A DNA stretch of 64,000 nt, taken from Siphonobacter sp. BAB-5405 (GTDB lineage Bacteria; Bacteroidota; Bacteroidia; Cytophagales; Spirosomataceae). The stretch spans positions 1-64,000 of the forward strand of contig NZ_NJAG01000001.1 of NCBI RefSeq assembly GCF_002872335.1, given 5' to 3'. Shown piece by piece: positions 1 to 64,000 of this stretch (its first letter is position 1; each line of letters begins with the position of its first letter). The position numbers and the translations under genes are program-made. A model generated the notes under the pieces. The model made no database searches. It worked only from the letters and a program-made list of their open reading frames with translations, and had not been told where the DNA came from.

Positions 1-59
1 AGAAAATTGACTTAAAACCCTGTCTATTTTTTCAATCAAGCCTCCAAAGCTTAATCTGA

Positions 60-293
60 ATAGCCCCGTATGCAATGCGGGGCAGGTACAGCACGGTAGG
101 CACAGCCTACCAAATTAAAAAGTCCGTAGTGAATACTACGGACAACCCGTGGGTCAATGTCATTAGCTCCGTATGCCATGAGGACTACGGACAACCTGTC
201 CCGCTACCTTTATCGGGTTTTCCCCTACCAAAACTGAAAACCGCAGCGGCAGCCGCTAAAAACTGAAAACCCAAAACTGAAAACTCAAAACTC
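60..293. repeat. Intergenic island A: REP-like hairpins plus heptamer array
   Basis: Hairpins: GCCCCG 63-68 with CGGGGC 78-83; GTAGGC 96-101 with GCCTAC 105-110; a perfect 9-bp stem 122-130 with 135-143 (GTCCGTAGT / ACTACGGAC, loop GAAT); AGCGGC 245-250 with GCCGCT 252-257. ACTACGGACAACC is repeated directly at 135-147 and 184-196. Five in-phase heptamers follow at 259-293 (AAAACTG, AAAACCC, AAAACTG, AAAACTC, AAAACTC), with two more copies near 232-242. The array ends 12 bp before a -7 box. No matching inverted array is visible on the left, where the window begins. The small open frame across this stretch looks spurious. Confidence 0.75.
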
Positions 294-305
294 TTCTTAA
301 TTTCC

Positions 306-313
306 TATTTTTG
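306..313 (+). promoter_or_regulatory. Candidate -7 box (TATTTTTG)
   Basis: Perfect match to the Bacteroidota -7 consensus TAnnTTTG, 31 bp before the dehydrogenase ATG. No TTG is seen at the -33 spacing; that position is occupied by the end of the heptamer array. Confidence 0.45.
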
Positions 314-344
314 ATCAGAGCAAAGCTAACGACCTCTTTATCCT

Positions 345-1736
345 ATGATTTTCAAATACCTGGCCCTTGGATCGGTCCTCTTTCTGATGGGACTTAACTT
401 TTCGAATGTTCCCGGCAATACACCTCCCGAATCACCGGAAACTACGTTTAAGACCCTGTGTTCGAGTTGTCACGGTGATGTACAGGCGTTCGTTGACCGC
501 AAGTGGAAACACGGCACGACCAAACCCGACCTCATCGCCAGCATCACGCATGGGTATCCGGATTTTGGCATGCCCGCCTGGGAAAATTCGCTGAAACCCG
601 AGCAAATTGAAGGCATTGCCCAGCTCATTCAAACCAGTATCGAAAAAGGCAATCGGTATAGTTTCGCCAGTAAGCCCAAATCCAATGTGTTCAAAACCGA
701 AGCCTTTACCGCTAAACTCGATACCGTAGCTGCCGGGCTGTCAAATCCCTGGGGACTGGCTTTTCTGCCCGAAGGGAGACTGCTGGTCGCGGATCGGAAC
801 GGCAAGATTTACCTCGTTGAAAAAAATCAGCAGAAAACGGAAGTGACGGGTGGCCCGAGCGTACTGGCTGAAGGTCAGGGCGGCTTACTCGACGTCCTAC
901 TGCACCCGGATTTTGCCCAAAACCATTGGGTATACTTTTCCTATTCGGCTTTTAAGGACGCTCCGGAAGGAAAACTATCGACCACTGCCGTCATGCGGGC
1001 CAAACTGGATGGTACGCAATTGAGCGATCAGAAAATCATTTTTGAAGCCCTGCCCTACTCCAAAACCCGTCATCACTACGGCTCGCGGATGGTATTCGAT
1101 AAAAACGGACATCTGTTCGTAACGGTCGGCGAACGCGGCAGTGAAAAAACGAATCCGCAGAACCTGGATAGCGACCTGGGTAAAATTCACCGAATGAATG
1201 ACGATGGTACGCCCGTCGCCGACAATCCGTTCAGGGATAAAACGAAAGGTACCATTTATTCCTGGGGTCACCGGAATCCGCAGGGACTGCTCATCGATCC
1301 GGCCACGGGTACCCTCTGGGAAACCGAGCACGGGCCACGGGGCGGCGACGAACTGAACATTATTCGCAAAGGAGCCAATTATGGCTGGCCCGTCATTTCC
1401 TACGGAATCAATTACGACGGCAAAGTCATTACCGATCTGAAAGCTAAAGAAGGTATGGAACAGGCTCAAACGTACTGGGTTCCATCGATTGCTCCGAGTG
1501 GACTGGCTCTGGTGGAAAGTTCGCGGTATCCGGCCTGGAAAGGCAATCTGCTGGTAGGATCCTTACGCTTCAAATACCTGAATCGCTGCGTGCTCAAGAA
1601 TAATAAAGTGGTGAAAGAAGAAATTCTCTTCCCCAATATTGGTCGCGTCCGGAACGTAAAAATGGGTCCGGATGGATACGCCTATGTAGCCGTGGAAGAT
1701 CCGGGATACATTTATCGGGTGCTGGTCGCGAATTAA
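345..1736 (+). CDS. Cytochrome c - PQQ-dependent sugar dehydrogenase fusion
   Basis: A secreted protein of 463 residues. Residues 1-20 form a hydrophobic signal segment. A small cytochrome c domain follows with heme motif CSSCH at residues 39-43 and a likely axial Met in the FGMPAW segment. From about residue 115 there is a six-bladed beta-propeller of the soluble glucose dehydrogenase/aldose sugar dehydrogenase family (segments LSNPWGLAFLPEGRLLV, YSWGHRNPQGL, EHGPRGGDELN, GANYGWP). Family knowledge suggests periplasmic PQQ- and Ca-dependent oxidation of sugars, with the fused heme passing electrons to the respiratory chain. The substrate cannot be read from sequence and no PQQ synthesis genes are in the window. 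It is monocistronic: a candidate -7 box lies upstream and a strong terminator downstream. Confidence 0.9.
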   Translation: MIFKYLALGSVLFLMGLNFSNVPGNTPPESPETTFKTLCSSCHGDVQAFVDRKWKHGTTKPDLIASITHGYPDFGMPAWENSLKPEQIEGIAQLIQTSIEKGNRYSFASKPKSNVFKTEAFTAKLDTVAAGLSNPWGLAFLPEGRLLVADRNGKIYLVEKNQQKTEVTGGPSVLAEGQGGLLDVLLHPDFAQNHWVYFSYSAFKDAPEGKLSTTAVMRAKLDGTQLSDQKIIFEALPYSKTRHHYGSRMVFDKNGHLFVTVGERGSEKTNPQNLDSDLGKIHRMNDDGTPVADNPFRDKTKGTIYSWGHRNPQGLLIDPATGTLWETEHGPRGGDELNIIRKGANYGWPVISYGINYDGKVITDLKAKEGMEQAQTYWVPSIAPSGLALVESSRYPAWKGNLLVGSLRFKYLNRCVLKNNKVVKEEILFPNIGRVRNVKMGPDGYAYVAVEDPGYIYRVLVAN

Positions 1737-1756
1737 TCGGCGGCATCCAGAGTTAC

Positions 1757-1816
1757 AAGACCTGAAACGGTTTAGTGAAGCCTAATTGGTTTCGTTAAAA
1801 CCGTTTCAGGTCTTTT
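1757..1816 (+). terminator. Intrinsic terminator
   Basis: Perfect 17-bp inverted repeat 1757-1773 / 1798-1814 with 24-nt loop, ending in TTTT. It follows the sugar dehydrogenase stop by 20 bp. Confidence 0.85.
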
Positions 1817-1885
1817 AGTAGGAATGTATTTTTTTGTACCTTCTGCTTTTTTACGTCAATTGTGGTTTAGACCCCGGTAGTGTGT

Positions 1886-3007
1886 ATGCTTTCTTCCGCA
1901 GAAAAACAGAGATATCAAAAACATCTTCTCTTGCCCGAGGTCGGTGCAGAAGGACAGGAACGACTGAAAAATGCCCGCGTGCTGGTGGTGGGTGCAGGAG
2001 GATTGGGATGCCCGGTTCTGTTGTATCTGGCGGCAGCGGGCGTAGGTACCTTAGGTATTGTGGACGGCGATACGGTGGATGAAACCAACCTGCAACGACA
2101 GGTACTCTACGATGCAGCCGACGTAGATCGGCCCAAGGCCACCACGGCCGCAGCTCAGTTACGTCGATTAAATGATCTGATTGATTACGAAGTTTTTACG
2201 ACGCATCTGGTGGCTGAAAATGCCGCCAGTATCATCGAACGATTCGATTTGGTCGTGGACTGTACCGATAATTTTTCCGTTCGCTATCTGATTAATGACG
2301 TTTGTGTACTTTCAGAAAAGCCCTTTGTATACGGAGCTATTCATCGTTTTGAAGGTCAGGTATCCGTATTCAACTATCCGTCTAACGGCGTTTTAGGACC
2401 TACGTATCGTTGTTTGTTCCCCAATCCGCCGAGTGGACTTGAAATACCTAACTGTTCGGAAGTAGGTGTACTGGGCATTTTACCCGGCATGATCGGGATG
2501 TACCAGGCTAATGAAGTAATCAAGATTATTACCGGCGTGGGTAAAGTACTGTCGGGCGAACTGATGCTGATGGATTTGCTCGAAAATACCCAGCGAAAAA
2601 TGAAGTTCAAACGCCGGTCTGATGCCGAAATGCTGGCCCAACAAGGCATGGAAACGCACCGAAAGCTGGCGGCCAATGTTTTGTTACCCAACGAAATCTC
2701 GGCCATTGAACTCATGCGGCAACTCAAACGGGAGCCGGATACCTTTTTACTCGACGTTCGTAATAGCGATGAGTACGAAGTGTGTCACCTGCCCGGAGCC
2801 GTGCTGATTCCCATGCCCACGATTCCGACCAGCGTTAAACATATCCCACGCGATCGTCCCGTGATTGTCTATTGTCACCACGGGATGCGTTCGGCAAGTG
2901 TCATTCAGTACCTCGAACAGGAACACGGCTACGATAACCTTACCAATTTAAACGGGGGCATTCATGCCTGGGCAGATGAAGTCGATCTTCGGATGGCGAA
3001 GTATTGA
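1886..3007 (+). CDS. MoeB/ThiF-like adenylyltransferase with C-terminal rhodanese domain
   Basis: This is an E1-like enzyme that adenylates the C-terminus of a ubiquitin-like sulfur carrier (MoaD or ThiS type), fused to a sulfurtransferase. The nucleotide-binding loop GAGGLG is at residues 36-41 and the acidic DCTDNF motif follows. The conserved PNCSEVGVLG segment is present. The rhodanese domain occupies about residues 275-373, with the loop CHHGMRS and active Cys330. ATG at 1886 is chosen; a GTG two codons earlier (1880) is possible. The two CxxC pairs that bind zinc in E. coli MoeB are not intact: the first reads TYRC and the second is absent. No moa, thi or cys-carrier genes adjoin it, so the pathway (molybdopterin, thiamine or other thiolation) is open. 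Confidence 0.87.
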   Translation: MLSSAEKQRYQKHLLLPEVGAEGQERLKNARVLVVGAGGLGCPVLLYLAAAGVGTLGIVDGDTVDETNLQRQVLYDAADVDRPKATTAAAQLRRLNDLIDYEVFTTHLVAENAASIIERFDLVVDCTDNFSVRYLINDVCVLSEKPFVYGAIHRFEGQVSVFNYPSNGVLGPTYRCLFPNPPSGLEIPNCSEVGVLGILPGMIGMYQANEVIKIITGVGKVLSGELMLMDLLENTQRKMKFKRRSDAEMLAQQGMETHRKLAANVLLPNEISAIELMRQLKREPDTFLLDVRNSDEYEVCHLPGAVLIPMPTIPTSVKHIPRDRPVIVYCHHGMRSASVIQYLEQEHGYDNLTNLNGGIHAWADEVDLRMAKY

Positions 3008-3009
3008 TT

Positions 3010-3266
3010 GGGTTGGATGGGGTTTGATGCAGTTTGAGGTTTGAAAGTCGTTTGAAAATGGTTTGAGGTTGAAGTAAGCCCTAGCAAAAGGTTGAGCTTA
3101 GTTCGGTGGTTGCTTAGGTTTAAAAGTTTAATAGGGGCAAGCTATCTACCGTCCCTTGACTCACCCCTGAACTATTGTCACCTTTAAACGCTATTCAAAC
3201 CTTAAACTTCAAACTATTTTCAAACTTCAAACCCAATCAAACCTGAAACGCCATCAAACTTCAAAT
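3010..3266. repeat. Intergenic island C: inverted heptamer arrays
   Basis: The left arm (about 3014-3085) is made of GTTTGA-type units (GGTTTGA, AGTTTGA, CGTTTGA). The right arm (about 3185-3266) is made of their complements: CAAACCT 3196, TAAACTT 3203, CAAACTA 3210, then CAAACTT 3221 and CAAACCC 3228. The two arms are imperfect inverted repeats and could fold into a long stem around a unique centre of about 100 bp. The arms begin 3-7 bp from the moeB-like stop and end 3 bp from the DinB-like stop, so the island fills the whole convergent gap. Confidence 0.7.
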
Positions 3267-3269
3267 ACC

Positions 3270-3800
3270 TTACCAGCCGAAATAGCCTTCCGGCGTGATT
3301 CCTTTCAGTCGCAAGTACACAATTCCCTGCCCCCGGTGATGGATGATGTGATTTTCAAGGGCGTAGAATAATTGCGGTCCCGTGAGTTCTTCACCGACAA
3401 ACTCCTGCATTTTGCTGAGCTGAGCGGACGTTTGCGTGGCTACCGTTTGCTGTACCCAGTCGTAAAACCGTCCCAGTTCGGCGGCCACATCCGCTTTGGA
3501 ACGCTGATTCCAGCCCTGAGCCGTTTCGTAGGGATCTTTCACGTTGAGTCGGCTGGCCAGTTGAGCCGTTGTATAAATCATACAATGCACAAATTGCATT
3601 CGAAACGAAAACATCTCGGGCGTTGGCTTGAAGTTCAGGTGTTCTTCCGGCATCTGATTGAAAATCGTCAGCGTATAGTCCCGCGAGCGTTTCCAGGCCT
3701 TCTGAAATTCCTGCTGAAAATCAGTAGCCGGAGCGGCTGCCCGTACCGGACTGACGACCAAACCCGCCAGCAATGTTTTTAGCACCTGTTTCCGTTTCAT
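3270..3800 (-). CDS. DinB-like four-helix protein, secreted
   Basis: DinB/YfiT-type four-helix bundle proteins often carry a metal site made of three histidines; many are thiol-dependent hydrolases or transferases, but the substrate here is unknown. Visible metal-ligand candidates are the His in MQFVHCM and the pair in HIIHHRGQ near the C-terminus, followed by the family-typical VYLRLKG. The start MKRKQVLKTLL is chosen; an upstream ATG three codons earlier is also possible. The N-terminus (basic MKRKQ, hydrophobic stretch, AAA) looks like a signal peptide, which is unusual for a cytoplasmic-type DinB fold. The stop is 22 bp downstream of the start side of the prenyl synthase gene on the same strand, so the two may be co-transcribed. 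Confidence 0.8.
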   Translation of the reverse strand: MKRKQVLKTLLAGLVVSPVRAAAPATDFQQEFQKAWKRSRDYTLTIFNQMPEEHLNFKPTPEMFSFRMQFVHCMIYTTAQLASRLNVKDPYETAQGWNQRSKADVAAELGRFYDWVQQTVATQTSAQLSKMQEFVGEELTGPQLFYALENHIIHHRGQGIVYLRLKGITPEGYFGW

Positions 3801-3821
3801 GGTATGCATGTGTTATGAAGA

Positions 3822-4793
3822 TTACTTTTCCCGCTCAATCAGATTCTGGAAAAAGTCCTGAAGCACTTCTTTTTTCTCATCCGCAATTCGCAGGGCTTTC
3901 AGGTACTCGAAGCCCTCTTCAAAGTAGCGATTCATTTCTGCTTCCGTCGTCTGCCGAACGCCCAAGCGATCATACAAAGCCGTCACCGCCTGTACTTTTT
4001 CGATGTTGTGGTGATCCTGCGGGGATAGCCAGAATTGCAGTTCTTCCTGATCGCTACCCGTAGCTTTTTCCAGGGCGTCGATGAGTAGGAATGTTTTCTT
4101 GTTAGCCAGAATATCACCACCTACGAGTTTGCCAAACTTACCGGGATCGCCGTACACATCCAGCAAATCGTCCTTGAGCTGAAAACCCGTACCCACGGCA
4201 TCGCCCAGTTTTTTCAGAATCCGGGCGTTTTCCTCATCCGTACCTCCAATAATTCCACCCAATTCGAGAGCAAAGCCCAGCAACACAGCGGTCTTCAAAC
4301 GAATCATTTCCAGGTACTGAGCTTTGGTGACATCCATTCGCTTTTCAAAATTCATATCCCACTGCTGCCCTTCGCACACTTCGGCAGCGGCCCGGTTGAA
4401 TTTCTTAATGACAGCTTTCAGGTACGCCGGCTCTACCTCCGTCAGAAACTCGTAAGCTGAAACCAGCATCACATCCCCTGAAAGAATGGCCACGTTGTCG
4501 TTCCATTTTTCGTGCACCGTGGGCTGACCCCGACGAATGGGAGCTTTGTCCATAATATCGTCGTGCATGAGCGTGAAGTTGTGGAAAATCTCCACGCCTA
4601 CCGCGGGTCGAACCGCTTGTTGCCAGTTTTCAGTGAAGAGAGCGGTAGCCATGACCGTCAGTAAAGGCCGGATTCGCTTACCCCCCAGACCCATAATGTA
4701 CGAAATAGGTTCGTACAGTTCAATGGGAGATTGGCCGTACTGAGTCGTTGCGATGGTTTGTTCAATCGCGGTGGTATAGTCGTTGAGTAGCAT
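3822..4793 (-). CDS. Polyprenyl (geranylgeranyl/farnesyl-type) diphosphate synthase
   Basis: A trans-prenyltransferase that condenses isopentenyl diphosphate onto allylic diphosphates. The substrate-binding GGKRIRP is at residues 37-43, the first aspartate-rich motif DDIMD at 78-82 and the second DDLLD at 208-212. Length (323 aa) is normal for the family. An aromatic residue (Phe73) five places before the first motif and the lack of a two-residue insertion in that motif point to a short product such as geranylgeranyl or farnesyl diphosphate; this is inference. It is the first gene of a minus-strand pair with the DinB-like gene and is divergent from the thioredoxin gene. Confidence 0.9.
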   Translation of the reverse strand: MLLNDYTTAIEQTIATTQYGQSPIELYEPISYIMGLGGKRIRPLLTVMATALFTENWQQAVRPAVGVEIFHNFTLMHDDIMDKAPIRRGQPTVHEKWNDNVAILSGDVMLVSAYEFLTEVEPAYLKAVIKKFNRAAAEVCEGQQWDMNFEKRMDVTKAQYLEMIRLKTAVLLGFALELGGIIGGTDEENARILKKLGDAVGTGFQLKDDLLDVYGDPGKFGKLVGGDILANKKTFLLIDALEKATGSDQEELQFWLSPQDHHNIEKVQAVTALYDRLGVRQTTEAEMNRYFEEGFEYLKALRIADEKKEVLQDFFQNLIEREK

Positions 4794-4951
4794 ATAAGTT
4801 TGTCACGTTCCGGATCTGCTTTCGGGGCCCGTTCCCGGAAAATTCAAAATTAATCTGCCTGAATAACTTTCCAGTACAGGAAAACGTTTTGAAGTTAACT
4901 TTCGATGAAAATCAATTTCTTTTCTCAACTTCGTAGGAAATCCTTAGTTCT

Positions 4952-5536
4952 ATGAAACGAATCGTTACCCTTTGCTGCACGATGGCACTGGTTCTGGCAT
5001 CGCTGGCTTTCATTCCCCGTCCTGTACCGGCACCCAAAGCCGCGAAGGTAGAGTGGCTGACGATCGAAGAAGCCTACGCCCGAAACCAGAAAGAACCCCG
5101 TAAATTTTTGATCGATGTGTATACCGACTGGTGTGGCTGGTGTAAGGTAATGGACCGTGAAACCTTTAATGATCCGAAAGTAGCTGACTATATCAATCAA
5201 AAATATTACGCGGTGAAACTGGATGCCGAAGGAAAAAATCCAATCAAGCTAGGCACGCATACCTTCAAATTCGTTGCCCAGGGTAATCGGGGCTATCAGG
5301 AACTGGCCGCGATCCTCATGAACGGTCAGATGAGTTTCCCGACCGTGGTGTTCATGGACGAGAAGTTTCTTGATAAACAGCAGTTTCAGGTCATTCAGGC
5401 CGTACCCGGTTTTCATAAAGCTGCCGAATTTCATCAGATTATTACCTTTTTCGGCGATAATTATCACAAAAAACAAACGCCCTGGGAGAAGTATCAGAAG
5501 GAAATTTATCCTTCGTTACAAATTAAAGGCAAATAA
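4952..5536 (+). CDS. Periplasmic thioredoxin-like protein
   Basis: A thioredoxin-fold protein of 194 aa with an N-terminal signal peptide (residues 1-20) and redox motif CGWC at residues 61-64 in the context DVYTDWCGWCKVM. This places it with the thioredoxin_7/DUF255-like group of exported Bacteroidota thioredoxins. The cis-Pro region is SFPTVVFMDE. The likely role is thiol-disulfide exchange in the periplasm, possibly cytochrome maturation or repair; the partner is unknown. It is monocistronic and ends in a strong shared terminator. Confidence 0.88.
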   Translation: MKRIVTLCCTMALVLASLAFIPRPVPAPKAAKVEWLTIEEAYARNQKEPRKFLIDVYTDWCGWCKVMDRETFNDPKVADYINQKYYAVKLDAEGKNPIKLGTHTFKFVAQGNRGYQELAAILMNGQMSFPTVVFMDEKFLDKQQFQVIQAVPGFHKAAEFHQIITFFGDNYHKKQTPWEKYQKEIYPSLQIKGK

Positions 5537-5570
5537 GAAAGAGGCTCTTCCGGGAGCCTCTTTCTTATTT
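5531..5570. terminator. Bidirectional intrinsic terminator
   Basis: Perfect 17-bp inverted repeat 5531-5547 / 5554-5570, loop TTCCGG, flanked by A and T runs. It serves the convergent thioredoxin gene and the haloperoxidase operon, and overlaps both gene ends. Confidence 0.9.
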
Positions 5571-6865
5571 TTTCAATGCCAGTTTTCGCAAAATATGATG
5601 GGCTACCTCCTCTCCCTGCTTCATTCCGTTTTCAATGGAATCTCGGAAATGAATGCCTCCGTATAAACGGGAAATAGCGGCTTCTTCGGCGGCATGCTTA
5701 AACGAGCGATACGAGCGAGCAGGTACGCCAAATTCAACCTCTACGGTATCCGTATAAGACCATAGTTTGCCATCAAGGGTGAGTAATAGAGTAGCCACTG
5801 CATTCGATACCACACTGTGCCCACTGGTATATTCCGGAAATGGCGGGGTTTGCAACAAGGGTCGCCAGGAACGGTCTATGAATTGATTAATGTAGGTTTC
5901 CGGTCGAACGCGGTTACTGTTAAATTTTTCATCCCAGCACGAGATAAACGCATCCGCCATGGTCATCCCTACCAGGCATGCCAGCGGACGGTTTCTTCAA
6001 GCGATAGATTTTTCTGTACACAGGCCAGACTTGTAATGCCTATCCAGTGGCCACTTGGGGATATTTTTTTCGTTCCGAAGCTGATATGTCCTTTCTGAGT
6101 CAAAGCGAAAGGATTACAATCCCAGAAGTTAGAAAAGTGATTCTGTTCCCGGCTCATAGCCCGCGTACTATCGTATACTTCCTTAGAAAGCCGATAGAAG
6201 GCTGATCCCTTTTCTTCACTGTAGGGAACGGGTCGAGCCGGACGAAACTGAGTGGCACTATCCAGGAAAAAGGGACGAACTGTGGCCCAATAAGGTTCGT
6301 AGGCTTCGCCATAGGCCGGTGGCGTAGGCTGCCAGGAGCCCGCTTTCGTATCGGGCGTATACCGCAAATATCCACTCGTTTTCACATAACCATCCTGAGC
6401 TGCATATCGAACGAGTTTCTTGACCAATGTATCAGCATAGGCACGCGAAAGCTGAACAACTTCCGGACTTAGACGCGTACTAGCTTCTTGTATGAACTGG
6501 TTACGGGGCTCTTCCAGCATGTATCCTGAAGGAAGCATTTCTTCCCCCATTCGTAAAAGTGCGTAGACCGTGGCTAAAGGCGTATCTACTTGATCGTTCG
6601 TCGTATAAGTTTTAATGGGATAGTTGGGTAACAGGCCCGTCAGGGGTACGTAGCCGGCGGGATGCTTCTGGTGCAACATCACTTCGTAGGCAGCCAGATT
6701 CGCATACGCATAGTACCGGGCGGCAGCACAGGGACCAATTACATCGTTAATCATTACATCTGTCAGGTGCTTTTCGGCCTGACTATATAGTTGAGCGGGT
6801 GACTGAAGCGACTGAGACTGAGCAGTACTCATTGTAACCCATAAACCCATTAATAGCTGTTTCAT
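5565..6865 (-). pseudogene. Vanadium-dependent haloperoxidase/PAP2-type protein, frameshifted
   Basis: Two frames together make one protein of about 433 aa. The N-terminal part (6865 to 5969) starts with a signal peptide (MKQLLMGLWV) and stops after ETVRWHAW. The C-terminal part (frame ending at 5565) resumes as LVGMTMADAF and carries the vanadate/phosphate-binding residues: Lys and Arg in EKFNSNRVRP, the SGHS loop, and Arg plus His in SRLYGGIHF. One missing base near 5978 (the plus strand has CCAGGCATG where CCAGGGCATG would restore HALVGM) accounts for the break. The intact relative at 42660-44195 shares the same core. It is last in the SusC/SusD operon. No slippery heptamer is visible, so programmed frameshifting is unlikely. 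It may be a real pseudogene or a sequencing error. Confidence 0.85.
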
Positions 6866-6913
6866 GAAATCAAATCCATTGAGCTGTCCATAGCTCTGTT
6901 GAATGATTGCTAC

Positions 6914-9900
6914 TTATTTTTTGATTGGATGGTAGATCTGAATGGTATCGTCATTCCGTCCGAAAAGCAATACCGTTTCGGATCCTTTGCGTAGCTGAAT
7001 GATGTCGCGAACATCTCCTTTGATCACAAAACCCGATTTTGACTGGGGAACATATTCAAAATGGCATTGACCTTTATTGCGAAACAACATGCCGTAATTA
7101 GCATCCATTTTCCCAATTTTAAGGCGGGTATGCGACTGATTTCCGGCTAAAATCAAATCCTTCAGTCCATCCCCATCGGCATCCACTAGTGTGATGGCGT
7201 ATATAGGAGCAAACTGGGCTTCTACCGGCAAATCCCGCCAGACAAATCCCGTGGGAGTATGTTCCAGGATTCCTGATTTGAATTGAGTGGCCTGTAAGGT
7301 ATCCGCTCCTTTCATTTGTTCGGGCGTGAAAAGCTGAGAAAAATCCGATTCGGCATAGGCTTGATACGTAGTAAACTTTCGTCGCAAAGCAAACACCTGA
7401 TTTAAGGCTTCATCCCGGCTTACCATCGGATACGGCTTACCCTGAATGTAATACAGTAGAAAAGGGTCCAGGGCTTCATTCTGATCAAAATCAGAATAAA
7501 TGATGGATACAGGTTCCTGCTCAGAGGGTTTCATTTGGGAATTCGTACCGAAATTGCCCAGTACCAGATCCTGATCCCCATCCTGGTCCAGGTCTGCCAC
7601 TTCCACCCGGTTCCACCAGCCTTTTGTATGTTCCTGTACAGAAGCTGTAAATTCCTTCCCCTGCTTATTTTTTAAAAAGGTTACGGGCATCCATTCACCC
7701 ACCAGTACTAAGTCCAGCCAGCCATCGTGGTCGATATCAAGAACGGCGGCATCGCATACTAAACCGCAGTCTTTCAAAAAGGGAGCCCATGTTTCGGTTG
7801 CATCCGTAAAGTTTCCCTTTCCGTCATTGCGTAAAATTCGACTACTGGTGGCTTCCGGGTACCGTCCAGGACGTACGCGTCCGCCTACAAATAAATCCAG
7901 ATCGCCATCTTTATCCACGTCCAGAGCGACTACACAGGCATCACTGAACCGGTCGGCCGGAAGAGCTTCGGCAGAACGGGTAAAATTTCCCTTGCCATCG
8001 TTGAGGTATAATCGATCTTGTAGTAACAAGTCATTGGTCAGATACGCAAACCCACCACTAGCCACGTACAGATCCTGATCACCGTCACCGTCCGCATCGA
8101 AGAATAGAGCATCCGTATCCTCGGCCATTTTATCCGCTTCAAAAGCCGGCTGTGTAGTGGCTCGCCAACTCCCCTGAAGCGTTTGTAGCAAAAGTTGCCC
8201 CCCCTGCCCTTTGGCTCCGGGTACATACAAATCGGTCAAACCGTCTCCATTCACATCGGCTTGGGCTACATGTGGCCCCTGATACGACAGCATGGTAGGA
8301 ATAAGCGTCTGCCTTTTAAAATCGTTGTAAACGTCTTCCGTATGACGGTAGGGAATAGTATCCTGCTGTTCGGCCACGAAGAAGGGCTGTTCGACGGGGA
8401 TGAGTGGGCCAGTTTGCTTGTTTCCCTGCGGCTCAACGATGATTTTCTGGTTGGCACGGATACCTCGCAGGATCTGCGTCTGATCGTTGGGCCAGACAAT
8501 ACGCAGGCTATCCACCTGGGTAGACTTACCTAAGCCAAAATGTAACGGCGTATACATGCCGGATTGAAATCCCCGCGTTGGATTGAATTCCTGATACTGC
8601 AATTTCCCTTGGGTATATACCCACACTTTCGCTCCAGTCGCCAGCATTAGGGATGTTTTGCCTAATTGTACCTGTAGATAATTGGTTTTCGAGTGATCGT
8701 TGCGGTAAATCGATGCGGGGGTATTGATATTGTTCGTGACAATATCGAGATCCCCATCATTGTCTAGATCGGCGTAGATGGCTCCGTTGGAAAGGTGCGT
8801 CTGATCGAAACCCCACTCCATCCCTTTGTTTTCGAAGTGTAACTGACCGTCATTACGGAAGATGTAATTTCGGGTTTGCGTAGATGGCATTTGCTTGAGA
8901 ATATCCATCATTGCCATCGGGTTTCCGCGTGCCGCCTTGAGCTGTTGGTCGGCGTAGAACTTCATAAAGTCCATATTGGTATAATCGCGGAGATAGCCAT
9001 TGGTAATGTAGAGATCTTTCCAGCCATCATTGTCGAAATCGGCCACCAGCGGACACCAGCTCCAGTCGGTATTAGAGACCCCCGCAAGCTGGCCAATTTC
9101 CGAAAATACGGGTGTCGTGGCTGGTCCTTTCATACCCGCTCCGGTATTCAGTTGCAGCATATTACGCATCAACTGATGATAGAATCCATTACGCAGCATG
9201 TTTTGATACACCTCGTAGTTCTCCGGACCGTACAACAATTTTTGTCGCCGGTTGTCTTCGGGTAGCATATCCAGGGTCAGAATATCCGGCCAGCCGTCAT
9301 TATTGATGTCAGCAATGGCATTCCCCATGGAGAAATAGCTCAAATGTCCAACGGCTTGGTCGAGCTGGTCGGTAAAATGTCCTTTGCCATCATTGATATA
9401 CAGGTAATCCTGTTCGATGTAATCGTTAGACACGTAGAGATCGGGCCAGCCATCCTGGTTTAGATCGGCAACCGCAACGCCTAGGCCAAAACCAATGGGA
9501 TTCCCTTTGATACCCGCTTCCACACTTACGTCCGTAAAGTGCGGTTTCCCATCGGCTCCGGTATCGTTACGATAGAGGCGATCGCCCGCAAACTCGTCCC
9601 GCATGGCTTTTACCAACGCCGCATCGAATCGTTTAAAATCTTTGATATTGTGGTTAAGCAGAAAGCAGTCGAGGTCGCCGTCCTTGTCATAATCGAAAAA
9701 CAAGGCCTGGGTCGTGTGCGTATTGGCATCCAGGCCATATAGTCCTGCTTCTTCCCTAAATTTTACCGAACCATCTTTCTGAACGTGCTGATTGATGTAG
9801 AGCCGATTTCGCCGATTACTGGCATCACCACTTCCCGAGTAACAAACGTAAATATCTAGCCAGCCATCCCGGTTGATATCTACCAGGGTAACGCCCGTTT

Positions 9901-10225
9901 TCCAGCCATTTCCTTTGCCAATGCCTGCAACCGAAGAAATATCGTTGAACTTGAGCTGTCCCTGATTGAGGTAAAGCCGGTCGGGCGTCATGTTCCCCGT
10001 GAAATACAAATCCGGCAAGCCATCATTATTCAAATCGCCCACCGCTACACCCCCACCGTTGTAGAAGTATTCGTAAGCCAGTACGTTTTGTTCTTCCGTT
10101 TCGGTAAGTTTATTGGTGAACGTTACGCCCGTCTGCGTGGGATTTAGCAAGGTAAACTGGCCCGATACAGAGGCACACGGCAAGAGTCCGAGCAGACTCA
10201 GGCCTAGGGTAAGCCATTCTTTCAT
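6914..10225 (-). CDS. FG-GAP/VCBS repeat protein with ASPIC/UnbV domain
   Basis: A large exported protein (1103 aa; signal peptide in residues 1-22) of repeated calcium-binding beta-propeller motifs. I count about 13 motifs of the form D-x-N/D-x-D-G-x-x-D (for example LNNDGLPDLYF, INRDGWLDIYV, LDNDGDLDIV, VDADGDGLKDLIL). An ASPIC/UnbV (CRTAC1-type) module lies in the middle, roughly residues 505-600, with LATGAKVWVY, RGFQSG and HFGLG. In Bacteroidota such proteins often sit beside SusC/SusD pairs and are thought to be surface binding or adhesion proteins. It lies between susD and the haloperoxidase, 48 bp from the latter, and is separated from susD by a terminator-like hairpin. Confidence 0.9.
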   Translation of the reverse strand: MKEWLTLGLSLLGLLPCASVSGQFTLLNPTQTGVTFTNKLTETEEQNVLAYEYFYNGGGVAVGDLNNDGLPDLYFTGNMTPDRLYLNQGQLKFNDISSVAGIGKGNGWKTGVTLVDINRDGWLDIYVCYSGSGDASNRRNRLYINQHVQKDGSVKFREEAGLYGLDANTHTTQALFFDYDKDGDLDCFLLNHNIKDFKRFDAALVKAMRDEFAGDRLYRNDTGADGKPHFTDVSVEAGIKGNPIGFGLGVAVADLNQDGWPDLYVSNDYIEQDYLYINDGKGHFTDQLDQAVGHLSYFSMGNAIADINNDGWPDILTLDMLPEDNRRQKLLYGPENYEVYQNMLRNGFYHQLMRNMLQLNTGAGMKGPATTPVFSEIGQLAGVSNTDWSWCPLVADFDNDGWKDLYITNGYLRDYTNMDFMKFYADQQLKAARGNPMAMMDILKQMPSTQTRNYIFRNDGQLHFENKGMEWGFDQTHLSNGAIYADLDNDGDLDIVTNNINTPASIYRNDHSKTNYLQVQLGKTSLMLATGAKVWVYTQGKLQYQEFNPTRGFQSGMYTPLHFGLGKSTQVDSLRIVWPNDQTQILRGIRANQKIIVEPQGNKQTGPLIPVEQPFFVAEQQDTIPYRHTEDVYNDFKRQTLIPTMLSYQGPHVAQADVNGDGLTDLYVPGAKGQGGQLLLQTLQGSWRATTQPAFEADKMAEDTDALFFDADGDGDQDLYVASGGFAYLTNDLLLQDRLYLNDGKGNFTRSAEALPADRFSDACVVALDVDKDGDLDLFVGGRVRPGRYPEATSSRILRNDGKGNFTDATETWAPFLKDCGLVCDAAVLDIDHDGWLDLVLVGEWMPVTFLKNKQGKEFTASVQEHTKGWWNRVEVADLDQDGDQDLVLGNFGTNSQMKPSEQEPVSIIYSDFDQNEALDPFLLYYIQGKPYPMVSRDEALNQVFALRRKFTTYQAYAESDFSQLFTPEQMKGADTLQATQFKSGILEHTPTGFVWRDLPVEAQFAPIYAITLVDADGDGLKDLILAGNQSHTRLKIGKMDANYGMLFRNKGQCHFEYVPQSKSGFVIKGDVRDIIQLRKGSETVLLFGRNDDTIQIYHPIKK

Positions 10226-10235
10226 TGGGGTGTCT

Positions 10236-10277
10236 AAAAAATTACGGGTTAATGAACTTCAGCTCATTAACCCGTAA
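10236..10277 (-). terminator. Intercistronic terminator/attenuator after susD
   Basis: Perfect 14-bp inverted repeat 10242-10255 / 10264-10277, 8-nt loop, followed on the minus strand by six T (10241-10236). It lies between susD and the FG-GAP gene of the same operon, so it probably lowers expression of the distal genes or stabilises the upstream message. Confidence 0.8.
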
Positions 10278-10299
10278 AAATTACGAAAACTTCTTGAGA

Positions 10300-11874
10300 T
10301 TATTGCTTATCCCACCACACGCGGGTCGTCAATAAATCAGCCCCCTGACGAGCTACGGCCTCATTGTAATTTGTGGCGTTTTTACTGGCTTCCGTAGTTG
10401 GGTAACGGAGGCGACGGGGAATGACTCCACCCGTAGCATTACCCGTGTAATTCGTTGGCGTTAATACCGGGAAATCCGTCCGACGCCAGTTGGCGTAAGC
10501 TTCGTAAGAGTTTAGGAAATTAACGGCCCAGTACTGCGTAGCGATTTGCTCCATTTGCTGGGCAGTTGTTCCCGTCTGGTAGGGATGTGCAGCCAGGTAG
10601 GCCGTGATTTGAGCAGGAGTAACAGTTCCTCCGTAGAGTGACATCATCTCCATTGCAGCCGTCACGCCTTTGTTATAATGATCCGCAGCCGTACCGCTAC
10701 CCCAACCCCGTACGGAGGCTTCGGCTAACAAGTACTCCACTTCCGCGTAGGTCTGGAATACAGTAGGAGCTGAATTACTGGCAATCCGATTCAGGTTTGC
10801 TTCTGAATACAGCGGCAGCGAATCCGTGGTACCCCAGCCTGAAACGGAAGAACGAATGGTCGTTGCGTCAAAGCCGTTAGGTAATCCTTTCTGACGAGCC
10901 GGATTAGTGGCCGTAGCCTCCTGCGTAGGGTCCTGATTACCCTGCCAGAGCGTAGCAATGAAAGGCATCCGCGGGTCATTGTTGTTTTTCAGGAAATCAA
11001 CAAACGTTTTGCTCAACTTGCTGTTTGATTTTCCTCTCAGGTTGTTGACGTACTCCTGCGTACGTAAGGTATTACTATCCAAGTTACGCGTGTTGTCATT
11101 ACCTTCGGCGTGAGCAACTTTAGCAATGTCTTCGTTGCTCGTCATGACGCCACCAGCAATGGCTTTCTTCACGTAGGTTTCTGCTTTGGCCGGATCTGCT
11201 TTCGTTAACCGCATACCCAGACGTAACATCATGGAATAGGCGAACTTCTTCCACTTCGTTACGTTTCCACCAAATACGATGTCGTTTGCTCCGAACGTCG
11301 ATTTATTAGCATCTAAACCTAGGGCAGCCTGCTCAAGTTCGTTCAGCATATCGTTGTAGATATCCTGCTGACGGTCGTACTTAGGAGCGTAGATGTATTC
11401 CAGATAACCTTTCGCAGCTTCCGTATACGGAATGTCCCCGTACAAATCCGTAATCCGGTGGTACACTACCACTTTCCAGATCCGGGCAATATTATAGAGG
11501 TTAGATTGTTCCGGATTATTTCTGGTGTTAGCAATAATCTCTTCAAGTTCTTTCGCGTGATTTTTGTAAGCCGTCTCGAAATACGCATCAGAGTACGCAG
11601 AATTATACAGGTACTTATCACCCGACCAGTACGTTTCCAGCGAAGCGAAATGTTGTACCATCGCTCCCGCATAAATCAGGTTAGCCCGGTGGTTTTCGTA
11701 GCCCGTTCCCGAGGTTCTTACCACGCTGTAAGCGAACATGTAGGGAAGTTCGGCATTAGGCAGAGCGTTCGGATCGGTGTTTAATTCCTCAAATCCGTTA
11801 TCGCAGGAAGTTAACAGAACGGTGGCAGCTAGGGCTGACATCAGAACCGTTTTGTTCTTAATATATTTCAACAT
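10300..11874 (-). CDS. SusD/RagB-family outer-membrane nutrient-binding lipoprotein
   Basis: Surface lipoprotein lid of a SusCD uptake complex, 524 aa. The lipobox LTSC puts the lipidated Cys at residue 24, and the following NGFEELNTDPNAL segment is typical of the SusD-like_2 group. TPR-like helical segments follow, including the EVEYLLAEAS region typical of SusD proteins, and the C-terminus RVWWDK is typical of the family. It starts 22 bp after the SusC gene, as in most SusCD operons. The ligand (peptide, glycan or other) cannot be told from sequence; no glycoside hydrolase or peptidase gene adjoins. Confidence 0.93.
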   Translation of the reverse strand: MLKYIKNKTVLMSALAATVLLTSCDNGFEELNTDPNALPNAELPYMFAYSVVRTSGTGYENHRANLIYAGAMVQHFASLETYWSGDKYLYNSAYSDAYFETAYKNHAKELEEIIANTRNNPEQSNLYNIARIWKVVVYHRITDLYGDIPYTEAAKGYLEYIYAPKYDRQQDIYNDMLNELEQAALGLDANKSTFGANDIVFGGNVTKWKKFAYSMMLRLGMRLTKADPAKAETYVKKAIAGGVMTSNEDIAKVAHAEGNDNTRNLDSNTLRTQEYVNNLRGKSNSKLSKTFVDFLKNNNDPRMPFIATLWQGNQDPTQEATATNPARQKGLPNGFDATTIRSSVSGWGTTDSLPLYSEANLNRIASNSAPTVFQTYAEVEYLLAEASVRGWGSGTAADHYNKGVTAAMEMMSLYGGTVTPAQITAYLAAHPYQTGTTAQQMEQIATQYWAVNFLNSYEAYANWRRTDFPVLTPTNYTGNATGGVIPRRLRYPTTEASKNATNYNEAVARQGADLLTTRVWWDKQ

Positions 11875-11896
11875 TTAGAATTTCGTTTAGCTGTAA

Positions 11897-14800
11897 TTAG
11901 AATTTTAACATCAGGTTCAAACCATAGCTACGGGCCGGCGGTACGCCAAACATTTCAAGCCCCTGAGCATTACCACTGCTAAAGTTAGATTCTGGATCAA
12001 CGTTAGGTACTTTACTATACAGCACCAGCAGGTTCCGAGCCACTAAAGACAAACTTGCCGACTGAACTACATTACCTAGCAGCGATTTAGGAAGGGAATA
12101 CCCAAACGTGAACTGACGCAGTTTGATGAAATCACTACTGTAGACAAAACGATCCGTAATTCTTAAATAATCTGAAGAAGAGTAGTAATCCTGAGCCTTG
12201 ATCGTTTTGGTAAGTTCGGCTCCGTTTTCGTCTACGCCGCGAACAGTAACGCCACCTTCTCGGCCTACCAGCGTTTCTTTGGTCAGACCGTTGGCAGTAG
12301 CGTAGTAGTTGGTAGCCGAGTACATTTTACCACCGAACTTACCATCCACCAGGAAGCTAAAGGAGAAGTTTTTGTAGCTGAACGAGTTCGTGATACCCGT
12401 CGTCAGCGGAGGTACACCACGACCCAGGGCCATCAGGGCACTTTGGATGGGCAAACCTGTAGCCGAGTTGTACACTAAATTTCCGTTAGCATCTGTCTTC
12501 TGTTTAAAGCCTGTAATCATACCGTAGGGCTGACCTTCAAAGTGATAGATGTAAGCTGACTGCGTACGCGACTGGTCCAATTCATATTGCGACAAACCTT
12601 GAGCAATTCGTTCTACGCGGTTATCATTGTATGCTACGTTAAAGCTAACATCCCAGTTGAAGCCACCGCTGGTTCTTACCGGCGTACCCGTCAGTAACAA
12701 TTCAATCCCTTTGTTCCGAACCTCACCTACGTTTAACAGTACGTTATCGTAACCAGAGGCCGCCGAAGTTGATGCCGTTACAGGGTCATTTTTCGTCACG
12801 CGATCGTACAACGTCAGATCAACGCCTAACTTATTATTGAACAGTTTAGCTTCGATACCCAATTCGGTAGTCGTAGACGTATTAGGCTGTAAAGCCGCGT
12901 TGGGGATCGTACCACCTTTAATATTTACTAAAGGAATGTTGTTAATATACAGGTTGGTCTGAGGCTCATAGCGTTGCGTTAAGGCGTATGGGCTAGGATA
13001 ACCCCCACCTACCTGGGCAATTGACGCACGGACTTTACCGTACGATAACCAGCTAGGCTTACTGTTAAGGGCGTCTGACAGTACAAAACTCACACCAGCT
13101 GAAGGATAGAACAGACTGTTTTTATCTTTTGCCAGCGTTGAAAACCAGTCCTGACGACCCGTTAAGGTTAAGAAAAGCAAGTTCTTGTAACCAAAGTCAG
13201 CCGAAGCAAATAACGAATTGATTCCAAATGCGGAATATTCGTAACCGGGCGTTTTAGTGATCGTATTGCTCAGGAAGTACGTATAAGGAACGATGAAGTA
13301 CTGACCGTTGTAGTTCAGCCCTTCAATTTTCCGACGCATTTGGTTACCACCAACCAAAGCATTCACCGAGAAATTGCTGAAGTCTTTCGTGAATCCTACG
13401 ATCAGTTCACCGTTCGTTTCATTGATCTGCGATTCCCGGCGGCTCATTGTACCCCGCGTTTCGTAAGCAATTCCTGAAGGCTCCCCATTCAGGTAACGGA
13501 TGGAGTTGTTATCCGTACCGATGCGTCCCCGAATATACAGGTGATCCGTTACATTATACCGCAAGCTGAAGTTTCCTAGGAAACGGTTACGTAAGTCATT
13601 GTTACGTACCTTGTTGGTTACGAAATAAGGGTTCGTTGAATAGCTGTTACTGTTCCAGCGTACCTCATCACCCGCTGCATTGTAACCGGGATCCAGTGAA
13701 CGAATGTCAACAGTATTAGCAATTAGCTGAGCACCGTAATTGGGGTTTTTCGGCGTATCGGAAAGGAACGTACGATTTTTACCTTCTTCTACATTGTACT
13801 GAGCCACTCCTTCAAAAATTACTTTTTTCGAAAGGTTAGCATTCGCACTCAAGTTGAATGATTTCCGGTTATAACCCGAGTTCTCAATAATACTCTTGGA
13901 ATCAAGACTGGAAGCGGAGAAGCGGAAGTTGGCTACATCATTGCCACCGGCAACGGCTACCGTATTCGAGAACGTGGAACCGTTGTTATAGAAGTTCTTC
14001 ACGTTATCACGCTGAGCAGTATAAGGTCGGGAGACGCCATCAAACTGAATAGAAGGCGAACCATCAATCCGTGCTCCCCAAGATAAAGCACCCGTTTGGA
14101 TGGCTTCATCTTGTGACGTTGGCTTCGCTCCGTTACGGCCCTGACCATACTCATACTGCCAGTCGTTGAAGTGGAAGGGACGATCCATGGTGAATGTACC
14201 ATTATACTCCACACCAATGCCCTTTTGACCCTTACCTGTTTTCGTCGTAATTAAGATGACCCCATTCGAAGCCCGCGAACCGTACAAAGCTGCGGCAGTA
14301 CCTCCTTTCAATACAGAAATCGACTCAATGTCATCGGGGTTGATACTGTTTAAACCATCGCCCGTATCGAAACCACCCCACATACCGGCTGAATTCTGGT
14401 TCGTGTTGTCAATAGGTACGCCATTTACTACGTATAAGGGCTGGTTATTGCCACTCAATGACCCGTTTCCACGAATCAATACGCGGCTCGAGCCACCCGG
14501 ACCTGTTGCCGTAGCCGTGGCATTTACCCCCGCTACTTTACCGGAAAGAGCATTCCCCAGGTTAATTTCCCGGGCTTGGGTAAAGTCAGAGCCTTTTACT
14601 TCTGTTACCGCATAACCCAATGATTTTTTATCCCGAGCAATTCCTAAAGCTGTTACAACAACTTCATTTAACTGCGTATTGTCGGCTACCAAGGTAACAT
14701 TGATCGTAGGGTTATCACCTACCGTAACGTTCTGCGTTACGTAACCTAATGCTTGAAATACCAGTACACTCCCTTTATCTGCGTTCAGGGTATAATCACC

Positions 14801-14977
14801 GTTTACATCCGTTACAGTTCCACGGGTAGTACCTTTCACAAGCACGTTCACGCCGACAACGGCTTCTTTCTCATCGCTTACCTTGCCTTTTACTGTTATC
14901 TGCTGAGCTTGGACGAATCCACAGCCAAGCAAAAACAGGGAAAATAAAAAGGTAAACGTTTTTTTACATTGAACCAT
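11897..14977 (-). CDS. SusC/RagA-family TonB-linked outer-membrane transporter
   Basis: The barrel partner of SusD, 1026 aa. Residues 1-24 form a signal peptide ending FVQAQ. A carboxypeptidase-regulatory-like domain follows (ITVKGKVSDEKEAVVGVNV), then the TonB-box/plug region (NEVVVTALGIARDKKSLGYA, plug motif GNGSLSGNNQPLYVVNGVP), then a 22-strand-type barrel ending in the aromatic C-terminus NLMLKF. Its role is energised import of an unknown ligand across the outer membrane. It is the first gene of the four-gene minus-strand operon, behind an AT-rich 590-bp regulatory region. Confidence 0.95.
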   Translation of the reverse strand: MVQCKKTFTFLFSLFLLGCGFVQAQQITVKGKVSDEKEAVVGVNVLVKGTTRGTVTDVNGDYTLNADKGSVLVFQALGYVTQNVTVGDNPTINVTLVADNTQLNEVVVTALGIARDKKSLGYAVTEVKGSDFTQAREINLGNALSGKVAGVNATATATGPGGSSRVLIRGNGSLSGNNQPLYVVNGVPIDNTNQNSAGMWGGFDTGDGLNSINPDDIESISVLKGGTAAALYGSRASNGVILITTKTGKGQKGIGVEYNGTFTMDRPFHFNDWQYEYGQGRNGAKPTSQDEAIQTGALSWGARIDGSPSIQFDGVSRPYTAQRDNVKNFYNNGSTFSNTVAVAGGNDVANFRFSASSLDSKSIIENSGYNRKSFNLSANANLSKKVIFEGVAQYNVEEGKNRTFLSDTPKNPNYGAQLIANTVDIRSLDPGYNAAGDEVRWNSNSYSTNPYFVTNKVRNNDLRNRFLGNFSLRYNVTDHLYIRGRIGTDNNSIRYLNGEPSGIAYETRGTMSRRESQINETNGELIVGFTKDFSNFSVNALVGGNQMRRKIEGLNYNGQYFIVPYTYFLSNTITKTPGYEYSAFGINSLFASADFGYKNLLFLTLTGRQDWFSTLAKDKNSLFYPSAGVSFVLSDALNSKPSWLSYGKVRASIAQVGGGYPSPYALTQRYEPQTNLYINNIPLVNIKGGTIPNAALQPNTSTTTELGIEAKLFNNKLGVDLTLYDRVTKNDPVTASTSAASGYDNVLLNVGEVRNKGIELLLTGTPVRTSGGFNWDVSFNVAYNDNRVERIAQGLSQYELDQSRTQSAYIYHFEGQPYGMITGFKQKTDANGNLVYNSATGLPIQSALMALGRGVPPLTTGITNSFSYKNFSFSFLVDGKFGGKMYSATNYYATANGLTKETLVGREGGVTVRGVDENGAELTKTIKAQDYYSSSDYLRITDRFVYSSDFIKLRQFTFGYSLPKSLLGNVVQSASLSLVARNLLVLYSKVPNVDPESNFSSGNAQGLEMFGVPPARSYGLNLMLKF

Positions 14978-15039
14978 ATTGTTTGAATTTGTAAGTAGGT
15001 AAAAGTTTAGAATTAGGGTAGAGCAAAAGAGCGAGCTTC

Positions 15040-15057
15040 GTAAAACGAACGTTTTAC
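15040..15057. promoter_or_regulatory. Palindrome upstream of susC
   Basis: GTAAAACG (15040-15047) and CGTTTTAC (15050-15057) are exact inverted repeats separated by two bases. The short spacer suits a dimeric DNA-binding protein better than an RNA hairpin; no T-run follows on either strand. Confidence 0.4.
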
Positions 15058-15533
15058 TAGCAGGTAAGTAGAAAGTAGGCCTGTAATGAGTTTAGTTAAG
15101 GGTGATGCAATCGAGTTCAGGCTCCCTTTCGTATAATTTTCAGTAGGTTTAATTAAGAAGCAAGAGTTTGCTTCTTAACGAAGAGGTATAAATTACTGGC
15201 AAAAAACTATCACTATTGTAATAATCACTGGGCAAATATAAAATCCTTTCTAAAATAATTGTTAATGAAATCTGAATTTATAATTTATTTTAAATTAAAG
15301 TTTTTGAATATCAATATAATTAAAAATCAAATGAGATTTATCCAACCAACGTCTATATCCTAGTATTTGTTTTAAGGGAATAGCGTAAAAAATTTTATAA
15401 TAAGTACTTTTTTGGTTATTGATTAGTTTGAAAAATGGGCAAAATTAGTTCTTTTTTTAATACAAAATTGTATACGTCGATGAAATAAAAGACTTTTCTA
15501 CAGATTTTCGATTAGTAATGTTTTAGTTGCCTA

Positions 15534-15541
15534 TACATTTG
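15534..15541 (+). promoter_or_regulatory. Candidate -7 box for cysM (TACATTTG)
   Basis: Matches TAnnTTTG, 28 bp before the cysM ATG. At the -33 position the sequence reads ATTAG, not the TTG consensus. Confidence 0.45.
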
Positions 15542-15569
15542 GTGAACACATTCTTTTCGCTCTGCAATT

Positions 15570-16442
15570 ATGGCTTCTCTTCTTGATTTTATAGGTAATA
15601 CCCCGCTGGTGGAAATTACGCGGTTGCATAGCAATCCCAAGGTTAAGATTTTTGGCAAGCTGGAGGGGCACAATCCCGGTGGCAGCGTGAAGGATCGTCC
15701 GGCCCTGAATATGATTCGCAGTGCGTTGGAACGGGGTGATATTCAATCCAATACGTCGTTGATCGAAGCAACCAGCGGCAACACGGGCATTGCCCTGGCC
15801 ATGATTGCCCGCCTGTATGATTTGACTATCGAGCTGGTGATGCCGCAGAATTCAACCCGCGAACGCGTATTAACGATGGAGGCCTTCGGAGCAAAAGTAA
15901 CGCTGCTGGAAAGTATTGAAGCCTGCCGAGACTACGCTCAAAGCAAGGCTGACGCGGGTACGCATTACCAACTCAATCAGTTTGCCAATCCAGATAATTA
16001 CCTGGCTCATTACAAAAGCACCGGTCCGGAAATCTGGCGGGATACGAATGGGACCATTACGCATTTCGTCAGTTCGATGGGTACGACGGGTACGATCATG
16101 GGCAATTCCCTGTACCTGAAAGAGCAAAATCCAGCTATTCAAATCGTTGGCTGTCAGCCTACCGAAGGTTCGTCCATTCCCGGTATTCGCCGCTGGCCTA
16201 CGGAGTATCTACCAAAGATTTTTGATCCCAGTCGAGTCGACCGTACCATGGATGTAGCCGAGGCCGACGCTGTAGCCATGACGCGTCAGCTGGCCCGGGT
16301 CGAGGGAATTTTTGGAGGTATGAGTTCCGGTGGCTGCGTATCGGCAGCTCTGAAGCTGGCTTCCGAACTGGAAAGTGGCGTCATCGTCTGCATCATCTGC
16401 GACCGGGGCGATCGGTACCTTTCGAGTGAATTATTTGGCTAA
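15570..16442 (+). CDS. cysM: Cysteine synthase B (O-acetylserine sulfhydrylase)
   Basis: PLP-dependent fold-type II enzyme making cysteine from O-acetylserine and sulfide (CysM forms can also use thiosulfate). The PLP lysine is Lys41 in GGSVKDRPA. The substrate loop EATSGNTGIA and the PLP phosphate loop SSMGTTGTIMG are present, and the C-terminal segment GMSSGG is normal. At 290 aa it is close to CysM and shorter than most CysK. GIRRWPTEYLP also favours CysM. It is monocistronic between the AT-rich region and a strong terminator. Confidence 0.93.
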   Translation: MASLLDFIGNTPLVEITRLHSNPKVKIFGKLEGHNPGGSVKDRPALNMIRSALERGDIQSNTSLIEATSGNTGIALAMIARLYDLTIELVMPQNSTRERVLTMEAFGAKVTLLESIEACRDYAQSKADAGTHYQLNQFANPDNYLAHYKSTGPEIWRDTNGTITHFVSSMGTTGTIMGNSLYLKEQNPAIQIVGCQPTEGSSIPGIRRWPTEYLPKIFDPSRVDRTMDVAEADAVAMTRQLARVEGIFGGMSSGGCVSAALKLASELESGVIVCIICDRGDRYLSSELFG

Positions 16443-16454
16443 TCAGTATTAACG

Positions 16455-16492
16455 AAAAAGGCCGCGAAGAACGATTTCTTCGCGGCCTTTTT
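16455..16492. terminator. Bidirectional intrinsic terminator
   Basis: Perfect 17-bp inverted repeat 16455-16471 / 16476-16492, loop CGAT, GC-rich core flanked by A5 and T5. It lies between convergent cysM and the DUF5606-type gene. Confidence 0.92.
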
Positions 16493-16511
16493 GCTTGTGC
16501 TAGGAAATAGC

Positions 16512-16949
16512 TTAAGCAGCTTTTTCTTCTTCCGTATTTTCTTCCTTCACCTCGAATACTTCGGGCAGATAGGAAGATAGCAGGTTATACCAGGAAATCA
16601 TTTTACGAATGTCCGAAGGATACACTTTCTCCCGGTCGAATTCCGGAAATACCTCACCCAGGAACTCACGCAGTTCAGTTTCGCTGGCGTTTTTAGCGTC
16701 GATTTCTACTTTTTCGCCGTGTTTCTCACGAATGGCCGCAAAAATATCGGGCAGGGGTTTTGAGCCTTCTTCGCTATCAGAATATACGGAAATTTCTTTC
16801 AGTACCGAAACCCGGGCGTTTGCTCCTACAACGGTACGGCCTTTTTTCTCGTCGATGGTTTCAACAATAACTCCCGTACGAGTAGGCTTCAAAATGCGGT
16901 ATAAACCGGGCTTTCCGGAGATATGGGCGATTTCTTTCAACAATTCCAT
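16512..16949 (-). CDS. DUF5606-like conserved protein
   Basis: A soluble protein of 145 aa with no signal peptide or membrane segment. It opens MELLKEIAHISGKPGLYRIL, a pattern I associate with a conserved Bacteroidota family annotated DUF5606; the function is not known. The middle has small-barrel character (TGVIVETIDEKKGRTVVGA) and the tail is acidic (EVKEENTEEEK). The internal ATG at 16949 is preferred over the one eight codons upstream because family similarity seems to begin there. It lies about 160 bp downstream of engB on the same strand. Confidence 0.7.
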   Translation of the reverse strand: MELLKEIAHISGKPGLYRILKPTRTGVIVETIDEKKGRTVVGANARVSVLKEISVYSDSEEGSKPLPDIFAAIREKHGEKVEIDAKNASETELREFLGEVFPEFDREKVYPSDIRKMISWYNLLSSYLPEVFEVKEENTEEEKAA

Positions 16950-17112
16950 GGAATCGAATTTATTTGACAACAAACTGTTTTTCCGTATTCACATAATATC
17001 CTCATAACCGTTTGATTATAAGCAATATCATGGCTCCTTACCAAGGCTCAACGTATAAGGCATTGACCTTTTTTGGTAAATGGAATCGCAAAAGTAGCCA
17101 ATCCTTGCCCGA

Positions 17113-17724
17113 TTACCGCCGAACACCCCGAAAATCCGCGTTCAATTCTCCAATCGCTTCCGCAATTTCGTCGCGGCCTACTCCGTCAACGGAAGAGGTG
17201 ACGAAGTATTTCGGCATCTCCGAAAAAAATTGTAAAAAGCCATCGCGATACTTTTTCACCTTCGGTTCTACCTGGGATTTGCTCAGTTTATCGGCTTTGG
17301 TAAACACCAGATAAAAAGGTACCCCCGCTTCTGTCAATTGCGTCATAAACTCCAGATCAATGGACATCGGATCGTGCCGAATATCCACCAGCACAAACGT
17401 ACAGATCAGATTAGGCCGATTTTCGAGGTACCCGAAAATCATGGGTTCGAACTTTTCCCGCTCACTTTTGCTGAGCTTGGCGTAGCCATAGCCGGGTAAA
17501 TCGACTAGGTACCAGGAATTGTCAACCGAAAAATGATTGATCAATTGGGTCTTACCAGGAGTTTGGGAAGTCTTTGCCAGATCCTTCCGCCGTACCAGCG
17601 AATTGATCAGCGAGGATTTACCAACGTTCGACCGTCCGATAAAGGCATATTCGGGGCGGTCGGGGGCGGGGCATTTTTGCCAATCGGTATTACTAACCAG
17701 AAAAACGGCTTCTTTAATCTTCAT
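17113..17724 (-). CDS. engB: Ribosome-biogenesis GTPase EngB/YihA/YsxC
   Basis: TRAFAC-class GTPase needed for assembly of the large ribosomal subunit; it acts in the cytoplasm. G1 GRSNVGKSS, switch I threonines in SQTPGKTQ, G3 DLPGYG, G4 TKAD and G5 TSS are all present, and 203 aa is the usual length. ATG at 17724 is chosen (MKIKEAVFLVSN); another in-frame ATG lies three codons upstream at 17733. A -7 box TACCTTTG lies at 17749-17742 on this strand, only 17 bp from the chosen start, predicting a very short leader. Confidence 0.93.
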   Translation of the reverse strand: MKIKEAVFLVSNTDWQKCPAPDRPEYAFIGRSNVGKSSLINSLVRRKDLAKTSQTPGKTQLINHFSVDNSWYLVDLPGYGYAKLSKSEREKFEPMIFGYLENRPNLICTFVLVDIRHDPMSIDLEFMTQLTEAGVPFYLVFTKADKLSKSQVEPKVKKYRDGFLQFFSEMPKYFVTSSVDGVGRDEIAEAIGELNADFRGVRR

Positions 17725-17741
17725 CGATTCCAAATTTCCTA

Positions 17742-17749
17742 CAAAGGTA
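17742..17749 (-). promoter_or_regulatory. Candidate -7 box for engB (TACCTTTG)
   Basis: Plus-strand CAAAGGTA is TACCTTTG on the coding strand, an exact TAnnTTTG. The heptamer array of island B begins 6 bp further upstream, so the array covers the -33 region. Confidence 0.5.
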
Positions 17750-17754
17750 CGAGT

Positions 17755-18067
17755 GAGTTTGGAGTTTTCCGTTTAGAGTTTTCAGTTTGGAGGCCCTGTC
17801 GCTTAGCGTTTGAAGTACTTACCGCAGCCGTTTAGCGTTGTTGAATGACCGCCAGTCAACTCAGCTATCGTAAATCCGAAAGAGCGTTAAATGGTCTCGC
17901 TGTTCCAGATTTGTAACCCGGAACCCGCCTGCTGTGCATTGGTAAGGCATGGGATTAGAAATCCCTTACAGATCGCTTTCGGATTGCAAATCCGAAAGAG
18001 CATTGGCCAATCGATTCAAACCCTAGCGGTTCTCAATTGAAAACTCTAAACTCTAAACTGCAAACTC
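17755..18067. repeat. Intergenic island B: inverted heptamer arrays around REP-like hairpins
   Basis: The left array is five in-phase heptamers on the minus strand (17755-17789: CAAACTC, AAAACTC, TAAACGG, AAAACTC, CAAACTG). The right array is four on the plus strand (18040-18067: AAAACTC, TAAACTC, TAAACTG, CAAACTC). Both point outwards. Inside are GGGATT 17951-17956 with AATCCC 17960-17965, a 10-bp stem 17976-17985 / 17989-17998 (CTTTCGGATT), and a direct repeat AAATCCGAAAGAGC at 17872-17885 and 17988-18001. The island fills the divergent engB/hemE gap, so it is not a terminator. Confidence 0.8.
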
Positions 18068-18079
18068 TCATCTCCCTCG

Positions 18080-18087
18080 TACCTTTG
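18080..18087 (+). promoter_or_regulatory. Candidate -7 box for hemE (TACCTTTG)
   Basis: Exact TAnnTTTG ending 4 bp before the hemE ATG, so the transcript would be nearly leaderless. It is the same octamer as on the engB side; the heptamer array ends 12 bp upstream. Confidence 0.5.
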
Positions 18088-18091
18088 TGGC

Positions 18092-19123
18092 ATGGAAATC
18101 CTTCAGAATGATTTGTTTTTACGGGCCGCTCGGGGCGAACAGGTCGAACGAGTACCCGTATGGATGATGCGACAGGCCGGCCGGATTTTGCCCGAATACC
18201 GGGCCGTACGGGCTCAGGCGGGTAGCTTCATCCATTTATGTACGACGCCCGAACTGGCGGCCGAGGTCACCATTCAGCCCGTTGATTTGCTTGGCGTGGA
18301 TGCGGCCATTATTTTCTCCGATATTCTGGTGGTGCCGGAAGCCATGGGCCTGCCTTACGAAATGATTGAAGCTCGCGGACCGGTATTCCCCACCACCGTC
18401 AAGACACTGGCAGACGTAGATAAACTGAAAGTAGCCGATCCGGAGGTGGAATTGAAATACGTGCTGGATGCCATTCGAATCACCAAAAAAGAACTCAATG
18501 GACGCGTACCGCTCATCGGTTTTGCTGGGGCACCGTTTACGATTCTTTGTTATATGCTGGAAGGCAAAGGCTCCAAGACATTCTCGGTAGCGAAGAAATA
18601 CCTCTACGCGGAACCGGAACTCTCCCACCGCCTCCTCCAGAAAATTACCGATACGACCATTGCCTACCTAAAAGCTCAGGTAGCTGCCGGAGCGAACCTG
18701 GTGCAGATTTTCGATTCCTGGGCGGGCATTTTGTCGCCGCAGCAGTACCGGGAATTTTCGCTACCCTACATTGCTCAGATCAGCGAGGCCCTTCAGGAGT
18801 TAGTACCTGTGACTGTGTTTGCCAAAGGTGCGTTTTTTGCCCGGCGGGAAATGAATGCCCTCAACTGTTCGGTCGTAGGACTCGACTGGAATATGGACAT
18901 TGCCGAAAGCCGGGAAATGATTCCGGATAAGGTGTTACAGGGAAATCTGGATCCTTGCGTACTCTACAGCGATTTCGACGAGATCAAACAGCAAACGCAG
19001 GACATGCTACGTCAGTTTGGTGGACAGAAACACATCGCCAACCTCGGCCACGGTGTTTACCCCGATACGGATCCGGATAAGGTTCGCTGCTTCATCCAAA
19101 CCGTGAAGGAATTTCGTTTTTAA
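18092..19123 (+). CDS. hemE: Uroporphyrinogen decarboxylase
   Basis: Cytoplasmic heme-pathway enzyme that removes four carboxyl groups from uroporphyrinogen III to give coproporphyrinogen III; no cofactor. The signature [16 protein letters not shown] near residues 22-37 carries the conserved Arg27 and Arg31. The second signature GFAGAPFTI and the active-site Asp region [12 protein letters not shown] are present, and the C-terminal [10 protein letters not shown] holds the conserved His. The length of 343 aa is normal. The ATG follows the -7 box directly. A strong terminator follows. Confidence 0.96.
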
Positions 19124-19140
19124 CGAATTTTGATACCAGC

Positions 19141-19182
19141 AAAAAGCCCGTTCGTTCAAGTACTTGAACGAACGGGCTTTTT
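19141..19182. terminator. Bidirectional intrinsic terminator
   Basis: A 42-bp perfect palindrome (21-bp arms 19141-19161 / 19162-19182; the RNA loop would be the central GTAC), A5 at one end and T5 at the other. It lies between convergent hemE and the lipoprotein gene. Confidence 0.9.
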
Positions 19183-19194
19183 GGTATACCCTAT

Positions 19195-19680
19195 TTACTT
19201 GAGGGCTTTATTCTTTTCAATGCGTAGCACGCGGGAAGAAGCCGAAGGACTAAGCAAGGTGAAAGTAGCGTCGCCGATGGTCGTTTCAATCTGTTTTTTC
19301 GTATCGAAATTCGTCTCCAGCCAGCGAATCGCACCCGAGGGGTCCGCACCGTCGTAGGGTAAGGTTCCGATCAATACAAAAAAGGGAAGCGTATTTCGAA
19401 TGTTTTTGCCGGGCGTGATGGTTGCCGTCGCCTTCACCGATTCAACGGTATTCACGTCCGAACTCATCGTCACGATCATGTACTCCGTGGAATCCGTACT
19501 TTTCCGGTTCGTCCAGCTATTGCCTGATTTTCCGCCAATGTTCTTAAGCGTCGTATACCCTTCTTTTTCCAGCCGGGTGTAGATATCTACGGGCTTTATC
19601 CCACCAATGGCTTCAACTGGCTTGGTCTTGGCACAGGCGAAACCCAGCAATACGAGCAAGAGCAACAGGTAATTTTTCAT
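19195..19680 (-). CDS. Hypothetical lipoprotein
   Basis: An exported protein of 161 aa with a leucine-rich signal (LLLLLVLLGFAC) and probable lipidated Cys16. The rest is soluble, with alternating beta-type segments (TVESVKATATITPG, LETNFDTKKQIETTIGDATFTLLS). I do not recognise a domain. The gene is the last of a minus-strand run after the kinase gene, 46 bp away, and is followed by a strong terminator. Confidence 0.75.
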   Translation of the reverse strand: MKNYLLLLLVLLGFACAKTKPVEAIGGIKPVDIYTRLEKEGYTTLKNIGGKSGNSWTNRKSTDSTEYMIVTMSSDVNTVESVKATATITPGKNIRNTLPFFVLIGTLPYDGADPSGAIRWLETNFDTKKQIETTIGDATFTLLSPSASSRVLRIEKNKALK

Positions 19681-19726
19681 ACGTAAAAGTCTTCAATGCA
19701 TACGTCCCTTCTGCGTTCGTAGCGAC

Positions 19727-20707
19727 CTATACTTCAGCCAATAAGGCTTCGGATAACAGAAGAGATTTGTTGATGGGTACTACGCCGACTTCTTCGCAAA
19801 CGAGACCACCGCCTAAATTAGAAAGGCCCGCGATCTGTTTAGGTGAAAGCCCCAGGGCAACGCAACAGGCCGCGATACTAATCACCGTATCGCCTGCCCC
19901 TGATACGTCCGCAATCTGACGAATGTGAGCGGGCAAATGGCATTTTTGTTCCTGAAAATCAATATAGACGCCGCGTTCGGAAAGCGTAATCAGTGTACCA
20001 TCCAGCGATAAGGCCTCTTTGAGTTGTTGGGCGGCAGATTCAAGTTCAACGGGTTTGCGTACATCGAAGCTGATGTTAAGTCCTTCGCGTAATTCTTTCA
20101 GATTGGGTTTGAAAAGCGTAGTTCCTTTGTAATGCAGGAAGTTTCGCTTTTTCGGATCTACTACCGTTGGAATATTCAGCTCGCGGGCCATTGCCACGAC
20201 TGCTTCAATGAGTTCTTTTGAGATGACTCCTTTGTCGTAATCTTCAAAGATGATTACCTGGCAACTGCTGGCAAGCTCTCTGATTTTAACCAGCAACGCT
20301 TCGCGTTCTTCACTGGAAATCAGGGCGTCGGTTTCTGTATCGACCCGTACGACCTGCTGACTGCCCGCAATGATCCGTTCTTTCACCGTCGTAATGCGTT
20401 CCTTACTCCGTACAATTCCCAATGTGGCGAGTCCTTTACTTTCCAGCAAATGACACAGCTCATCGCCGTAGGAGTCCTTCCCAATCACCGAGCAGGCAAT
20501 GGCCTTTGCTCCGAGTGCCTGTACATTCAGAAGTACGTTTCCGGCTCCTCCCAGACGAAACTCCCGGTTTTGGGCGACCACGACGGGAACGGGAGCTTCG
20601 GGCGAAATACGATCGACGCGACCGAATACGTAGCTGTCGATCATCACGTCGCCGATCACTAATACACTTAATTCATTAAACGCCTCAAAGACTGCTGGTA
20701 ATAACAT
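19727..20707 (-). CDS. PfkB-family kinase, probable D-glycero-beta-D-manno-heptose-7-phosphate kinase
   Basis: A ribokinase-fold sugar kinase resembling the RfaE1/HldE N-terminal domain, which makes heptose 1,7-bisphosphate for LPS inner core. The opening LSVLVIGDVMIDSYVFGRVDRISPEAPVP is typical of RfaE1. GGAGNVLLN follows, and the PfkB active-site loop DVSGAGDTVIS carries the catalytic Asp. No nucleotidyltransferase domain is fused, so a separate hldE2-type partner would be needed elsewhere. The start at 20707 (MLLPAVFEAFNEL) matches family N-termini; an ATG 19 codons upstream (20764) is possible. Other PfkB functions cannot be fully excluded. Confidence 0.83.
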   Translation of the reverse strand: MLLPAVFEAFNELSVLVIGDVMIDSYVFGRVDRISPEAPVPVVVAQNREFRLGGAGNVLLNVQALGAKAIACSVIGKDSYGDELCHLLESKGLATLGIVRSKERITTVKERIIAGSQQVVRVDTETDALISSEEREALLVKIRELASSCQVIIFEDYDKGVISKELIEAVVAMARELNIPTVVDPKKRNFLHYKGTTLFKPNLKELREGLNISFDVRKPVELESAAQQLKEALSLDGTLITLSERGVYIDFQEQKCHLPAHIRQIADVSGAGDTVISIAACCVALGLSPKQIAGLSNLGGGLVCEEVGVVPINKSLLLSEALLAEV

Positions 20708-20778
20708 ATTCTCAATGATCTGTGATCCATCATCCGGGATCGGGACCCTACGTTCGGTAAGCAAGCCGAATGGGGTTA

Positions 20779-21401
20779 CTAAAAAATGTTGTCAAATAAA
20801 TAACTGAAGCTGATACCGAACGTCTGGTTTTTGGCATTGGTCGCCATGTCCGAGACATTCGTCAGTCCCTGCTGATAAAAGGCCGTTAGCTGAAAGTAAT
20901 CAAACTGTACACCTACGCCACCCTGCACGCCGTAATCGAACCGCTGCAGATCATAATTATACCGAATGCTGTACTCGCTCTGTACGCTTCCGTTTTCGCG
21001 TTCACGGGTTTTGCCGCCAATGCCGCAGGCTACGTATCCCCCGCCAAAGAGTAGGAATTTCGTATTCTTTTCCTCATTACCGATTTTCCACATCAAATTG
21101 ACGGGCAAGTCAGATAATTCAGGGTCGTTGTCGCTCTCCGCGTTCCTACCTTAAAATCAGCAATGTATCCGCGTTGAACAAACAGTAAAGTGGGTTGAAT
21201 ACTGAGTGTATTTTTCGCATCCAGTGGAATATCGGAACCAAGGCCCGCGTGAAAACCCGCCTTTGAAATCGGGGCATCCAGTTCCGAACTCAATGCCTGA
21301 CTCATACTGGACACATTACCACCCGCTTTGAATATCAATTTACTTTGTCCCCAGACAGCCGCTGGAAACAGCAGAACAAAAACCCAAACCAAATATCTCA
21401 T
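20779..21401 (-). pseudogene. PorT-like outer-membrane beta-barrel protein, frameshifted
   Basis: The N-terminal frame starts at 21401 (MRYLVWVFVLLFPAAVWGQ, signal peptide) and runs through FKAGGNVSSM to TTTLNYLT, then shifts and stops at 21093. The downstream frame resumes as LPVNLMWKIGNEEK and runs to the C-terminal FSYLFDNIF at 20779. One missing base near 21105-21110 explains it: restoring it gives LNYLTLPVNL, which lines up with HYLDIPLDVV in the tandem paralog at 21498-22232. Both end in the same VSxxxxN...FG.S..Y.FD..F barrel terminus. Genuine decay and sequencing error are both possible. An earlier in-frame ATG lies at 21425. Confidence 0.8.
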
Positions 21402-21497
21402 ACAAAATCGTGGATTAGATGACAAAAGAGAGGTCCTTCTTCAGCAGATGACCTCCATAAGGATTCGAACATACAAGTCTGACAAAAGTCTTTTTGT

Positions 21498-22232
21498 TTA
21501 GAATGCGTCGTCAAAATAGTATTTGATGAACAGTCCAAACGAACGATTGGAAACGGACCCGTTGCGGGCCAGATTCGATACGTTCGCTAATCCCTGGCTA
21601 TAGGTGAGACCCAATACCGTATAATTCCGGCGAATCCCTACCGAGACGTTAATGCCATAATCCAGACGTTTCAGGCTTTCTTTAAAAGGATCTACGTTTA
21701 CCCGGTGATAGGTCTGTACGGGCTCAAAGCCGGCCTGACTGGAGTCAGCAGCAAAACCAACTTTGTTAAAACGCACCTTATTTTTTCCGTAAAAGCCGTA
21801 GCCTACGTACCCTCCGGCTGACGCATAAAACTTCGTGCGTTCGCCTCCCACCTGAAGGACTACATCCAGCGGAATGTCCAGGTAATGCAGGGCATTCCAG
21901 CTGCGGGTACGGTCAGCAAACCGGAAAGTATTATTATCACCATACGTGTATTCTCTTTCCGGAGACCGTTGTTCAGACCAGTAGCCCCGCGGACTGTATC
22001 GCAGCCCTACGTTGATGCCTATCATTTTAGGAACCAGTTCAATATTACGGGCAAAACCGAACGTAAAGGCGGGTTTAATCATGGGATCGCCAGTGTTAGG
22101 CACTAAGCTACGGCTCATGTCCGTACCGCTTAATCCCATCATAAACACCCATCGCGGGTCAGCTTCACGCTGGGCAAAGACAGAAAGGGAAGACAAAAAC
22201 AAAGAAATACTCAGTAGACAGACTTTTTTCAT
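21498..22232 (-). CDS. PorT-like outer-membrane beta-barrel protein
   Basis: 244 aa with signal peptide (MKKVCLLSISLFLSSLSVFAQ) and amphipathic strands ending in an aromatic residue (YYFDDAF), the outer-membrane barrel pattern of the PF13568 (PorT/OMP_b-brl_2) group. The segment HYLDIPLDVVLQVGGERTKF is the family core. It is a tandem paralog of the frameshifted gene that follows 96 bp downstream. The specific role is unknown; the name implies fold only, not porphyromonad gingipain secretion. Confidence 0.8.
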   Translation of the reverse strand: MKKVCLLSISLFLSSLSVFAQREADPRWVFMMGLSGTDMSRSLVPNTGDPMIKPAFTFGFARNIELVPKMIGINVGLRYSPRGYWSEQRSPEREYTYGDNNTFRFADRTRSWNALHYLDIPLDVVLQVGGERTKFYASAGGYVGYGFYGKNKVRFNKVGFAADSSQAGFEPVQTYHRVNVDPFKESLKRLDYGINVSVGIRRNYTVLGLTYSQGLANVSNLARNGSVSNRSFGLFIKYYFDDAF

Positions 22233-22344
22233 GTGAAGGAAGTACTACGTGTTCGAACCGCAAAGAAACAAAAGGAATCGGGAATGGCGAGAAAATGCGG
22301 GCTACTTCTTCCACCCTTTTATGCTTGACATACCCAGCTCACAA

Positions 22345-22374
22345 AAAAACCGGGAATTGGCATTCCCGGTTTTT
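22345..22374 (-). terminator. Intrinsic terminator
   Basis: 13-bp perfect stem 22345-22357 / 22362-22374, loop TGGC, ending in T-runs on both strands. It follows the PVC-type dehydrogenase stop by 14 bp. Confidence 0.85.
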
Positions 22375-22388
22375 CTACTTACAAACGT

Positions 22389-25300
22389 TTATTTTTTCTT
22401 CAGTGACATCAAGTATTCTACCAAATCCGCCAAGTCCTGATTGCTAAGGTTTTCGTGCAGTCCGGAAGGCATCATGGAGTCGGCCTGTTGCTTCATGCTC
22501 TTCACCTGCGTCATTTTCAGGCGTTGGCTCGTCCCACCGGGATATTTTAAATCCAGGTCTGATTCGGTTTTACTGGCTACGATACCCGCCAGCGAAGAAC
22601 CATCTTTCAGTTGAACTTCCCAGCCTTCAAAGCCGAAACTAATTCCCGCTGAAGGATACAGAATGGCCATGTACTGCCCTTCTTTCGGTAGTTTAGAGCC
22701 AATTTCCGAGAGTTTCGGTCCAAAATCTGCTCCCTGACCGTTGATCTGGTGACAAATGGCACAGTTCTGAGCAAATACCTTAACCCCCCGCTGAACGTCT
22801 CCCTGCAGAGCCAGTAATTCATCGATTTTGGGCAGTGGTTTTCCGGTGGTCGTTTCGCCGCTTAAGTAGCTGGCGGCTTCCTTACTTACGGCTTTTCGCC
22901 AGGCGTTAGCCACCCCCTGTACGGCATAGGTAATGTATTCTTTTTCGATTTTACCACCCTTGAGTAAAACCAGAATTTCGTCTTCGCCCATCATTGAGCC
23001 GCCCAGATTACGGGTAGCCAGCTGCCGTACCCACTTCGGCTGACGCTTATCCAGAGCCAGAGCAGACAGGTAACTGATGGATTCTTTCGTACCCACCTTC
23101 CGTAGAGCCGTCAAAGCTTTTCGGATTTTAGCTTCGTCTTTACCGTACAAAATCGCCTTTACCTGCGAGCCACCACCCTGCACGAGTAGTTGATTCATCG
23201 CGATGCGGCCCAGGTTTTCGTCCAGCGGATCGAGAGCCGTTCGCAACAATTTAGGATTCTCTTCGGGCAAACTGTAGCGGGTGGCGTATACCAGGTATTC
23301 ACCGTTGTTGAGGGTAGCCATTAGCTTCCGTAACGTGGCTTTGGCAGTTGGATTATTTCGAACGAAATCCGCATCCAGGTGCATCAAGGCCAGCTTGGTC
23401 AACTCCGCCTGACGCGTCGAATTGCCCTGCAACAATTTCACCAGTGTTTCTGATTTCACTTTTCCCTGGTGAAAATCAAAGGCCCGGAAGTACCGCAGCC
23501 GTTCGTTCGATAACGACAACTGATCATCCGTAATGAGTTGGTACAGATAAGGAATGGCCTGATCCGTACGAGCCCGCCAAACGATGTCTTTTTCAGCGGC
23601 CGTTGCCGTCGGCTTCGGATGCAATTTCGTATATGCCGCAAAGTAACTATCCCACTGCCGGTCAGCTCCAACGCCTAAGGCCTCCAGATACCAGCGGTCT
23701 TTTCCATCGTACTGATCCGCCAACGAAGCCCAGAGTTCAGCGGCTTCGGGGGCCTTCTGATGCCGCAGGGCAATAGCACACTCGCGGCGTACGGCTGGGT
23801 TCGAGTCTTTCGCTAGTTGACGGACGTACCCCAGCACGTTCAGGTTCAGTTGACGAGCCGCCCGCAAACCCGCCATTCGCAAGTCGGCGTTGGCATCTTT
23901 CAAGGCTTCTTCGACGTACGGCTGTCCCTTCATTTTGGCCAGTACCCAGAACGCCCGAGCCCGCATGCGGGGATTCGCGTCCGAGTGCCAGAGATTTTCA
24001 AGTACTGGGACGGCCTGATCTCCTAGCTTCATCAATGCATTCCAGGCCTTGTACCGCACTGACATATTCGGACTTTGCAGGGCCATCAAAGCACCGTTGG
24101 GATCATTGTACTGATAGCTGGGAGCCGTATACGATTGGTTGGTCGGAGCCACGCGGTACACCCGGCCCCGCGTCTGGTCGCCCGCCTGGTGACCACCCAC
24201 ACCCGGATCGTACCAGTCGGCAATGAGTAAAGAACCGTCGGGAGCCACCGAAACATCCGAAGGCCGGAACCAGCGGTCGCCGTCATTTTTGAGTAAATTT
24301 TCAATGGTTGCAGTATACCCCGCTCCGCTCGGTGTTACGGGATAACTCCGGACTACATTGTGCCCCGGTTCGCAGTGAATCATTTGGTTTCGGTACACGG
24401 CGGGCAGTAAATCGCCTTCATAAATGACCATCCCCGTAGGCGAACCACTGCCGGTTTGCAATAGGTTAGGTACTACGCCGGGGTCATTCAGGTGCCAGTG
24501 TTTGAGGGGCGTTTCCTTTTCTTCGTTGGTACGACTGGCGGGCCAGTTGGCTCCGGTCATTTCATCGGTGTAGCCGTAGTTGCCCCCTTCCAGAACGTAA
24601 TTGATGCGTACGCCTTTGTTCCCATCGTCGTCGTTGTCGGACTGCCAGACGGTTCCGTAACTATCTACGGCCAGTTCAAACGGATTTCGGAAGTTATGAG
24701 CCAGTACTTCTATGTTCGTAAAATCGGGGTCACAGCGGAACGCCATGCCTTGTTTGTACTTGTTTTTATTTCCCGTCTGAATGGGGTCGCCATCCTGATC
24801 TTTAATGAGATTTCCCTTCGCATCCCGCAACTGCTTTCCTTCGTTTCCGAAGTTAAAATACAGTTTTCCATCCGGTCCGAAGACGAAGGTGTGCATACCG
24901 TGGTCGTGCTGCTCGCCCTCAATTCCCTGGAAAATAACCGTTTTTTTATCGGCCTTGTCATCGCCATCCGTATCCTCAAACAACCAGACATAGGGGCTTT
25001 GCGACACAATCGCTTTGTTGCCCAGTACCAAAATGCCCAAGGGAGCATTCAGTTCCGGCCCCTGATACCAGACTTTCTGGACGTCGGCTTTGCCGTCCCC
25101 ATTGGTATCCTCCAGAATGACGATACGATCTCCTTTATCCGTCGTGGGGTTACCATTAATCGCCGGACGATAGTTATACGCTTCGGTAATCCAGACGCGA
25201 CCTCGCTCATCCACGTCCATATTGGTGGGATTCTGTAGCATGGGTTCGGTTGCGTAGGTTCGCACCTCCAGCCCATCTACGGTTTTTAGCGTTCGCAGGG

Positions 25301-25469
25301 CATTCTCGGGCAGTCGTTTCTGAGCATCCGTCAGCACTGAATCCATTAGAGCATTGATGGTTCGGGATACGGGATTTTGCTGCACGGCAAGCAGCGAAAA
25401 GAGCCCTCCGGCCAGCGAAAAAGCCAGCCCCCAGCGAGCCGGTCTACTCCAGAAAGGATGCGTATTCAT
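22389..25469 (-). CDS. PVC-type membrane-bound dehydrogenase with HEAT repeats and cytochrome c domain
   Basis: 1026 aa. Residues 1-35 form a signal or anchor (GLAFSLAGGLFSLLAV). The N-terminal half is a PQQ-dehydrogenase-like beta-propeller (LEVRTYATEPMLQNPTNMDVDERGRVWITEAYNYR, HNFRNPFELAVDSYG, LEGGNYGYTDE). A HEAT-repeat stretch follows (ARAFWVLAKMKGQPYVEEALKD, LRMAGLRAAR). Near the C-terminus is a cytochrome c/heme-binding domain, CAICH at about residues 903-907. Family knowledge: putative periplasmic dehydrogenases with unknown substrate, often found with sugar oxidation genes. The start at 25469 (MNTHPFWSRPARW) is chosen; a longer frame begins 20 codons upstream but overlaps the spacer behind corA. 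Confidence 0.87.
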   Translation of the reverse strand: MNTHPFWSRPARWGLAFSLAGGLFSLLAVQQNPVSRTINALMDSVLTDAQKRLPENALRTLKTVDGLEVRTYATEPMLQNPTNMDVDERGRVWITEAYNYRPAINGNPTTDKGDRIVILEDTNGDGKADVQKVWYQGPELNAPLGILVLGNKAIVSQSPYVWLFEDTDGDDKADKKTVIFQGIEGEQHDHGMHTFVFGPDGKLYFNFGNEGKQLRDAKGNLIKDQDGDPIQTGNKNKYKQGMAFRCDPDFTNIEVLAHNFRNPFELAVDSYGTVWQSDNDDDGNKGVRINYVLEGGNYGYTDEMTGANWPASRTNEEKETPLKHWHLNDPGVVPNLLQTGSGSPTGMVIYEGDLLPAVYRNQMIHCEPGHNVVRSYPVTPSGAGYTATIENLLKNDGDRWFRPSDVSVAPDGSLLIADWYDPGVGGHQAGDQTRGRVYRVAPTNQSYTAPSYQYNDPNGALMALQSPNMSVRYKAWNALMKLGDQAVPVLENLWHSDANPRMRARAFWVLAKMKGQPYVEEALKDANADLRMAGLRAARQLNLNVLGYVRQLAKDSNPAVRRECAIALRHQKAPEAAELWASLADQYDGKDRWYLEALGVGADRQWDSYFAAYTKLHPKPTATAAEKDIVWRARTDQAIPYLYQLITDDQLSLSNERLRYFRAFDFHQGKVKSETLVKLLQGNSTRQAELTKLALMHLDADFVRNNPTAKATLRKLMATLNNGEYLVYATRYSLPEENPKLLRTALDPLDENLGRIAMNQLLVQGGGSQVKAILYGKDEAKIRKALTALRKVGTKESISYLSALALDKRQPKWVRQLATRNLGGSMMGEDEILVLLKGGKIEKEYITYAVQGVANAWRKAVSKEAASYLSGETTTGKPLPKIDELLALQGDVQRGVKVFAQNCAICHQINGQGADFGPKLSEIGSKLPKEGQYMAILYPSAGISFGFEGWEVQLKDGSSLAGIVASKTESDLDLKYPGGTSQRLKMTQVKSMKQQADSMMPSGLHENLSNQDLADLVEYLMSLKKK

Positions 25470-25536
25470 TCGTTTAGAGGTATTGTTTAACGTTTTGTTC
25501 GTACTACAAGGCAGAAAAGATATAACCAAAAATTGA

Positions 25537-26484
25537 TTAAATCCAGTGTTTACGTCGGAACCATCCCAGTACCGACAGCGAGGAGAGCATCATCAAGGCC
25601 AGTGACAGCCAGAAGCCAATTGGCGAACCCGTGGAAGGCAGGTGATCGAAGTTCATTCCGTAGATGCCCGCAATGAGCGTAGGCGGCATAAAAACAATCG
25701 TTACCACCGTAAAGATTTTGATGATCTGGTTTTGCTCCAGATTGACCAGACCCATAAACGTGTTCTGAAGATACTCCAGGCGTTCAAAGTTAAACGTGGA
25801 ATATTCGAGCAGTGAACTAATATCTTTCAATACCAGCCGAAGGCGTTCCCGGTGCGAATCAGGAAATAGGGAACTTCGGAGTACGTTGGAAAGTACCCGC
25901 TGTTTATCAATGATGGTTTCCCGCAGTAACATGGTATTTTCCTGGAGCGTATTGATACGAATCAGTACTTCCTGACGCGGTTTCTGGTCGGCCGTCAACG
26001 ATTTTGATAGCAAGGAAACGTCCCGCGATATCGATTCAAGCAAATCGGCATCGGTTTCAATGCGGGTTTCCAGTAATAAAATGAAAATGTCGGCTCCAAT
26101 CTGAAAGGTTTCGTCACCGGTGACTTTCATTCGCTTTACCGTATCAGCAAAGGTCTTCGAGTCGCCCCGTCGGTAGGTAAACAAGATACCATTCCGCAGG
26201 ATCATTGAAACCGGATAGGTACGGAAGCCTTCGGTATCAATACTCAGGAAGTTAGAGTTGGCATTCAACGCATCATTCTGCTCGAAAAATCGGGCGGAAC
26301 TTTCAATTTCTACGATTTCCTGGGGGGTCTGAAAACTAACCGTGTATTTATTTTCTACCCATTCCTCTTCTTCCTGACTAGCCGACTGTAAATCAATCCA
26401 GATCACATTTTTTAGATGGCCCAGTTCCTTCACATCGTTTTCCCGCCGGATTTGCTTTCCTTCCTTGTAGTAAATTCTAACCAC
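25537..26484 (-). CDS. corA: CorA-type Mg2+/Co2+ transporter
   Basis: Inner-membrane pentameric divalent cation channel. 315 aa: a long cytoplasmic alpha/beta plus coiled-coil part, then two C-terminal transmembrane helices around the signature GMN (IAGIYGMNFDH), and a basic tail FRRKHWI. The acidic, helical N-terminal portion is normal for the family. It lies immediately upstream of the cytochrome dehydrogenase on the same strand, 67 bp before the chosen start, so the two may be co-transcribed. Confidence 0.92.
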   Translation of the reverse strand: MVRIYYKEGKQIRRENDVKELGHLKNVIWIDLQSASQEEEEWVENKYTVSFQTPQEIVEIESSARFFEQNDALNANSNFLSIDTEGFRTYPVSMILRNGILFTYRRGDSKTFADTVKRMKVTGDETFQIGADIFILLLETRIETDADLLESISRDVSLLSKSLTADQKPRQEVLIRINTLQENTMLLRETIIDKQRVLSNVLRSSLFPDSHRERLRLVLKDISSLLEYSTFNFERLEYLQNTFMGLVNLEQNQIIKIFTVVTIVFMPPTLIAGIYGMNFDHLPSTGSPIGFWLSLALMMLSSLSVLGWFRRKHWI

Positions 26485-26629
26485 GTCTGCTTGCTATTAT
26501 ACTGATTCGTTTCTCAAAACAAACAACAAGTGTTCAGAGAAACAACTATACAGACCTCGCCTGGGCAATAGACGAAGAAAATTCCTGGGCGAAGGCTTCT
26601 TCCTTGCCGGATTGTTTCGCTTCAACCAT

Positions 26630-26658
26630 AAAAAAACCCGGCTTTTGCAAGCCAGGCT
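26630..26658 (-). terminator. Intrinsic terminator of the zinc-ribbon gene
   Basis: On the minus strand a 10-bp stem (26658-26649 with 26644-26635, two G-U pairs, loop GCAA) is followed by seven T (26636-26630). On the plus strand the same positions give C-A mismatches, so it works only for minus-strand transcripts. This supports a transcribed minus-strand gene just upstream. Confidence 0.75.
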
Positions 26659-26681
26659 TTCGTTTTCAGGGGTAGGTTAAC

Positions 26682-26834
26682 TCATCGAATCTTGAAAAAT
26701 GACCGACGACAGCATTCGCATAAATACCACCGTACGGGGACAAAAAAGAACAAATATTTTACAGTAGCTGGTCTTCGACGTCTGTTTGTTGAGGTTGATT
26801 TACAACGAGGACAAGAGATGCTGCTAGACTCCAT
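26682..26834 (-). CDS. Small zinc-ribbon protein (50 aa)
   Basis: A complete 50-codon frame, ATG at 26834 and TGA at 26682-26684. CPRC at residues 8-11 and CECC at residues 39-42 make two CxxC knuckles 27 residues apart, the layout of a zinc ribbon. Between them are a basic stretch (NRRRRP) and a hydrophobic aromatic stretch (YLFFFVPVRWYLC), and the tail RRSFFKIR is basic. I recognise this general layout from small Bacteroidota proteins of unknown function. An intrinsic terminator follows 24 bp downstream. A longer overlapping minus-strand frame (26824-27141) has no such features and is probably leader. Confidence 0.75.
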   Translation of the reverse strand: MESSSISCPRCKSTSTNRRRRPATVKYLFFFVPVRWYLCECCRRSFFKIR

Positions 26835-27167
26835 AACGGCGGTAAATGGATGAAAAAGTACAAAGTGTATGGGGGAAATGAATAATCAGATGAAAGTCTT
26901 TTCTATAACTTACCTTTTGGTAATAATACAATTTCAACTGCTTGAGTTTAATCCGACTTTTCAACAATAAATAATTGTTAAATTTCCCATTCAAGCCCGC
27001 CCACGGCTCTTTTACCTGTATAGACATCCGCTTTGTCCCTGCTGACTCAACGATACAAAAGTGGTTACTATCAGTACATAATGCAATTTTTATAGATAGA
27101 CTTTCAATAGACAGATTGTAAAATAGTGTTTTTACATACATTTTTGTTATGAATTAATTCCGCCTGA
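26835..27167. other. Divergent AT-rich spacer
   Basis: 333 bp between the zinc-ribbon gene (minus) and the LuxR-type regulator (plus). An open frame of 105 codons on the minus strand spans it, but its composition is that of translated AT-rich DNA and it stops inside the zinc-ribbon start region. No exact TAnnTTTG was found on either strand. Probable promoters and leaders for both genes. Confidence 0.4.
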
Positions 27168-28283
27168 ATGTCCTTATCTATTATCCGCCTTTTTAAACGA
27201 GTTCCGAATGAATACGCCAAAGCATTTAGTCAGCATCGTATTCAATTAATCCGTAGCCGTATTTATTTACTTGCCTGGGCCACGGCCGCCTATTTTCTGG
27301 AGTTAATTATTCTGGATTGGGTCGCCTATCGAAGAGAGCAGTCCTTTGATGATGGGATTGGTGGATACTTAATCTACACGCAACTTCTCTTACTGCTCTG
27401 TTTACTGACCGCCGTATATACTTTGACCCACTGGCCTCGGGGAACGCTGCAGCTCTCTGCGAAAGCCCGGTTTGCCTACTACGCTAACATTACGTTAACC
27501 TGTACATACCTCTTCATTCGTTCCTTATTGGTATACAAGGCCCGGCAGTCCATCGTATTTTATTTCGTATCTCTGATTGCAGCACAGATTATCTTCCTGA
27601 CCGACTGGCGGCCCCGGTTAACCATTTCGCTGGTGGGTCTGCTTTCGATGCTGCTTTTGATTTACATTACCCCGCTGGCGAATACCGACGAAAAAACCAT
27701 TCGGCTCTTTGAGTGTACGGGCGTGACCGTCATGCTCTTCATTGCTTCGACGTACTTCTATAACACTGAAGTACAGATGTTTCTGAACCTGAATGTGATT
27801 CAGCAACAGAACAAGCAACTGGGTACGTATGCTCAGCTATTGGAACAGGAAAAGCATCAACGGGAAGAAGAACTGGAACAACGCAGTCGCGAGCTAACCA
27901 GCTATACGCTTCAGGAAGTCAAGTACAGCCGTTTTCTGGAAGAAATCAGGCAGCAGATTCAAAAGGAAAATTTAAGCGATATACGCCGAATTCCTGGTCA
28001 GATTACCACCTACCTGCACGGCGAGGATAAATGGACCTATTTCAAGGATGTGTTTGAGAATGTCCATCCTCATTTTTTTGAGCGAATCATCGCGGAATTT
28101 TCTACGCTCAGTTCCAATGATCTGCGGCTGATGGCTTTGCTGAAGATGAATCTGAGCACGAAGGAGATTGCCGATATTCTGGGTATCTCACCCCAAAGTG
28201 CGAATACGGCCCGCTATCGCTTGCGTAAACGCCTGAATCTGAAGCCGGAGGATGATTTGGAAGCCATGATCCGGAATTTATAA
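27168..28283 (+). CDS. Membrane-anchored LuxR-type transcriptional regulator
   Basis: 371 aa in three parts. Residues about 29-198 hold six hydrophobic segments (for example YLLAWATAAYFLELIILDW and LTISLVGLLSMLLLIYITPL). Residues about 205-275 are a charged coiled coil (QLLEQEKHQREEELEQRSREL). The C-terminal about 65 residues are a LuxR/GerE helix-turn-helix (MALLKMNLSTKEIADILGISPQSANTARYRLRKRL). This design resembles Bacteroidota one-component regulators in which a membrane or sensor part drives an HTH through a coiled coil. Signal and targets are unknown; it is divergent from the small zinc-ribbon gene, a plausible but unproven target. Confidence 0.85.
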   Translation: MSLSIIRLFKRVPNEYAKAFSQHRIQLIRSRIYLLAWATAAYFLELIILDWVAYRREQSFDDGIGGYLIYTQLLLLLCLLTAVYTLTHWPRGTLQLSAKARFAYYANITLTCTYLFIRSLLVYKARQSIVFYFVSLIAAQIIFLTDWRPRLTISLVGLLSMLLLIYITPLANTDEKTIRLFECTGVTVMLFIASTYFYNTEVQMFLNLNVIQQQNKQLGTYAQLLEQEKHQREEELEQRSRELTSYTLQEVKYSRFLEEIRQQIQKENLSDIRRIPGQITTYLHGEDKWTYFKDVFENVHPHFFERIIAEFSTLSSNDLRLMALLKMNLSTKEIADILGISPQSANTARYRLRKRLNLKPEDDLEAMIRNL

Positions 28284-28324
28284 ATCGCTTTCCAAAAGCC
28301 TGGTACTTTCAGAAAGTGGTACGC

Positions 28325-28831
28325 TCAGCGAGTCAGTTCCCATCGCCAGAGTGAGCCTTCTTCCGAGTCGAGTACTTCTGTTTTCTTCTGGAAGCCTACT
28401 TTGCCTAACACTTTGGCCGAAGAATTTTCTTCAGCATGCGTATGAGCGACAATGGTATGAACTTCCGGAAAAGTAAAGGCGTAATCCACCAGGGCATTCG
28501 CTGCTTCAGTGGCCAGTCCACGATCCCGGTGGCTGATTTTAATTTCGTAACCAATTTCCACGACTCCCTGATCGTTGGGCTGTCCTTTGTAGCCGCAACT
28601 GCCAATCAGCAGGTTCTCCGGACGATAAATGATCAAATGTGCACCCCATTTTTCAAGCGAAGGATCTTTCTTGACCTGCTGATAGAACGCTGGAAAAGCG
28701 TCCGTATTCTCACTCCAGCGACGAGGCACGTTTGCTCCAATCACTTGGCTGAGCACATTATTACCGGCCAGTACGGCCTCCCAGAGCGTTAGATCACAAG
28801 CTAGTAAACGAAGACGAGACGTTTCGATCAT
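28325..28831 (-). CDS. GNAT N-acetyltransferase (RimJ/RimL-like)
   Basis: 168 aa with the ETSRLRL opening, the LIGSCGYKG strand and the acetyl-CoA loop region KISHRDRGLATEAANALVDYAF of RimJ/RimL-type GNATs (Acetyltransf_3). The C-terminal beta strand pattern HAEENSSAKVLGKVGFQKK is typical. It transfers an acetyl group to an amine of an unidentified substrate. It is convergent with the regulator gene, 41 bp apart. Confidence 0.88.
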   Translation of the reverse strand: MIETSRLRLLACDLTLWEAVLAGNNVLSQVIGANVPRRWSENTDAFPAFYQQVKKDPSLEKWGAHLIIYRPENLLIGSCGYKGQPNDQGVVEIGYEIKISHRDRGLATEAANALVDYAFTFPEVHTIVAHTHAEENSSAKVLGKVGFQKKTEVLDSEEGSLWRWELTR

Positions 28832-28872
28832 GAATCGGAGATAATTCTGATTAAGGATTGAATATAGACTAA

Positions 28873-28902
28873 AAAAGCGGAAAAGGTATCTTTTCCGCTT
28901 TT
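28873..28902 (-). terminator. Intrinsic terminator
   Basis: 13-bp perfect stem 28873-28885 / 28890-28902, loop GTAT, with A/T runs. It follows the Ig-like secreted protein gene on the minus strand and separates it from the GNAT gene. Confidence 0.85.
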
Positions 28903-28924
28903 CAGGGGCTGTTGATTCGTAGGA

Positions 28925-30556
28925 TTATTCCTCAAAAGGTACAAAATCCCGGAACGTCCGTTGCAGACTCTTGTCCTGCTGTTCCTGACTTTTCGGCTTT
29001 TTACGATCCTGCCAGCCCGCATCCAGTTCCAGAGCTAACAGGTCGTTTACTTTCATGGAAGCTTCAAAATCATCAAGGTCTTTAGCAAAAGTCTGTCCAT
29101 TCTGATTCCGACGAGCGGATTTCAGGTTGTACTTCCGGGCAAAAATGTCTCCCTTGGTCTGTAACTCATTTCTTTTGACGATGATCTTGTTCAGCTGATC
29201 CACCAGCGGGCTGATAGAGCGACCAATGACTTCAGTAGCTTCCAGGGTACCTACCGTTGCGGTTGCGGTTCCACCTATCGTTGGAATGATTCGCCGGGCA
29301 TTAATGGATCCTTTTTCGTCCCCCGTAATCGTCAAGGGGACCACCGCTGTACCGGCCCCAATTCCGGCATTCATTACTGAACGATTTTTCTTACCGGTCT
29401 TCGCCCGCTTGTACAGCTTACTGAGTTCGTCCTGCTTTTCGGTCAATTGAGCAATCAGTTCCCAGGCCCGAATCAGGGAAGTGCGGTACTGAATATAGAG
29501 TTGAAGATCCTTTTCACGCTCGTTAACGGCATTTTCTACCGTCACGTGAATCCGTTTTTCATCCCGCTTCTGGCTCTTGTCCATCACAAAGAAGGTCAGG
29601 TTAAAGCCCAGCGTATCCAGTGGATCTTTCACGAAATCGTAATCTGGTCTCCAGATAAATTCGTACTGCGTGTTGGTATTTTTCTTGAGTGCTTCCTTGG
29701 GTATCGACCGGTTATCGGATAGGAACGAGAATTCCTGAATGTCCTGATCGCCGTTGGGGTCAGTCAGGTACAAGGCCAGGTTCAACGTCGTATTTTCCCG
29801 TAATTTGATGGTACTTACGTTGGGAACTACGGAAACAACCGGAGGCAAATCCAATTGCGTAACGTCGATCTTTAAACGTCCTTTCGTACGGGCTTTTGTA
29901 GGCTGATCTTCTACGAAAAATTCAACGTATAACGGTGATGTTTTAAGCTTATTGAATTGCGTCTGCGAAGGCTTCCAGGTAAATTCTCCCTGAGCCGATA
30001 GCTTCGCTCCTTCGGGTAACTGATCCGTAATGGGAATGAATACGATTGGATCCTGATCCGGGTCGCGTACTTCGTTTGGATCGATCTGGTACGTATTCTG
30101 TACGTTAAACTGTACGTAGAAAGGCTTCAAATCGCCAATAATGGGTGGCCGATTGACGTGTAGCACCCGAAACTCGGCACTCCGACGTACCTGTTCACCC
30201 TTATCAATGCTGGCGGCAAAAAGTACGGTAAACGTCTTGCTACCCTGGATCCGGTCTACGAGATCGTAACTCGGCGTCCACTGAAAATTTCCCAGCGAAT
30301 CCAGCTGCATACCTTCCTGCCGACCTTCGACAATACTAAATCGAACGGCCGTACTATCCGCATGGCTTGGACGCGTCTGAAGTTTAAAGGAAAAAAGTTT
30401 TCCTTCCTCCAGTACATTCCAGTTGGACTGGTCGGGAAAGATGATTCGCAGATTGGACTGAGCGGGCAACGCCGATTGAGCTATCGCCGTCAAATTGAAT
30501 CCGATTAGAGCAAGAAATTGTACGAAAAAGAGTCGCTTTATGAAATATCTCATCAT
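28925..30556 (-). CDS. Secreted Ig-like multidomain protein, function unknown
   Basis: 543 aa. A signal peptide (residues 1-27, ending AIAQ) is followed by three or four cadherin/Ig-like beta-sandwich repeats (about residues 35-345). Two of them carry LDSLGNFQWTPSY and LSAQGEFTWKPS, the He_PIG/putative-Ig signature, and DPNEVRDPDQDP and DPNGDQD look like Ca-binding linkers. A coiled coil follows (about 350-400), then a Gly/Ala/Thr/Val-rich segment (AGIGAGTAVVPLTI ... GGTATATVGTLEAT), then a second helical stretch and a charged tail. The glycine-rich part between helices is odd for a soluble surface protein and could insert in a membrane. The second ATG (30553) is an equal start candidate. Confidence 0.75.
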   Translation of the reverse strand: MMRYFIKRLFFVQFLALIGFNLTAIAQSALPAQSNLRIIFPDQSNWNVLEEGKLFSFKLQTRPSHADSTAVRFSIVEGRQEGMQLDSLGNFQWTPSYDLVDRIQGSKTFTVLFAASIDKGEQVRRSAEFRVLHVNRPPIIGDLKPFYVQFNVQNTYQIDPNEVRDPDQDPIVFIPITDQLPEGAKLSAQGEFTWKPSQTQFNKLKTSPLYVEFFVEDQPTKARTKGRLKIDVTQLDLPPVVSVVPNVSTIKLRENTTLNLALYLTDPNGDQDIQEFSFLSDNRSIPKEALKKNTNTQYEFIWRPDYDFVKDPLDTLGFNLTFFVMDKSQKRDEKRIHVTVENAVNEREKDLQLYIQYRTSLIRAWELIAQLTEKQDELSKLYKRAKTGKKNRSVMNAGIGAGTAVVPLTITGDEKGSINARRIIPTIGGTATATVGTLEATEVIGRSISPLVDQLNKIIVKRNELQTKGDIFARKYNLKSARRNQNGQTFAKDLDDFEASMKVNDLLALELDAGWQDRKKPKSQEQQDKSLQRTFRDFVPFEE

Positions 30557-30753
30557 AGTAGCTGTATCATGGCTAAGGCTGTGTGCTTCTTTTCACGAAA
30601 AAATAGGGTAAAATATTGCATCCAGAGCCCATTTAGCGGTAGAAAGAAAGTACGATCGCGGCAAAAATAGAAAATAAAACTTTAGGAAGCCTGATTGAGA
30701 AAATTGGATTTTTAAAAAGTACGAACCTCCCGTTCAAATGGTTTACCTACGAC

Positions 30754-30798
30754 AAAAAAGAATGAGTGATCATCTCACTTTAGGAGAATCACTCATTC
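30754..30798 (-). terminator. Intrinsic terminator of tpiA
   Basis: 11-bp perfect stem 30760-30770 / 30788-30798 with 17-nt loop; on the minus strand it is followed by six T (30759-30754). It begins 55 bp after the tpiA stop. Confidence 0.8.
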
Positions 30799-30853
30799 CT
30801 TGAGATATTTCAAATCGTCTTACAAAAGCTTGTTTCTGCTTTCGAAAGACCGA

Positions 30854-31609
30854 TTAGATTGCTTTCACGATGTTCACGAAGTCCCGTGACTTCAGTGAAG
30901 CTCCGCCTACCAAACCACCATCTACGTCCGGGCTGGAAAAAAGTTCAGCTGCATTTGCGGCGTTAACACTTCCACCGTACTGAATGGTGGTGTTATCGGC
31001 AACTTCAGCTCCGTATTGGCTGGCAATGTGGCTCCGCAGAGCGGCGTGCATATCCTGAGCCTGTTGAGCAGAAGCCGTCAGACCGGTACCGATAGCCCAG
31101 ATGGGTTCGTAAGCGATCACAACCTGGCCGAATTGTTCAGCAGAAAGATGGAACAGGGCATTCGTCAACTGAGCCTGTACAAGGGCTACGTAATCTTCGT
31201 TCTGACGTTGTTCGAGTGATTCACCGCAGCAGAAAATAGGCTTCAGTCCATTTTCCAGGGCAATGTTTACTTTCTCAGCCAGAATTTCGTCGGTTTCACC
31301 GAAGAACTGACGCCGCTCACTATGTCCCAGAATTACGTAGGGAATGTTCAGTGATTTCAGCATCGGAGCCGAGATTTCGCCCGTATACGCTCCGGAAGCT
31401 TTCTGGTGGATATTCTGAGCTCCGATCGAAACCCGGCCGGTTGCGTACTGCTGCAGTGTAGACAGATACAGCGAAGGAACGCAGAGGACAACTTCTACGT
31501 CGCTGGTTACTTCGTCAGCAATCATGTGTACGATTTCCGAAGTCAACGCTACTGCTTCTTCGGCGGTTTTATTCATTTTCCAGTTACCTGCAACAATTTT
31601 TTTTCTCAT
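30854..31609 (-). CDS. tpiA: Triosephosphate isomerase
   Basis: Glycolytic enzyme interconverting dihydroxyacetone phosphate and glyceraldehyde 3-phosphate in the cytoplasm. Catalytic Lys11 in GNWKMNK, His96 in ILGHSERR and Glu168 in AYEPIWAIGTG are all present, with the phosphate loop IQYGGSVN. The length of 251 aa is standard. It is monocistronic with its own terminator. Confidence 0.97.
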   Translation of the reverse strand: MRKKIVAGNWKMNKTAEEAVALTSEIVHMIADEVTSDVEVVLCVPSLYLSTLQQYATGRVSIGAQNIHQKASGAYTGEISAPMLKSLNIPYVILGHSERRQFFGETDEILAEKVNIALENGLKPIFCCGESLEQRQNEDYVALVQAQLTNALFHLSAEQFGQVVIAYEPIWAIGTGLTASAQQAQDMHAALRSHIASQYGAEVADNTTIQYGGSVNAANAAELFSSPDVDGGLVGGASLKSRDFVNIVKAI

Positions 31610-31824
31610 GTGCGAAAAAAATATAAAAATCAGAAGATTACTTTTAATTAATCAAATAATGCCTTTCCTGCGTAAGAAGCGGCATTTTAGTTTTTCATTC
31701 CGGCGACGAAAGTAGCGAAAATCCCCGAAAGTGCCGAAGTGAAGCTAATAATCATCGCGTAGCCTATTGATTATGAGCGATAAAGCGTGTACATTAAAGT
31801 CAGTTTTTCCAAAACACGACAGTC

Positions 31825-33075
31825 ATGAAACATGCTTTACCACTCGTACTCCTGTTCGGGCTGGTTTTAGGCCTGACTCCCGCTACGCTGGCTCAGGAAC
31901 GTTTTGGCCTGTATCTGAAAGCTCGTCATAAAACCACCCGCATTCCGTTCGAATTACAATCGAATCTGATCATCGTACCCGTTAAGGTAAATGGTTCGGA
32001 TACGCTTCGTTTTATTCTCGATTCGGGGGTATCCACCATACTCATTACCGATCCTAAAGTTCCCATTGTTCAACGCATGAAGCCGGTTCGGAAAGTACAG
32101 ATTGCCGGAGCGGGCGAAGGCGGGCACCTATCGGCAACGGTTATGGTTGGCAACTCCATTCAGATGGGGCATGTGCGGGGTGGCAATCAGAATATTGTGG
32201 TCCTTGATCAGGATATTCTGCAAATTTCGGAATACGTGGGAATGCCCATTCATGGGATTTTTGGCTACGAACTGTTCAGTCATTTTGTGGTGACTATTGA
32301 TTTTGCCCGCAAGGAACTCCTCCTGGAAGAGCCGAGTCACTACCGCTATAAAAGTCGGAAAGGCGATCAGTTTCCGATCACCATTGAGGATGCCAAACCT
32401 TACCTGAACGCGGTAGCTCTGGTTGATAAAGCTCGCACAGTGCCCCTCAAAGTGGTGATTGATACCGGGGCGGGGCACGCTCTTTCGCTTGATGTCAATT
32501 CCCGTAACCAAATTCCCCTGCCCAATAAGGTCATCCGTACCCAGCTTGGCCGTGGCTTAAGCGGGGTAATCAATGGTAGCTTGGGCCGCGTGGAAAAAAT
32601 CCGGATTGGTAATAAACTGGAACTCACCAATTTGATTGCTTCCTTTCCCGATAGTCTGGCCTATGGCATGAAACTGGGCCGACATCTCGAACGCCAGGGA
32701 AACATTGGTTGCGAACTGTTGCGGCGATTCCGGGTAACGTTCAATTACCAGCAGCGATATGTGGTACTGAAGCCCATCCGCCGCCGCCTGCGGGAAGCAT
32801 TTGAACACAACATGAGTGGCATGGACATTGTGGCCAAGGGCGTTGATTACGACGAATATATCATTGAACGTATCGAGCGGAATTCGCCCGCTGAACTGGC
32901 TGGACTCGAAGAAGGCGATCAGCTGATCAGCGTGAACGGAGAAATTTGCCGCGATCTTTCCATGTCTGATTTATACAAAATTATGCAACGCGGCGAAGGC
33001 AAGGAACTGCTCATGGCTATTCGCCGAAACGGACAACTAATGGTGACCAGTCTGGTACTAAAACGCATCATCTAA
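31825..33075 (+). CDS. Secreted retropepsin-like aspartyl protease with PDZ domain
   Basis: 416 aa. A signal peptide (residues 1-23) is followed by a double retropepsin-like domain with catalytic aspartates in FILDSGVSTILI (first lobe) and VVIDTGAGHALSL (second lobe). A PDZ domain takes up about the last 100 residues (YIIERIERNSPAELAGLEEGDQLISVNG). The combination is common in Bacteroidota as PDZ-containing aspartyl proteases of the periplasm or outer membrane. The first motif reads DSG rather than DTG, which is tolerated in this family. The substrate is unknown. The next gene starts about 117 bp downstream on the same strand. Confidence 0.87.
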   Translation: MKHALPLVLLFGLVLGLTPATLAQERFGLYLKARHKTTRIPFELQSNLIIVPVKVNGSDTLRFILDSGVSTILITDPKVPIVQRMKPVRKVQIAGAGEGGHLSATVMVGNSIQMGHVRGGNQNIVVLDQDILQISEYVGMPIHGIFGYELFSHFVVTIDFARKELLLEEPSHYRYKSRKGDQFPITIEDAKPYLNAVALVDKARTVPLKVVIDTGAGHALSLDVNSRNQIPLPNKVIRTQLGRGLSGVINGSLGRVEKIRIGNKLELTNLIASFPDSLAYGMKLGRHLERQGNIGCELLRRFRVTFNYQQRYVVLKPIRRRLREAFEHNMSGMDIVAKGVDYDEYIIERIERNSPAELAGLEEGDQLISVNGEICRDLSMSDLYKIMQRGEGKELLMAIRRNGQLMVTSLVLKRII

Positions 33076-33192
33076 ACGCTGGAACGTGTTTTTGTAGGGT
33101 TAAAATCAGTATTGGCCGTAACTCTTTCGGCTAGTATTGACCAACGTTATTACTTTCGTAGACTCGTTGAACCCTTAAACGCCGCCACGTTT

Positions 33193-33882
33193 ATGAGCAC
33201 CCGTTTGTTAGTACTCCTGCTGTGTACCGTTGGTATGTCAGCTTTTGCCACACCCACTATTGATCCGCCTTCCCGAAAATTTTCCCTGGGTTTACTGGGC
33301 GGTACGCTCGGTTATGGAGCGGAGGTGGGTTACAGTCCCCGCGAACGATCGAACTGGCAGTTCCGGCTGGGATTTACGCACGTAGGCTACAAAAAGCCCT
33401 TCGATGTGGATGTGAACGATGACTCTAAACTGCACCTGTCGCCACTCGTTCGCATGAATCTCCTGCAAGTGCACGCCGACTGGTTTCCGTTTTCGAGAAG
33501 TTCTTTCCACCTGACGGGCGGCCTGGGTTATCAGGTTAACCCAAGCTATGCGGTTTTGGGCACCTCCGATACGGGCCTGATTCTTGATGACATTGAAATT
33601 AAACCGGAAGATTTTGGGAATGTAGAGCTCCAACTTCGCTGGTGGCAGGTAACTCCGCACCTGGGACTAGGGGTGGGCAGAGCCGTTCCCAAAAATCGGA
33701 TCGGCGTTGGTTTCGAACTAGGTTGTTACTACTTGGGAAGCCCTAAAATTGATTTTAGTACAACAGGCCTGCTCGACGCCACTACATTGCCCGACCAGAT
33801 TCCTCAGATTGAACATAACATGCGGAATTACAGCTTTCTGCCGTACTTATTGTTTTCGCTCAAGTACCGTCTGACGCCGTAA
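33193..33882 (+). CDS. Hypothetical outer-membrane protein
   Basis: 229 aa from ATG 33193, which gives a clean signal peptide (LLVLLLCTVGMSAFA); the longer frame from TTG 33112 puts 27 unlike residues before it and is rejected. Alternating strands such as SLGLLGGTLGYGAEVGY, FRLGFTHVGYK and LLFSLKYRL at the C-terminus suggest a beta barrel of 8-10 strands. I do not recognise a family. It lies between the aspartyl protease and ispF on the same strand. Confidence 0.75.
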   Translation: MSTRLLVLLLCTVGMSAFATPTIDPPSRKFSLGLLGGTLGYGAEVGYSPRERSNWQFRLGFTHVGYKKPFDVDVNDDSKLHLSPLVRMNLLQVHADWFPFSRSSFHLTGGLGYQVNPSYAVLGTSDTGLILDDIEIKPEDFGNVELQLRWWQVTPHLGLGVGRAVPKNRIGVGFELGCYYLGSPKIDFSTTGLLDATTLPDQIPQIEHNMRNYSFLPYLLFSLKYRLTP

Positions 33883-33906
33883 ATCCGTCTGATTCCGTAA
33901 AATCCA

Positions 33907-33914
33907 TAGTTTTG
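33907..33914 (+). promoter_or_regulatory. Candidate -7 box for ispF (TAGTTTTG)
   Basis: Exact TAnnTTTG 23 bp before the ispF ATG. There is no TTG at -33. Confidence 0.45.
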
Positions 33915-33937
33915 TCCGGCTAAAGCTCATCTACTGC

Positions 33938-34429
33938 ATGAAGATTCCTTTTCGCGTCGGACATGGCTACGACGTTCACCAATTAGAAGAAAACCGCCCT
34001 TTCTGGCTCGGCGGCATTCAGATTCCGCATTCACACGGGGCCAAAGGCCACTCTGACGCGGACATTATTTGCCACGTCATTTGTGATGCTCTGCTGGGTG
34101 CAGCCAATCTGCGAAACATTGGCTACCATTTCTCGGATAAAGATCCGCAATGGAAAGGCATTGACTCCAAGCTTCTACTGGTTCGCGTTTTGGAAATGAT
34201 TCGGGAAAAAGGGTATGAAGTAGGAAATGTAGATGTAACCGTAGTTTTACAGGAACCTAAGCTCAATCCGCACATTCCGGTGATGAAGGCCGTACTGGCC
34301 GGGGTAATGCAGATCGATGAAGAGGATCTTTCTATCAAAGCTACTACCTCCGAACATTTAGGCTTTGTTGGAAAAAAAGAAGGGATTGCGGCTCACGCCG
34401 TAGCCCTGATTGTGCGGGCAGATTTGTAA
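33938..34429 (+). CDS. ispF: 2-C-methyl-D-erythritol 2,4-cyclodiphosphate synthase
   Basis: MEP-pathway isoprenoid enzyme that closes CDP-methylerythritol phosphate to the cyclic diphosphate, releasing CMP. Metal ligands Asp12 and His14 (GYDVH) and His46 (DADIICHV) are present, with the HSHGAKGHSDAD loop and the C-terminal KATTSEHLGFVG. At 163 aa it is the normal size. It supplies precursors for the prenyl diphosphate synthase elsewhere in the window, although the two are not linked. Confidence 0.96.
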   Translation: MKIPFRVGHGYDVHQLEENRPFWLGGIQIPHSHGAKGHSDADIICHVICDALLGAANLRNIGYHFSDKDPQWKGIDSKLLLVRVLEMIREKGYEVGNVDVTVVLQEPKLNPHIPVMKAVLAGVMQIDEEDLSIKATTSEHLGFVGKKEGIAAHAVALIVRADL

Positions 34430-34458
34430 GGCCTGCGTTACACATGCACCACTAGTAA

Positions 34459-34495
34459 CGCCCCGATCATTCCATGACGGTTATGAATCGGGGCG
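34459..34495. terminator. Probable terminator between ispF and the adhesin gene
   Basis: 9-bp GC-rich stem 34459-34467 (CGCCCCGAT) / 34487-34495, 19-nt loop. It sits between convergent genes. No strong T-run follows, so confidence is moderate. Confidence 0.5.
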
Positions 34496-34523
34496 AGCTA
34501 TTTATTACTTCCCTGTGTAGGCC

Positions 34524-37484
34524 TTACTTGTTTCGCAACAGATAAAACGTACCTGCCTTACGGTTCGGTTCGTTTTCCCGATTACCGTACGTATAGATTA
34601 ATTCGTACAGATAGAGGTCAGCAGGCATAGCGTTGCCCTGCGAATCTTTTCCGTTCCAGCCCAGCTCTCGATCGTTGGGCGTAAAATCTTTATTTTCGAA
34701 AACCGTATTTCCCCAGCGATTCAGTACACGGAACAGCTTTACCTTTTCTAGCTTATTCCCAAATACGGTCATCCGTTCACCCGTACTCGGACCGACGCCA
34801 TCGGGTGTAAACGCTTCGGGTACCCCTACCCAGCACGAATCCATCTGTACGGCGGTAGCCTCGGTAGTTGAATCCGAACAAACACTGAGGTAGGCTGCTT
34901 TTAAAGACAACTGATGAACGCCCGAAGGAATAGCCACTTCTGGATGTTCGCCCGTTGAAACCAGGGCTCCATCCAGATACCACTGATAATCGGTGGCTCC
35001 CACCGATGCATTAGTCAGCTTAACGGGTATGGACGAACAGAATGTTTCCCCCACGCTAAAAGCGGCTTTGGGAGCCTCGCGTACCTGAATCGTTCGCTGC
35101 AGGGTCAGTGCAGCACAACTCCGGGGCGTCCCAAACACCGTAAGCTTAACGGTTTTGGTACCGCCACTCGCGTAGCTAAGCTGCGGAGAAACCTGGGCTG
35201 AATCGAGCGTACCATTCCCCAAATCCCAGAGAAACCCCGTGAGTTGGGTTTGCGTCAGATCGCTTGTATTTACTAGCCGTACGGGTTGCCCGATGCAAGC
35301 CAGTGAATCAACGCTAAAACTCGCCTGTGGCCGAATGGAAGTTTGGATACGCTTCTGTGTTGAATCCGTTCCACAAGGGGTGACGGCCACCAATGTAATG
35401 ATATAAGCAGTTGCTGGTTTTTGAAACGCAAACGTAGGATTCTGTTCCGTAGAAGTTCCTTCATTGCCAAATCGCCAGAGCCAGCGGGTAGCGACGGGCA
35501 CTGTAGCATCTGTAAACTGTACGGGTGCTCCCGGGCAAACCACTGATTCACTCATGGAAAATAGCGGTTTAGCCGTACTGGGTGATACTTTTACCTGAGC
35601 CGTAGCCTCATTTGCTCCGCATTCGTTTTTAGCCGTCAGCGTAATCGTATAGGTCTGCAGCTGATCACGGGAAGCATACACGTGAGCTACCGTATCGTCG
35701 CTCGAATGAACCTCAGGCGTACCGTCTCCAAACTTCCAGACAGATGCCCCGGCTTTGCCAACGGAAAGATTAGAAAACAGAAACCGGGCTGGGGCACAGC
35801 GAATACTGGTAGAGTCGACCCCGATGCCCGCCTTTGGCAGTGGTTTCACGACAATTGTGAGCGTATCCCGCTTGGTGCCACAGGTGTTTTTCAGGGTGTG
35901 AGTAATTAGAAACCTTCGCCGGTCAGTCGTTGTATTTTCCAGCCTGGTCGAAGGGGCGTGTTCATTACTAGTACTCACGCTGCCAAACGACCACTCGGAA
36001 GTAAAACCCGGCCGTTGAGCAGCCTGAGGCTGAAACGTCACATTTAGGGGCGTACATCCCTCCCGAACGCTGGGCGTAAACGTTGCCGATTCAGGAGCTG
36101 TAAGGACGGTAAGAGTTACCGAAACTTCCGTTCGGCATTCGCCTTCGCCCAAAACGTAACGATACGGATAGGTTCCGGCTGTTTTTGGATTAAAATAGGT
36201 TTTCCCCGATTGCTGCGACAGTAGACTCGCTTCTCCCTGCCAGTTTCCCCAGGTTTCACTCGTCGTTAGGGGTAATAGCTTGGTCCCGAGGCAAAGACTC
36301 GTATCACGCGAAGGAGACAGAATTTTTAACGACCGCACTTCCCGTACGTAAAACGTGTCGGGTTTTGGTGCGTACGTACCACAGGCGTAAGGTAATTCAG
36401 CGGTTATAATGTAAGGCTGCGGGGAAAATCCCAATTCCCGCTCCTGTCCAGCGGATAAAGGCTGTCCGTTCACAAAGTACCGGGCATTTGGATTAGGGTT
36501 CGGAATCCGGTACCGAATGGGCGTACATACGCTGGGCTGGTGCTGAATGGTGAGTTCGGGCTTGGCTACCGTACGCACACGAATGGTTCGTGGGCTGGAC
36601 GTTGCACAGTCATTCAGGGCAACAAGCGTGAATTGATACGACGTTAGCTCTTTTAACTGTACCCGTAACACCGACGAGGTAAGCGATGTATTCTGAACGA
36701 GTGAATACGCTCCCCCGCTGATTTGCCACTGGTACCGTGAGCTTCCCAGCGAGACCGTACCATCCAGTGTCAGTATGCCTCCATTTTCCAAACATACCAG
36801 CGTATCCCCATCCATGATTTTTACACCGTTCGGTCGAATTTGGGCGAGTGGGGTTTTTCGGGTGGATATGGTGTGAGTAGTGGTCGTAGTACCGCAACTG
36901 TTAGTGGCACTTAGCGTAACTTTATACGCATCCTGCGAGCTGGAGAAAATATGGGTTGGGTAAATATCCGTGGAAGTGCCTCCATCCCCAAAATCCCACT
37001 TATAAGTCATTTCATTCCGAGATGGGCAGGATGTATTACCGATGCGTACGGCATTTTCCTGGCAAATATCCGGCACACTGAATTGTGCTCGTGGACTGCT
37101 TTTGAATGTGATGGGAAAGATATCCGTATCTACCGGAGGCTGACAGGCATTGTCGGTCCGCAACTCCAGGTTGTAATCAACACCGGTACCACAGCTTCGG
37201 GTAAATTCCCCCAGGCTATACGTATGGGTGCGGGTGATTTCATTATCCTTTGAATAATCGAGCGTTTGCGTAAACTCATCTTTTCTCCCATCCCCCCAGC
37301 TGATCGTATAATTTGTAATGGGACAATGCCCCGCCGGAATAATCACTTTTACGCATAACGAATACACCGAATCTTTCTCCGTAACGCAAATTAAAGGTTG
37401 GTCACAGGTACGAATCGTGGCTTTTTGTGCCCATGCGGTGCAAGTAAATACTAGGCACAAAAACGAAAGACAACCTAATTTCAT
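34524..37484 (-). CDS. PKD-repeat surface protein with gliding/T9SS C-terminal domain
   Basis: 986 aa with signal peptide (residues 1-19). Many PKD-type beta-sandwich repeats follow, recognisable by W.FGDG/WSFG/W.FG cores: YKWDFGDGGTSTDIYPTHIF, VWKFGDGTPEVHSSDDTVAHVY, WLWRFGNEGTSTEQNPTFAF, FLWDLGNGTLDS. The last about 95 residues are a gliding motility-associated C-terminal domain (EAFTPDGVGPS, VLNRWGNTVFEN, PADLYLYELIYTYGN), the type-B sorting signal of the type IX secretion system. Expected fate: export through T9SS and attachment at the cell surface. It is divergent from a PorP/SprF gene, the usual partner for type-B substrates. Confidence 0.92.
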   Translation of the reverse strand: MKLGCLSFLCLVFTCTAWAQKATIRTCDQPLICVTEKDSVYSLCVKVIIPAGHCPITNYTISWGDGRKDEFTQTLDYSKDNEITRTHTYSLGEFTRSCGTGVDYNLELRTDNACQPPVDTDIFPITFKSSPRAQFSVPDICQENAVRIGNTSCPSRNEMTYKWDFGDGGTSTDIYPTHIFSSSQDAYKVTLSATNSCGTTTTTHTISTRKTPLAQIRPNGVKIMDGDTLVCLENGGILTLDGTVSLGSSRYQWQISGGAYSLVQNTSLTSSVLRVQLKELTSYQFTLVALNDCATSSPRTIRVRTVAKPELTIQHQPSVCTPIRYRIPNPNPNARYFVNGQPLSAGQERELGFSPQPYIITAELPYACGTYAPKPDTFYVREVRSLKILSPSRDTSLCLGTKLLPLTTSETWGNWQGEASLLSQQSGKTYFNPKTAGTYPYRYVLGEGECRTEVSVTLTVLTAPESATFTPSVREGCTPLNVTFQPQAAQRPGFTSEWSFGSVSTSNEHAPSTRLENTTTDRRRFLITHTLKNTCGTKRDTLTIVVKPLPKAGIGVDSTSIRCAPARFLFSNLSVGKAGASVWKFGDGTPEVHSSDDTVAHVYASRDQLQTYTITLTAKNECGANEATAQVKVSPSTAKPLFSMSESVVCPGAPVQFTDATVPVATRWLWRFGNEGTSTEQNPTFAFQKPATAYIITLVAVTPCGTDSTQKRIQTSIRPQASFSVDSLACIGQPVRLVNTSDLTQTQLTGFLWDLGNGTLDSAQVSPQLSYASGGTKTVKLTVFGTPRSCAALTLQRTIQVREAPKAAFSVGETFCSSIPVKLTNASVGATDYQWYLDGALVSTGEHPEVAIPSGVHQLSLKAAYLSVCSDSTTEATAVQMDSCWVGVPEAFTPDGVGPSTGERMTVFGNKLEKVKLFRVLNRWGNTVFENKDFTPNDRELGWNGKDSQGNAMPADLYLYELIYTYGNRENEPNRKAGTFYLLRNK

Positions 37485-37609
37485 GAATAGTGGGCATAGT
37501 TCGGATCGTGTAAAAATAGCTATTCATTGCTTATCATCTATTTATTTATACTCAATAATAAATACTCTTTTTTATCTTTCCGAACCTTTTATCCAACGCA
37601 CCTTCTCCT

Positions 37610-38728
37610 ATGCCCCGTTTTTACTTTACTTTTTGGATTATACTCTTTGCCTTTCTGGCAGAAGTATACGGTCAAGATCCGCAATTTTCCCAATTTTATG
37701 CCAATCCATTAGCTCAAAATCCTGCTTTTACGGGTAATGCCCGCATGGGTCGCGTCATTGTCAATTATCGGAAGCAGGCGTATGGCCTTAACCGTGATTT
37801 TGAAACCATGGCCGCCTCTTACGATACCTATCTGGAAAACACGGACTCGCGTACGGGTCAGCCTTCGTTAGGATTGGGGTTGCAACTCATGCGGGATAAA
37901 CAGGGGGCGGGTACTTTCATGGGCAGTGCCGAAGGGCTCTATACAACCAGCGGCTATATATCGGCGTCGAAACGGCTGGCTCGTTTTGGGAGGGATGGTA
38001 AGTATAAATTTTGGAGTGGTATGCAGGTAGGCGGGGTGAGTCGGCTTATTCGAGGACAGAGTCTTTTATTCGCCGACCAGTTTTCGGGATCGGGCGTTTC
38101 GCCGACCTCCATGGATCCGGTTGCTCTGGCTAATGGTATCAGTCGAAATTTCTTTGACGTCAATGCCGGATTACTTTTCGAAGTAGATCCGCAGGAAAAC
38201 ATGGCTCTTTACGATCGCACCGAAACGATGTATTGGGTCGGCGGAGCCATCCATCACCTGAACAAGTCCCTACAAAATGATCCCTGGTTACCCGTCAGCC
38301 AGCGAGTAAGTCTACAGGCGGGCCTCACCATTCCGTTTGCCCGGATCCTGAGCCTGGAACGGGGACATACCCCTAGCCCCTACCGCGTACGAACCCATAC
38401 GCTAGCGGCTAATGTTCGACAACAGGCGGGGCTGGCTCAACTGGATTTCGGGTACAACTGGCGGTACAGCCCCCTCATGCTGGGGGCGTGGGTTCGGGGA
38501 ATTCCTCTGAACAAAGCCAGTAAAAACTTTCAGCAAAATGCTCTGGTGTTTTTAGTCGGTATCCAACCTACCGATTTTCCGTTTCAGGTCGAACTTAGCT
38601 ATGATTTTCCGCTGTCTACGTTTCGAGGATACACGGGCGGAGCTTATGAACTTTCGCTCTGGATGGGGCTGGAAAAGCTGGGGCTTTCAACCAAACGTTT
38701 TCGGCAATTCAAGTTTCCTGCCCTGTGA
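37610..38728 (+). CDS. PorP/SprF-family type IX secretion outer-membrane protein
   Basis: 372 aa with signal peptide (residues 1-21, ending VYGQ) and the family opening DPQFSQFYANPLAQNPAFTGNARMGRVIVNYRKQ. The rest is a transmembrane beta barrel (14-stranded in solved relatives). PorP/SprF proteins help anchor or export T9SS substrates with type-B C-terminal domains. Its divergent partner 125 bp away encodes exactly such a substrate, so the pair is probably a functional unit. Confidence 0.93.
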   Translation: MPRFYFTFWIILFAFLAEVYGQDPQFSQFYANPLAQNPAFTGNARMGRVIVNYRKQAYGLNRDFETMAASYDTYLENTDSRTGQPSLGLGLQLMRDKQGAGTFMGSAEGLYTTSGYISASKRLARFGRDGKYKFWSGMQVGGVSRLIRGQSLLFADQFSGSGVSPTSMDPVALANGISRNFFDVNAGLLFEVDPQENMALYDRTETMYWVGGAIHHLNKSLQNDPWLPVSQRVSLQAGLTIPFARILSLERGHTPSPYRVRTHTLAANVRQQAGLAQLDFGYNWRYSPLMLGAWVRGIPLNKASKNFQQNALVFLVGIQPTDFPFQVELSYDFPLSTFRGYTGGAYELSLWMGLEKLGLSTKRFRQFKFPAL

Positions 38729-38735
38729 AAAGAAG

Positions 38736-38764
38736 AGCGGCCTGTCATGAACAGGCCGCTTTTC
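38736..38764. terminator. Intrinsic terminator
   Basis: 10-bp GC-rich stem 38736-38745 / 38751-38760, loop CATGA, followed by TTTT. It lies between convergent porP-like and recR genes. Confidence 0.82.
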
Positions 38765-38784
38765 TCTACGTACGACAAGTAGAT

Positions 38785-39393
38785 TTATTCGTAGGTCACG
38801 CGACCAATGATACTGCGGCCGAGTGTGATTTCATCAGCGTACTCCAGATCGCCACCAATAGGAATCCCCCGGGCAATCGTGGTAATCTTGATGGGATACT
38901 GCCGGAGTCGTTTCGTCAGATAAAACGAGGTAGTATCGCCCTGCATGGTGGGACTTAGAGCCAGAATCACCTCCCGAATTTCGTTTTTCGGATCGGCCAC
39001 CCGGTCAATCAGCGATTCGACCTGTAAGTCAGCTGGGCCTACGCCCTCCAGTGGGTTGATCAATCCACCCAGTACGTGGTATACCCCGCGAAACTGAGCC
39101 GTATTTTCAACAGCGAGCACATCGCGGGTATCTTCGACCACGCAAATCAACTGACTATCGCGGCGGGGATTGGCACAAATCTGGCACAGATCCTCGTCGG
39201 CAATGGTATGGCATTGCCGGCAATAGCGGGTTTGGGTACGCAGATTCACCAGAGCCTCAGCCAACTGGGAGGTCTGTTGTTCTTCGCGTTTGAGCAAATG
39301 CAGAGCAAGTCGAAGAGCCGTTTTTTTCCCAATTCCGGGAAGTTTACTAATCTCTTCAACAGCGTCTTCTATGAGTTTCGAAGGATAATTCAA
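38785..39393 (-). CDS. recR: Recombination mediator RecR
   Basis: Cytoplasmic DNA-repair protein of the RecFOR pathway that loads RecA at gapped DNA. The N-terminal helix-hairpin-helix LPGIGKKTALRLALHLL is present, the zinc finger Cys58, Cys61, Cys70, Cys73 (CRQC ... CQIC), and the Toprim domain with VVEDTRDVLAVE. At 202 aa it is the standard length. It is 80 bp downstream of clpS on the same strand. Confidence 0.95.
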   Translation of the reverse strand: MNYPSKLIEDAVEEISKLPGIGKKTALRLALHLLKREEQQTSQLAEALVNLRTQTRYCRQCHTIADEDLCQICANPRRDSQLICVVEDTRDVLAVENTAQFRGVYHVLGGLINPLEGVGPADLQVESLIDRVADPKNEIREVILALSPTMQGDTTSFYLTKRLRQYPIKITTIARGIPIGGDLEYADEITLGRSIIGRVTYE

Positions 39394-39473
39394 GCGAGTG
39401 GTATGGCTGGCGGCCTGCCGATACCGGACTGTTTCGTTCCGATCATTGACAAGGCCAAGAACAAAAAACGATT

Positions 39474-39767
39474 CTAAAGTACTTCAGCACTAATGCCCCG
39501 TTCACAAATGGCATTTCGCATGGGAGCCAATTCTTCAAACGCTCCTTTTTTCACGGCACATTTCCCTTTGTAATGAATCAGAATGGTACACTGTTCCGCT
39601 TGTTCAGGCGTATGACCGCACACTTCCATGAGTGTATCGATTACCCAATCGAATGTATTAACATCATCATTAAAAACGACCAGGTCATGTTCTTCCTGTT
39701 CCTCAGTTGCTTCCAGAACATCTACGTCTTCTTCTTCCCAGGGTTTCGGTAAGGTGTTCATTAACAT
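39474..39767 (-). CDS. clpS: ATP-dependent Clp protease adaptor ClpS
   Basis: N-end rule adaptor that hands substrates to ClpAP-type unfoldases. 97 aa: an acidic flexible N-terminal extension (PWEEEDVDVLEATEEQEEHDLVV), then the ClpS core with VFNDDVNTFDWVIDTLMEVCGHTPEQAEQC and IHYKGKCAVKKG. The Asn-Asp binding-pocket pattern (NDDVNTFDWV) is intact. It has a well-formed Bacteroidota promoter directly upstream and is likely co-transcribed with recR. Confidence 0.93.
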   Translation of the reverse strand: MLMNTLPKPWEEEDVDVLEATEEQEEHDLVVFNDDVNTFDWVIDTLMEVCGHTPEQAEQCTILIHYKGKCAVKKGAFEELAPMRNAICERGISAEVL

Positions 39768-39802
39768 GGTTATATCCAGTAAATCAGTGGTTTATTCAAG
39801 AA

Positions 39803-39833
39803 CAAATGTACCCTTTATAACCCGCATAGCCAA
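39803..39833 (-). promoter_or_regulatory. Bacteroidota-type promoter of clpS
   Basis: On the minus strand TTG (39833-39831), 20-bp spacer, then TACATTTG (39810-39803): both elements of the TTG-N19-21-TAnnTTTG consensus. It lies 36 bp before the clpS ATG, and is the best complete promoter I found in the window. Confidence 0.7.
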
Positions 39834-39897
39834 CCGAAGGTTCAAGGAAGTTTATATTCTTCCATGAATAAAAAACAGTATTTTGTTCATCCCATTG

Positions 39898-39905
39898 TAG
39901 GTTTG
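39898..39905 (+). promoter_or_regulatory. Candidate -7 box for the symporter (TAGGTTTG)
   Basis: Exact TAnnTTTG 74 bp before the chosen ATG at 39980; a TTTTG lies only about 12 bp upstream, so the -33 element is unclear. A transcript from here supports the downstream ATG over the TTG at 39914. Confidence 0.4.
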
Positions 39906-39979
39906 CAGAATGTTTGGCCGGATGGCTTTACGACCCATTGAAAGCTCCGCTCTCTCTCATTAGCACCCTTGTTTTATTC

Positions 39980-41428
39980 ATGAACGCTTACCTGGCTCTA
40001 TTCATCCTGCTTGGCTACTTTCTGATGCTTGTGGCCGTTTCGTTTTACACCTCCCGTGGAGCAGACACCAACGCTTTTTTTACCGCAAATAAGCAGTCTC
40101 CCTGGTACCTGGTGGCCTTTGGCATGATCGGGACTTCGCTTTCGGGAGTAACCTTCATCTCTGTTCCGGGAAATGTCAGTACCTCTCAGTTTACCTATTT
40201 TCAGGTTATCCTGGGTTATCTGGTCGGCTATTTTGTGATTGCCACGGTACTCATGCCGCTGTACTACCGGCTGAATCTGATTTCGATCTATTCGTATCTG
40301 GATAAACGTTTTGGTTTCTGGTCGTATAAAACCGGGGCGGGCTTTTTCCTGCTTTCGCGAACCGTAGGATCCGCGGGCCGGATGTTCATCGCCGTACAGG
40401 TGTTGCAACTGGCAATTTTTGATCGTTTCAGCATTCCTTTTGAGGCGACGGTCCTTTTTGCGATTGTACTCATCTGGGTTTATACTTTCAAGGGCGGCGT
40501 TAAAACGATTATCATTACCGATACGCTTCAGACCTTTTTTCTGGTAACGGCGGTATTTCTAACCGTATTTCTGATTGCCCGGCAGCTTAACCTGGATTTT
40601 GGTCAGCTCTGGAATACTGTACAGTCTACACCCTATTCAAAGATTTTTGTCTGGGACTGGGCTCCCAAAAACAACTTCTTTAAGGATTTCATTTCCGGTG
40701 CCTTCATTGCCATTGTGATGACGGGACTGGATCAGGATTTAATGCAGAAAAACCTGACGTGCAAGAACATCGGCGAAGCCCAGAAAAACATGCTCTGGTT
40801 CTGCGTAGTACTGGTGATCGTCAACTTTGCCTTCCTCAACCTGGGAGCTTTGCTGCTGATTTATTCAGAACAGATGGGCATCACGATTCCTGCCAAGTCC
40901 GACGATTTGTACCCGATGCTGGCTTTAGGGAATCACTTTGGCTTAATTGCCGCCATCACCTTCCTGTTAGGCATTACAGCAGCGACGTACGCCAGTTCTG
41001 ATTCGGCTCTTACGGCTCTGACGACTTCATTCTGTATCGACTTTCTGAACATTGAAAAATACCCGGAAAAAGAACGGCAACGCATCAAAACCTGGGTACA
41101 CCTGATGTTCTCGGCCTTGTTTCTGGTGGTGATTATTCTCTTCAAGCAATTGAATAACCAGTCGATGATCCGTACCATATTCGATCTGGCCGGTTATACC
41201 TACGGACCTTTGCTGGGACTCTATACGTTTGGACTCTATACGAAATGGTCAGTAAAAGACCGCTTTGTACCCGTGGTTTGTATCATTTCTCCGGCATTAA
41301 CCTACGTACTGGTTAGTCATTCGCAGGAATGGTTCAGTTATACCTTTGGCTTCGAAAAACTGTTGCTGAACGGTTTTCTTACGTATGCTGGTTTGGTAGC
41401 TCTTAAAAAACCCGCCCTTGCCTATTAA
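39980..41428 (+). CDS. Sodium:solute symporter (SSS family)
   Basis: 482 aa from ATG 39980 (MNAYLALFILLGYFLMLVAV); a longer frame from TTG 39914 adds 22 residues that do not look like the family. About 13 hydrophobic segments are spread over the protein, as in SSS/LeuT-fold transporters. The family segment GMIGTSLSGVTFISVPG near the N-terminus and ATYASSDSALTALTTSFCIDFL (Na+-site helix 8 region) are visible. It uses the sodium gradient to import an unidentified organic solute. No co-transcribed enzyme hints at the substrate. Confidence 0.9.
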   Translation: MNAYLALFILLGYFLMLVAVSFYTSRGADTNAFFTANKQSPWYLVAFGMIGTSLSGVTFISVPGNVSTSQFTYFQVILGYLVGYFVIATVLMPLYYRLNLISIYSYLDKRFGFWSYKTGAGFFLLSRTVGSAGRMFIAVQVLQLAIFDRFSIPFEATVLFAIVLIWVYTFKGGVKTIIITDTLQTFFLVTAVFLTVFLIARQLNLDFGQLWNTVQSTPYSKIFVWDWAPKNNFFKDFISGAFIAIVMTGLDQDLMQKNLTCKNIGEAQKNMLWFCVVLVIVNFAFLNLGALLLIYSEQMGITIPAKSDDLYPMLALGNHFGLIAAITFLLGITAATYASSDSALTALTTSFCIDFLNIEKYPEKERQRIKTWVHLMFSALFLVVIILFKQLNNQSMIRTIFDLAGYTYGPLLGLYTFGLYTKWSVKDRFVPVVCIISPALTYVLVSHSQEWFSYTFGFEKLLLNGFLTYAGLVALKKPALAY

Positions 41429-41443
41429 AACGCAGGTACAGAT

Positions 41444-41473
41444 AATTAAAAAATTTGAGATCATTTTTTAATT
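41444..41473 (+). terminator. Weak AT-only hairpin after symporter
   Basis: 11-bp perfect stem AATTAAAAAAT 41444-41454 / 41463-41473, 8-nt loop. It has no GC pairs and no long T-run after it, so it may be only a weak terminator. Confidence 0.4.
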
Positions 41474-41489
41474 ATAAAAGCAAAAAATA

Positions 41490-41497
41490 TAACTTTG
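41490..41497 (+). promoter_or_regulatory. Candidate -7 box of the second haloperoxidase cluster (TAACTTTG)
   Basis: Exact TAnnTTTG. It would give a leader of about 190 nt before the ATG at 41696, containing the hairpin at 41536-41577. No TTG is at -33. Confidence 0.45.
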
Positions 41498-41535
41498 TAC
41501 AGAAGAACGGCATACCTCTAAACATCTGTACTGTC

Positions 41536-41577
41536 AAACGCTACTACTTCTTTCCATTGAAAAAGGTGGTAGCGTTT
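41536..41577 (+). promoter_or_regulatory. Leader hairpin upstream of outer-membrane protein gene
   Basis: 14-bp stem 41536-41549 / 41564-41577 (AAACGCTAC paired with GTAGCGTTT, extended by G-U pairs that form only in plus-strand RNA), 14-nt loop. There is no T-run after it, so it is not an ordinary terminator. It lies about 120 nt before the start codon. Confidence 0.45.
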
Positions 41578-41695
41578 AACAATATAGATCCCGCAAGAAT
41601 TTTATTTTCAGGAATTTACCGATTCCGTATATTAGCAGAATCTTACAGTTACTCTAATCTAAAAGCGTATCTGCATTCCCCCAAACTTAATACGT

Positions 41696-42646
41696 ATGAG
41701 TCTTTTTACTTTGCGACGGTCGTCTCGACTTGCGTTTGTGTGTATCTTTTTACTGGCCTTCCGTAGCATGGCTCAAACCCCTACGGACGGCATCATGATG
41801 GGTAAACACCTGATTTGCAACGTGGCCAGCTATTCCAACAGCCAGTGGAGTCAGTACTGGGAAGGAACACTTAAACGCAGCAATGCTAACGTAGGTACCT
41901 TTACCAGTCAGAATGTGATGCTGATGAGTGCCTACGGTCTCACCAAAAATCTGAACGTTATTGCAGGTCTGCCCTACATTTGGAATCGTTCAAATGGTGG
42001 GCACTTTTCCCGTCAGGAAGGAATTCAGGACCTTTCCGTGTGGCTGAAATACCGGGCATTCCGGGCGGAAACTTCCCTGGGCACCTTCGCCCTGTTTGCA
42101 ACGGGAGGTATCTCGGCTCCAGCGAACCAATACATTCCGGATATGTTACCGTACTCGATTGGTCTTCGCTCAAAAACGGCCTCGATCAAGGGGATAGCCC
42201 ATTACAAATTTAAGGGCTTCTACCTGACTGGTCATGCGGGCTACATTCGTCGTAGTAACATTCATATCGACCGGGATTCGTATCAGTACGACGGCGTGAT
42301 GTACGACACCCATGAAGTGATGGTTCCTGACGTAGTCGATGCTTCGGCTCGCCTGGGGTACATCAATAAATACGTACAGGTGGAAGGCTTCATTGACAAC
42401 ATGACCAGCCAAAGCGGCGACGATATCCGCCGTCAGGACATGCCGTTCCCCACCAATAAAATGGATCAGACCCAGTTGGGAGGCATGGCTAAAGTGCACA
42501 TGTATCTGAAAAATGGCAGTTTCTTTACCCTGGTTGGACAGTACAGTCAGGTAACCGCCGGCCGCAATGTAGGTCAGGCCCGCATGTATACGGTAGGCAT
42601 CCAGCATACTTTCAACGTTACCGGACGTTCGTCTGATCTCCCCTAA
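41696..42646 (+). CDS. Outer-membrane beta-barrel protein, transporter-like
   Basis: 316 aa with signal peptide (LAFVCIFLLAFRSMAQ). Strand-like segments (LMSAYGLTKNLNVIAGLPYIWNRSN, LGTFALFATGGISAPAN, GFYLTGHAGYIRR, ARMYTVGIQHTFNV) suggest a barrel similar to the phenol-degradation MetA-like outer-membrane group. The start follows a candidate -7 box and a structured leader. It is the first gene of a cluster: the vanadium haloperoxidase begins 13 bp after its stop. The ligand is unknown. Confidence 0.78.
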   Translation: MSLFTLRRSSRLAFVCIFLLAFRSMAQTPTDGIMMGKHLICNVASYSNSQWSQYWEGTLKRSNANVGTFTSQNVMLMSAYGLTKNLNVIAGLPYIWNRSNGGHFSRQEGIQDLSVWLKYRAFRAETSLGTFALFATGGISAPANQYIPDMLPYSIGLRSKTASIKGIAHYKFKGFYLTGHAGYIRRSNIHIDRDSYQYDGVMYDTHEVMVPDVVDASARLGYINKYVQVEGFIDNMTSQSGDDIRRQDMPFPTNKMDQTQLGGMAKVHMYLKNGSFFTLVGQYSQVTAGRNVGQARMYTVGIQHTFNVTGRSSDLP

Positions 42647-42659
42647 TCCCCAAACACGT

Positions 42660-44195
42660 ATGAATACGCTTCGTCGATTAAGCTTATTATCGCTGATCGT
42701 CTTACTCAACAGCTGTGATAAGAGTATTGATCAGCCGTCACTTACGGTATACGAACCAGCTGGGCTGGATGCCCAGGGCGGTCAATGGAAACCTTTTGTA
42801 TTAAATTCAACCGATGAAGTTAGCGTTCCGGCTCCGCTCACGACGGAATCCAGTACCTACAAAGCTGAATTACAGGAATTGAAAAGCCTCAGTGTTACGG
42901 CTGAACAACAAAAAACAATCGATTACTGGTCAGCAGGTGGCGTTTACCGCTGGAATGAACTGGCCCGTACCCTGGCGGCCAATTACAATCTACCTCCGGT
43001 TTACGACGAGATCCAAAAGAAGTATCCCGTACCCGATGCGGCCAATCCCACGGCTGAACCGAAGTTTCCCTTCTGTAATCCCCCCTATGCCTCCCGGATG
43101 TTTGCCTATCTCGGTGTTGCTCAGTATGACGCTCTGGTGGCTGCCTGGAAATACAAATATCAGTACAATCGACTGGCTCCGGCGAAGGTAGATGCGGGTA
43201 TTACTTCTACATTACCCGTAACCGACCTGCCTTCGTACCCCTCAGAAGATGCCGTGGTAGCCGCGGCTTCGTTTGAAGTTTTGAAAGTGATGTTCCCCGG
43301 CGAAGTGGCCAAACTGACGGCGACTTACGAAGCCCACCGCAACAGTCGGATCTGGGCGAAGGCTAACGTACGCAGTGACCTCGAAGCAGGGGAAGCACTG
43401 GGCAAAGCCGTAGCGGCAAAAGTCATTGCCCGGGCCAAAGCCGACGGCATGGGAGCGGCTAATAACCAAGCTGCCGTAGCCGCCATGATTGCCGACGCCA
43501 AAGCCCGGGGTTTACGGAAGGAATGGACCAGCCTGGATGCCCCCGCTCGTCCGCCGATGTTACCGACCTTCGGCAACGTAAAAACCTGGAATTTTACAGA
43601 TGCTCAAAAGGTGACTATGCGTCCGAGCCCACCTCCAGCATTGGGTTCGGCTGGTTTTGAGAAAGATATGCAGGAACTACGCGATATGGGCAAGAAGCTC
43701 ACCCGCGATCAGCACCGCATTGCTTCCTACTGGTCGGATGGTGTAGGCAGTTACACGCCGCCCGGACACTGGAATCGGGAAGCGGCTAACCTGACCCGCA
43801 AGTACAAGGAGAATGAACTCCGGGCCGCCCGGACCATGGCTCTGGTAGGTACTTCGCTGATGGACGCCGGAATTGCCTGCTGGGATACTAAATTTTTCTA
43901 TTACACGCCCCGGCCGTTCCAGGTGGATCACGCGGTACGCTCGACTATTGGAACGCCCAACTTCCCCAGTTTCACGTCCGGACATTCGACCTTCTCCGGG
44001 GCAGCGGCAACGGTACTGGCGTATTTGTTTCCTAACGACGCCGACGCCATGCAAGCCCTGGCTGCTGAAGCTTCGGTATCCCGTATTTACGGTTGCATTC
44101 ATTACCGTTCTGATTCAGACGTAGGGCTGGTTCACGGTAAATCAGTAGGCGAATACGCCGTCAAACGAGCACAACTCGATGGAGCTGGTCGCTAA
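42660..44195 (+). CDS. Vanadium-dependent haloperoxidase/PAP2-family lipoprotein
   Basis: 511 aa exported lipoprotein (lipobox LLNSC, Cys19). The C-terminal half is the vanadium chloroperoxidase-type PAP2 core: Lys and Arg in CWDTKFFYYTPRPFQ, the SGHSTFSG loop (vanadate-binding Ser-Gly-His), and Arg plus His in SRIYGCIHYRSDSD. Members either oxidise halides with peroxide or act as acid phosphatases; sequence alone does not decide. It is the intact relative of the frameshifted gene at 5565-6865, though longer at the N-terminus. A terminator follows, so the DUF3179 and TonB genes downstream may have partly separate expression. Confidence 0.88.
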   Translation: MNTLRRLSLLSLIVLLNSCDKSIDQPSLTVYEPAGLDAQGGQWKPFVLNSTDEVSVPAPLTTESSTYKAELQELKSLSVTAEQQKTIDYWSAGGVYRWNELARTLAANYNLPPVYDEIQKKYPVPDAANPTAEPKFPFCNPPYASRMFAYLGVAQYDALVAAWKYKYQYNRLAPAKVDAGITSTLPVTDLPSYPSEDAVVAAASFEVLKVMFPGEVAKLTATYEAHRNSRIWAKANVRSDLEAGEALGKAVAAKVIARAKADGMGAANNQAAVAAMIADAKARGLRKEWTSLDAPARPPMLPTFGNVKTWNFTDAQKVTMRPSPPPALGSAGFEKDMQELRDMGKKLTRDQHRIASYWSDGVGSYTPPGHWNREAANLTRKYKENELRAARTMALVGTSLMDAGIACWDTKFFYYTPRPFQVDHAVRSTIGTPNFPSFTSGHSTFSGAAATVLAYLFPNDADAMQALAAEASVSRIYGCIHYRSDSDVGLVHGKSVGEYAVKRAQLDGAGR

Positions 44196-44204
44196 ATGAT
44201 ACCC

Positions 44205-44235
44205 AACGCCTGACTTCCCCTAAGTCAGGCGTTTT
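44205..44235 (+). terminator. Intrinsic terminator
   Basis: 12-bp perfect stem 44205-44216 / 44222-44233, 5-nt loop, ending in T5. It follows the haloperoxidase stop by 9 bp. Confidence 0.88.
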
Positions 44236-44250
44236 TACGCTCATCTTTCC

Positions 44251-45390
44251 ATGAAAATCTTCTTTTATGCCGGACTAATCAGTCTGATTATCTTTGAGTT
44301 AGCGAGTATTTACTTCATCATGCCTCTGCCAGGTAGCCAGCGGATCCCTAGCCTGGAAGCCGCCTATTTTATTCATCGCTGGCGGGTTTCTTTTTGGGTA
44401 GGCTGTGGATTGCTGCTTGCCTTGGGCATCATTCCTGCTTTTTCAGAATACGGAAAAAAGTGGGTACCCATTCTGGCCTCCCTGGTAACGATTGCCTTGG
44501 TTACCTGGATTCACTTTAAGATGAATGCCCAAGCACTTTTTAAGGAGCCGCAACAGGTTCAGTTGGCCCCTGGCTCCCAAAATAAAGTAAATCCCAAACG
44601 TCTCGTCGTGGGTGTTGTCATGGGCAAAGAAGCTCGGGCCTACCCCATTCAGTTTTTAACCTATCACCATCAGGTACGCGATACCGTAGCGGGCACACCC
44701 ATTCTGGTTACGTATTGTTCGGTTTGCCGCACGGGCCGCGTGTACGGATCACTCGTCGATGGAGAACCCGAAACGTTCCGTCTGGTCGGTATGGATCATT
44801 TTAATGCCCTGTTTGAAGATTCGCGTACGCATAGCTGGTGGCGGCAGGTTAACGGGGAAGCCGTGGTTGGTTCCCTGAAAGGTTCGTATTTACCCGATGT
44901 TCCCAGCCGTCAAACGACGCTCGAAGAATGGTTGAAACTGTATCCTAACAGCCTGATATTTCAGGGTGATCCGGCATTTGCCGACGAGTACAGCAAAGAT
45001 ATGGCTTATGAAAACGGTACGCTGGAAAGCGAACTGACGGGTACCGACAAGCATTCCTGGCACGATAAATCGTGGATTGTGGGCATTGATGCGGGCCGAA
45101 GTTCCAAAGCCTATGACTGGAACCGCCTGAAACAGCAACGCATCATTAATGACGTCGTTGGCGACATACCCGTCCTGGTGGTACTGGCGAAAGACAATGC
45201 CAGTTTCTTTGCCTACCAGCGACCCGATGTTTCTACGATTTATGCCTTACAAAATGATTCCCTGATTACCGTAGGCCATAAGTACGACCTGGCGGGCCGC
45301 TCTTCGGATGGGCGGCTACGACCCCTCAATGCCTCCCAGGAATTCTGGCATAGCTGGTCCACGTTCCATCCCAAAACGGAACGGTATTAG
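44251..45390 (+). CDS. DUF3179 membrane protein
   Basis: 379 aa. Three hydrophobic segments at the N-terminus (about residues 4-25, 48-67, 72-90) are followed by a soluble DUF3179 domain with VVGVVMGKEARAYPIQFL, the conserved YCSVCRTGRVY cysteine motif and SWWRQVNGEAVVGSLKGSYL. DUF3179 is widespread and uncharacterised; the CxxC-type motif suggests metal binding or redox chemistry, which is inference. It sits between the haloperoxidase and a TonB receptor, 55 bp and 36 bp away. Confidence 0.85.
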   Translation: MKIFFYAGLISLIIFELASIYFIMPLPGSQRIPSLEAAYFIHRWRVSFWVGCGLLLALGIIPAFSEYGKKWVPILASLVTIALVTWIHFKMNAQALFKEPQQVQLAPGSQNKVNPKRLVVGVVMGKEARAYPIQFLTYHHQVRDTVAGTPILVTYCSVCRTGRVYGSLVDGEPETFRLVGMDHFNALFEDSRTHSWWRQVNGEAVVGSLKGSYLPDVPSRQTTLEEWLKLYPNSLIFQGDPAFADEYSKDMAYENGTLESELTGTDKHSWHDKSWIVGIDAGRSSKAYDWNRLKQQRIINDVVGDIPVLVVLAKDNASFFAYQRPDVSTIYALQNDSLITVGHKYDLAGRSSDGRLRPLNASQEFWHSWSTFHPKTERY

Positions 45391-45426
45391 ACGATTGTTC
45401 GCTTACGCTTAAACATACGATCATTC

Positions 45427-47817
45427 TTGACTACTAGATATATCTTCGCCGCCCTGTTGATTGGACTAGGGCTTCGTGTGCATGCCCAAACGCTGATTCG
45501 GGGTACTGTGCTGCAATCAAATGGTCAGCCTCTGACCGGTGCAACCCTTCGCGTAACGGGCAAAACCCTGCAAAGTGATCTCCAGGGACAGTTTCAATTG
45601 ACACTGGAAGCGGGTCGTTATACGTTTCGACTTTCTCACGTAGGTTTTCAGCCCCTGCAACAAGCGGTTGTAATTCAGAGGGTTAATTCGCAAACACTGG
45701 TATTTACCTTGGCGGAATCGGTTGAAAACCTGGATGAAATTTCCATTCGTGAAGGAGCCGACCGCTCGCTCAAACCACTGCCCAGCGTTCAGGGCACGTA
45801 TCTGCTTTCCGGACGAAAATCCGAAACGATTCAGATGAATCAGATGGATGGCAACGTAGCGGAAAAAACGGTTCGTCAGATTTTTGCCAAAATCCCCGGA
45901 GCTTTTGCCTATGACATGGATGGTAGCGGGAATCAGGTCAACGTAGCCACCCGAGGGCTTGATCCACACCGGGGCTGGGAGTACAACATTCGCACCAACG
46001 GCGTCCTTACCAATTCGGATCTGTACGGCTACCCGGCAAGCCATTTTTCTGTACCGATGGAGGCCGTCGAACGCATTGAACTCGTACGCGGCAATGCTTC
46101 CCTACAATACGGGGCCCAGTTTGGCGGTATGCTTAATTACGTACTGAAAGGACCGGATTCCAGTCGCGGATTCAGTTACGAAACCATTAATACGGCGGGA
46201 GCTTTCGGCCTGCAAAGTACCTTTCACCGCGTGAGTGGGAAACTGGGTAAATTCACGTACAATGCGTATTTCCACCGCCGTACCTCCGATGGCTATCGTA
46301 AAAATGGCCGCTCGGTAGCAGAAGGCGAATTTGTCAGTCTGGGGTACGCTTTTCGCCCGAATGTAACCCTGAAGGCGGAGCTGGGTCGTTCGTACTACCG
46401 CTACCAGATTCCCGGTCCGCTAACGGATGCCCAATTTGCTCAGGACCCGCGGCAGTCTACGCGTTCACGGAATTATTTTAGTCCAGATATTTACCTGCCC
46501 TCTCTGCGATTCGACTGGCAGATTTCGCCGCGTACCACCTTCCAGGCCACAGCTTCTGCCGTATTAGGCTGGCGAAATAGTGTCACGTTCGAAGGCTTCG
46601 CCAACCAGCTCGATACCATCAACCGAGCTACCGGCCAGTACAAAAACCGGCAGGTAGATCGAGATAAATTTAAGAGCTACACGCTGGAAGCCCGCCTCTT
46701 GCATCGGTACCAGATCGGATCCGTCGGTTCTGTACTTACCGGAGGAATTCAGCTCATTAACAATGATTTGCACCGCCGACAACTAGGGAAGGGAACCACG
46801 GGTACGGACTACGACCTTACGCTGGTGGGCGATTATGGCCGGGATATTCATTACAAAACTAAAAACGTAGCCTTCTTTGCCGAAAATCTCTTTCAGTTGA
46901 CGCCCCGGTTGAGCCTTACGCCGGGTGTACGTGTAGAATTGGGAGAAACGCGACTGTCGGGCCGACTGGCCTATGCTGAAGCTTCGGCTTTACCTCCCCG
47001 CCTCGATCACCGTTTCCCGCTGTTTAGTCTAAATGGACAGTATAATCTGGGTAAAGATCTGGATGTATATGCGGGCTGGTCACAGGCGTATCGTCCGGCT
47101 ATTTTTAAGGACATTATTCCGAATTCAATTCTGGAACGAGCCAATCCCAATACCAAAGACGCCCATGGCTTCAATTCCGAACTCGGCATTCGGGGTACCC
47201 GGCTCCGGGGTCGACTGACCTTTGACGTTACGCTGTTTGAATTATTGTACCGCAACCGCCTCGGTAGTCAGGTCATTACCGAAGGTTCACAGAGTTTTGT
47301 TTACAAGACCAACATTGGTGACAGCCGTACGCGGGGCGTGGAAGCTTACGCCGAATTCGCCTTCGTAGAACGTGCCCGCAGTCGCTTTTCCGTCTTTACA
47401 TCAACTTCGTACATGGATGGTCAGTACATCGCAGGACAGGTTTCTGATGGTATCAATCGCTCCATTCAGGGTAATGCGATTGAATCCGTCCCTAAATGGA
47501 TCAGTCGGAATGGGCTACAGGCCAGTTACTATGGACTCTCAACGACCCTGCAATTCAGCTACGTAGATAAAAGCTTTTCCGATCCGCTCAACACCGTTAC
47601 CCCAACGGCCAACGGAGCCCGGGGTGTAGTGCCAGCGTATGGATTATGGGACTGGCACGCCAGCTATCGCCTCGGTCGCGGCTTTACTCTGCGTGGGGGC
47701 GTCAGCAACCTTACCAATCGTAGCTATTTTACCAAACGTCCAACCATGTATCCAGGTCCTGGCGTCTGGCCGTCAGATGGCCGGAGCTGGCAGCTTAGCA
47801 TAGGATTAAAAATTTAG
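45427..47817 (+). CDS. TonB-dependent receptor (FecA/CirA-like)
   Basis: 796 aa outer-membrane importer. The start is a TTG (45427): no in-frame ATG exists nearby, and the TTG gives a clean signal peptide (YIFAALLIGLGLRVHAQ). A carboxypeptidase-regulatory-like domain follows (LIRGTVLQSNGQPLTGATLRV), then the plug (VRQIFAKIPGAFAYDMDGSGNQVNVATRGLDP, EAVERIELVRGNASLQYGAQFGG) and the barrel with TonB-receptor C-terminus (GGVSNLTNRSYF ... WQLSIGLKI). No SusD partner. FecA-like receptors often take up iron chelates, but the substrate is not determined here. It ends the 41.7-47.8 kb cluster. Confidence 0.9.
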   Translation: MTTRYIFAALLIGLGLRVHAQTLIRGTVLQSNGQPLTGATLRVTGKTLQSDLQGQFQLTLEAGRYTFRLSHVGFQPLQQAVVIQRVNSQTLVFTLAESVENLDEISIREGADRSLKPLPSVQGTYLLSGRKSETIQMNQMDGNVAEKTVRQIFAKIPGAFAYDMDGSGNQVNVATRGLDPHRGWEYNIRTNGVLTNSDLYGYPASHFSVPMEAVERIELVRGNASLQYGAQFGGMLNYVLKGPDSSRGFSYETINTAGAFGLQSTFHRVSGKLGKFTYNAYFHRRTSDGYRKNGRSVAEGEFVSLGYAFRPNVTLKAELGRSYYRYQIPGPLTDAQFAQDPRQSTRSRNYFSPDIYLPSLRFDWQISPRTTFQATASAVLGWRNSVTFEGFANQLDTINRATGQYKNRQVDRDKFKSYTLEARLLHRYQIGSVGSVLTGGIQLINNDLHRRQLGKGTTGTDYDLTLVGDYGRDIHYKTKNVAFFAENLFQLTPRLSLTPGVRVELGETRLSGRLAYAEASALPPRLDHRFPLFSLNGQYNLGKDLDVYAGWSQAYRPAIFKDIIPNSILERANPNTKDAHGFNSELGIRGTRLRGRLTFDVTLFELLYRNRLGSQVITEGSQSFVYKTNIGDSRTRGVEAYAEFAFVERARSRFSVFTSTSYMDGQYIAGQVSDGINRSIQGNAIESVPKWISRNGLQASYYGLSTTLQFSYVDKSFSDPLNTVTPTANGARGVVPAYGLWDWHASYRLGRGFTLRGGVSNLTNRSYFTKRPTMYPGPGVWPSDGRSWQLSIGLKI

Positions 47818-47867
47818 GGAAGGTTCTTTTGCCAGCGTATTTTTAGCAGCAATCCTTTTTCTTTTGT

Positions 47868-47906
47868 GCCACAGATTCGCCAGAAAAGCAGATCTGTGGC
47901 TTTTTT
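47868..47906 (+). terminator. Intrinsic terminator
   Basis: 9-bp stem GCCACAGAT 47868-47876 / ATCTGTGGC 47892-47900, 15-nt loop, then T6 (47901-47906). It follows the TonB receptor gene and lies within the spacer before glgE. Confidence 0.8.
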
Positions 47907-47932
47907 CATGCCATTTTAAAAGCAGTACAGCC

Positions 47933-49888
47933 ATGATTGAAAAAGAAATCGGTCAGCAACGCGTTCATTTTTTACACGTTACTCCGGAATTAGATGGAGG
48001 TCGTTATGCCGTCAAATCCATCGCAGGGGATACGCTGTGGGTAGAGGTAGACTTACTGGTTGACGGCTTTGATCTCCCAACGGGTGAATTACTGTATCGC
48101 CACGAAAGTGAAGCGGACTGGACCCGCGTCCCTCTTTCTTCGTTGGGAAATGACCGGTACGGAGCCGAATTATTGGCATTTAAGCAAGGTGCCTATACCT
48201 ATACTTTCGAAGCCTGGGTAAACCATCCGCTAACCTGGCAACGAACAATCACGCAAAAAGCCCGCGATTTTCAGCCCGTCGCTACAGACTTGCAGGTGGG
48301 TGCCGGGTATTTGCAGGCCATGGCTGCTACCGCTCCGGAAGCCGAACGAGCATCGCTTGAACAAACGGCTCACTGGCTCCAGCAACCCGAAGCCTATCAC
48401 GAAGCCATTACGTTCGCTTTAAGTGAACAAATGATCGGCTGGATTCACCAATATCCCCTACGAAAAAATATCAGTCGTTACGAAAAGGAACTGCCTTTGT
48501 ACGTAGATCGAGAGAAAGCGGCTTTTTCGGCCTGGTATTCTTTGTTTCCGCGTTCGACGTCCACGGATCCGCAAAAGGCGGGCACCTTTCGTACTACGAT
48601 GAATCGCTTGCCTCGACTGGCTGATTTAGGGTTCGACGTCCTACATCTCCCACCCGTGCATCCCATCGGACATCACCATCGCAAGGGCAAGAACAACGCA
48701 CCCGTAGCACAGTCCAGCGATCCCGGCGTTCCATACGCCATTGGAAACGACTCAGGCGGTCACCTGAGCGTGGCTCCGGAACTAGGTAATCTACAGGACT
48801 TTAAAGCATTGATTGCGGAAGCTCAGCGACTGGGTCTGGAAGTGGCGATGGACTTAGTAGTACAGTGTTCGCCCGATCATCCCTGGGTACAGGAGCATCC
48901 CCAATGGTTTGTCCAGCTTCCCGATGGGCGTTTTCAATACGCCGAAAATCCTCCGCATAAGTACCAGGATAGCTATGCCCTGAATTTTGAAACCGACGAC
49001 TGGCCTGCCCTTTGGGAAGCATTCCGGACGATCGTCTGTACCTGGGCTGAATGGGGTATTCGGATCATACGCGTGGATCAGCCCCACGGAAAGCCCTTTG
49101 CCTTCTGGCAGTGGCTCATACGGGAAACCAAGCAGCTCTACCCGGATTTACTTTTTCTGGCTGAGGCCTTTACTGCTCCTAAACCGCTTCAGTACCTTTC
49201 TCAATTGGGCTTTAGTCAGAGCTACACGTACTTCATCTGGCGAAATAGCAAGGCTGAACTGACGGATTACCTGCACGAGCTCACGCAAAGTGATCAGCAA
49301 TACTATCTGCGGCCCAATTTCTGGCCCAATACGCATGATGTGAATCCGTTCATCCTGCAAACGGGTCTGGAGCCATTGTACCTGACACGGTATTTCCTGG
49401 CGGCTACGCTGTCATCAAATTATGGACTTTTTGGCCCCAGTTTTGAGTATATGAACCACGAAGCGTATCCGGGCAGAGAGGAGTACCTTAATTCTGAAAA
49501 ATATGAAATTAAGCACTGGGACTGGTCGCGTGAGAATAAACTGACCCTTTTCATACGGATGCTCAATCGCATCCGCCGGGAAAACTCAGCGTTACAACGC
49601 ACCAACAACCTAACGTTTGTTCACCTGCCGAACGAGGCCCTACTCGGGTATCTGAAAACGCACGCTAACGGGAATCGAATTTTATGCATTGTAAATCTTG
49701 ATCCACATCAACGGCAGAGTTCGGGTATTCAGATTGCCCCACACCTTTTTGGAAAACAGGATCACCAGCCCTTCATTGTCCATGATCTGCTAACTGATAA
49801 TCGCTGGCAATGGCAGGGGGAATGGAATTACGTAGAACTTGACCCCGGCATTCTACCCATGCATTTGTTTCGAATCGAAGATTATTAA
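47933..49888 (+). CDS. glgE: Alpha-1,4-glucan:maltose-1-phosphate maltosyltransferase (GlgE-like)
   Basis: GH13 enzyme that extends alpha-glucan from maltose 1-phosphate. 651 aa from ATG 47933; the longer frame from TTG 47864 runs through the terminator and is rejected. An N-terminal beta domain (residues about 5-110) is followed by a helical insert and the barrel with PPVHPIGHHHRKGKNN and CSPDHPWVQEHPQWF. The nucleophile is Asp382 in RVDQPHGKP and the acid/base Glu411 in LAEAFT, with EEYLNSEKYEI near the end. Canonical GlgE reads RVDNPHTKP and NTPDIL; here Asn is Gln, Thr is Gly, and the latter is NTHDVN. No maltokinase or treS is near. Function could be altered. Confidence 0.85.
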   Translation: MIEKEIGQQRVHFLHVTPELDGGRYAVKSIAGDTLWVEVDLLVDGFDLPTGELLYRHESEADWTRVPLSSLGNDRYGAELLAFKQGAYTYTFEAWVNHPLTWQRTITQKARDFQPVATDLQVGAGYLQAMAATAPEAERASLEQTAHWLQQPEAYHEAITFALSEQMIGWIHQYPLRKNISRYEKELPLYVDREKAAFSAWYSLFPRSTSTDPQKAGTFRTTMNRLPRLADLGFDVLHLPPVHPIGHHHRKGKNNAPVAQSSDPGVPYAIGNDSGGHLSVAPELGNLQDFKALIAEAQRLGLEVAMDLVVQCSPDHPWVQEHPQWFVQLPDGRFQYAENPPHKYQDSYALNFETDDWPALWEAFRTIVCTWAEWGIRIIRVDQPHGKPFAFWQWLIRETKQLYPDLLFLAEAFTAPKPLQYLSQLGFSQSYTYFIWRNSKAELTDYLHELTQSDQQYYLRPNFWPNTHDVNPFILQTGLEPLYLTRYFLAATLSSNYGLFGPSFEYMNHEAYPGREEYLNSEKYEIKHWDWSRENKLTLFIRMLNRIRRENSALQRTNNLTFVHLPNEALLGYLKTHANGNRILCIVNLDPHQRQSSGIQIAPHLFGKQDHQPFIVHDLLTDNRWQWQGEWNYVELDPGILPMHLFRIEDY

Positions 49889-50243
49889 GCAAGCAGTTCG
49901 AAAGAACGCCAAGTATCCTGGTTTGTCAAACCTTCAACCCAAAGCTTTGTCAGGGTAATTAACTTTAGAAAGCATATCCAAAATTAATGCTAAGAATCAG
50001 TAAACCGTGCGGGGCCTTTTCTTGAAAAAGTGCAACTTTGAAACTATAAAACCGGCAGCTTCAGAAAAAGTAGAAGAAAAATTATTCAAAAAAAATCAAA
50101 AAAAATTTAGTGCCATAAACTACTAATAGTCAGTGTTTTACATTTTTTATTTAAGACAAATAAAAATTTTTTTCGTTGGAGGAGGTTACATTTTGCCTTC
50201 CCGATTGATATAGGTGTGAATTCGGGACATAAATATAAAAAAA
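49889..50243. other. AT-rich spacer upstream of small lipoprotein gene
   Basis: 355 bp; about 50040-50190 is very A/T-rich with long A and T runs. A short palindrome GGTTTG/CAAACC lies at about 49920-49932. TACATTTTG at about 50186 is one base off the -7 consensus. No terminator for glgE and no RNA gene is recognised. Confidence 0.4.
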
Positions 50244-50411
50244 ATGAAAAATTTCGCACGCCTTTCAGCTTACGCTTTACTGTTCTCAGCTAGCATCTTT
50301 TCTTTAACTTCTTGCAACAAAGAAGACGAAATTAAACCTCAGCAAACGAAAGTCGTGCAAGAATCAGAGAGAGATTCAAGCATTCCTCCTCTGCCATTGA
50401 TTCGCCGCTAA
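50244..50411 (+). CDS. Small lipoprotein (55 aa)
   Basis: A complete 55-codon frame, ATG 50244 to TAA 50409-50411. A basic N-terminus and hydrophobic stretch (YALLFSASIFSLTSC) lead to lipobox LTSC with Cys24. The 31 residues after it are polar (NKEDEIKPQQTKVVQESERD) and end SIPPLPLIRR. A terminator hairpin lies 116 bp downstream. It is on the same strand as the TPR-CHAT gene, 204 bp before it. The function is unknown; position suggests a link with the CHAT/sigma module, which is inference. Confidence 0.75.
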   Translation: MKNFARLSAYALLFSASIFSLTSCNKEDEIKPQQTKVVQESERDSSIPPLPLIRR

Positions 50412-50467
50412 TTGATAGGAAATTCTATCATTGAACATATATGGGTCTCACCTAACCCTTAAGACAT

Positions 50468-50511
50468 AGTACTGCATAAGTATCCAAATATCCGCTCTAG
50501 CAGTACTGCAT
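50468..50511. repeat. Direct repeat AGTACTGCAT x2
   Basis: AGTACTGCAT occurs at 50468-50477 and 50502-50511, 34 bp apart, each containing the palindrome AGTACT. They lie between the small lipoprotein gene and its terminator. Confidence 0.4.
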
Positions 50512-50526
50512 TAGCCAAAGATAACT

Positions 50527-50566
50527 ACCTTCGGAACGCACCGCCAGGCTTCCGAAGGTTTTGGCA
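50527..50566 (+). terminator. Terminator between small lipoprotein and TPR-CHAT genes
   Basis: 10-bp perfect stem ACCTTCGGAA 50527-50536 / 50550-50559, 13-nt loop, followed by T-rich sequence. Confidence 0.65.
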
Positions 50567-50615
50567 TTTTTAGGGCTTTATTGTTACTTTGTTAGTGTAA
50601 CACGCGGGTTGTCTT

Positions 50616-53459
50616 ATGTTTTGTTTTTGCAAAGGCAAAATAGTTAGTTGGATAGGAGTTTGGCTGCTGATATTCGCATCCCTGGATATTTCGGCTCAAC
50701 ATAAGTCTGTCTCTGCTGAACCCGCCATTCGAGACTTACAAACCCAGGGAGAAGTGGCTTATCAGAGCGGCAAACACGCTCAGGCCATGTTGTATTTTAA
50801 GAAAGCCATTACCCTTTGTCTCCGCTATAATAATCTTCCCCGTTACGCTGACCTTTTGATTGAATCCAGCACGATTCCTTACGGTCAGGGAAATTTACCA
50901 CAAGCGATCCGACAGTGTGAAAAAGCCCTTCAGGTTCTGAAAAAAGCTCCCGTCGACTCCATTCGCTTCAAGGCCTATTCTAACTTAAGTTTTTACCATA
51001 GTCAGGTGTTTCAAATGGAACAGATGCAACAGTATCTGGAAAGGGCGGAGCAAATGCTTGAAGACAATCCTCGCCTGACTACTCTGACCCCTGGATATGT
51101 AGCTGCTTATTACAATCAGAAAGGCGTATATTATAATGACACCGGCGACTTTGTTCAGGCTACAACCAACCTCGAAAAAGCCCTTGCCGTAGCTAAAGAA
51201 TATCATTTATCAGGCCACCTTTCTGCGGTTACCAATAATTTAAGTACGCAATACGAAAACTTAGGGAACACGCATAAGGCCATTACGCTGGTTAAGCAGG
51301 CTCTGTCGTTCGAACGAACGCCTTACCAACAAATCGTTTACACGCTCAATTTAGGTCGCTATTATCTTAGCCTTAACAAGCCTAAGGAAGCTTTTCAATA
51401 CCTGAAGCAGGCCCAGCAAATTGATGATACTTATGGACGGGAAAATCCGGATTATTTTAAGGAATCAAAAATTACGCTATATCAAAACTGGGGGTCATAC
51501 TACGCGGCTACTCAGCAGGTGACCAGGGCCGTTCAGTCGTATGACAAGGCGATCATGCTGGCTCATGCTCACTGGGGCGATAAACATCCTTCGCTTTCCA
51601 TAGCCTATCGTGACAAGGCTCAATTGCTGGAAAACCAGGGCGATCTGAATGGGGCTCTGGCCAACTATCGCCACGCCATTAATGCTGTGTCTTTAGGTTC
51701 TCCCGTAACGGAATTACATGATTTACCTGCGATTCAGGAAGGCGTTTTATCCGAACGCGAGCTGATGTATGCCTTGCTAGGCCAGGCCTCTGTGATGGGA
51801 AAATTCTCGAATCGCGATTCCTTTCTGCAACCTGCTTTCGAAACCTACAAATTAGCGTTGCACCTGGCCGAGCGGATTCGTCTTAATTACGATGTATCGG
51901 ATGCGAAGCTACTGTTCGGACAGCAAATTTCCGTAGTTAATGAGCAGGCTCTTCGCATTGCCTATGCACTCTACCAAAAAACACAACAGTACCACTACCT
52001 GAAAACGGCATTTACACTTACCGAAAGTACGCGGGCTTCCACCCTTTCGGATGCCCGCCGGGAACAAACGCTGAAGAAAGCCTGGGTACCTCAGGAATTA
52101 TTAACGAAGGAGGATGGACTCAAAAAAGAACTAACCAGTACCAAGTTACACCTGCAGCAACCCCGTTCGCGTAAACAACATGATAGCCTTAAGCTGATTC
52201 TGGTAGAGCAGGAACTAGCGTTGGATAAATTCCGACAACAACTGTTGCAGCGTATTCCTTCGCGTCATCGCCAGTCGGTAGAAAGTATGTCGGTGGATAC
52301 CGTTCGTGAAAAATTACTGGATAATCATACGGCCCTGCTTTCGTACGTTTTAACAGAACAGGATTTGTTTGTTTTCGTTATCACCCAGTTCCGCGTCAAA
52401 TGGATCCGTATGCCTTTCGGTAAGTCGCAGAAAGCCACACTGGCAGCGTTACAGCAGTCGCTTTACGATAACCCAGGACTTTCGCCGTACAAAGGCCACT
52501 CCGCAGCCCAGGCGGGGTACCGGCAGCTATTTCTACCCTTGAAACCGTACCTTCAGGATATTAAACGGCTGATTATCATTCGGGATAAAGAACTGAATTA
52601 CCTGCCTTTCGAAACTCTGGAAACGACCGCTTCAGGTCGGGATTTTCTTTTGCGTTCGTATTCGATTCGCTATGCCTATGGAGCTTCACTGACTCAGGTA
52701 CACGCTTCAACTCCCTGGACGGGTGGTCCTAATGGCATACTCGCCATGGCTCCATTTTCAGAAACTTCGTCGCAGAAAAATTCCTTTCGGGATACTTCCC
52801 TATTGCCCCTACCTGCTTCTCGCGAAGAGATACGATCGGTAGGAGGCTTACAATACGCCAATCGCCAGGCTACTAAACAGGAATTTCTGGATCATTACGC
52901 TTCTTCACAAATCATTCACCTGGCCACCCACGCCCGAACGGATGACAGAGAGGCCGAGCGTTCATTCATCGCCTTTTATCCGGATTCAGCGGATTACAAA
53001 TTGTACACGGACGAGCTTTACAATCTTTCCTTCAATCATACGCAAATGGTTGTATTAAGTGCCTGCGAGACGGGTCGAGGCCGTTTGCACCGAGGCGAAG
53101 GACTAATGAGTCTGGCCCGTGGCTTTCTGTATGGGGGTTGTCCGAGCGTTGTGACTACGCTTTGGAATGCTCATGATCAGACGGCGGCTTACCTTTCCGA
53201 ACGCATGTATTTCCATTTACGAAAAGGTGTACCCATCGATCAGGCATTACAATTGGCCAAACTGGATTTTTTTTCTTCGGATATGGCCGCTCTTTACGAT
53301 CACCCGTACTACTGGGCAAACCTGGTCCTGATCGGCGATGCCTCGGTACTTTACGAGTCCAAATGGGCGACGATCAATCGTATTTCAGCGGGCTTTTTCT
53401 TACTCAGCAGTATTTTTCTGGGACTTTTCCTAGCCCGTTACTGGCAACGGCACCGTTAA
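50616..53459 (+). CDS. Membrane TPR-CHAT protein (caspase-like protease candidate)
   Basis: 947 aa. A signal peptide (residues 1-28, ending DISAQ) precedes a long TPR array (about 40-370: AYQSGKHAQAMLYFKKAI, PQAIRQCEKALQVLKK, AYYNQKGVYYNDTGDFVQATTNLEKAL) and a helical linker. The C-terminal CHAT domain (about 640-915) holds the His in IIHLATHAR (His772) and the Cys in VLSACETG (Cys817), the caspase-type dyad. One transmembrane helix (about 923-942) ends in RYWQRHR. So TPR and CHAT should face the periplasm. CHAT proteins can be caspase-like (separase-fold) proteases. It is convergent with an anti-sigma/ECF sigma pair. Confidence 0.9.
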   Translation: MFCFCKGKIVSWIGVWLLIFASLDISAQHKSVSAEPAIRDLQTQGEVAYQSGKHAQAMLYFKKAITLCLRYNNLPRYADLLIESSTIPYGQGNLPQAIRQCEKALQVLKKAPVDSIRFKAYSNLSFYHSQVFQMEQMQQYLERAEQMLEDNPRLTTLTPGYVAAYYNQKGVYYNDTGDFVQATTNLEKALAVAKEYHLSGHLSAVTNNLSTQYENLGNTHKAITLVKQALSFERTPYQQIVYTLNLGRYYLSLNKPKEAFQYLKQAQQIDDTYGRENPDYFKESKITLYQNWGSYYAATQQVTRAVQSYDKAIMLAHAHWGDKHPSLSIAYRDKAQLLENQGDLNGALANYRHAINAVSLGSPVTELHDLPAIQEGVLSERELMYALLGQASVMGKFSNRDSFLQPAFETYKLALHLAERIRLNYDVSDAKLLFGQQISVVNEQALRIAYALYQKTQQYHYLKTAFTLTESTRASTLSDARREQTLKKAWVPQELLTKEDGLKKELTSTKLHLQQPRSRKQHDSLKLILVEQELALDKFRQQLLQRIPSRHRQSVESMSVDTVREKLLDNHTALLSYVLTEQDLFVFVITQFRVKWIRMPFGKSQKATLAALQQSLYDNPGLSPYKGHSAAQAGYRQLFLPLKPYLQDIKRLIIIRDKELNYLPFETLETTASGRDFLLRSYSIRYAYGASLTQVHASTPWTGGPNGILAMAPFSETSSQKNSFRDTSLLPLPASREEIRSVGGLQYANRQATKQEFLDHYASSQIIHLATHARTDDREAERSFIAFYPDSADYKLYTDELYNLSFNHTQMVVLSACETGRGRLHRGEGLMSLARGFLYGGCPSVVTTLWNAHDQTAAYLSERMYFHLRKGVPIDQALQLAKLDFFSSDMAALYDHPYYWANLVLIGDASVLYESKWATINRISAGFFLLSSIFLGLFLARYWQRHR

Positions 53460-53490
53460 CTCACCCTCCTGTATATACTACACAAATAAA

Positions 53491-53518
53491 AGCCCTTCCT
53501 CGGGACAGGGGAAGGGCT
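53491..53518. terminator. Bidirectional intrinsic terminator
   Basis: 9-bp stem AGCCCTTCC 53491-53499 / GGAAGGGCT 53510-53518, 10-nt loop. It lies between the convergent CHAT gene and anti-sigma-like gene. T-run support is modest. Confidence 0.65.
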
Positions 53519-53582
53519 CTCTGGGTTGGATGTAGAGTACTTTAAATGCTAGAAATCGTATGGCTGACTTTTACGGTTAAGA

Positions 53583-54314
53583 CTACGCTTCATCTTTGCC
53601 GAACCACTTGGCGATACGAATCTGCCAGCTGATTTTCTGTTTATCGAGCCAGGTGATGTCGTAGCTAAAATCCGGATTTTCCGTAATTTCCTGATAAATG
53701 GTTTCAGCTTCTTTAGGTTGATTCGCCTGCAGGTACGCCACCGTCAGATACCACTTAGAGGCATCTTTGAAATACGGACGGACCTCACAGTCAATTACTT
53801 GCTGCAGCCTTGGAATGGCTTGTGAGGGCTGTTGCGTCATGACAAACGAACGCCCTGCATAGAAATTCTCAAAACAAATCCGGCTGGGCTGTTCCGAGAT
53901 GCTCGCGTCACCACCCCGTAAGGTCTGGCTAAGCGTATCCTGTACTTGAATGGGACTCAACGTGATGTACGAAGTGAACGCAATCGTCACCGCAGCCGCG
54001 GTTCCTGCCGACCACTTCCACCAGGGAACCTGCTGAGGCTCACGGTGTAAGGGAATAACAGGCGTCTCCTTGGCGGGCTCTGCTTCTGCATCCTTCCACT
54101 CTTGTACTTTTTCCGCATGAATTTCTCCGACCATCTCGGCCAGCAGAAAATCATCGATAACTGAATCGGCCTGTTGCATAAATTCAACTTCGCGGGCAAA
54201 TTCAGGATTACTAATCATCTCCTTTTCGAACGCTGCTCGTTCGGTCGAAGATAGAGCATCATGGAGATATGCATCGATCCATTCCATTTGCTCCTGGCCT
54301 GATTTAGGTCTCAT
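53583..54314 (-). CDS. Membrane anti-sigma-factor-like protein with TPR-like periplasmic domain
   Basis: 243 aa from ATG 54314; this start overlaps the sigma stop (the ATG begins 11 bp before the end of the sigma gene), a translational-coupling layout. A longer frame from 54401 is less likely. Residues 1-98 are cytoplasmic and resemble anti-sigma N-termini (MEWIDAYLHDALSSTERAAFEKEM). There is no HxxxCxxC zinc motif. Residues about 99-119 are a transmembrane helix. Residues about 146-235 form TPR-like helices (FYAGRSFVMTQQPSQAIPRLQQVI, AYLQANQPKEAETIYQEI) predicted to be periplasmic. Likely role: holds the sigma factor until a periplasmic signal acts; inferred from order and topology. Confidence 0.75.
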   Translation of the reverse strand: MRPKSGQEQMEWIDAYLHDALSSTERAAFEKEMISNPEFAREVEFMQQADSVIDDFLLAEMVGEIHAEKVQEWKDAEAEPAKETPVIPLHREPQQVPWWKWSAGTAAAVTIAFTSYITLSPIQVQDTLSQTLRGGDASISEQPSRICFENFYAGRSFVMTQQPSQAIPRLQQVIDCEVRPYFKDASKWYLTVAYLQANQPKEAETIYQEITENPDFSYDITWLDKQKISWQIRIAKWFGKDEA

Positions 54315-54906
54315 AGCGAAAGAGGGCTTTGAGTTTTTGTAAACACTTGTACTTTTCATTAATAGCGACTCGCTCGTTATCAAATCCCATCTTCTGAGCA
54401 ATTTCTCTCATAGAAAGCCCGTCCCGGCGATAGGCCGTCAGGATAGTCTGACACCTTTCACCAAGTAGATTGAATAACTGTATGTAGCGTTCCTGTTCTT
54501 CCCGTTCTTCCATGATTCGTTGAGCAGAAGCTTCCCAGGAATCGTAACCTCCTCCTGTAGCTTCCATCTCTTGGACGTAATCACGCATGAATCCTCGCTG
54601 CTTGAGCGTGTTTCGCCACCGGTTTTTGGCCAGTACGAATAAAAACGCCTCGATCGTTGTTCCCTCCTGCAACTGAAAGCTGCCATTACGCACAGCTTGA
54701 ACAAAGTTGAGAACGGTAGTCTGAACCAAATCGTCGGCGTCGTGGGCGTCTCCCCCATTCTGCAAAACGAAGTAGCGAACCGGACTAATGTGATGATCAT
54801 ATACGTCCCGAATAGCTTCATTCAATTCGCGACGATCTTTCGAACGGAGCCGAGCAATCAACTTTTCCTGGCTCTGAGTTCCTATCAATACCTTGAAATT
54901 TTGCAT
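54304..54906 (-). CDS. ECF-type RNA polymerase sigma factor
   Basis: 200 aa. Region 2 is around residues 35-100 (VYDHHISPVRYFVLQNGGDAHDADDLVQTTVLNFVQAV, the DADDLVQ being the core-binding helix 2.2). Region 4 is around residues 140-197 (LGERCQTILTAYRRDGLSMREIAQKMGF, helix-turn-helix). There is no region 1.1 or 3. ECF sigma factors respond to envelope signals through membrane anti-sigma factors; the next gene overlaps by 11 bp and fits that role. Likely regulon: unknown, possibly including its own promoter. Confidence 0.9.
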   Translation of the reverse strand: MQNFKVLIGTQSQEKLIARLRSKDRRELNEAIRDVYDHHISPVRYFVLQNGGDAHDADDLVQTTVLNFVQAVRNGSFQLQEGTTIEAFLFVLAKNRWRNTLKQRGFMRDYVQEMEATGGGYDSWEASAQRIMEEREEQERYIQLFNLLGERCQTILTAYRRDGLSMREIAQKMGFDNERVAINEKYKCLQKLKALFRYET

Positions 54907-55074
54907 ATATCAATCGAAAGGCCGAAATGTAACCTCATCTTTCAAAAAAAAAATTTGTGGCTTTTATAATACATTGATAATCAGAATATTATAAACTATG
55001 AATTTTTTGAGATTTTTCATCAGGTTTTCTTAATTTTTTGTCAATTTCTTCGCAGTTCTCTTCAGAACAACCAC

Positions 55075-55103
55075 AAAAAAAGGCCATTCCCGAAGGAATA
55101 GCC
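55075..55103 (-). terminator. Intrinsic terminator of rlmB
   Basis: On the minus strand a 9-bp stem (one G-U) with TTCG loop (55103-55095 / 55090-55082) is followed by a T-run (55081-55075). It starts 24 bp after the rlmB stop. Confidence 0.82.
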
Positions 55104-55127
55104 CCAATAAAAAAAATATTATTTGCC

Positions 55128-55940
55128 CTATCCCAGGCGTTGCCGAATAGCTTCGTATAGCAAAATTCCGTTCGCTACGGAGACGTTTAATGAAGCAACC
55201 CGGCCACTCATGGGAATGCTCACCAGCTCGTCGGCCGTGCGTAATAAGTTCTCGGAAATACCATCTTCTTCAGACCCCATAATGACAGCCGTCGGGACCG
55301 TCAGATCGACTTCATACAGCGTCTTCGAAACTTTCTCCGTACAGGCTACCACCTGTATACCGGAATTCTGCAAAAAACGGACCGTCTCTAACAGATCATT
55401 TTCCCGACATACGGGCAAAAAGTTCAGAGCACCCGATGAGGTCTTCATGGCGTCTGAATTGATCTGGGCACCTCCTTTGGCGGGAATGACAATGGCCTGT
55501 ACACCAGCACACTCAGCGGTTCGGGCAATCGCCCCGAAATTTCGAACGTCGGTTACCCGGTCCAGAATTAGAATCAAAGGCGTCTGGCCTTGTTCGAATA
55601 CGTTCGCTACGACGTTCTCCAGTTTGGCGTAGTTAATCGCCGAAACGAAAGCAATCACGCCCTGGTGATTTTTCCGCGTAATTTGATCCAGCTTTTGTTT
55701 AGGAACTTTCTGCGTGGGTATATTACGCAACCGAGCAAATTCGAGTACCTCAATATTCCCCAGCTCACGCTGAATCAGTAATTTATCAATTTCTTTTCCG
55801 GCCCGTATGGCTTCCAGTACGGGTTGAATACCAAAGACAAACTCCGATTTCGACTCCGGGCGTGGCTGCCTGGGTCTACTATAAAATGGCTTTTTTTCGC
55901 CGGGCTCACTGCCCTCTACTCGATTTCCCCGTTTCTCCAT
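55128..55940 (-). CDS. rlmB: 23S rRNA 2'-O-ribose methyltransferase RlmB (TrmH/SpoU family)
   Basis: SPOUT methyltransferase that methylates a guanosine ribose in 23S rRNA domain V (G2251 in E. coli). 270 aa: an N-terminal basic extension, a substrate-binding L30e-like domain (FVFGIQPVLEAIRAGKEIDKLLIQ), and the SPOUT knot with motif 1 LDRVTDVRNFGAIARTAE, motif 2 VIMGSEEDGIS and motif 3 PMSGRVASLNVSVANGILLYE. It overlaps the 3' end of the GWxTD gene by 25 bp, so the two form an operon. TrmH-type tRNA specificity is the main alternative. Confidence 0.9.
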   Translation of the reverse strand: MEKRGNRVEGSEPGEKKPFYSRPRQPRPESKSEFVFGIQPVLEAIRAGKEIDKLLIQRELGNIEVLEFARLRNIPTQKVPKQKLDQITRKNHQGVIAFVSAINYAKLENVVANVFEQGQTPLILILDRVTDVRNFGAIARTAECAGVQAIVIPAKGGAQINSDAMKTSSGALNFLPVCRENDLLETVRFLQNSGIQVVACTEKVSKTLYEVDLTVPTAVIMGSEEDGISENLLRTADELVSIPMSGRVASLNVSVANGILLYEAIRQRLG

Positions 55941-57190
55941 GCTTCGACAGCGGGATACCAGATAGGTTGAAATTCTACGAATCGTGATAATTCGTAGTGA
56001 TCTTCCACAAACTGGTTATTCCGTTTATTGAACGTAAAATTTATTTCTGAAAATTGTGAATTGCGTTTGGTGTAGACCCATACTTCGCGGTCTTTGCTGC
56101 GATTGACGCGGGTGGGCGGCCCCATGATAATGTATACCATGCCCCGGTCGGTTTTCCAGCCTTCCTTGTAACTGGTAAAGAGATCATTCGCCCGCTCGAC
56201 ACGTCGGTAGAACGAAGAAATGGTCCGCTTCGCCGTTTGCTGATTTCCGTTGGACATCGACAACCAGTAGCGATCCAGGGACCGTTTAGCTTCGCCGCCA
56301 TTGCGTAAATCATTGATTTCCTGATTCGTACTCATATACACCAGCGGCCGGGCCAGTTGCTGAGGATACGTATAGCGGGGAAAACGGTCTGGGACGCCCA
56401 TCAGGCCAATGCCAAAAGATTCCGTCGTATCGCGAACAAAATAGTGCAGTCCTTCGTGCTGAATCGTAAAGGGTCGGCGTGTGGTCACTTGAGCTGACGA
56501 ATCTACGTACAGTTGTTTGGGTTGAGGCCGTAACGTCGCCATCGGCGGTAATGCCGCATCGAATTCGAAACCGTAGTGGAAAAAGCGGAACGTAGTATCG
56601 GGCCGTTGCAAAGCCATCAGTTGAACCGTATCGCCCTGACGAGCAAAGTTTTCAAACAACGGAACTTTTCCCGCCCCATCAAAAACGGCATAATAGTCGC
56701 CTACTTTTCCGGATTGAAAACGAACGAACGTATCGTGAGTCGTCATACCACCTTTAGCATCGGTAATTTCTGACATGACCACCCCCGTATAAATTTGTCT
56801 GTCGGGCTTGGGTACGTCGAACCAAACCGTAAAGACCGGACCGCCGGACGTTGTCTTACGAATGAAGTTTTCGCCTTCGCTGAGTTTTAACAGTTGGGTA
56901 GATACCAATTGCTGACGACTGCCGTAATCCGGCAACATCCAGTACCGGATGCGAAACTCCTGAGCGAAATCAGCCGAGGACAGGTTTCGATCGGGCTGTA
57001 CCCGAACATAGGTCCGGATTTGCGAACCATTATCCAGAAAACGGCTTCGTACCGAAAACAAGAATGCATCGGTCGAACGATTAGTCGGGCTTGCAGCAGG
57101 AGTGGCTGTACGTTTGGCTGTATTGACTTTAGACGAGGTACAACCAGCCAACAGACCTAGGGAAACTCCTAAATAAATCAGGTATTTCAT
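55916..57190 (-). CDS. GWxTD-domain lipoprotein
   Basis: 424 aa from ATG 57190, which starts a lipoprotein signal with Cys17 (YLGVSLGLLAGC); a longer frame from 57253 is rejected. The C-terminal about 100 residues carry the GWxTD domain (YKEGWKTDRGMVYIIMGPPTRVNRSKDREVWVY). The middle is beta-rich and secreted-type. GWxTD proteins are common in Bacteroidota and lack an agreed function. Overlap with rlmB shows co-transcription, which is not obviously functional. Confidence 0.87.
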   Translation of the reverse strand: MKYLIYLGVSLGLLAGCTSSKVNTAKRTATPAASPTNRSTDAFLFSVRSRFLDNGSQIRTYVRVQPDRNLSSADFAQEFRIRYWMLPDYGSRQQLVSTQLLKLSEGENFIRKTTSGGPVFTVWFDVPKPDRQIYTGVVMSEITDAKGGMTTHDTFVRFQSGKVGDYYAVFDGAGKVPLFENFARQGDTVQLMALQRPDTTFRFFHYGFEFDAALPPMATLRPQPKQLYVDSSAQVTTRRPFTIQHEGLHYFVRDTTESFGIGLMGVPDRFPRYTYPQQLARPLVYMSTNQEINDLRNGGEAKRSLDRYWLSMSNGNQQTAKRTISSFYRRVERANDLFTSYKEGWKTDRGMVYIIMGPPTRVNRSKDREVWVYTKRNSQFSEINFTFNKRNNQFVEDHYELSRFVEFQPIWYPAVEAWRNGEIE

Positions 57191-57336
57191 GGATTCATGG
57201 ACGAATGATACAAAGATGCGTTTTTTTCTTCGGAACAACCGGCAAAACGCCAAGTGCGTCGGTTACGAATAACGAAAAAGATAGCGATTCTCACCTGTGT
57301 ACATCCATAAATTTTCTGGTTTTGCCGGGAAGGTGG

Positions 57337-57344
57337 TATTTTTG
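57337..57344 (+). promoter_or_regulatory. Candidate -7 box for methyltransferase (TATTTTTG)
   Basis: Exact TAnnTTTG 77 bp before the chosen ATG at 57422. A TTTTC lies near the -33 position, not a perfect TTG. Confidence 0.4.
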
Positions 57345-57421
57345 CTCCTTCGATGCTCGTTACCATCGAAACAGGAGCCGTGGCTTGGTCCGCATTCCTC
57401 CACCCCGTTCTTCATACGATC

Positions 57422-58192
57422 ATGTACAAAACCACCGAAATAGCCTCTTCCGAACTGGTTTCTGATAACCCGGTTCACCAACGTTTGTTGTTTCCTTACA
57501 TGGAAGCAGCCCGAATCGTGCACGGGAATGTACTGGAAATTGGTTGCGGTACCGGACGGGGCGTGGGCGTACTGGCTCCTTCAGTCACACACTATACGGG
57601 CGTTGACAAAAACGAACCATTAATGACTAAACTGAGTCAGGAATACCCTGATTTCAAGTTCATTGACATGTTTCTGCCGCCACTCAAAGACCTGCCTGAC
57701 AATCATTTTGACTTCATCGTCACGTTTCAGGTTATTGAGCACATTGAAAACGATGACTTTTTTATTCGGGAAGCCCACCGCGTTTTGAAGCCCGGCGGAA
57801 AATTGCTGCTGACGACCGTCAACAGGAAATACTCCCTGACCCGGAACCCCTGGCACGTGCGGGAATACCTGGCCTCGGAACTCAAAAACCTGATCCTAAA
57901 ATACTTTCCGACGATCGATACGCAGGGTGTACACGGCAACCAGAAAGTGTGGGAGTACTACGAGCAGAATAAAAAATCGGTGGAGAAGATTACGCGGTTT
58001 GATATTTTCAATCTCCAGTATCGCCTGCCCCGCCGCTTGTTGCAGGTGCCTTACGACGTAGCCAACCGTCTGAGTCGTAATCTGATTCAGAAGTCAGCCA
58101 CCGGACTGGTTTCCGACATTACGTACAAGGATTATTTCCTCACCAACGACGCCGAGAATTGTTTCGACTTTTTTTACGTTGCAACGAAGTGA
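57422..58192 (+). CDS. SAM-dependent methyltransferase (class I)
   Basis: 256 aa. The AdoMet motif I VLEIGCGTGRGVGVLA is near residue 37. The acidic Asp follows in YTGVDKNE, and the post-I motif is DFIVTFQVIEHIEND (the Methyltransf_11 pattern). The start ATG 57422 (MYKTTEIAS) is chosen over an ATG 23 codons upstream, because the family part begins there and a -7 box lies upstream. The C-terminal half (RYSL-type to SDITYKDYFLTNDAENCFDFFYV) is specific to a Bacteroidota subgroup. The substrate is unknown. Island D separates it from hemW downstream. Confidence 0.88.
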   Translation: MYKTTEIASSELVSDNPVHQRLLFPYMEAARIVHGNVLEIGCGTGRGVGVLAPSVTHYTGVDKNEPLMTKLSQEYPDFKFIDMFLPPLKDLPDNHFDFIVTFQVIEHIENDDFFIREAHRVLKPGGKLLLTTVNRKYSLTRNPWHVREYLASELKNLILKYFPTIDTQGVHGNQKVWEYYEQNKKSVEKITRFDIFNLQYRLPRRLLQVPYDVANRLSRNLIQKSATGLVSDITYKDYFLTNDAENCFDFFYVATK

Positions 58193-58197
58193 GTTCT

Positions 58198-58371
58198 GAG
58201 TTTGATGTTTAGGGTTTTGAGTTTAATGTTTGATTACCACAATCGAATTCTTAACCACAGGGCAATCAGTTTCATCAGGCTGATTACTCTGTGGTTACTA
58301 CATTATGAGCCCTGGTCAGTGGTGACTCCTTCCATCCAACTCAAAACACGAAACACCTAAACACGAAACGC
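58198..58371. repeat. Intergenic island D: inverted heptamer arrays around a nested hairpin
   Basis: The left array is five in-phase heptamers at 58198-58232 (minus strand: CAAACAT, TAAACTC, AAAACCC, TAAACAT, CAAACTC). The right array is four at 58343-58371 (AAAACAC, GAAACAC, one-base slip, TAAACAC, GAAACGC), ending three bases before the hemW ATG. Between them, AACCACAG 58253-58260 pairs with CTGTGGTT 58289-58296 and AATCAG 58264-58269 pairs with CTGATT 58280-58285. No -7 box separates the right array from hemW. Confidence 0.78.
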
Positions 58372-58374
58372 TTC

Positions 58375-59514
58375 ATGCACTTATATATCCACGTTCCTTT
58401 TTGCCGGCAGGCGTGTTATTACTGCGACTTTCATTTCAGTACTTCCCTGCAAGGGCGTACGGAGATGGTAGATGCTATTTGCCGGGAAATCGAACTGCGG
58501 AAAACGTACCTGCCAGATTCATCGCTGGATACCATTTATTTCGGCGGCGGTACGCCTTCACTGTTGGAAGAAGCGGATTTTCAGCACATTTTCCAGACCA
58601 TTCATCAGCATTTTCGGGTACATCCAGGAGCAGAAATTACGCTGGAAGCGAATCCAGACGATCTTTCGCGGGAGAAATTACAGTTGTTTCACCGCATGGG
58701 AATCAATCGGCTGAGCATTGGCATTCAGTCTTTCCATACGCCCCATTTACAACATCTCCACCGAATTCACTCGGCGGAGGATGCCCGTACCTGCGTGCGG
58801 ATGGCCCAGGAAGTGGGCTTTGAAAATATTACGATTGATCTCATCTACGCCATTCCTTCTTCTGAAACCGATCCGCATGCCATCTGGCGAAAGGACCTGG
58901 CGGAAGCGATGGCTCTAGGGGTACCGCACATCTCAGCCTACTGCCTGACCATTGAGCCCCAAACGGTTTTTGGTAAATGGCTGAAAAGTAAACGGATTGC
59001 TCCCATTGATGATGAATTTGCCGCCGAGCAATTCCAAATCCTGCGGGATACCTTACGGGAGTACGGGTATGAACAGTACGAAATCTCCAACTTTGCCCGG
59101 CCCGGACGGCATAGTCAGCACAACAGCAGCTATTGGCTTCAGCACCCGTATCTGGGCGTGGGGCCTTCGGCTCACAGTTACGACGGACTTCGCACGCGTC
59201 AGTACAATCGCTCAAACAATCCGCAGTACGTAACGGCCCTTCAGCAAGGCCTGATTCCGGCCGAAATCGAGAACCTGACCGAACAGGATCTGGTGAATGA
59301 ATACGTTTTAACCAGCCTGCGTACGCACTGGGGAACGGACGTCGAACGTATTCGTCAGCTTTCAGAAACCGGCTTGAGCGTGATTGAAGCTGCCCTTCCC
59401 GCACTCCAGCAGAACGGCTGGATTCGTCGGGAAGGTTCGATGCTATTTTTGACGGAAACGGGCAAATTATTCGCGGATCGCGTGGCCGAGGAGCTTTTCT
59501 GGGTGGAGGCTTAA
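58375..59514 (+). CDS. hemW: Radical SAM heme chaperone HemW
   Basis: 379 aa radical SAM protein of the HemN-like HemW group, thought to deliver heme to respiratory enzymes; not a true coproporphyrinogen oxidase. The cluster Cys10, Cys14, Cys17 is in CRQACYYCDF. IYFGGGTPSLLE, GGG loop and ITLEANPDD are typical, and SIGIQSF is the family mark. The C-terminal HemN_C domain (EQDLVNEYVLTSLRTHWG) is present. The ATG immediately follows the heptamer array of island D. Confidence 0.92.
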   Translation: MHLYIHVPFCRQACYYCDFHFSTSLQGRTEMVDAICREIELRKTYLPDSSLDTIYFGGGTPSLLEEADFQHIFQTIHQHFRVHPGAEITLEANPDDLSREKLQLFHRMGINRLSIGIQSFHTPHLQHLHRIHSAEDARTCVRMAQEVGFENITIDLIYAIPSSETDPHAIWRKDLAEAMALGVPHISAYCLTIEPQTVFGKWLKSKRIAPIDDEFAAEQFQILRDTLREYGYEQYEISNFARPGRHSQHNSSYWLQHPYLGVGPSAHSYDGLRTRQYNRSNNPQYVTALQQGLIPAEIENLTEQDLVNEYVLTSLRTHWGTDVERIRQLSETGLSVIEAALPALQQNGWIRREGSMLFLTETGKLFADRVAEELFWVEA

Positions 59515-59525
59515 GGGGCTTTTTT

Positions 59526-59621
59526 ATGATCCCTTACTCGAAAACCGTCATTGCACTACTATTTTTGTTTCAACCCCTTGGTTGCTTTCGAAGAGAAGTA
59601 CCAGTACAACCACGGGTTTGA
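59526..59621 (+). CDS. Possible 31-residue lipoprotein
   Basis: ATG 59526 to TGA 59619-59621. It starts MIPYSKTVIALLFLFQPLGC, a signal-like stretch ending in a Cys20 lipobox-like QPLGC, then a short tail FRREVPVQPRV. It sits in the 125-bp gap between hemW and mtgA. It could be a micro-lipoprotein or chance; low confidence. Confidence 0.3.
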   Translation: MIPYSKTVIALLFLFQPLGCFRREVPVQPRV

Positions 59622-59639
59622 TCCACTAGCTATTGACGT

Positions 59640-60350
59640 ATGCCCGCCTCGAAAAGCCCTGATACCTATCGTTCCTGGCCTCAACAAGTCCTTCGATTTT
59701 TCGGCAAAATACTGTTCTATTTTATTGTCCTTTCGATTGGCGGCACGCTGGTCTTTCGTTTCGTTCCCATTCCCATTACCTGGACGATGCTTGACCGAAA
59801 GATTACCAACGGAGGAAAATTATATTACGACTGGACTTCTTACGACGAAATTTCTCCGGAAATGGCTCTGGCCGTCGTCGCTTCAGAAGACCAGCGATTT
59901 CCGCAGCACTTTGGCTTCGACTTCGAAATGATGGGCAGTGCGTTCAAAAATAACCTGAAAGGCCGCCGCATCAAAGGAGCCAGTACCATTAGTCAGCAGG
60001 TGGCTAAAAACGTGTTTTTGTGGCAGGGCCGTAGTTATTTCCGCAAAATGCTCGAAGCCTGGTTTACGCTGCTTATTGAAGTGATCTGGGGTAAACAGCG
60101 AATTCTGGAAGTGTACCTCAACGTAGCCGAAACCGGCCCCATGACCTTTGGCGTCGAAGCCGCCGCTCAACGATACTACGGTAAACCGGCGGCCCGACTC
60201 ACGCGGACCGAAGCGGCCCGCATTGCCGCCGTATTACCCAGCCCCAATCGTTTTCTCATTGCCCGGCCGTCGAGTTACGTGCAACGACGTACCAACAGTA
60301 TTTCCCGGCAAATGCGGGCACTGGGCGGTAAATCTTACCTGATCTTCTAA
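59640..60350 (+). CDS. mtgA: Monofunctional peptidoglycan glycosyltransferase
   Basis: GT51 enzyme that polymerises lipid II into glycan strands; it lies in the inner membrane with the domain outside. 236 aa: one transmembrane helix (about residues 22-42), then the GT51 domain with catalytic Glu83 in ASEDQRFPQHFG and family marks KGASTISQQVAKNVFLW and EVYLNVAETG. No penicillin-binding transpeptidase domain is fused. Its stop overlaps the stop of the convergent maf gene by four bases. Confidence 0.93.
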   Translation: MPASKSPDTYRSWPQQVLRFFGKILFYFIVLSIGGTLVFRFVPIPITWTMLDRKITNGGKLYYDWTSYDEISPEMALAVVASEDQRFPQHFGFDFEMMGSAFKNNLKGRRIKGASTISQQVAKNVFLWQGRSYFRKMLEAWFTLLIEVIWGKQRILEVYLNVAETGPMTFGVEAAAQRYYGKPAARLTRTEAARIAAVLPSPNRFLIARPSSYVQRRTNSISRQMRALGGKSYLIF

Positions 60351-60934
60351 ACCGTTTGCAGAAAACCTGCTTCCACCAGCTGGGCGTATACCCGATGAAT
60401 AGGCAGGCCCATTACGGTGAAATACGATCCTTCGATGCGATCGATGCCAACCATGCCGATGAAATCCTGTACGCCGTAGGCCCCGGCTTTGTCGAAAGGA
60501 CGGCAGGCTTCCAGGTAGTAGTCGATCTCCCATTCGGTCAGTTCGCGAAAGTGAACGCGGGCAGTATCGGCAAAGCTCCAGGTTTGCTCGGCACTCATCA
60601 GGCATACCCCCGTGGTTACTTCGTGCGTCTGGCCGGAAAGCAGGCGTAACATTCGCCGGGCATCGGCCTCATCTATAGGTTTATTTAATATTTTTTCGTT
60701 GATTCGGACTACGGTATCCGCCGTCAACACCAGATTATTCTCCAGAAGGGAACGAAAGGCTTCTGCCTTTTTCAGAGCCAGAAAAACGGGTACGTCCTGG
60801 CTGGGCATATCCTCCGGAAAATCTTCTTCAGTGGGCAACACCTGTACCTGAAATGAAAACCCCGCATCCCGTAAGATTTGCTGACGACGCGGTGAATTAG
60901 ACCCTAAAATCAATGGTTTGGAAAGAGAAAGCAT
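60347..60934 (-). CDS. Maf-family nucleotide pyrophosphatase
   Basis: 195 aa from ATG 60934 (MLSLSKPLILGSNSPRRQQILRDAG); the longer frame to 60997 is rejected because the family begins here. The Maf signature LGSNSPRRQQIL, the KAEAFRSLLENNLVLTADTVV motif (catalytic Asp) and the C-terminal GIDRIEGSYFTVMGLPI are present. Maf proteins hydrolyse dTTP/UTP and modified nucleotides to monophosphates. The gene symbol is left blank because the subgroup (YhdE or YceF type) is not resolved. Confidence 0.88.
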   Translation of the reverse strand: MLSLSKPLILGSNSPRRQQILRDAGFSFQVQVLPTEEDFPEDMPSQDVPVFLALKKAEAFRSLLENNLVLTADTVVRINEKILNKPIDEADARRMLRLLSGQTHEVTTGVCLMSAEQTWSFADTARVHFRELTEWEIDYYLEACRPFDKAGAYGVQDFIGMVGIDRIEGSYFTVMGLPIHRVYAQLVEAGFLQTV

Positions 60935-61044
60935 CCTGTGTGTTTTTCTTTTAGCCGTATGATACCTGCTAACATTGGCCAGCCGTACGCTAAACAACTT
61001 ATTGGATAGAACCGTTGTACTACGGTTCAGAACTAAGCTTGGTT

Positions 61045-61584
61045 ATGATTGATATTGCAAAAGTACCGGTTCAGCTCCGACTGGGCACTAAAGACGATAC
61101 AAAGGTTTTAACAAAACTCGCCAGTGAGACCATGCGGGAAGCCTTTGGTGAACAGAACGAGTCCAAACACATTGACGCCTATATCAGTCAGGCCTTTCAC
61201 AAACTCAGCGTACAGGCTGAACTGGCTGATACCAAACATAACACCTTCTGGCTGGCATTTCAGGGCGAAGAACTGGTAGGGTACTGTAAACTTAACCGCA
61301 AATCCGAAAAGCCCCGGAACCTGAAAGGATACAAGGCCGTAGAATTACAGCGAATCTACGTGTATGATCAGTACAAAGGACAGGGCATTGGCAAGCAGCT
61401 ACTCGACGCCTGTCTGGAACAAGCTCGTCAGGAAAAATACCAGGCCGTGTTTTTAGGCGTTTGGGAAAAGAATGAATCGGCCATTCATTTCTACGAACAC
61501 ATGGGTTTTGAAAAGATGGGATGGCACTACTTTCTGTTTGGCTTCGACCGCCAGCGAGACTATTGGATGGTAAAACATTTATAA
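61045..61584 (+). CDS. GNAT N-acetyltransferase
   Basis: 179 aa from ATG 61045; a TTG at 61015 gives a longer frame with no added family similarity. The GNAT core is visible as LVGYCKLNRKSEKPRN, ELQRIYVYDQYKGQGIGKQLLDACLEQAR (acetyl-CoA loop QYKGQGIGK) and FLGVWEKNESAIHFYEHMGF. It resembles the Acetyltransf_1 group. The substrate is unknown. The next gene's TTG start lies three bases after its stop, so the two are in one operon. Confidence 0.88.
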   Translation: MIDIAKVPVQLRLGTKDDTKVLTKLASETMREAFGEQNESKHIDAYISQAFHKLSVQAELADTKHNTFWLAFQGEELVGYCKLNRKSEKPRNLKGYKAVELQRIYVYDQYKGQGIGKQLLDACLEQARQEKYQAVFLGVWEKNESAIHFYEHMGFEKMGWHYFLFGFDRQRDYWMVKHL

Positions 61585-61587
61585 CCC

Positions 61588-63495
61588 TTGATCACTACGT
61601 TACGCATCGGATTGCTGGCTCTGTTTCTACTCGGAACTGTGGCTATTCCCTTTGCGTGCCGGGCTCAGAAACCCGTTCCTTCGGCGGCGGATTCGGCCAA
61701 AATCCTCACTCCCATTCAGCGGGACAGCATCCGGTTTACGAGACTTCGGAACTCCATGAAAAAGCGGAACTGGACGGGCAGTATCTACGATTTCCTGTTT
61801 AAGTACCCCTACAACACCAACGCCCAAAGTCAGGCCGTTTCTAAAATTGAGGACAACCCCTTCAAGCCCTATGCGGGAAAAACGATTCGTAACGTTGACA
61901 TCAAGCAACTGGATGTATTCGGTCCTACCGTGTATGATACAGCCCGCGTAGCTACGCACTGGGTGGAGCGGCTGGGCAACCGACTGCACCACGATACCCG
62001 CGTTAACACCATTCATAAATCGCTGCTATTCTTCAAGTCTGGCGATCAGGTACAGCCCGACGTCCTGAAAGATAATGAACGGATTCTGCGGCAAACGCCG
62101 ATTTTCCACGATGCCCGGATCTTTGTTTTTCCGGTGAAAGGCGAACCGAATCTGGTCGACGTACTCGTCATTACGCAGGATGTCTGGTCGCTGTTACCCG
62201 ACGGTGGCGTAGGTGGGCCTACGAATTTTAACCTGGGTTTTGAACAGAAAAATGTACAGGGACGGGCTCATGCCTGGAAAACCTGGGTTTCATACAACGG
62301 CGAAGCCCCCTACCAGCCCTTCGAGTTTTACTCCCGCTACACCTTGCCATATATTGGCAGGTCGCTGACGACTACGCAATTCTACGCTGATTACTTTCGG
62401 GATCGGAAGCAGTTTGGAGGCCGTATCCAGAAGGATTTCATTCGCCCGGAAATCAAGTATGCGGGAGCCTTCGAAGTATCGTATTACGTTGAAAATAAGT
62501 TTGTTTTCATTGATCCCAACTCCGACACAACCGTTAAGTCGCACATCAAATACGCCTATCAGGATGCCTGGTTTGGTCGAGCCATCCGGCTGGGCTTCAA
62601 AGACAAGAAGCTCGACCAGCGGTCGCGTCTGATTGTGGCTTTACGAACCAGTGGCTATGGGTATACCAACCGGGATAATTTACCCGAAGGAGCCAAAAAC
62701 CTCTTTCCGGGCTCACGGCAGTATCTGGGCAGCATTGGTTATTCCAACCGAAATTACCAGCGGGATGTGTTGATTTACGCCTTTGGACGCACCGAGGACG
62801 TTCCGGTAGGATTTCTGGCCTCGCTAACCTGGGGTAAGGAAAAATCGGATCTGGGATTACGTACCTATTCGGCCTTACGCCTGGCTCATGGCACCTACCT
62901 CAAGAACAAAAAAGCGGGCTACCTGTATATGCTGGGTTCGCTGGGCGGTTATCTGGAAGATGGCGAGATTCAGCAGGGCACCTTTAATCTGGAGGGCAAT
63001 TACTTTAGTCCGCTAATGTCGGTCAAACGATCGCAGTTCCGGCATTTTATCACGGTTCGCTATACCGCAGGCATTAACCGCTTCCAGTATGAATATTTGA
63101 CGCTCAACAATCAGGAAGGCCTTCGGGGCATTCGTAGTAACTTTTTAAGGGGTGATAAACGGCTGGTCATTAACCTGCAAAGTGTGTTTTTTTCCCCTTT
63201 TCAGATCTTTGGTTTCCGTACGGCCATGTTCCTGCAGGCGGATTTGGGCTTTCTTTCCTTCTCCAATAAGAATTTGTTCGCCAATACGTACCAGGGTTAT
63301 GGCATCGGCTTTCGCTTCCGAAACGAAAACCTGAACTTCAACACCTTCCAGATTCGCATGGGTTATTACCCCAACATTCCCGGCAACCGCTCCCCGATCC
63401 GCCTGGAGGGCAGTGGCGAGTCAGTTCTACGCATGCCTGATTTCCGGATTGAAGCACCGGACCGTACGGATTTGTTCCGTACGTCCCGGCAATAG
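61588..63495 (+). CDS. Outer-membrane protein with POTRA-like domain and beta barrel
   Basis: 635 aa. The start is TTG 61588 (no ATG upstream) and gives a signal peptide (LRIGLLALFLLGTVAIPFACRAQ). After a low-complexity linker, residues about 95-180 look POTRA-like (DVKQ..., HKSLLFFKSGDQVQPDVLKDNERILRQTPIFHDARIFV). The rest is strand-rich barrel ending in the outer-membrane type (FNTFQIRMGYYPNIPG). It is probably a BamA/TamA-superfamily relative in fold; the exact role is unknown. It is preceded by a GNAT gene at 3-bp distance. Confidence 0.75.
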   Translation: MITTLRIGLLALFLLGTVAIPFACRAQKPVPSAADSAKILTPIQRDSIRFTRLRNSMKKRNWTGSIYDFLFKYPYNTNAQSQAVSKIEDNPFKPYAGKTIRNVDIKQLDVFGPTVYDTARVATHWVERLGNRLHHDTRVNTIHKSLLFFKSGDQVQPDVLKDNERILRQTPIFHDARIFVFPVKGEPNLVDVLVITQDVWSLLPDGGVGGPTNFNLGFEQKNVQGRAHAWKTWVSYNGEAPYQPFEFYSRYTLPYIGRSLTTTQFYADYFRDRKQFGGRIQKDFIRPEIKYAGAFEVSYYVENKFVFIDPNSDTTVKSHIKYAYQDAWFGRAIRLGFKDKKLDQRSRLIVALRTSGYGYTNRDNLPEGAKNLFPGSRQYLGSIGYSNRNYQRDVLIYAFGRTEDVPVGFLASLTWGKEKSDLGLRTYSALRLAHGTYLKNKKAGYLYMLGSLGGYLEDGEIQQGTFNLEGNYFSPLMSVKRSQFRHFITVRYTAGINRFQYEYLTLNNQEGLRGIRSNFLRGDKRLVINLQSVFFSPFQIFGFRTAMFLQADLGFLSFSNKNLFANTYQGYGIGFRFRNENLNFNTFQIRMGYYPNIPGNRSPIRLEGSGESVLRMPDFRIEAPDRTDLFRTSRQ

Positions 63496-64000
63496 TTATT
63501 TAACGTTAGTATCTACAGTTTTTACCGTATATCCCTGCTCTCTAAGCAAAGCCAGTACGCCTTTCGGTCCACCCAGGTGGGCGGCTCCGACAGCGATGAA
63601 ACTAGGTTTTTCGTGAATGGACTTCGTAATGACAGGAATCCAGTTGCTGTTTCGCTGCCAGAGCAAATCCTGTAGCTGATCTTTGAAATCAGGATCTTTT
63701 TCGCTGGCTTCGTACAGAGCTTCGATGTCCTGCTTGCGGTACAGCTCCAGCATGGCATTAAATTCTTCCTGCGAATGTCCGTACTCCCGAACGTATTTAA
63801 CCAGTTGTTCAGCTCCCTTTTTAGGCCCGGGTTTGTCAATAACCGCGAATTGATCGGCCGCTTTTTCCAGGCCTAAAACGGGTTTTTTATCCGTGGTTGC
63901 TTTCTGCATGAAGACTATTTCTGGCGACCCGGGCGTACAGCCCAGCATTTTCGGATAGATCATGCTCATCAGTACAAAGGGCTTCATCTGCTTCATGCTT
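63496..64000 (-). CDS. TraB/GumN-family protein, 5' end outside the window
   Basis: The frame is open to the window edge; 166 residues from the first internal ATG (63996) are visible but this is probably not the true start, as TraB/GumN proteins are usually about 290 aa. Visible marks are GLEKAADQFAVID, the C-terminal KPSFIAVGAAHLGGPKGVLALLREQGYTVK (family GAAHL.G motif) and the helical NAMLELYRKQD region. The family includes putative metal-dependent hydrolases (TIKI-like) and is usually secreted. It is convergent with the POTRA/barrel gene, directly adjacent. Confidence 0.8.
   Translation of the reverse strand, partial: SMKQMKPFVLMSMIYPKMLGCTPGSPEIVFMQKATTDKKPVLGLEKAADQFAVIDKPGPKKGAEQLVKYVREYGHSQEEFNAMLELYRKQDIEALYEASEKDPDFKDQLQDLLWQRNSNWIPVITKSIHEKPSFIAVGAAHLGGPKGVLALLREQGYTVKTVDTNVK

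Follow-up and report, generated by a model that had tools for sequence, protein, structure and literature searches.

What are the islands, bounded by short heptameric arrays, that fill several gaps between genes of Siphonobacter sp. BAB-5405, and how could such arrays arise? In the window (the first 64,000 nucleotides of contig NZ_NJAG01000001.1, the whole stretch analysed), four gaps (60-293, 3010-3266, 17755-18067 and 58198-58371) had been described as carrying NAAACNN units in phase, and all four do. In island 3010-3266 the spacings are 7, 10 and 11 rather than strictly 7. Exact in-phase AAAC arrays of at least three units occur five times in the window and never in 100 dinucleotide shuffles, and there are 16 arrays of at least two units against 4.0 +- 1.9 after shuffling. 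The excess extends to the genome as searched (6,487,815 bases in 246 contigs), where AAAC(N3)AAAC(N3)AAAC has 413 matches against 23 for the reversed pattern and the four-unit pattern 256 against 14, overlapping matches inside one array being counted separately in these totals. Spacing counts on the window's contig (258,720 bases) have their maximum at 7, and 10, 14, 21, 28, 33 and 35 are in excess too; a single 13-unit array inflates the multiples of 7. Long homogeneous heptamer arrays (of AAACTGG or AAACGGA) are also found in this genome, at C1:258599-258686, close to a contig end, C8:83607-83680 and C8:190730-190817; these are ordinary simple repeats, unlike the mixed-unit arrays considered here.

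The arrays are intergenic and oriented. Among the 11 on the window's contig, 10 lie between predicted genes, one lies partly over the edge of a prediction and none lies inside a gene (the genes come from a custom script, which places their edges approximately). Arrays in the left half of a gap are on the - strand and those in the right half on the + strand, so that they point outwards, as the original prediction held, in all eight cases on the contig that could be assigned to a gap and in 30 of 31 across four species of the genus (this genome 8/8, G001 7/7, G004 7/8, G005 8/8). The rule holds less strictly outside the genus, where few exact arrays were sampled (G030 4/7, G064 5/6, G007 1/3, G083 1/1). 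The results support a genome-wide, intergenic family of repeats in paired arrays that face outwards within the genus.

In the majority of cases inspected, two heptamer arrays make up the matching arms of a long DNA hairpin between genes. Three islands of the window have matching arms that exceed every one of 100 shuffles: the inverted repeat 17741-17788/18041-18088 scores 28 (shuffle maximum 11.5), 3012-3074/3201-3259 scores 23 (13.5) and 58200-58223/58338-58362 scores 13.5 (11.0). Pairing of arrays at both ends does not extend to island 60-293, whose best inverted repeat (9.0) is below the shuffle maximum (11.0) and which has exact arrays at its right end only. For the hemE-gap island, the predicted fold has both arms paired around the interior (z -4.95). 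The image of arrays that bracket islands is thus right in that the arrays are paired and mirrored, but they form the arms of one hairpin rather than brackets. Where interiors in the window are long, other repeats seem to have enlarged or interrupted a hairpin. The features are collected in the table below.

Coordinates of arrays, hairpin arms and associated repeats (window positions unless another stretch is named)
Feature	Position	Strand	Remarks
Exact array	260-291	+	5 units
Exact array	3197-3214	+	3 units
Exact array	17757-17788	-	5 units, NAAACNN
Exact array	18041-18065	+	4 units, NAAACNN
Exact array	58200-58231	-	5 units, close behind the upstream gene's stop codon
hemE-gap island, left arm	17741..17788	-	Outer part runs into TACCTTTG-like box
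hemE-gap island, right arm	18041..18088	+	Pairs with left arm in predicted fold
hemE-gap island, interior	17789..18040		At least one further hairpin, GCTTTCGGATT..AATCCGAAAGAGC, near 17975-18002
Convergent-gene island, left arm	3012..3074	-	GTTTGA phrases spaced 7, 10 and 11
Convergent-gene island, right arm	3201..3259	+	Inverted repeat with 3012..3074
Island 58198-58371, right arm and two-unit arrays	58338..58369	+	Inverted repeat with left array
Window-start island, right-hand arrays	231..291	+	Arrays at 231-241 and 260-291; no matching left arm found
CCGTAGC..GCTACGG repeat	61-200		Window
CCGTAGC..GCTACGG repeat	128900-129188, 150466-150750		Own contig
CCGTAGC..GCTACGG repeat	150338-150732		G004 stretch
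GCTGACGC/TTCGACAGGCTCAGGCTGAC hairpin	118824, 43749, 38485		G007 stretch (L228-L237)
GACNTTA-arm mobile palindrome	75443-75678		G064 stretch (L218-L227)
GACNTTA-arm mobile palindrome	115108-115365, 2733-3176, 28719-28892		G007 stretch (L228-L237)

A separate hairpin repeat, CCGTAGC..GCTACGG, recurs inside islands and gaps of the genus and corresponds to the REP-like interiors reported earlier. At both edges of the hemE island stands an outward-facing TACCTTTG-like box (17741-17753 and 18076-18088), presumably as expected for two divergent Bacteroidota promoters, here putative. A promoter and terminator scan of 16000-20000 returned fewer sites than in shuffles; no terminator-like site was found in the hemE gap, and the hairpin stems end in AAAC with no T run directly after the stem.

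In some relatives the same architecture is compact. In G007 and G013 the starts of paired arrays are separated by only some 60-77 bases, and the pair forms one hairpin; compact copies measure about 75 bp, and their interior is a short GC stem and loop only. Typically, three GTTTNNN units lead into an inner stem, GTGGCTGACGC for example, and a loop of about 13, after which the sequence is mirrored. A pattern built on this form (three GTTTNNN, 12-42 bases, three NNNAAAC) matched in 17 of 17 genomes, all chosen for having arrays, with no match to the reversed control; there were 12 matches in the genome studied here and 91 in G004, of the same genus.

The free triplets vary between loci yet match between the arms of one locus. 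With the best of five registers taken for both comparisons, and a few loci present in two sets, triplet agreement within and between loci was 0.667 and 0.332 in the own genome (3 pairs), 0.896 and 0.505 in the rest of g1 (4 pairs), 0.874 and 0.665 in g17 (22 pairs), 0.778 and 0.453 in g3 (4 pairs), 0.926 and 0.514 in g9 (3 pairs) and 0.711 and 0.389 for mixed loci from the hairpin-pattern search (18 pairs); in g26 (2 pairs) it was 0.833 for both. In each of the six sets with three or more pairs, none of 500 between-locus draws reached the within-locus value. Twelve copies aligned from two g17 genomes (two of 14 copies, L260 and L274, were left out) pointed the same way by some measures: 21 cells had changed on both sides against 10.3 after shuffling, and the covariation score was 0.150 against 0.084, neither being reached in 500 shuffles. 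By others the alignment was close to the shuffled values: pairs changed on both sides numbered 9 against 7.2 (88/500 shuffles as high), and further pair types 16 against 15.8 (274/500). Shifting the partner by one to three columns lowered pairing from 90.5% to 27-42%. The tetramers are invariant in this alignment because the copies were selected by their tetramers.

Comparison of close species shows what becomes of the pairing with time. Double changes in 932 stem pairs numbered 10 matched, where about 1.2 were expected, and 8 of other kinds; single changes broke a pair in 54 cases, mended one in 16 and fell outside both types in 12. Copying between arms is weakly supported by these figures, because the single breaks far outnumber the matched changes and six of the latter fall in non-periodic, mostly terminator-like stems. 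It seems that the hairpins mostly decay and that renewal is by replacement.

The tetramers seem to be kept over time. A hand count over eight aligned arrays from two close pairs gave one changed site in 132 for tetramers and 10 in 75 for triplets, although selection by exact tetramers hides perhaps half of the tetramer changes in this comparison; over all aligned gap sites of the close pairs, change was 0.097 and 0.087, an intergenic background of about 0.09. The count omits rows 3008 (shifted) and 144281 (indel), the misaligned rows at 165165 and four unaligned arrays, and a pooled figure of 3/307 and 28/174 was set aside because it mixes both directions and includes one misaligned, rewritten gap. 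Such constancy would suit arrays in which a protein that binds DNA or RNA, with a footprint of seven bases, makes contact at each AAAC. Cold-shock, S1 or Csr proteins have been proposed, in passages of PMC4679880, as binders of the TAACTGA arrays of Beggiatoaceae, and the commonest unit here, AAACTGA, is one base away from that motif. By this analogy a protein-binding role is conceivable but improbable: the counts are small, with unaligned rows left out and some tetramer changes hidden by the selection, and binding explains neither the pairing of the arms nor the replacement of one phrase by another.

Other phrases are indeed used. A search of gaps for inverted repeats, free of any assumed phrase, recovered the same architecture with other phrases of seven to ten bases, including (words read by eye) GNNATGA, AGTTAAN, AGGAGNN, GACNTTA, TATTCNN and CAGTNGG at period 7, GANTGAGN at 8 and CTCTGATNA-like words at 9-10. 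Within 2.06 million bases of Spirosomataceae, 68 of 151 inverted repeats scoring at least 18 have periodic arms, the lag being 7 in 38, 8 in 13, 10 in 11 and 9 in 6; in 1.31 million bases around hemE, from other Bacteroidota and some family members, the proportion is 9 of 37. These counts cover gaps of 40 to 700 bases and, in the part from other Bacteroidota, loci of at least 10 kb. The GANTGAGN hairpin pattern occurs in 63 of 222 family genomes, among them genomes free of AAAC arrays such as G033, and had no reversed-control matches. The inner stem GGCTGACGC is also found under GANTGAGN arms, in G013 and G081, and outer arms and inner stem are therefore separable modules.

Comparison of orthologous gaps revealed both presence or absence of hairpins and replacement of one hairpin by another between relatives. 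In the hemE gap of G001, at a locus 95% identical, every AAAC of both arrays is kept and the triplets differ; in G005 arrays are kept at both edges around an interior that cannot be aligned. The G001 gaps that match 58193 and 165165 of the own genome hold another hairpin sequence, between 400-base flanks that are 96 and 94% identical at the former and 94 and 91% at the latter. One gap was followed through nine Larkinella genomes: two, G185 and G188, have a GTTTNNN hairpin; six, G189, G187, G083, G190, G186 and G069, have a GANTGAGN hairpin (of lower score in G189, G186 and G190); and G021 has 52 bases only, with a short unrelated stem. Around this swap the 300-base flanks of G187 and G185 are 91 and 94% identical, and a 2-kb query gave 94 and 96%. 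Further swaps separate G190 from G188 at two other gaps and G064 from G007 at 188094 and 78876 of the G064 stretch. For the pairs G000/G001 and G064/G007, identity was below 70% in 10 of 16 gaps with a periodic hairpin in either species, against 55 of 209 other gaps, length differences also lowering identity in this count; the remaining 6 of the 16 are conserved. The pair G030/G073, with 15 shared gaps, served as an example only.

Some gaps are tight in one species and filled in another. The gap is 3 bp in G004 and 262 at the convergent-gene island (3012-3259), 4 bp at 146296 of the own genome and 104 in G005, and, at a further site, 0 bp in seven of nine g17 genomes, 14 bp in G021 and a 108-bp hairpin in G187; these differences fit gain and loss alike. 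In the swap described above, G185 and G188 have similar outer arms and different inner stems. Because the outer arms of G185 resemble the G188 allele, import by homologous recombination, without a mobile agent, could explain the GTTTNNN hairpin of G185. A long near-perfect hairpin with GCTGACGC and TTCGACAGGCTCAGGCTGAC also recurs in G007 and is missing from three matching G064 gaps.

Such replacements bear on neutral slippage, in which the arrays would be simple heptanucleotide repeats and their inverted copies would come from template switching. The idea has been published for heptamers, as cited in a passage of PMC4692102; period 7 dominates among the periodic hairpins, and there are a few long homogeneous arrays, such as the one of 13 units with a single triplet at 258599. 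If slippage were the main maker, neighbouring triplets should resemble each other, and in two of seven sets they lean that way (P 0.077 and 0.100). In the own genome, however, 5 of 59 neighbours are identical against 4.1 after shuffling (P 0.40), and none of the seven sets falls below 0.05, arrays of up to eight units being covered. Nor does slippage account for the different phrase families that replace each other at one gap, or for an inner stem common to copies across the genome. Since adjacent triplets show no clear excess of likeness over shuffled ones, plain slippage, an origin that the original prediction had left open, is disfavoured as the main maker and has a low probability. The likeness to cyanobacterial STRR arrays, drawn at the same time, holds for head-to-tail, in-phase heptamers above chance, but not for near-identical units as slippage would leave them.

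The placement of the hairpins invites a different explanation, that they act as RNA. In gaps of 40 to 700 bases, a range that applies, with the 40-kb stretch of G083 left out, to the mismatch counts below as well, 66 periodic hairpins fill a median of 82% of their gap; of 78 hairpin edges facing a stop codon, 66 are no more than 20 nt away from it, where uniform placement gives 52.7 +- 2.2; and the share of gaps with a periodic hairpin is 40 of 694 for the co-directional, 19 of 178 for the convergent and 7 of 232 for the divergent class. Proximity to stop codons and rarity in divergent compared with convergent gaps would be understandable if these were transcribed intercistronic structures that serve in processing, 3'-end protection or termination. 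With structure kept and sequence free, any phrase would then do, which would also allow different hairpins at one gap, and the predicted RNA folds of three copies are strong (-54 to -66 kcal/mol; z -11.6 to -15.2).

If RNA pairing were under selection, G.U mismatches should exceed A.C mismatches on the transcribed strand. They do not: the counts are 81 and 85 in 101 co-directional periodic hairpins, 44 and 57 in 57 co-directional non-periodic ones, 23 and 29 in 31 convergent periodic and 23 and 21 in 61 convergent non-periodic hairpins. Ten divergent hairpins gave 15 and 5 (p 0.04) and were not weighed, direction being undefined there. The acceptor stems of 23 tRNAs, used as a control, gave 7 and 1. 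As the mismatches have no transcribed-strand bias, unlike this control, the arms appear to be alike for DNA reasons, and the absence of bias argues for a process at the DNA level. The both-side changes of the family alignment, moreover, include flips from A-U to U-A, no Rfam family reached its gathering score in the window or in 20 hairpin loci, and RNA pairing leaves the seven-base period and the fixed tetramers unexplained. We regard an RNA-level function as a minority reading, though a better one than slippage or protein binding.

The hairpins are dispersed in many copies, very unevenly. At least one four-unit match was found in 94 of 222 family genomes, with extremes within single genera: 81+64 matches in G030 against 0+0 in G073 (g26), and 63+71 in G201 against 0+0 in G035 (g31). 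The reversed control is raised too in G002 (92+276 against 16+90), G003 (227+131 against 45+19) and G008 (8+9 against 10+8). In Larkinella (g17), the inner stem GGCTGACGC..GCGTCAGCC has 35, 26, 18, 34, 4 and 16 copies in six genomes and none in three others. BLAST with two hairpin loci gave at least 54-69 matches per genome, on both strands, in six g17 genomes, those beyond the home locus being 74-93% identical among the matches listed; G186, G021 and G069 gave 1-3 matches, confined to the flanks among the matches listed. The elements thus combine inverted repeats with dispersed copies, as MITEs do.

Short GC hairpins in many intergenic copies also recall REP or REPIN palindromes moved by a RAYT (Y1) transposase, and Y1 genes (PF01797) are common, being present in 181 of 222 family genomes, with three matches in the own genome. 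The search for an enzyme, which was for PF01797 alone, gave no match in the array carriers G001 and G005, however, and G241, another carrier, does not appear in the list of genomes with one; neither a GTAG nor a CGTC tag was seen by eye at the hairpin base in 20 loci. A Y1 enzyme as a present-day requirement is therefore disfavoured, past action being compatible with these findings, and REP-type transposition, the other origin left open at the outset, is very improbable as the explanation of the family.

No target-site duplication was visible by eye at 20 GTTTNNN loci with their flanks. A different element, with TCAGTACTGG or TCAGTACTGGACATT ends and GACNTTA arms, has target duplications of about 7-13 bases by eye, the clearest being TAGCCGATCT (10 bases), in G064 against an empty site in G007. 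In one place this palindrome sits inside another hairpin.

Viral contigs carry the phrase as well. There were 34 distinct GTTTNNN hairpin matches in 33 stretches from 30 contigs, against 11 stretches for the reversed control; eight of those 11 (L353-L363) contain a 75-base match, perhaps one conserved phage sequence. Inverted-repeat scores were at least 18 in 31 of the 41 viral matches listed and below 18 in 10, and 31 of the 34 distinct matches are outside the predicted genes, often close to the end of one. The GC content of the viral stretches (0.41-0.69, and at least 0.57 in 29 of 33) is above the 0.45-0.56 of the sampled family stretches, and five of six viral loci checked encode phage-family proteins (tape measure, portal, terminase, transposase, structural protein). 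The phrase is therefore not confined to Spirosomataceae, and phages can carry it.

Our working hypothesis, to which we give a probability of about 0.5, is that the islands are non-autonomous, exchangeable palindromic DNA, tolerated between coding ends, and that the arrays are its arms. In each arm the seven-base phrases have four constant positions and three free ones, as GTTTNNN on the left and NNNAAAC on the right, and a GC-rich stem and a short loop often follow inwards. We infer that such elements are inserted, captured or exchanged by recombination and tolerated only outside coding sequence. They may be born as near-perfect palindromes, which would then decay or give way to another hairpin, and copying from arm to arm during replication may help to keep the arms alike. 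The tetramer every seven bases might be the spacing read by a putative moving or copying agent, or microhomology for strand switching; this is a guess. A bolder version, which we hold to be doubtful and about as probable as the RNA-level function, is that the hairpins are mobile across phyla, carried by phages and built on a fixed mirrored grammar of four plus three bases, with an agent that would read spacing rather than sequence and gaps that would act as exchange slots.

The original prediction knew of no described element of this form. That was too strong, as stems of heptads in Nostoc and intergenic heptamers of other bacteria are on record. The tRNA-Leu intron of Nostoc, in the passages of PMC4476775 that describe it, has a stem of degenerate heptads, of Class I (TDNGATT) or Class II (NNTGAGT), and in scattered lineages Class I stands where others have Class II, from which the authors inferred that the whole region was replaced, Class II by Class I. 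Our hairpins resemble this stem in that both arms are made of degenerate seven-base motifs and that classes of motif are swapped at one site. They differ in that the Nostoc case concerns one group I intron site and one-way replacement, whereas here there are many gaps, more phrases and no intron; the setting of a group I intron P6b is absent from the window and 20 loci, where the elements sit between protein genes and have no Rfam match.

According to passages of PMC4679880, direct TAACTGA repeats are intergenic and patchily distributed in marine Beggiatoaceae, some cyanobacteria and five Bacteroidetes; they mostly point to a start codon, one Bacteroidetes set being reversed after a stop codon. 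That unit is fixed, with 169 direct sets and one inverted set in the main genome, while here the units are degenerate and the arms mirrored, AAACTGA being the commonest unit, and arrays also follow stop codons instead of mostly preceding starts. The heptamers GGGAATC and GGGGA(C/T)T of Xanthomonas and Nostoc, as presented in parts of PMC4692102, are likewise intergenic, very variable between close relatives and sometimes noted as inverted pairs, but they are of G-quadruplex type and hairpins are not the rule, unlike the elements here. Both sources report intergenic heptamers, from several phyla in all, without an accepted origin.

REP, REPIN and MITE sequences (passages of PMC3733652) are also small, dispersed, intergenic palindromes; by comparison, no tag tetranucleotide or target duplication was seen by eye in ours, there is no present need for RAYT, and several phrases are used. 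Species-level small variable segments, described in passages of PMC2884548, are short and vary at a given site among closely related genomes, and the concerted palindromes of Nematomorpha mitochondria (passages of PMC6649704) similarly keep their arms identical without clear function; both belong to other organisms, and the passages describe no heptad grammar. In the literature consulted, which covers few subscription journals, we found no account of mirrored heptad hairpins of many phrases in gaps.

If our hairpins are mobile, they would add a class of palindromic element without a known enzyme, found in phage genomes too. Here, heptad hairpins occur genome-wide, in many phrase families, and are exchangeable at fixed sites. 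As different phrase families occupy one gap in relatives only a few per cent apart, an old puzzle becomes testable by strain comparison. We conclude that these hairpins are a real and under-described kind of intergenic palindrome, close, as far as the passages of PMC4476775, PMC4679880 and PMC4692102 show, to the heptad stems of Nostoc and to the heptamer arrays of other bacteria.
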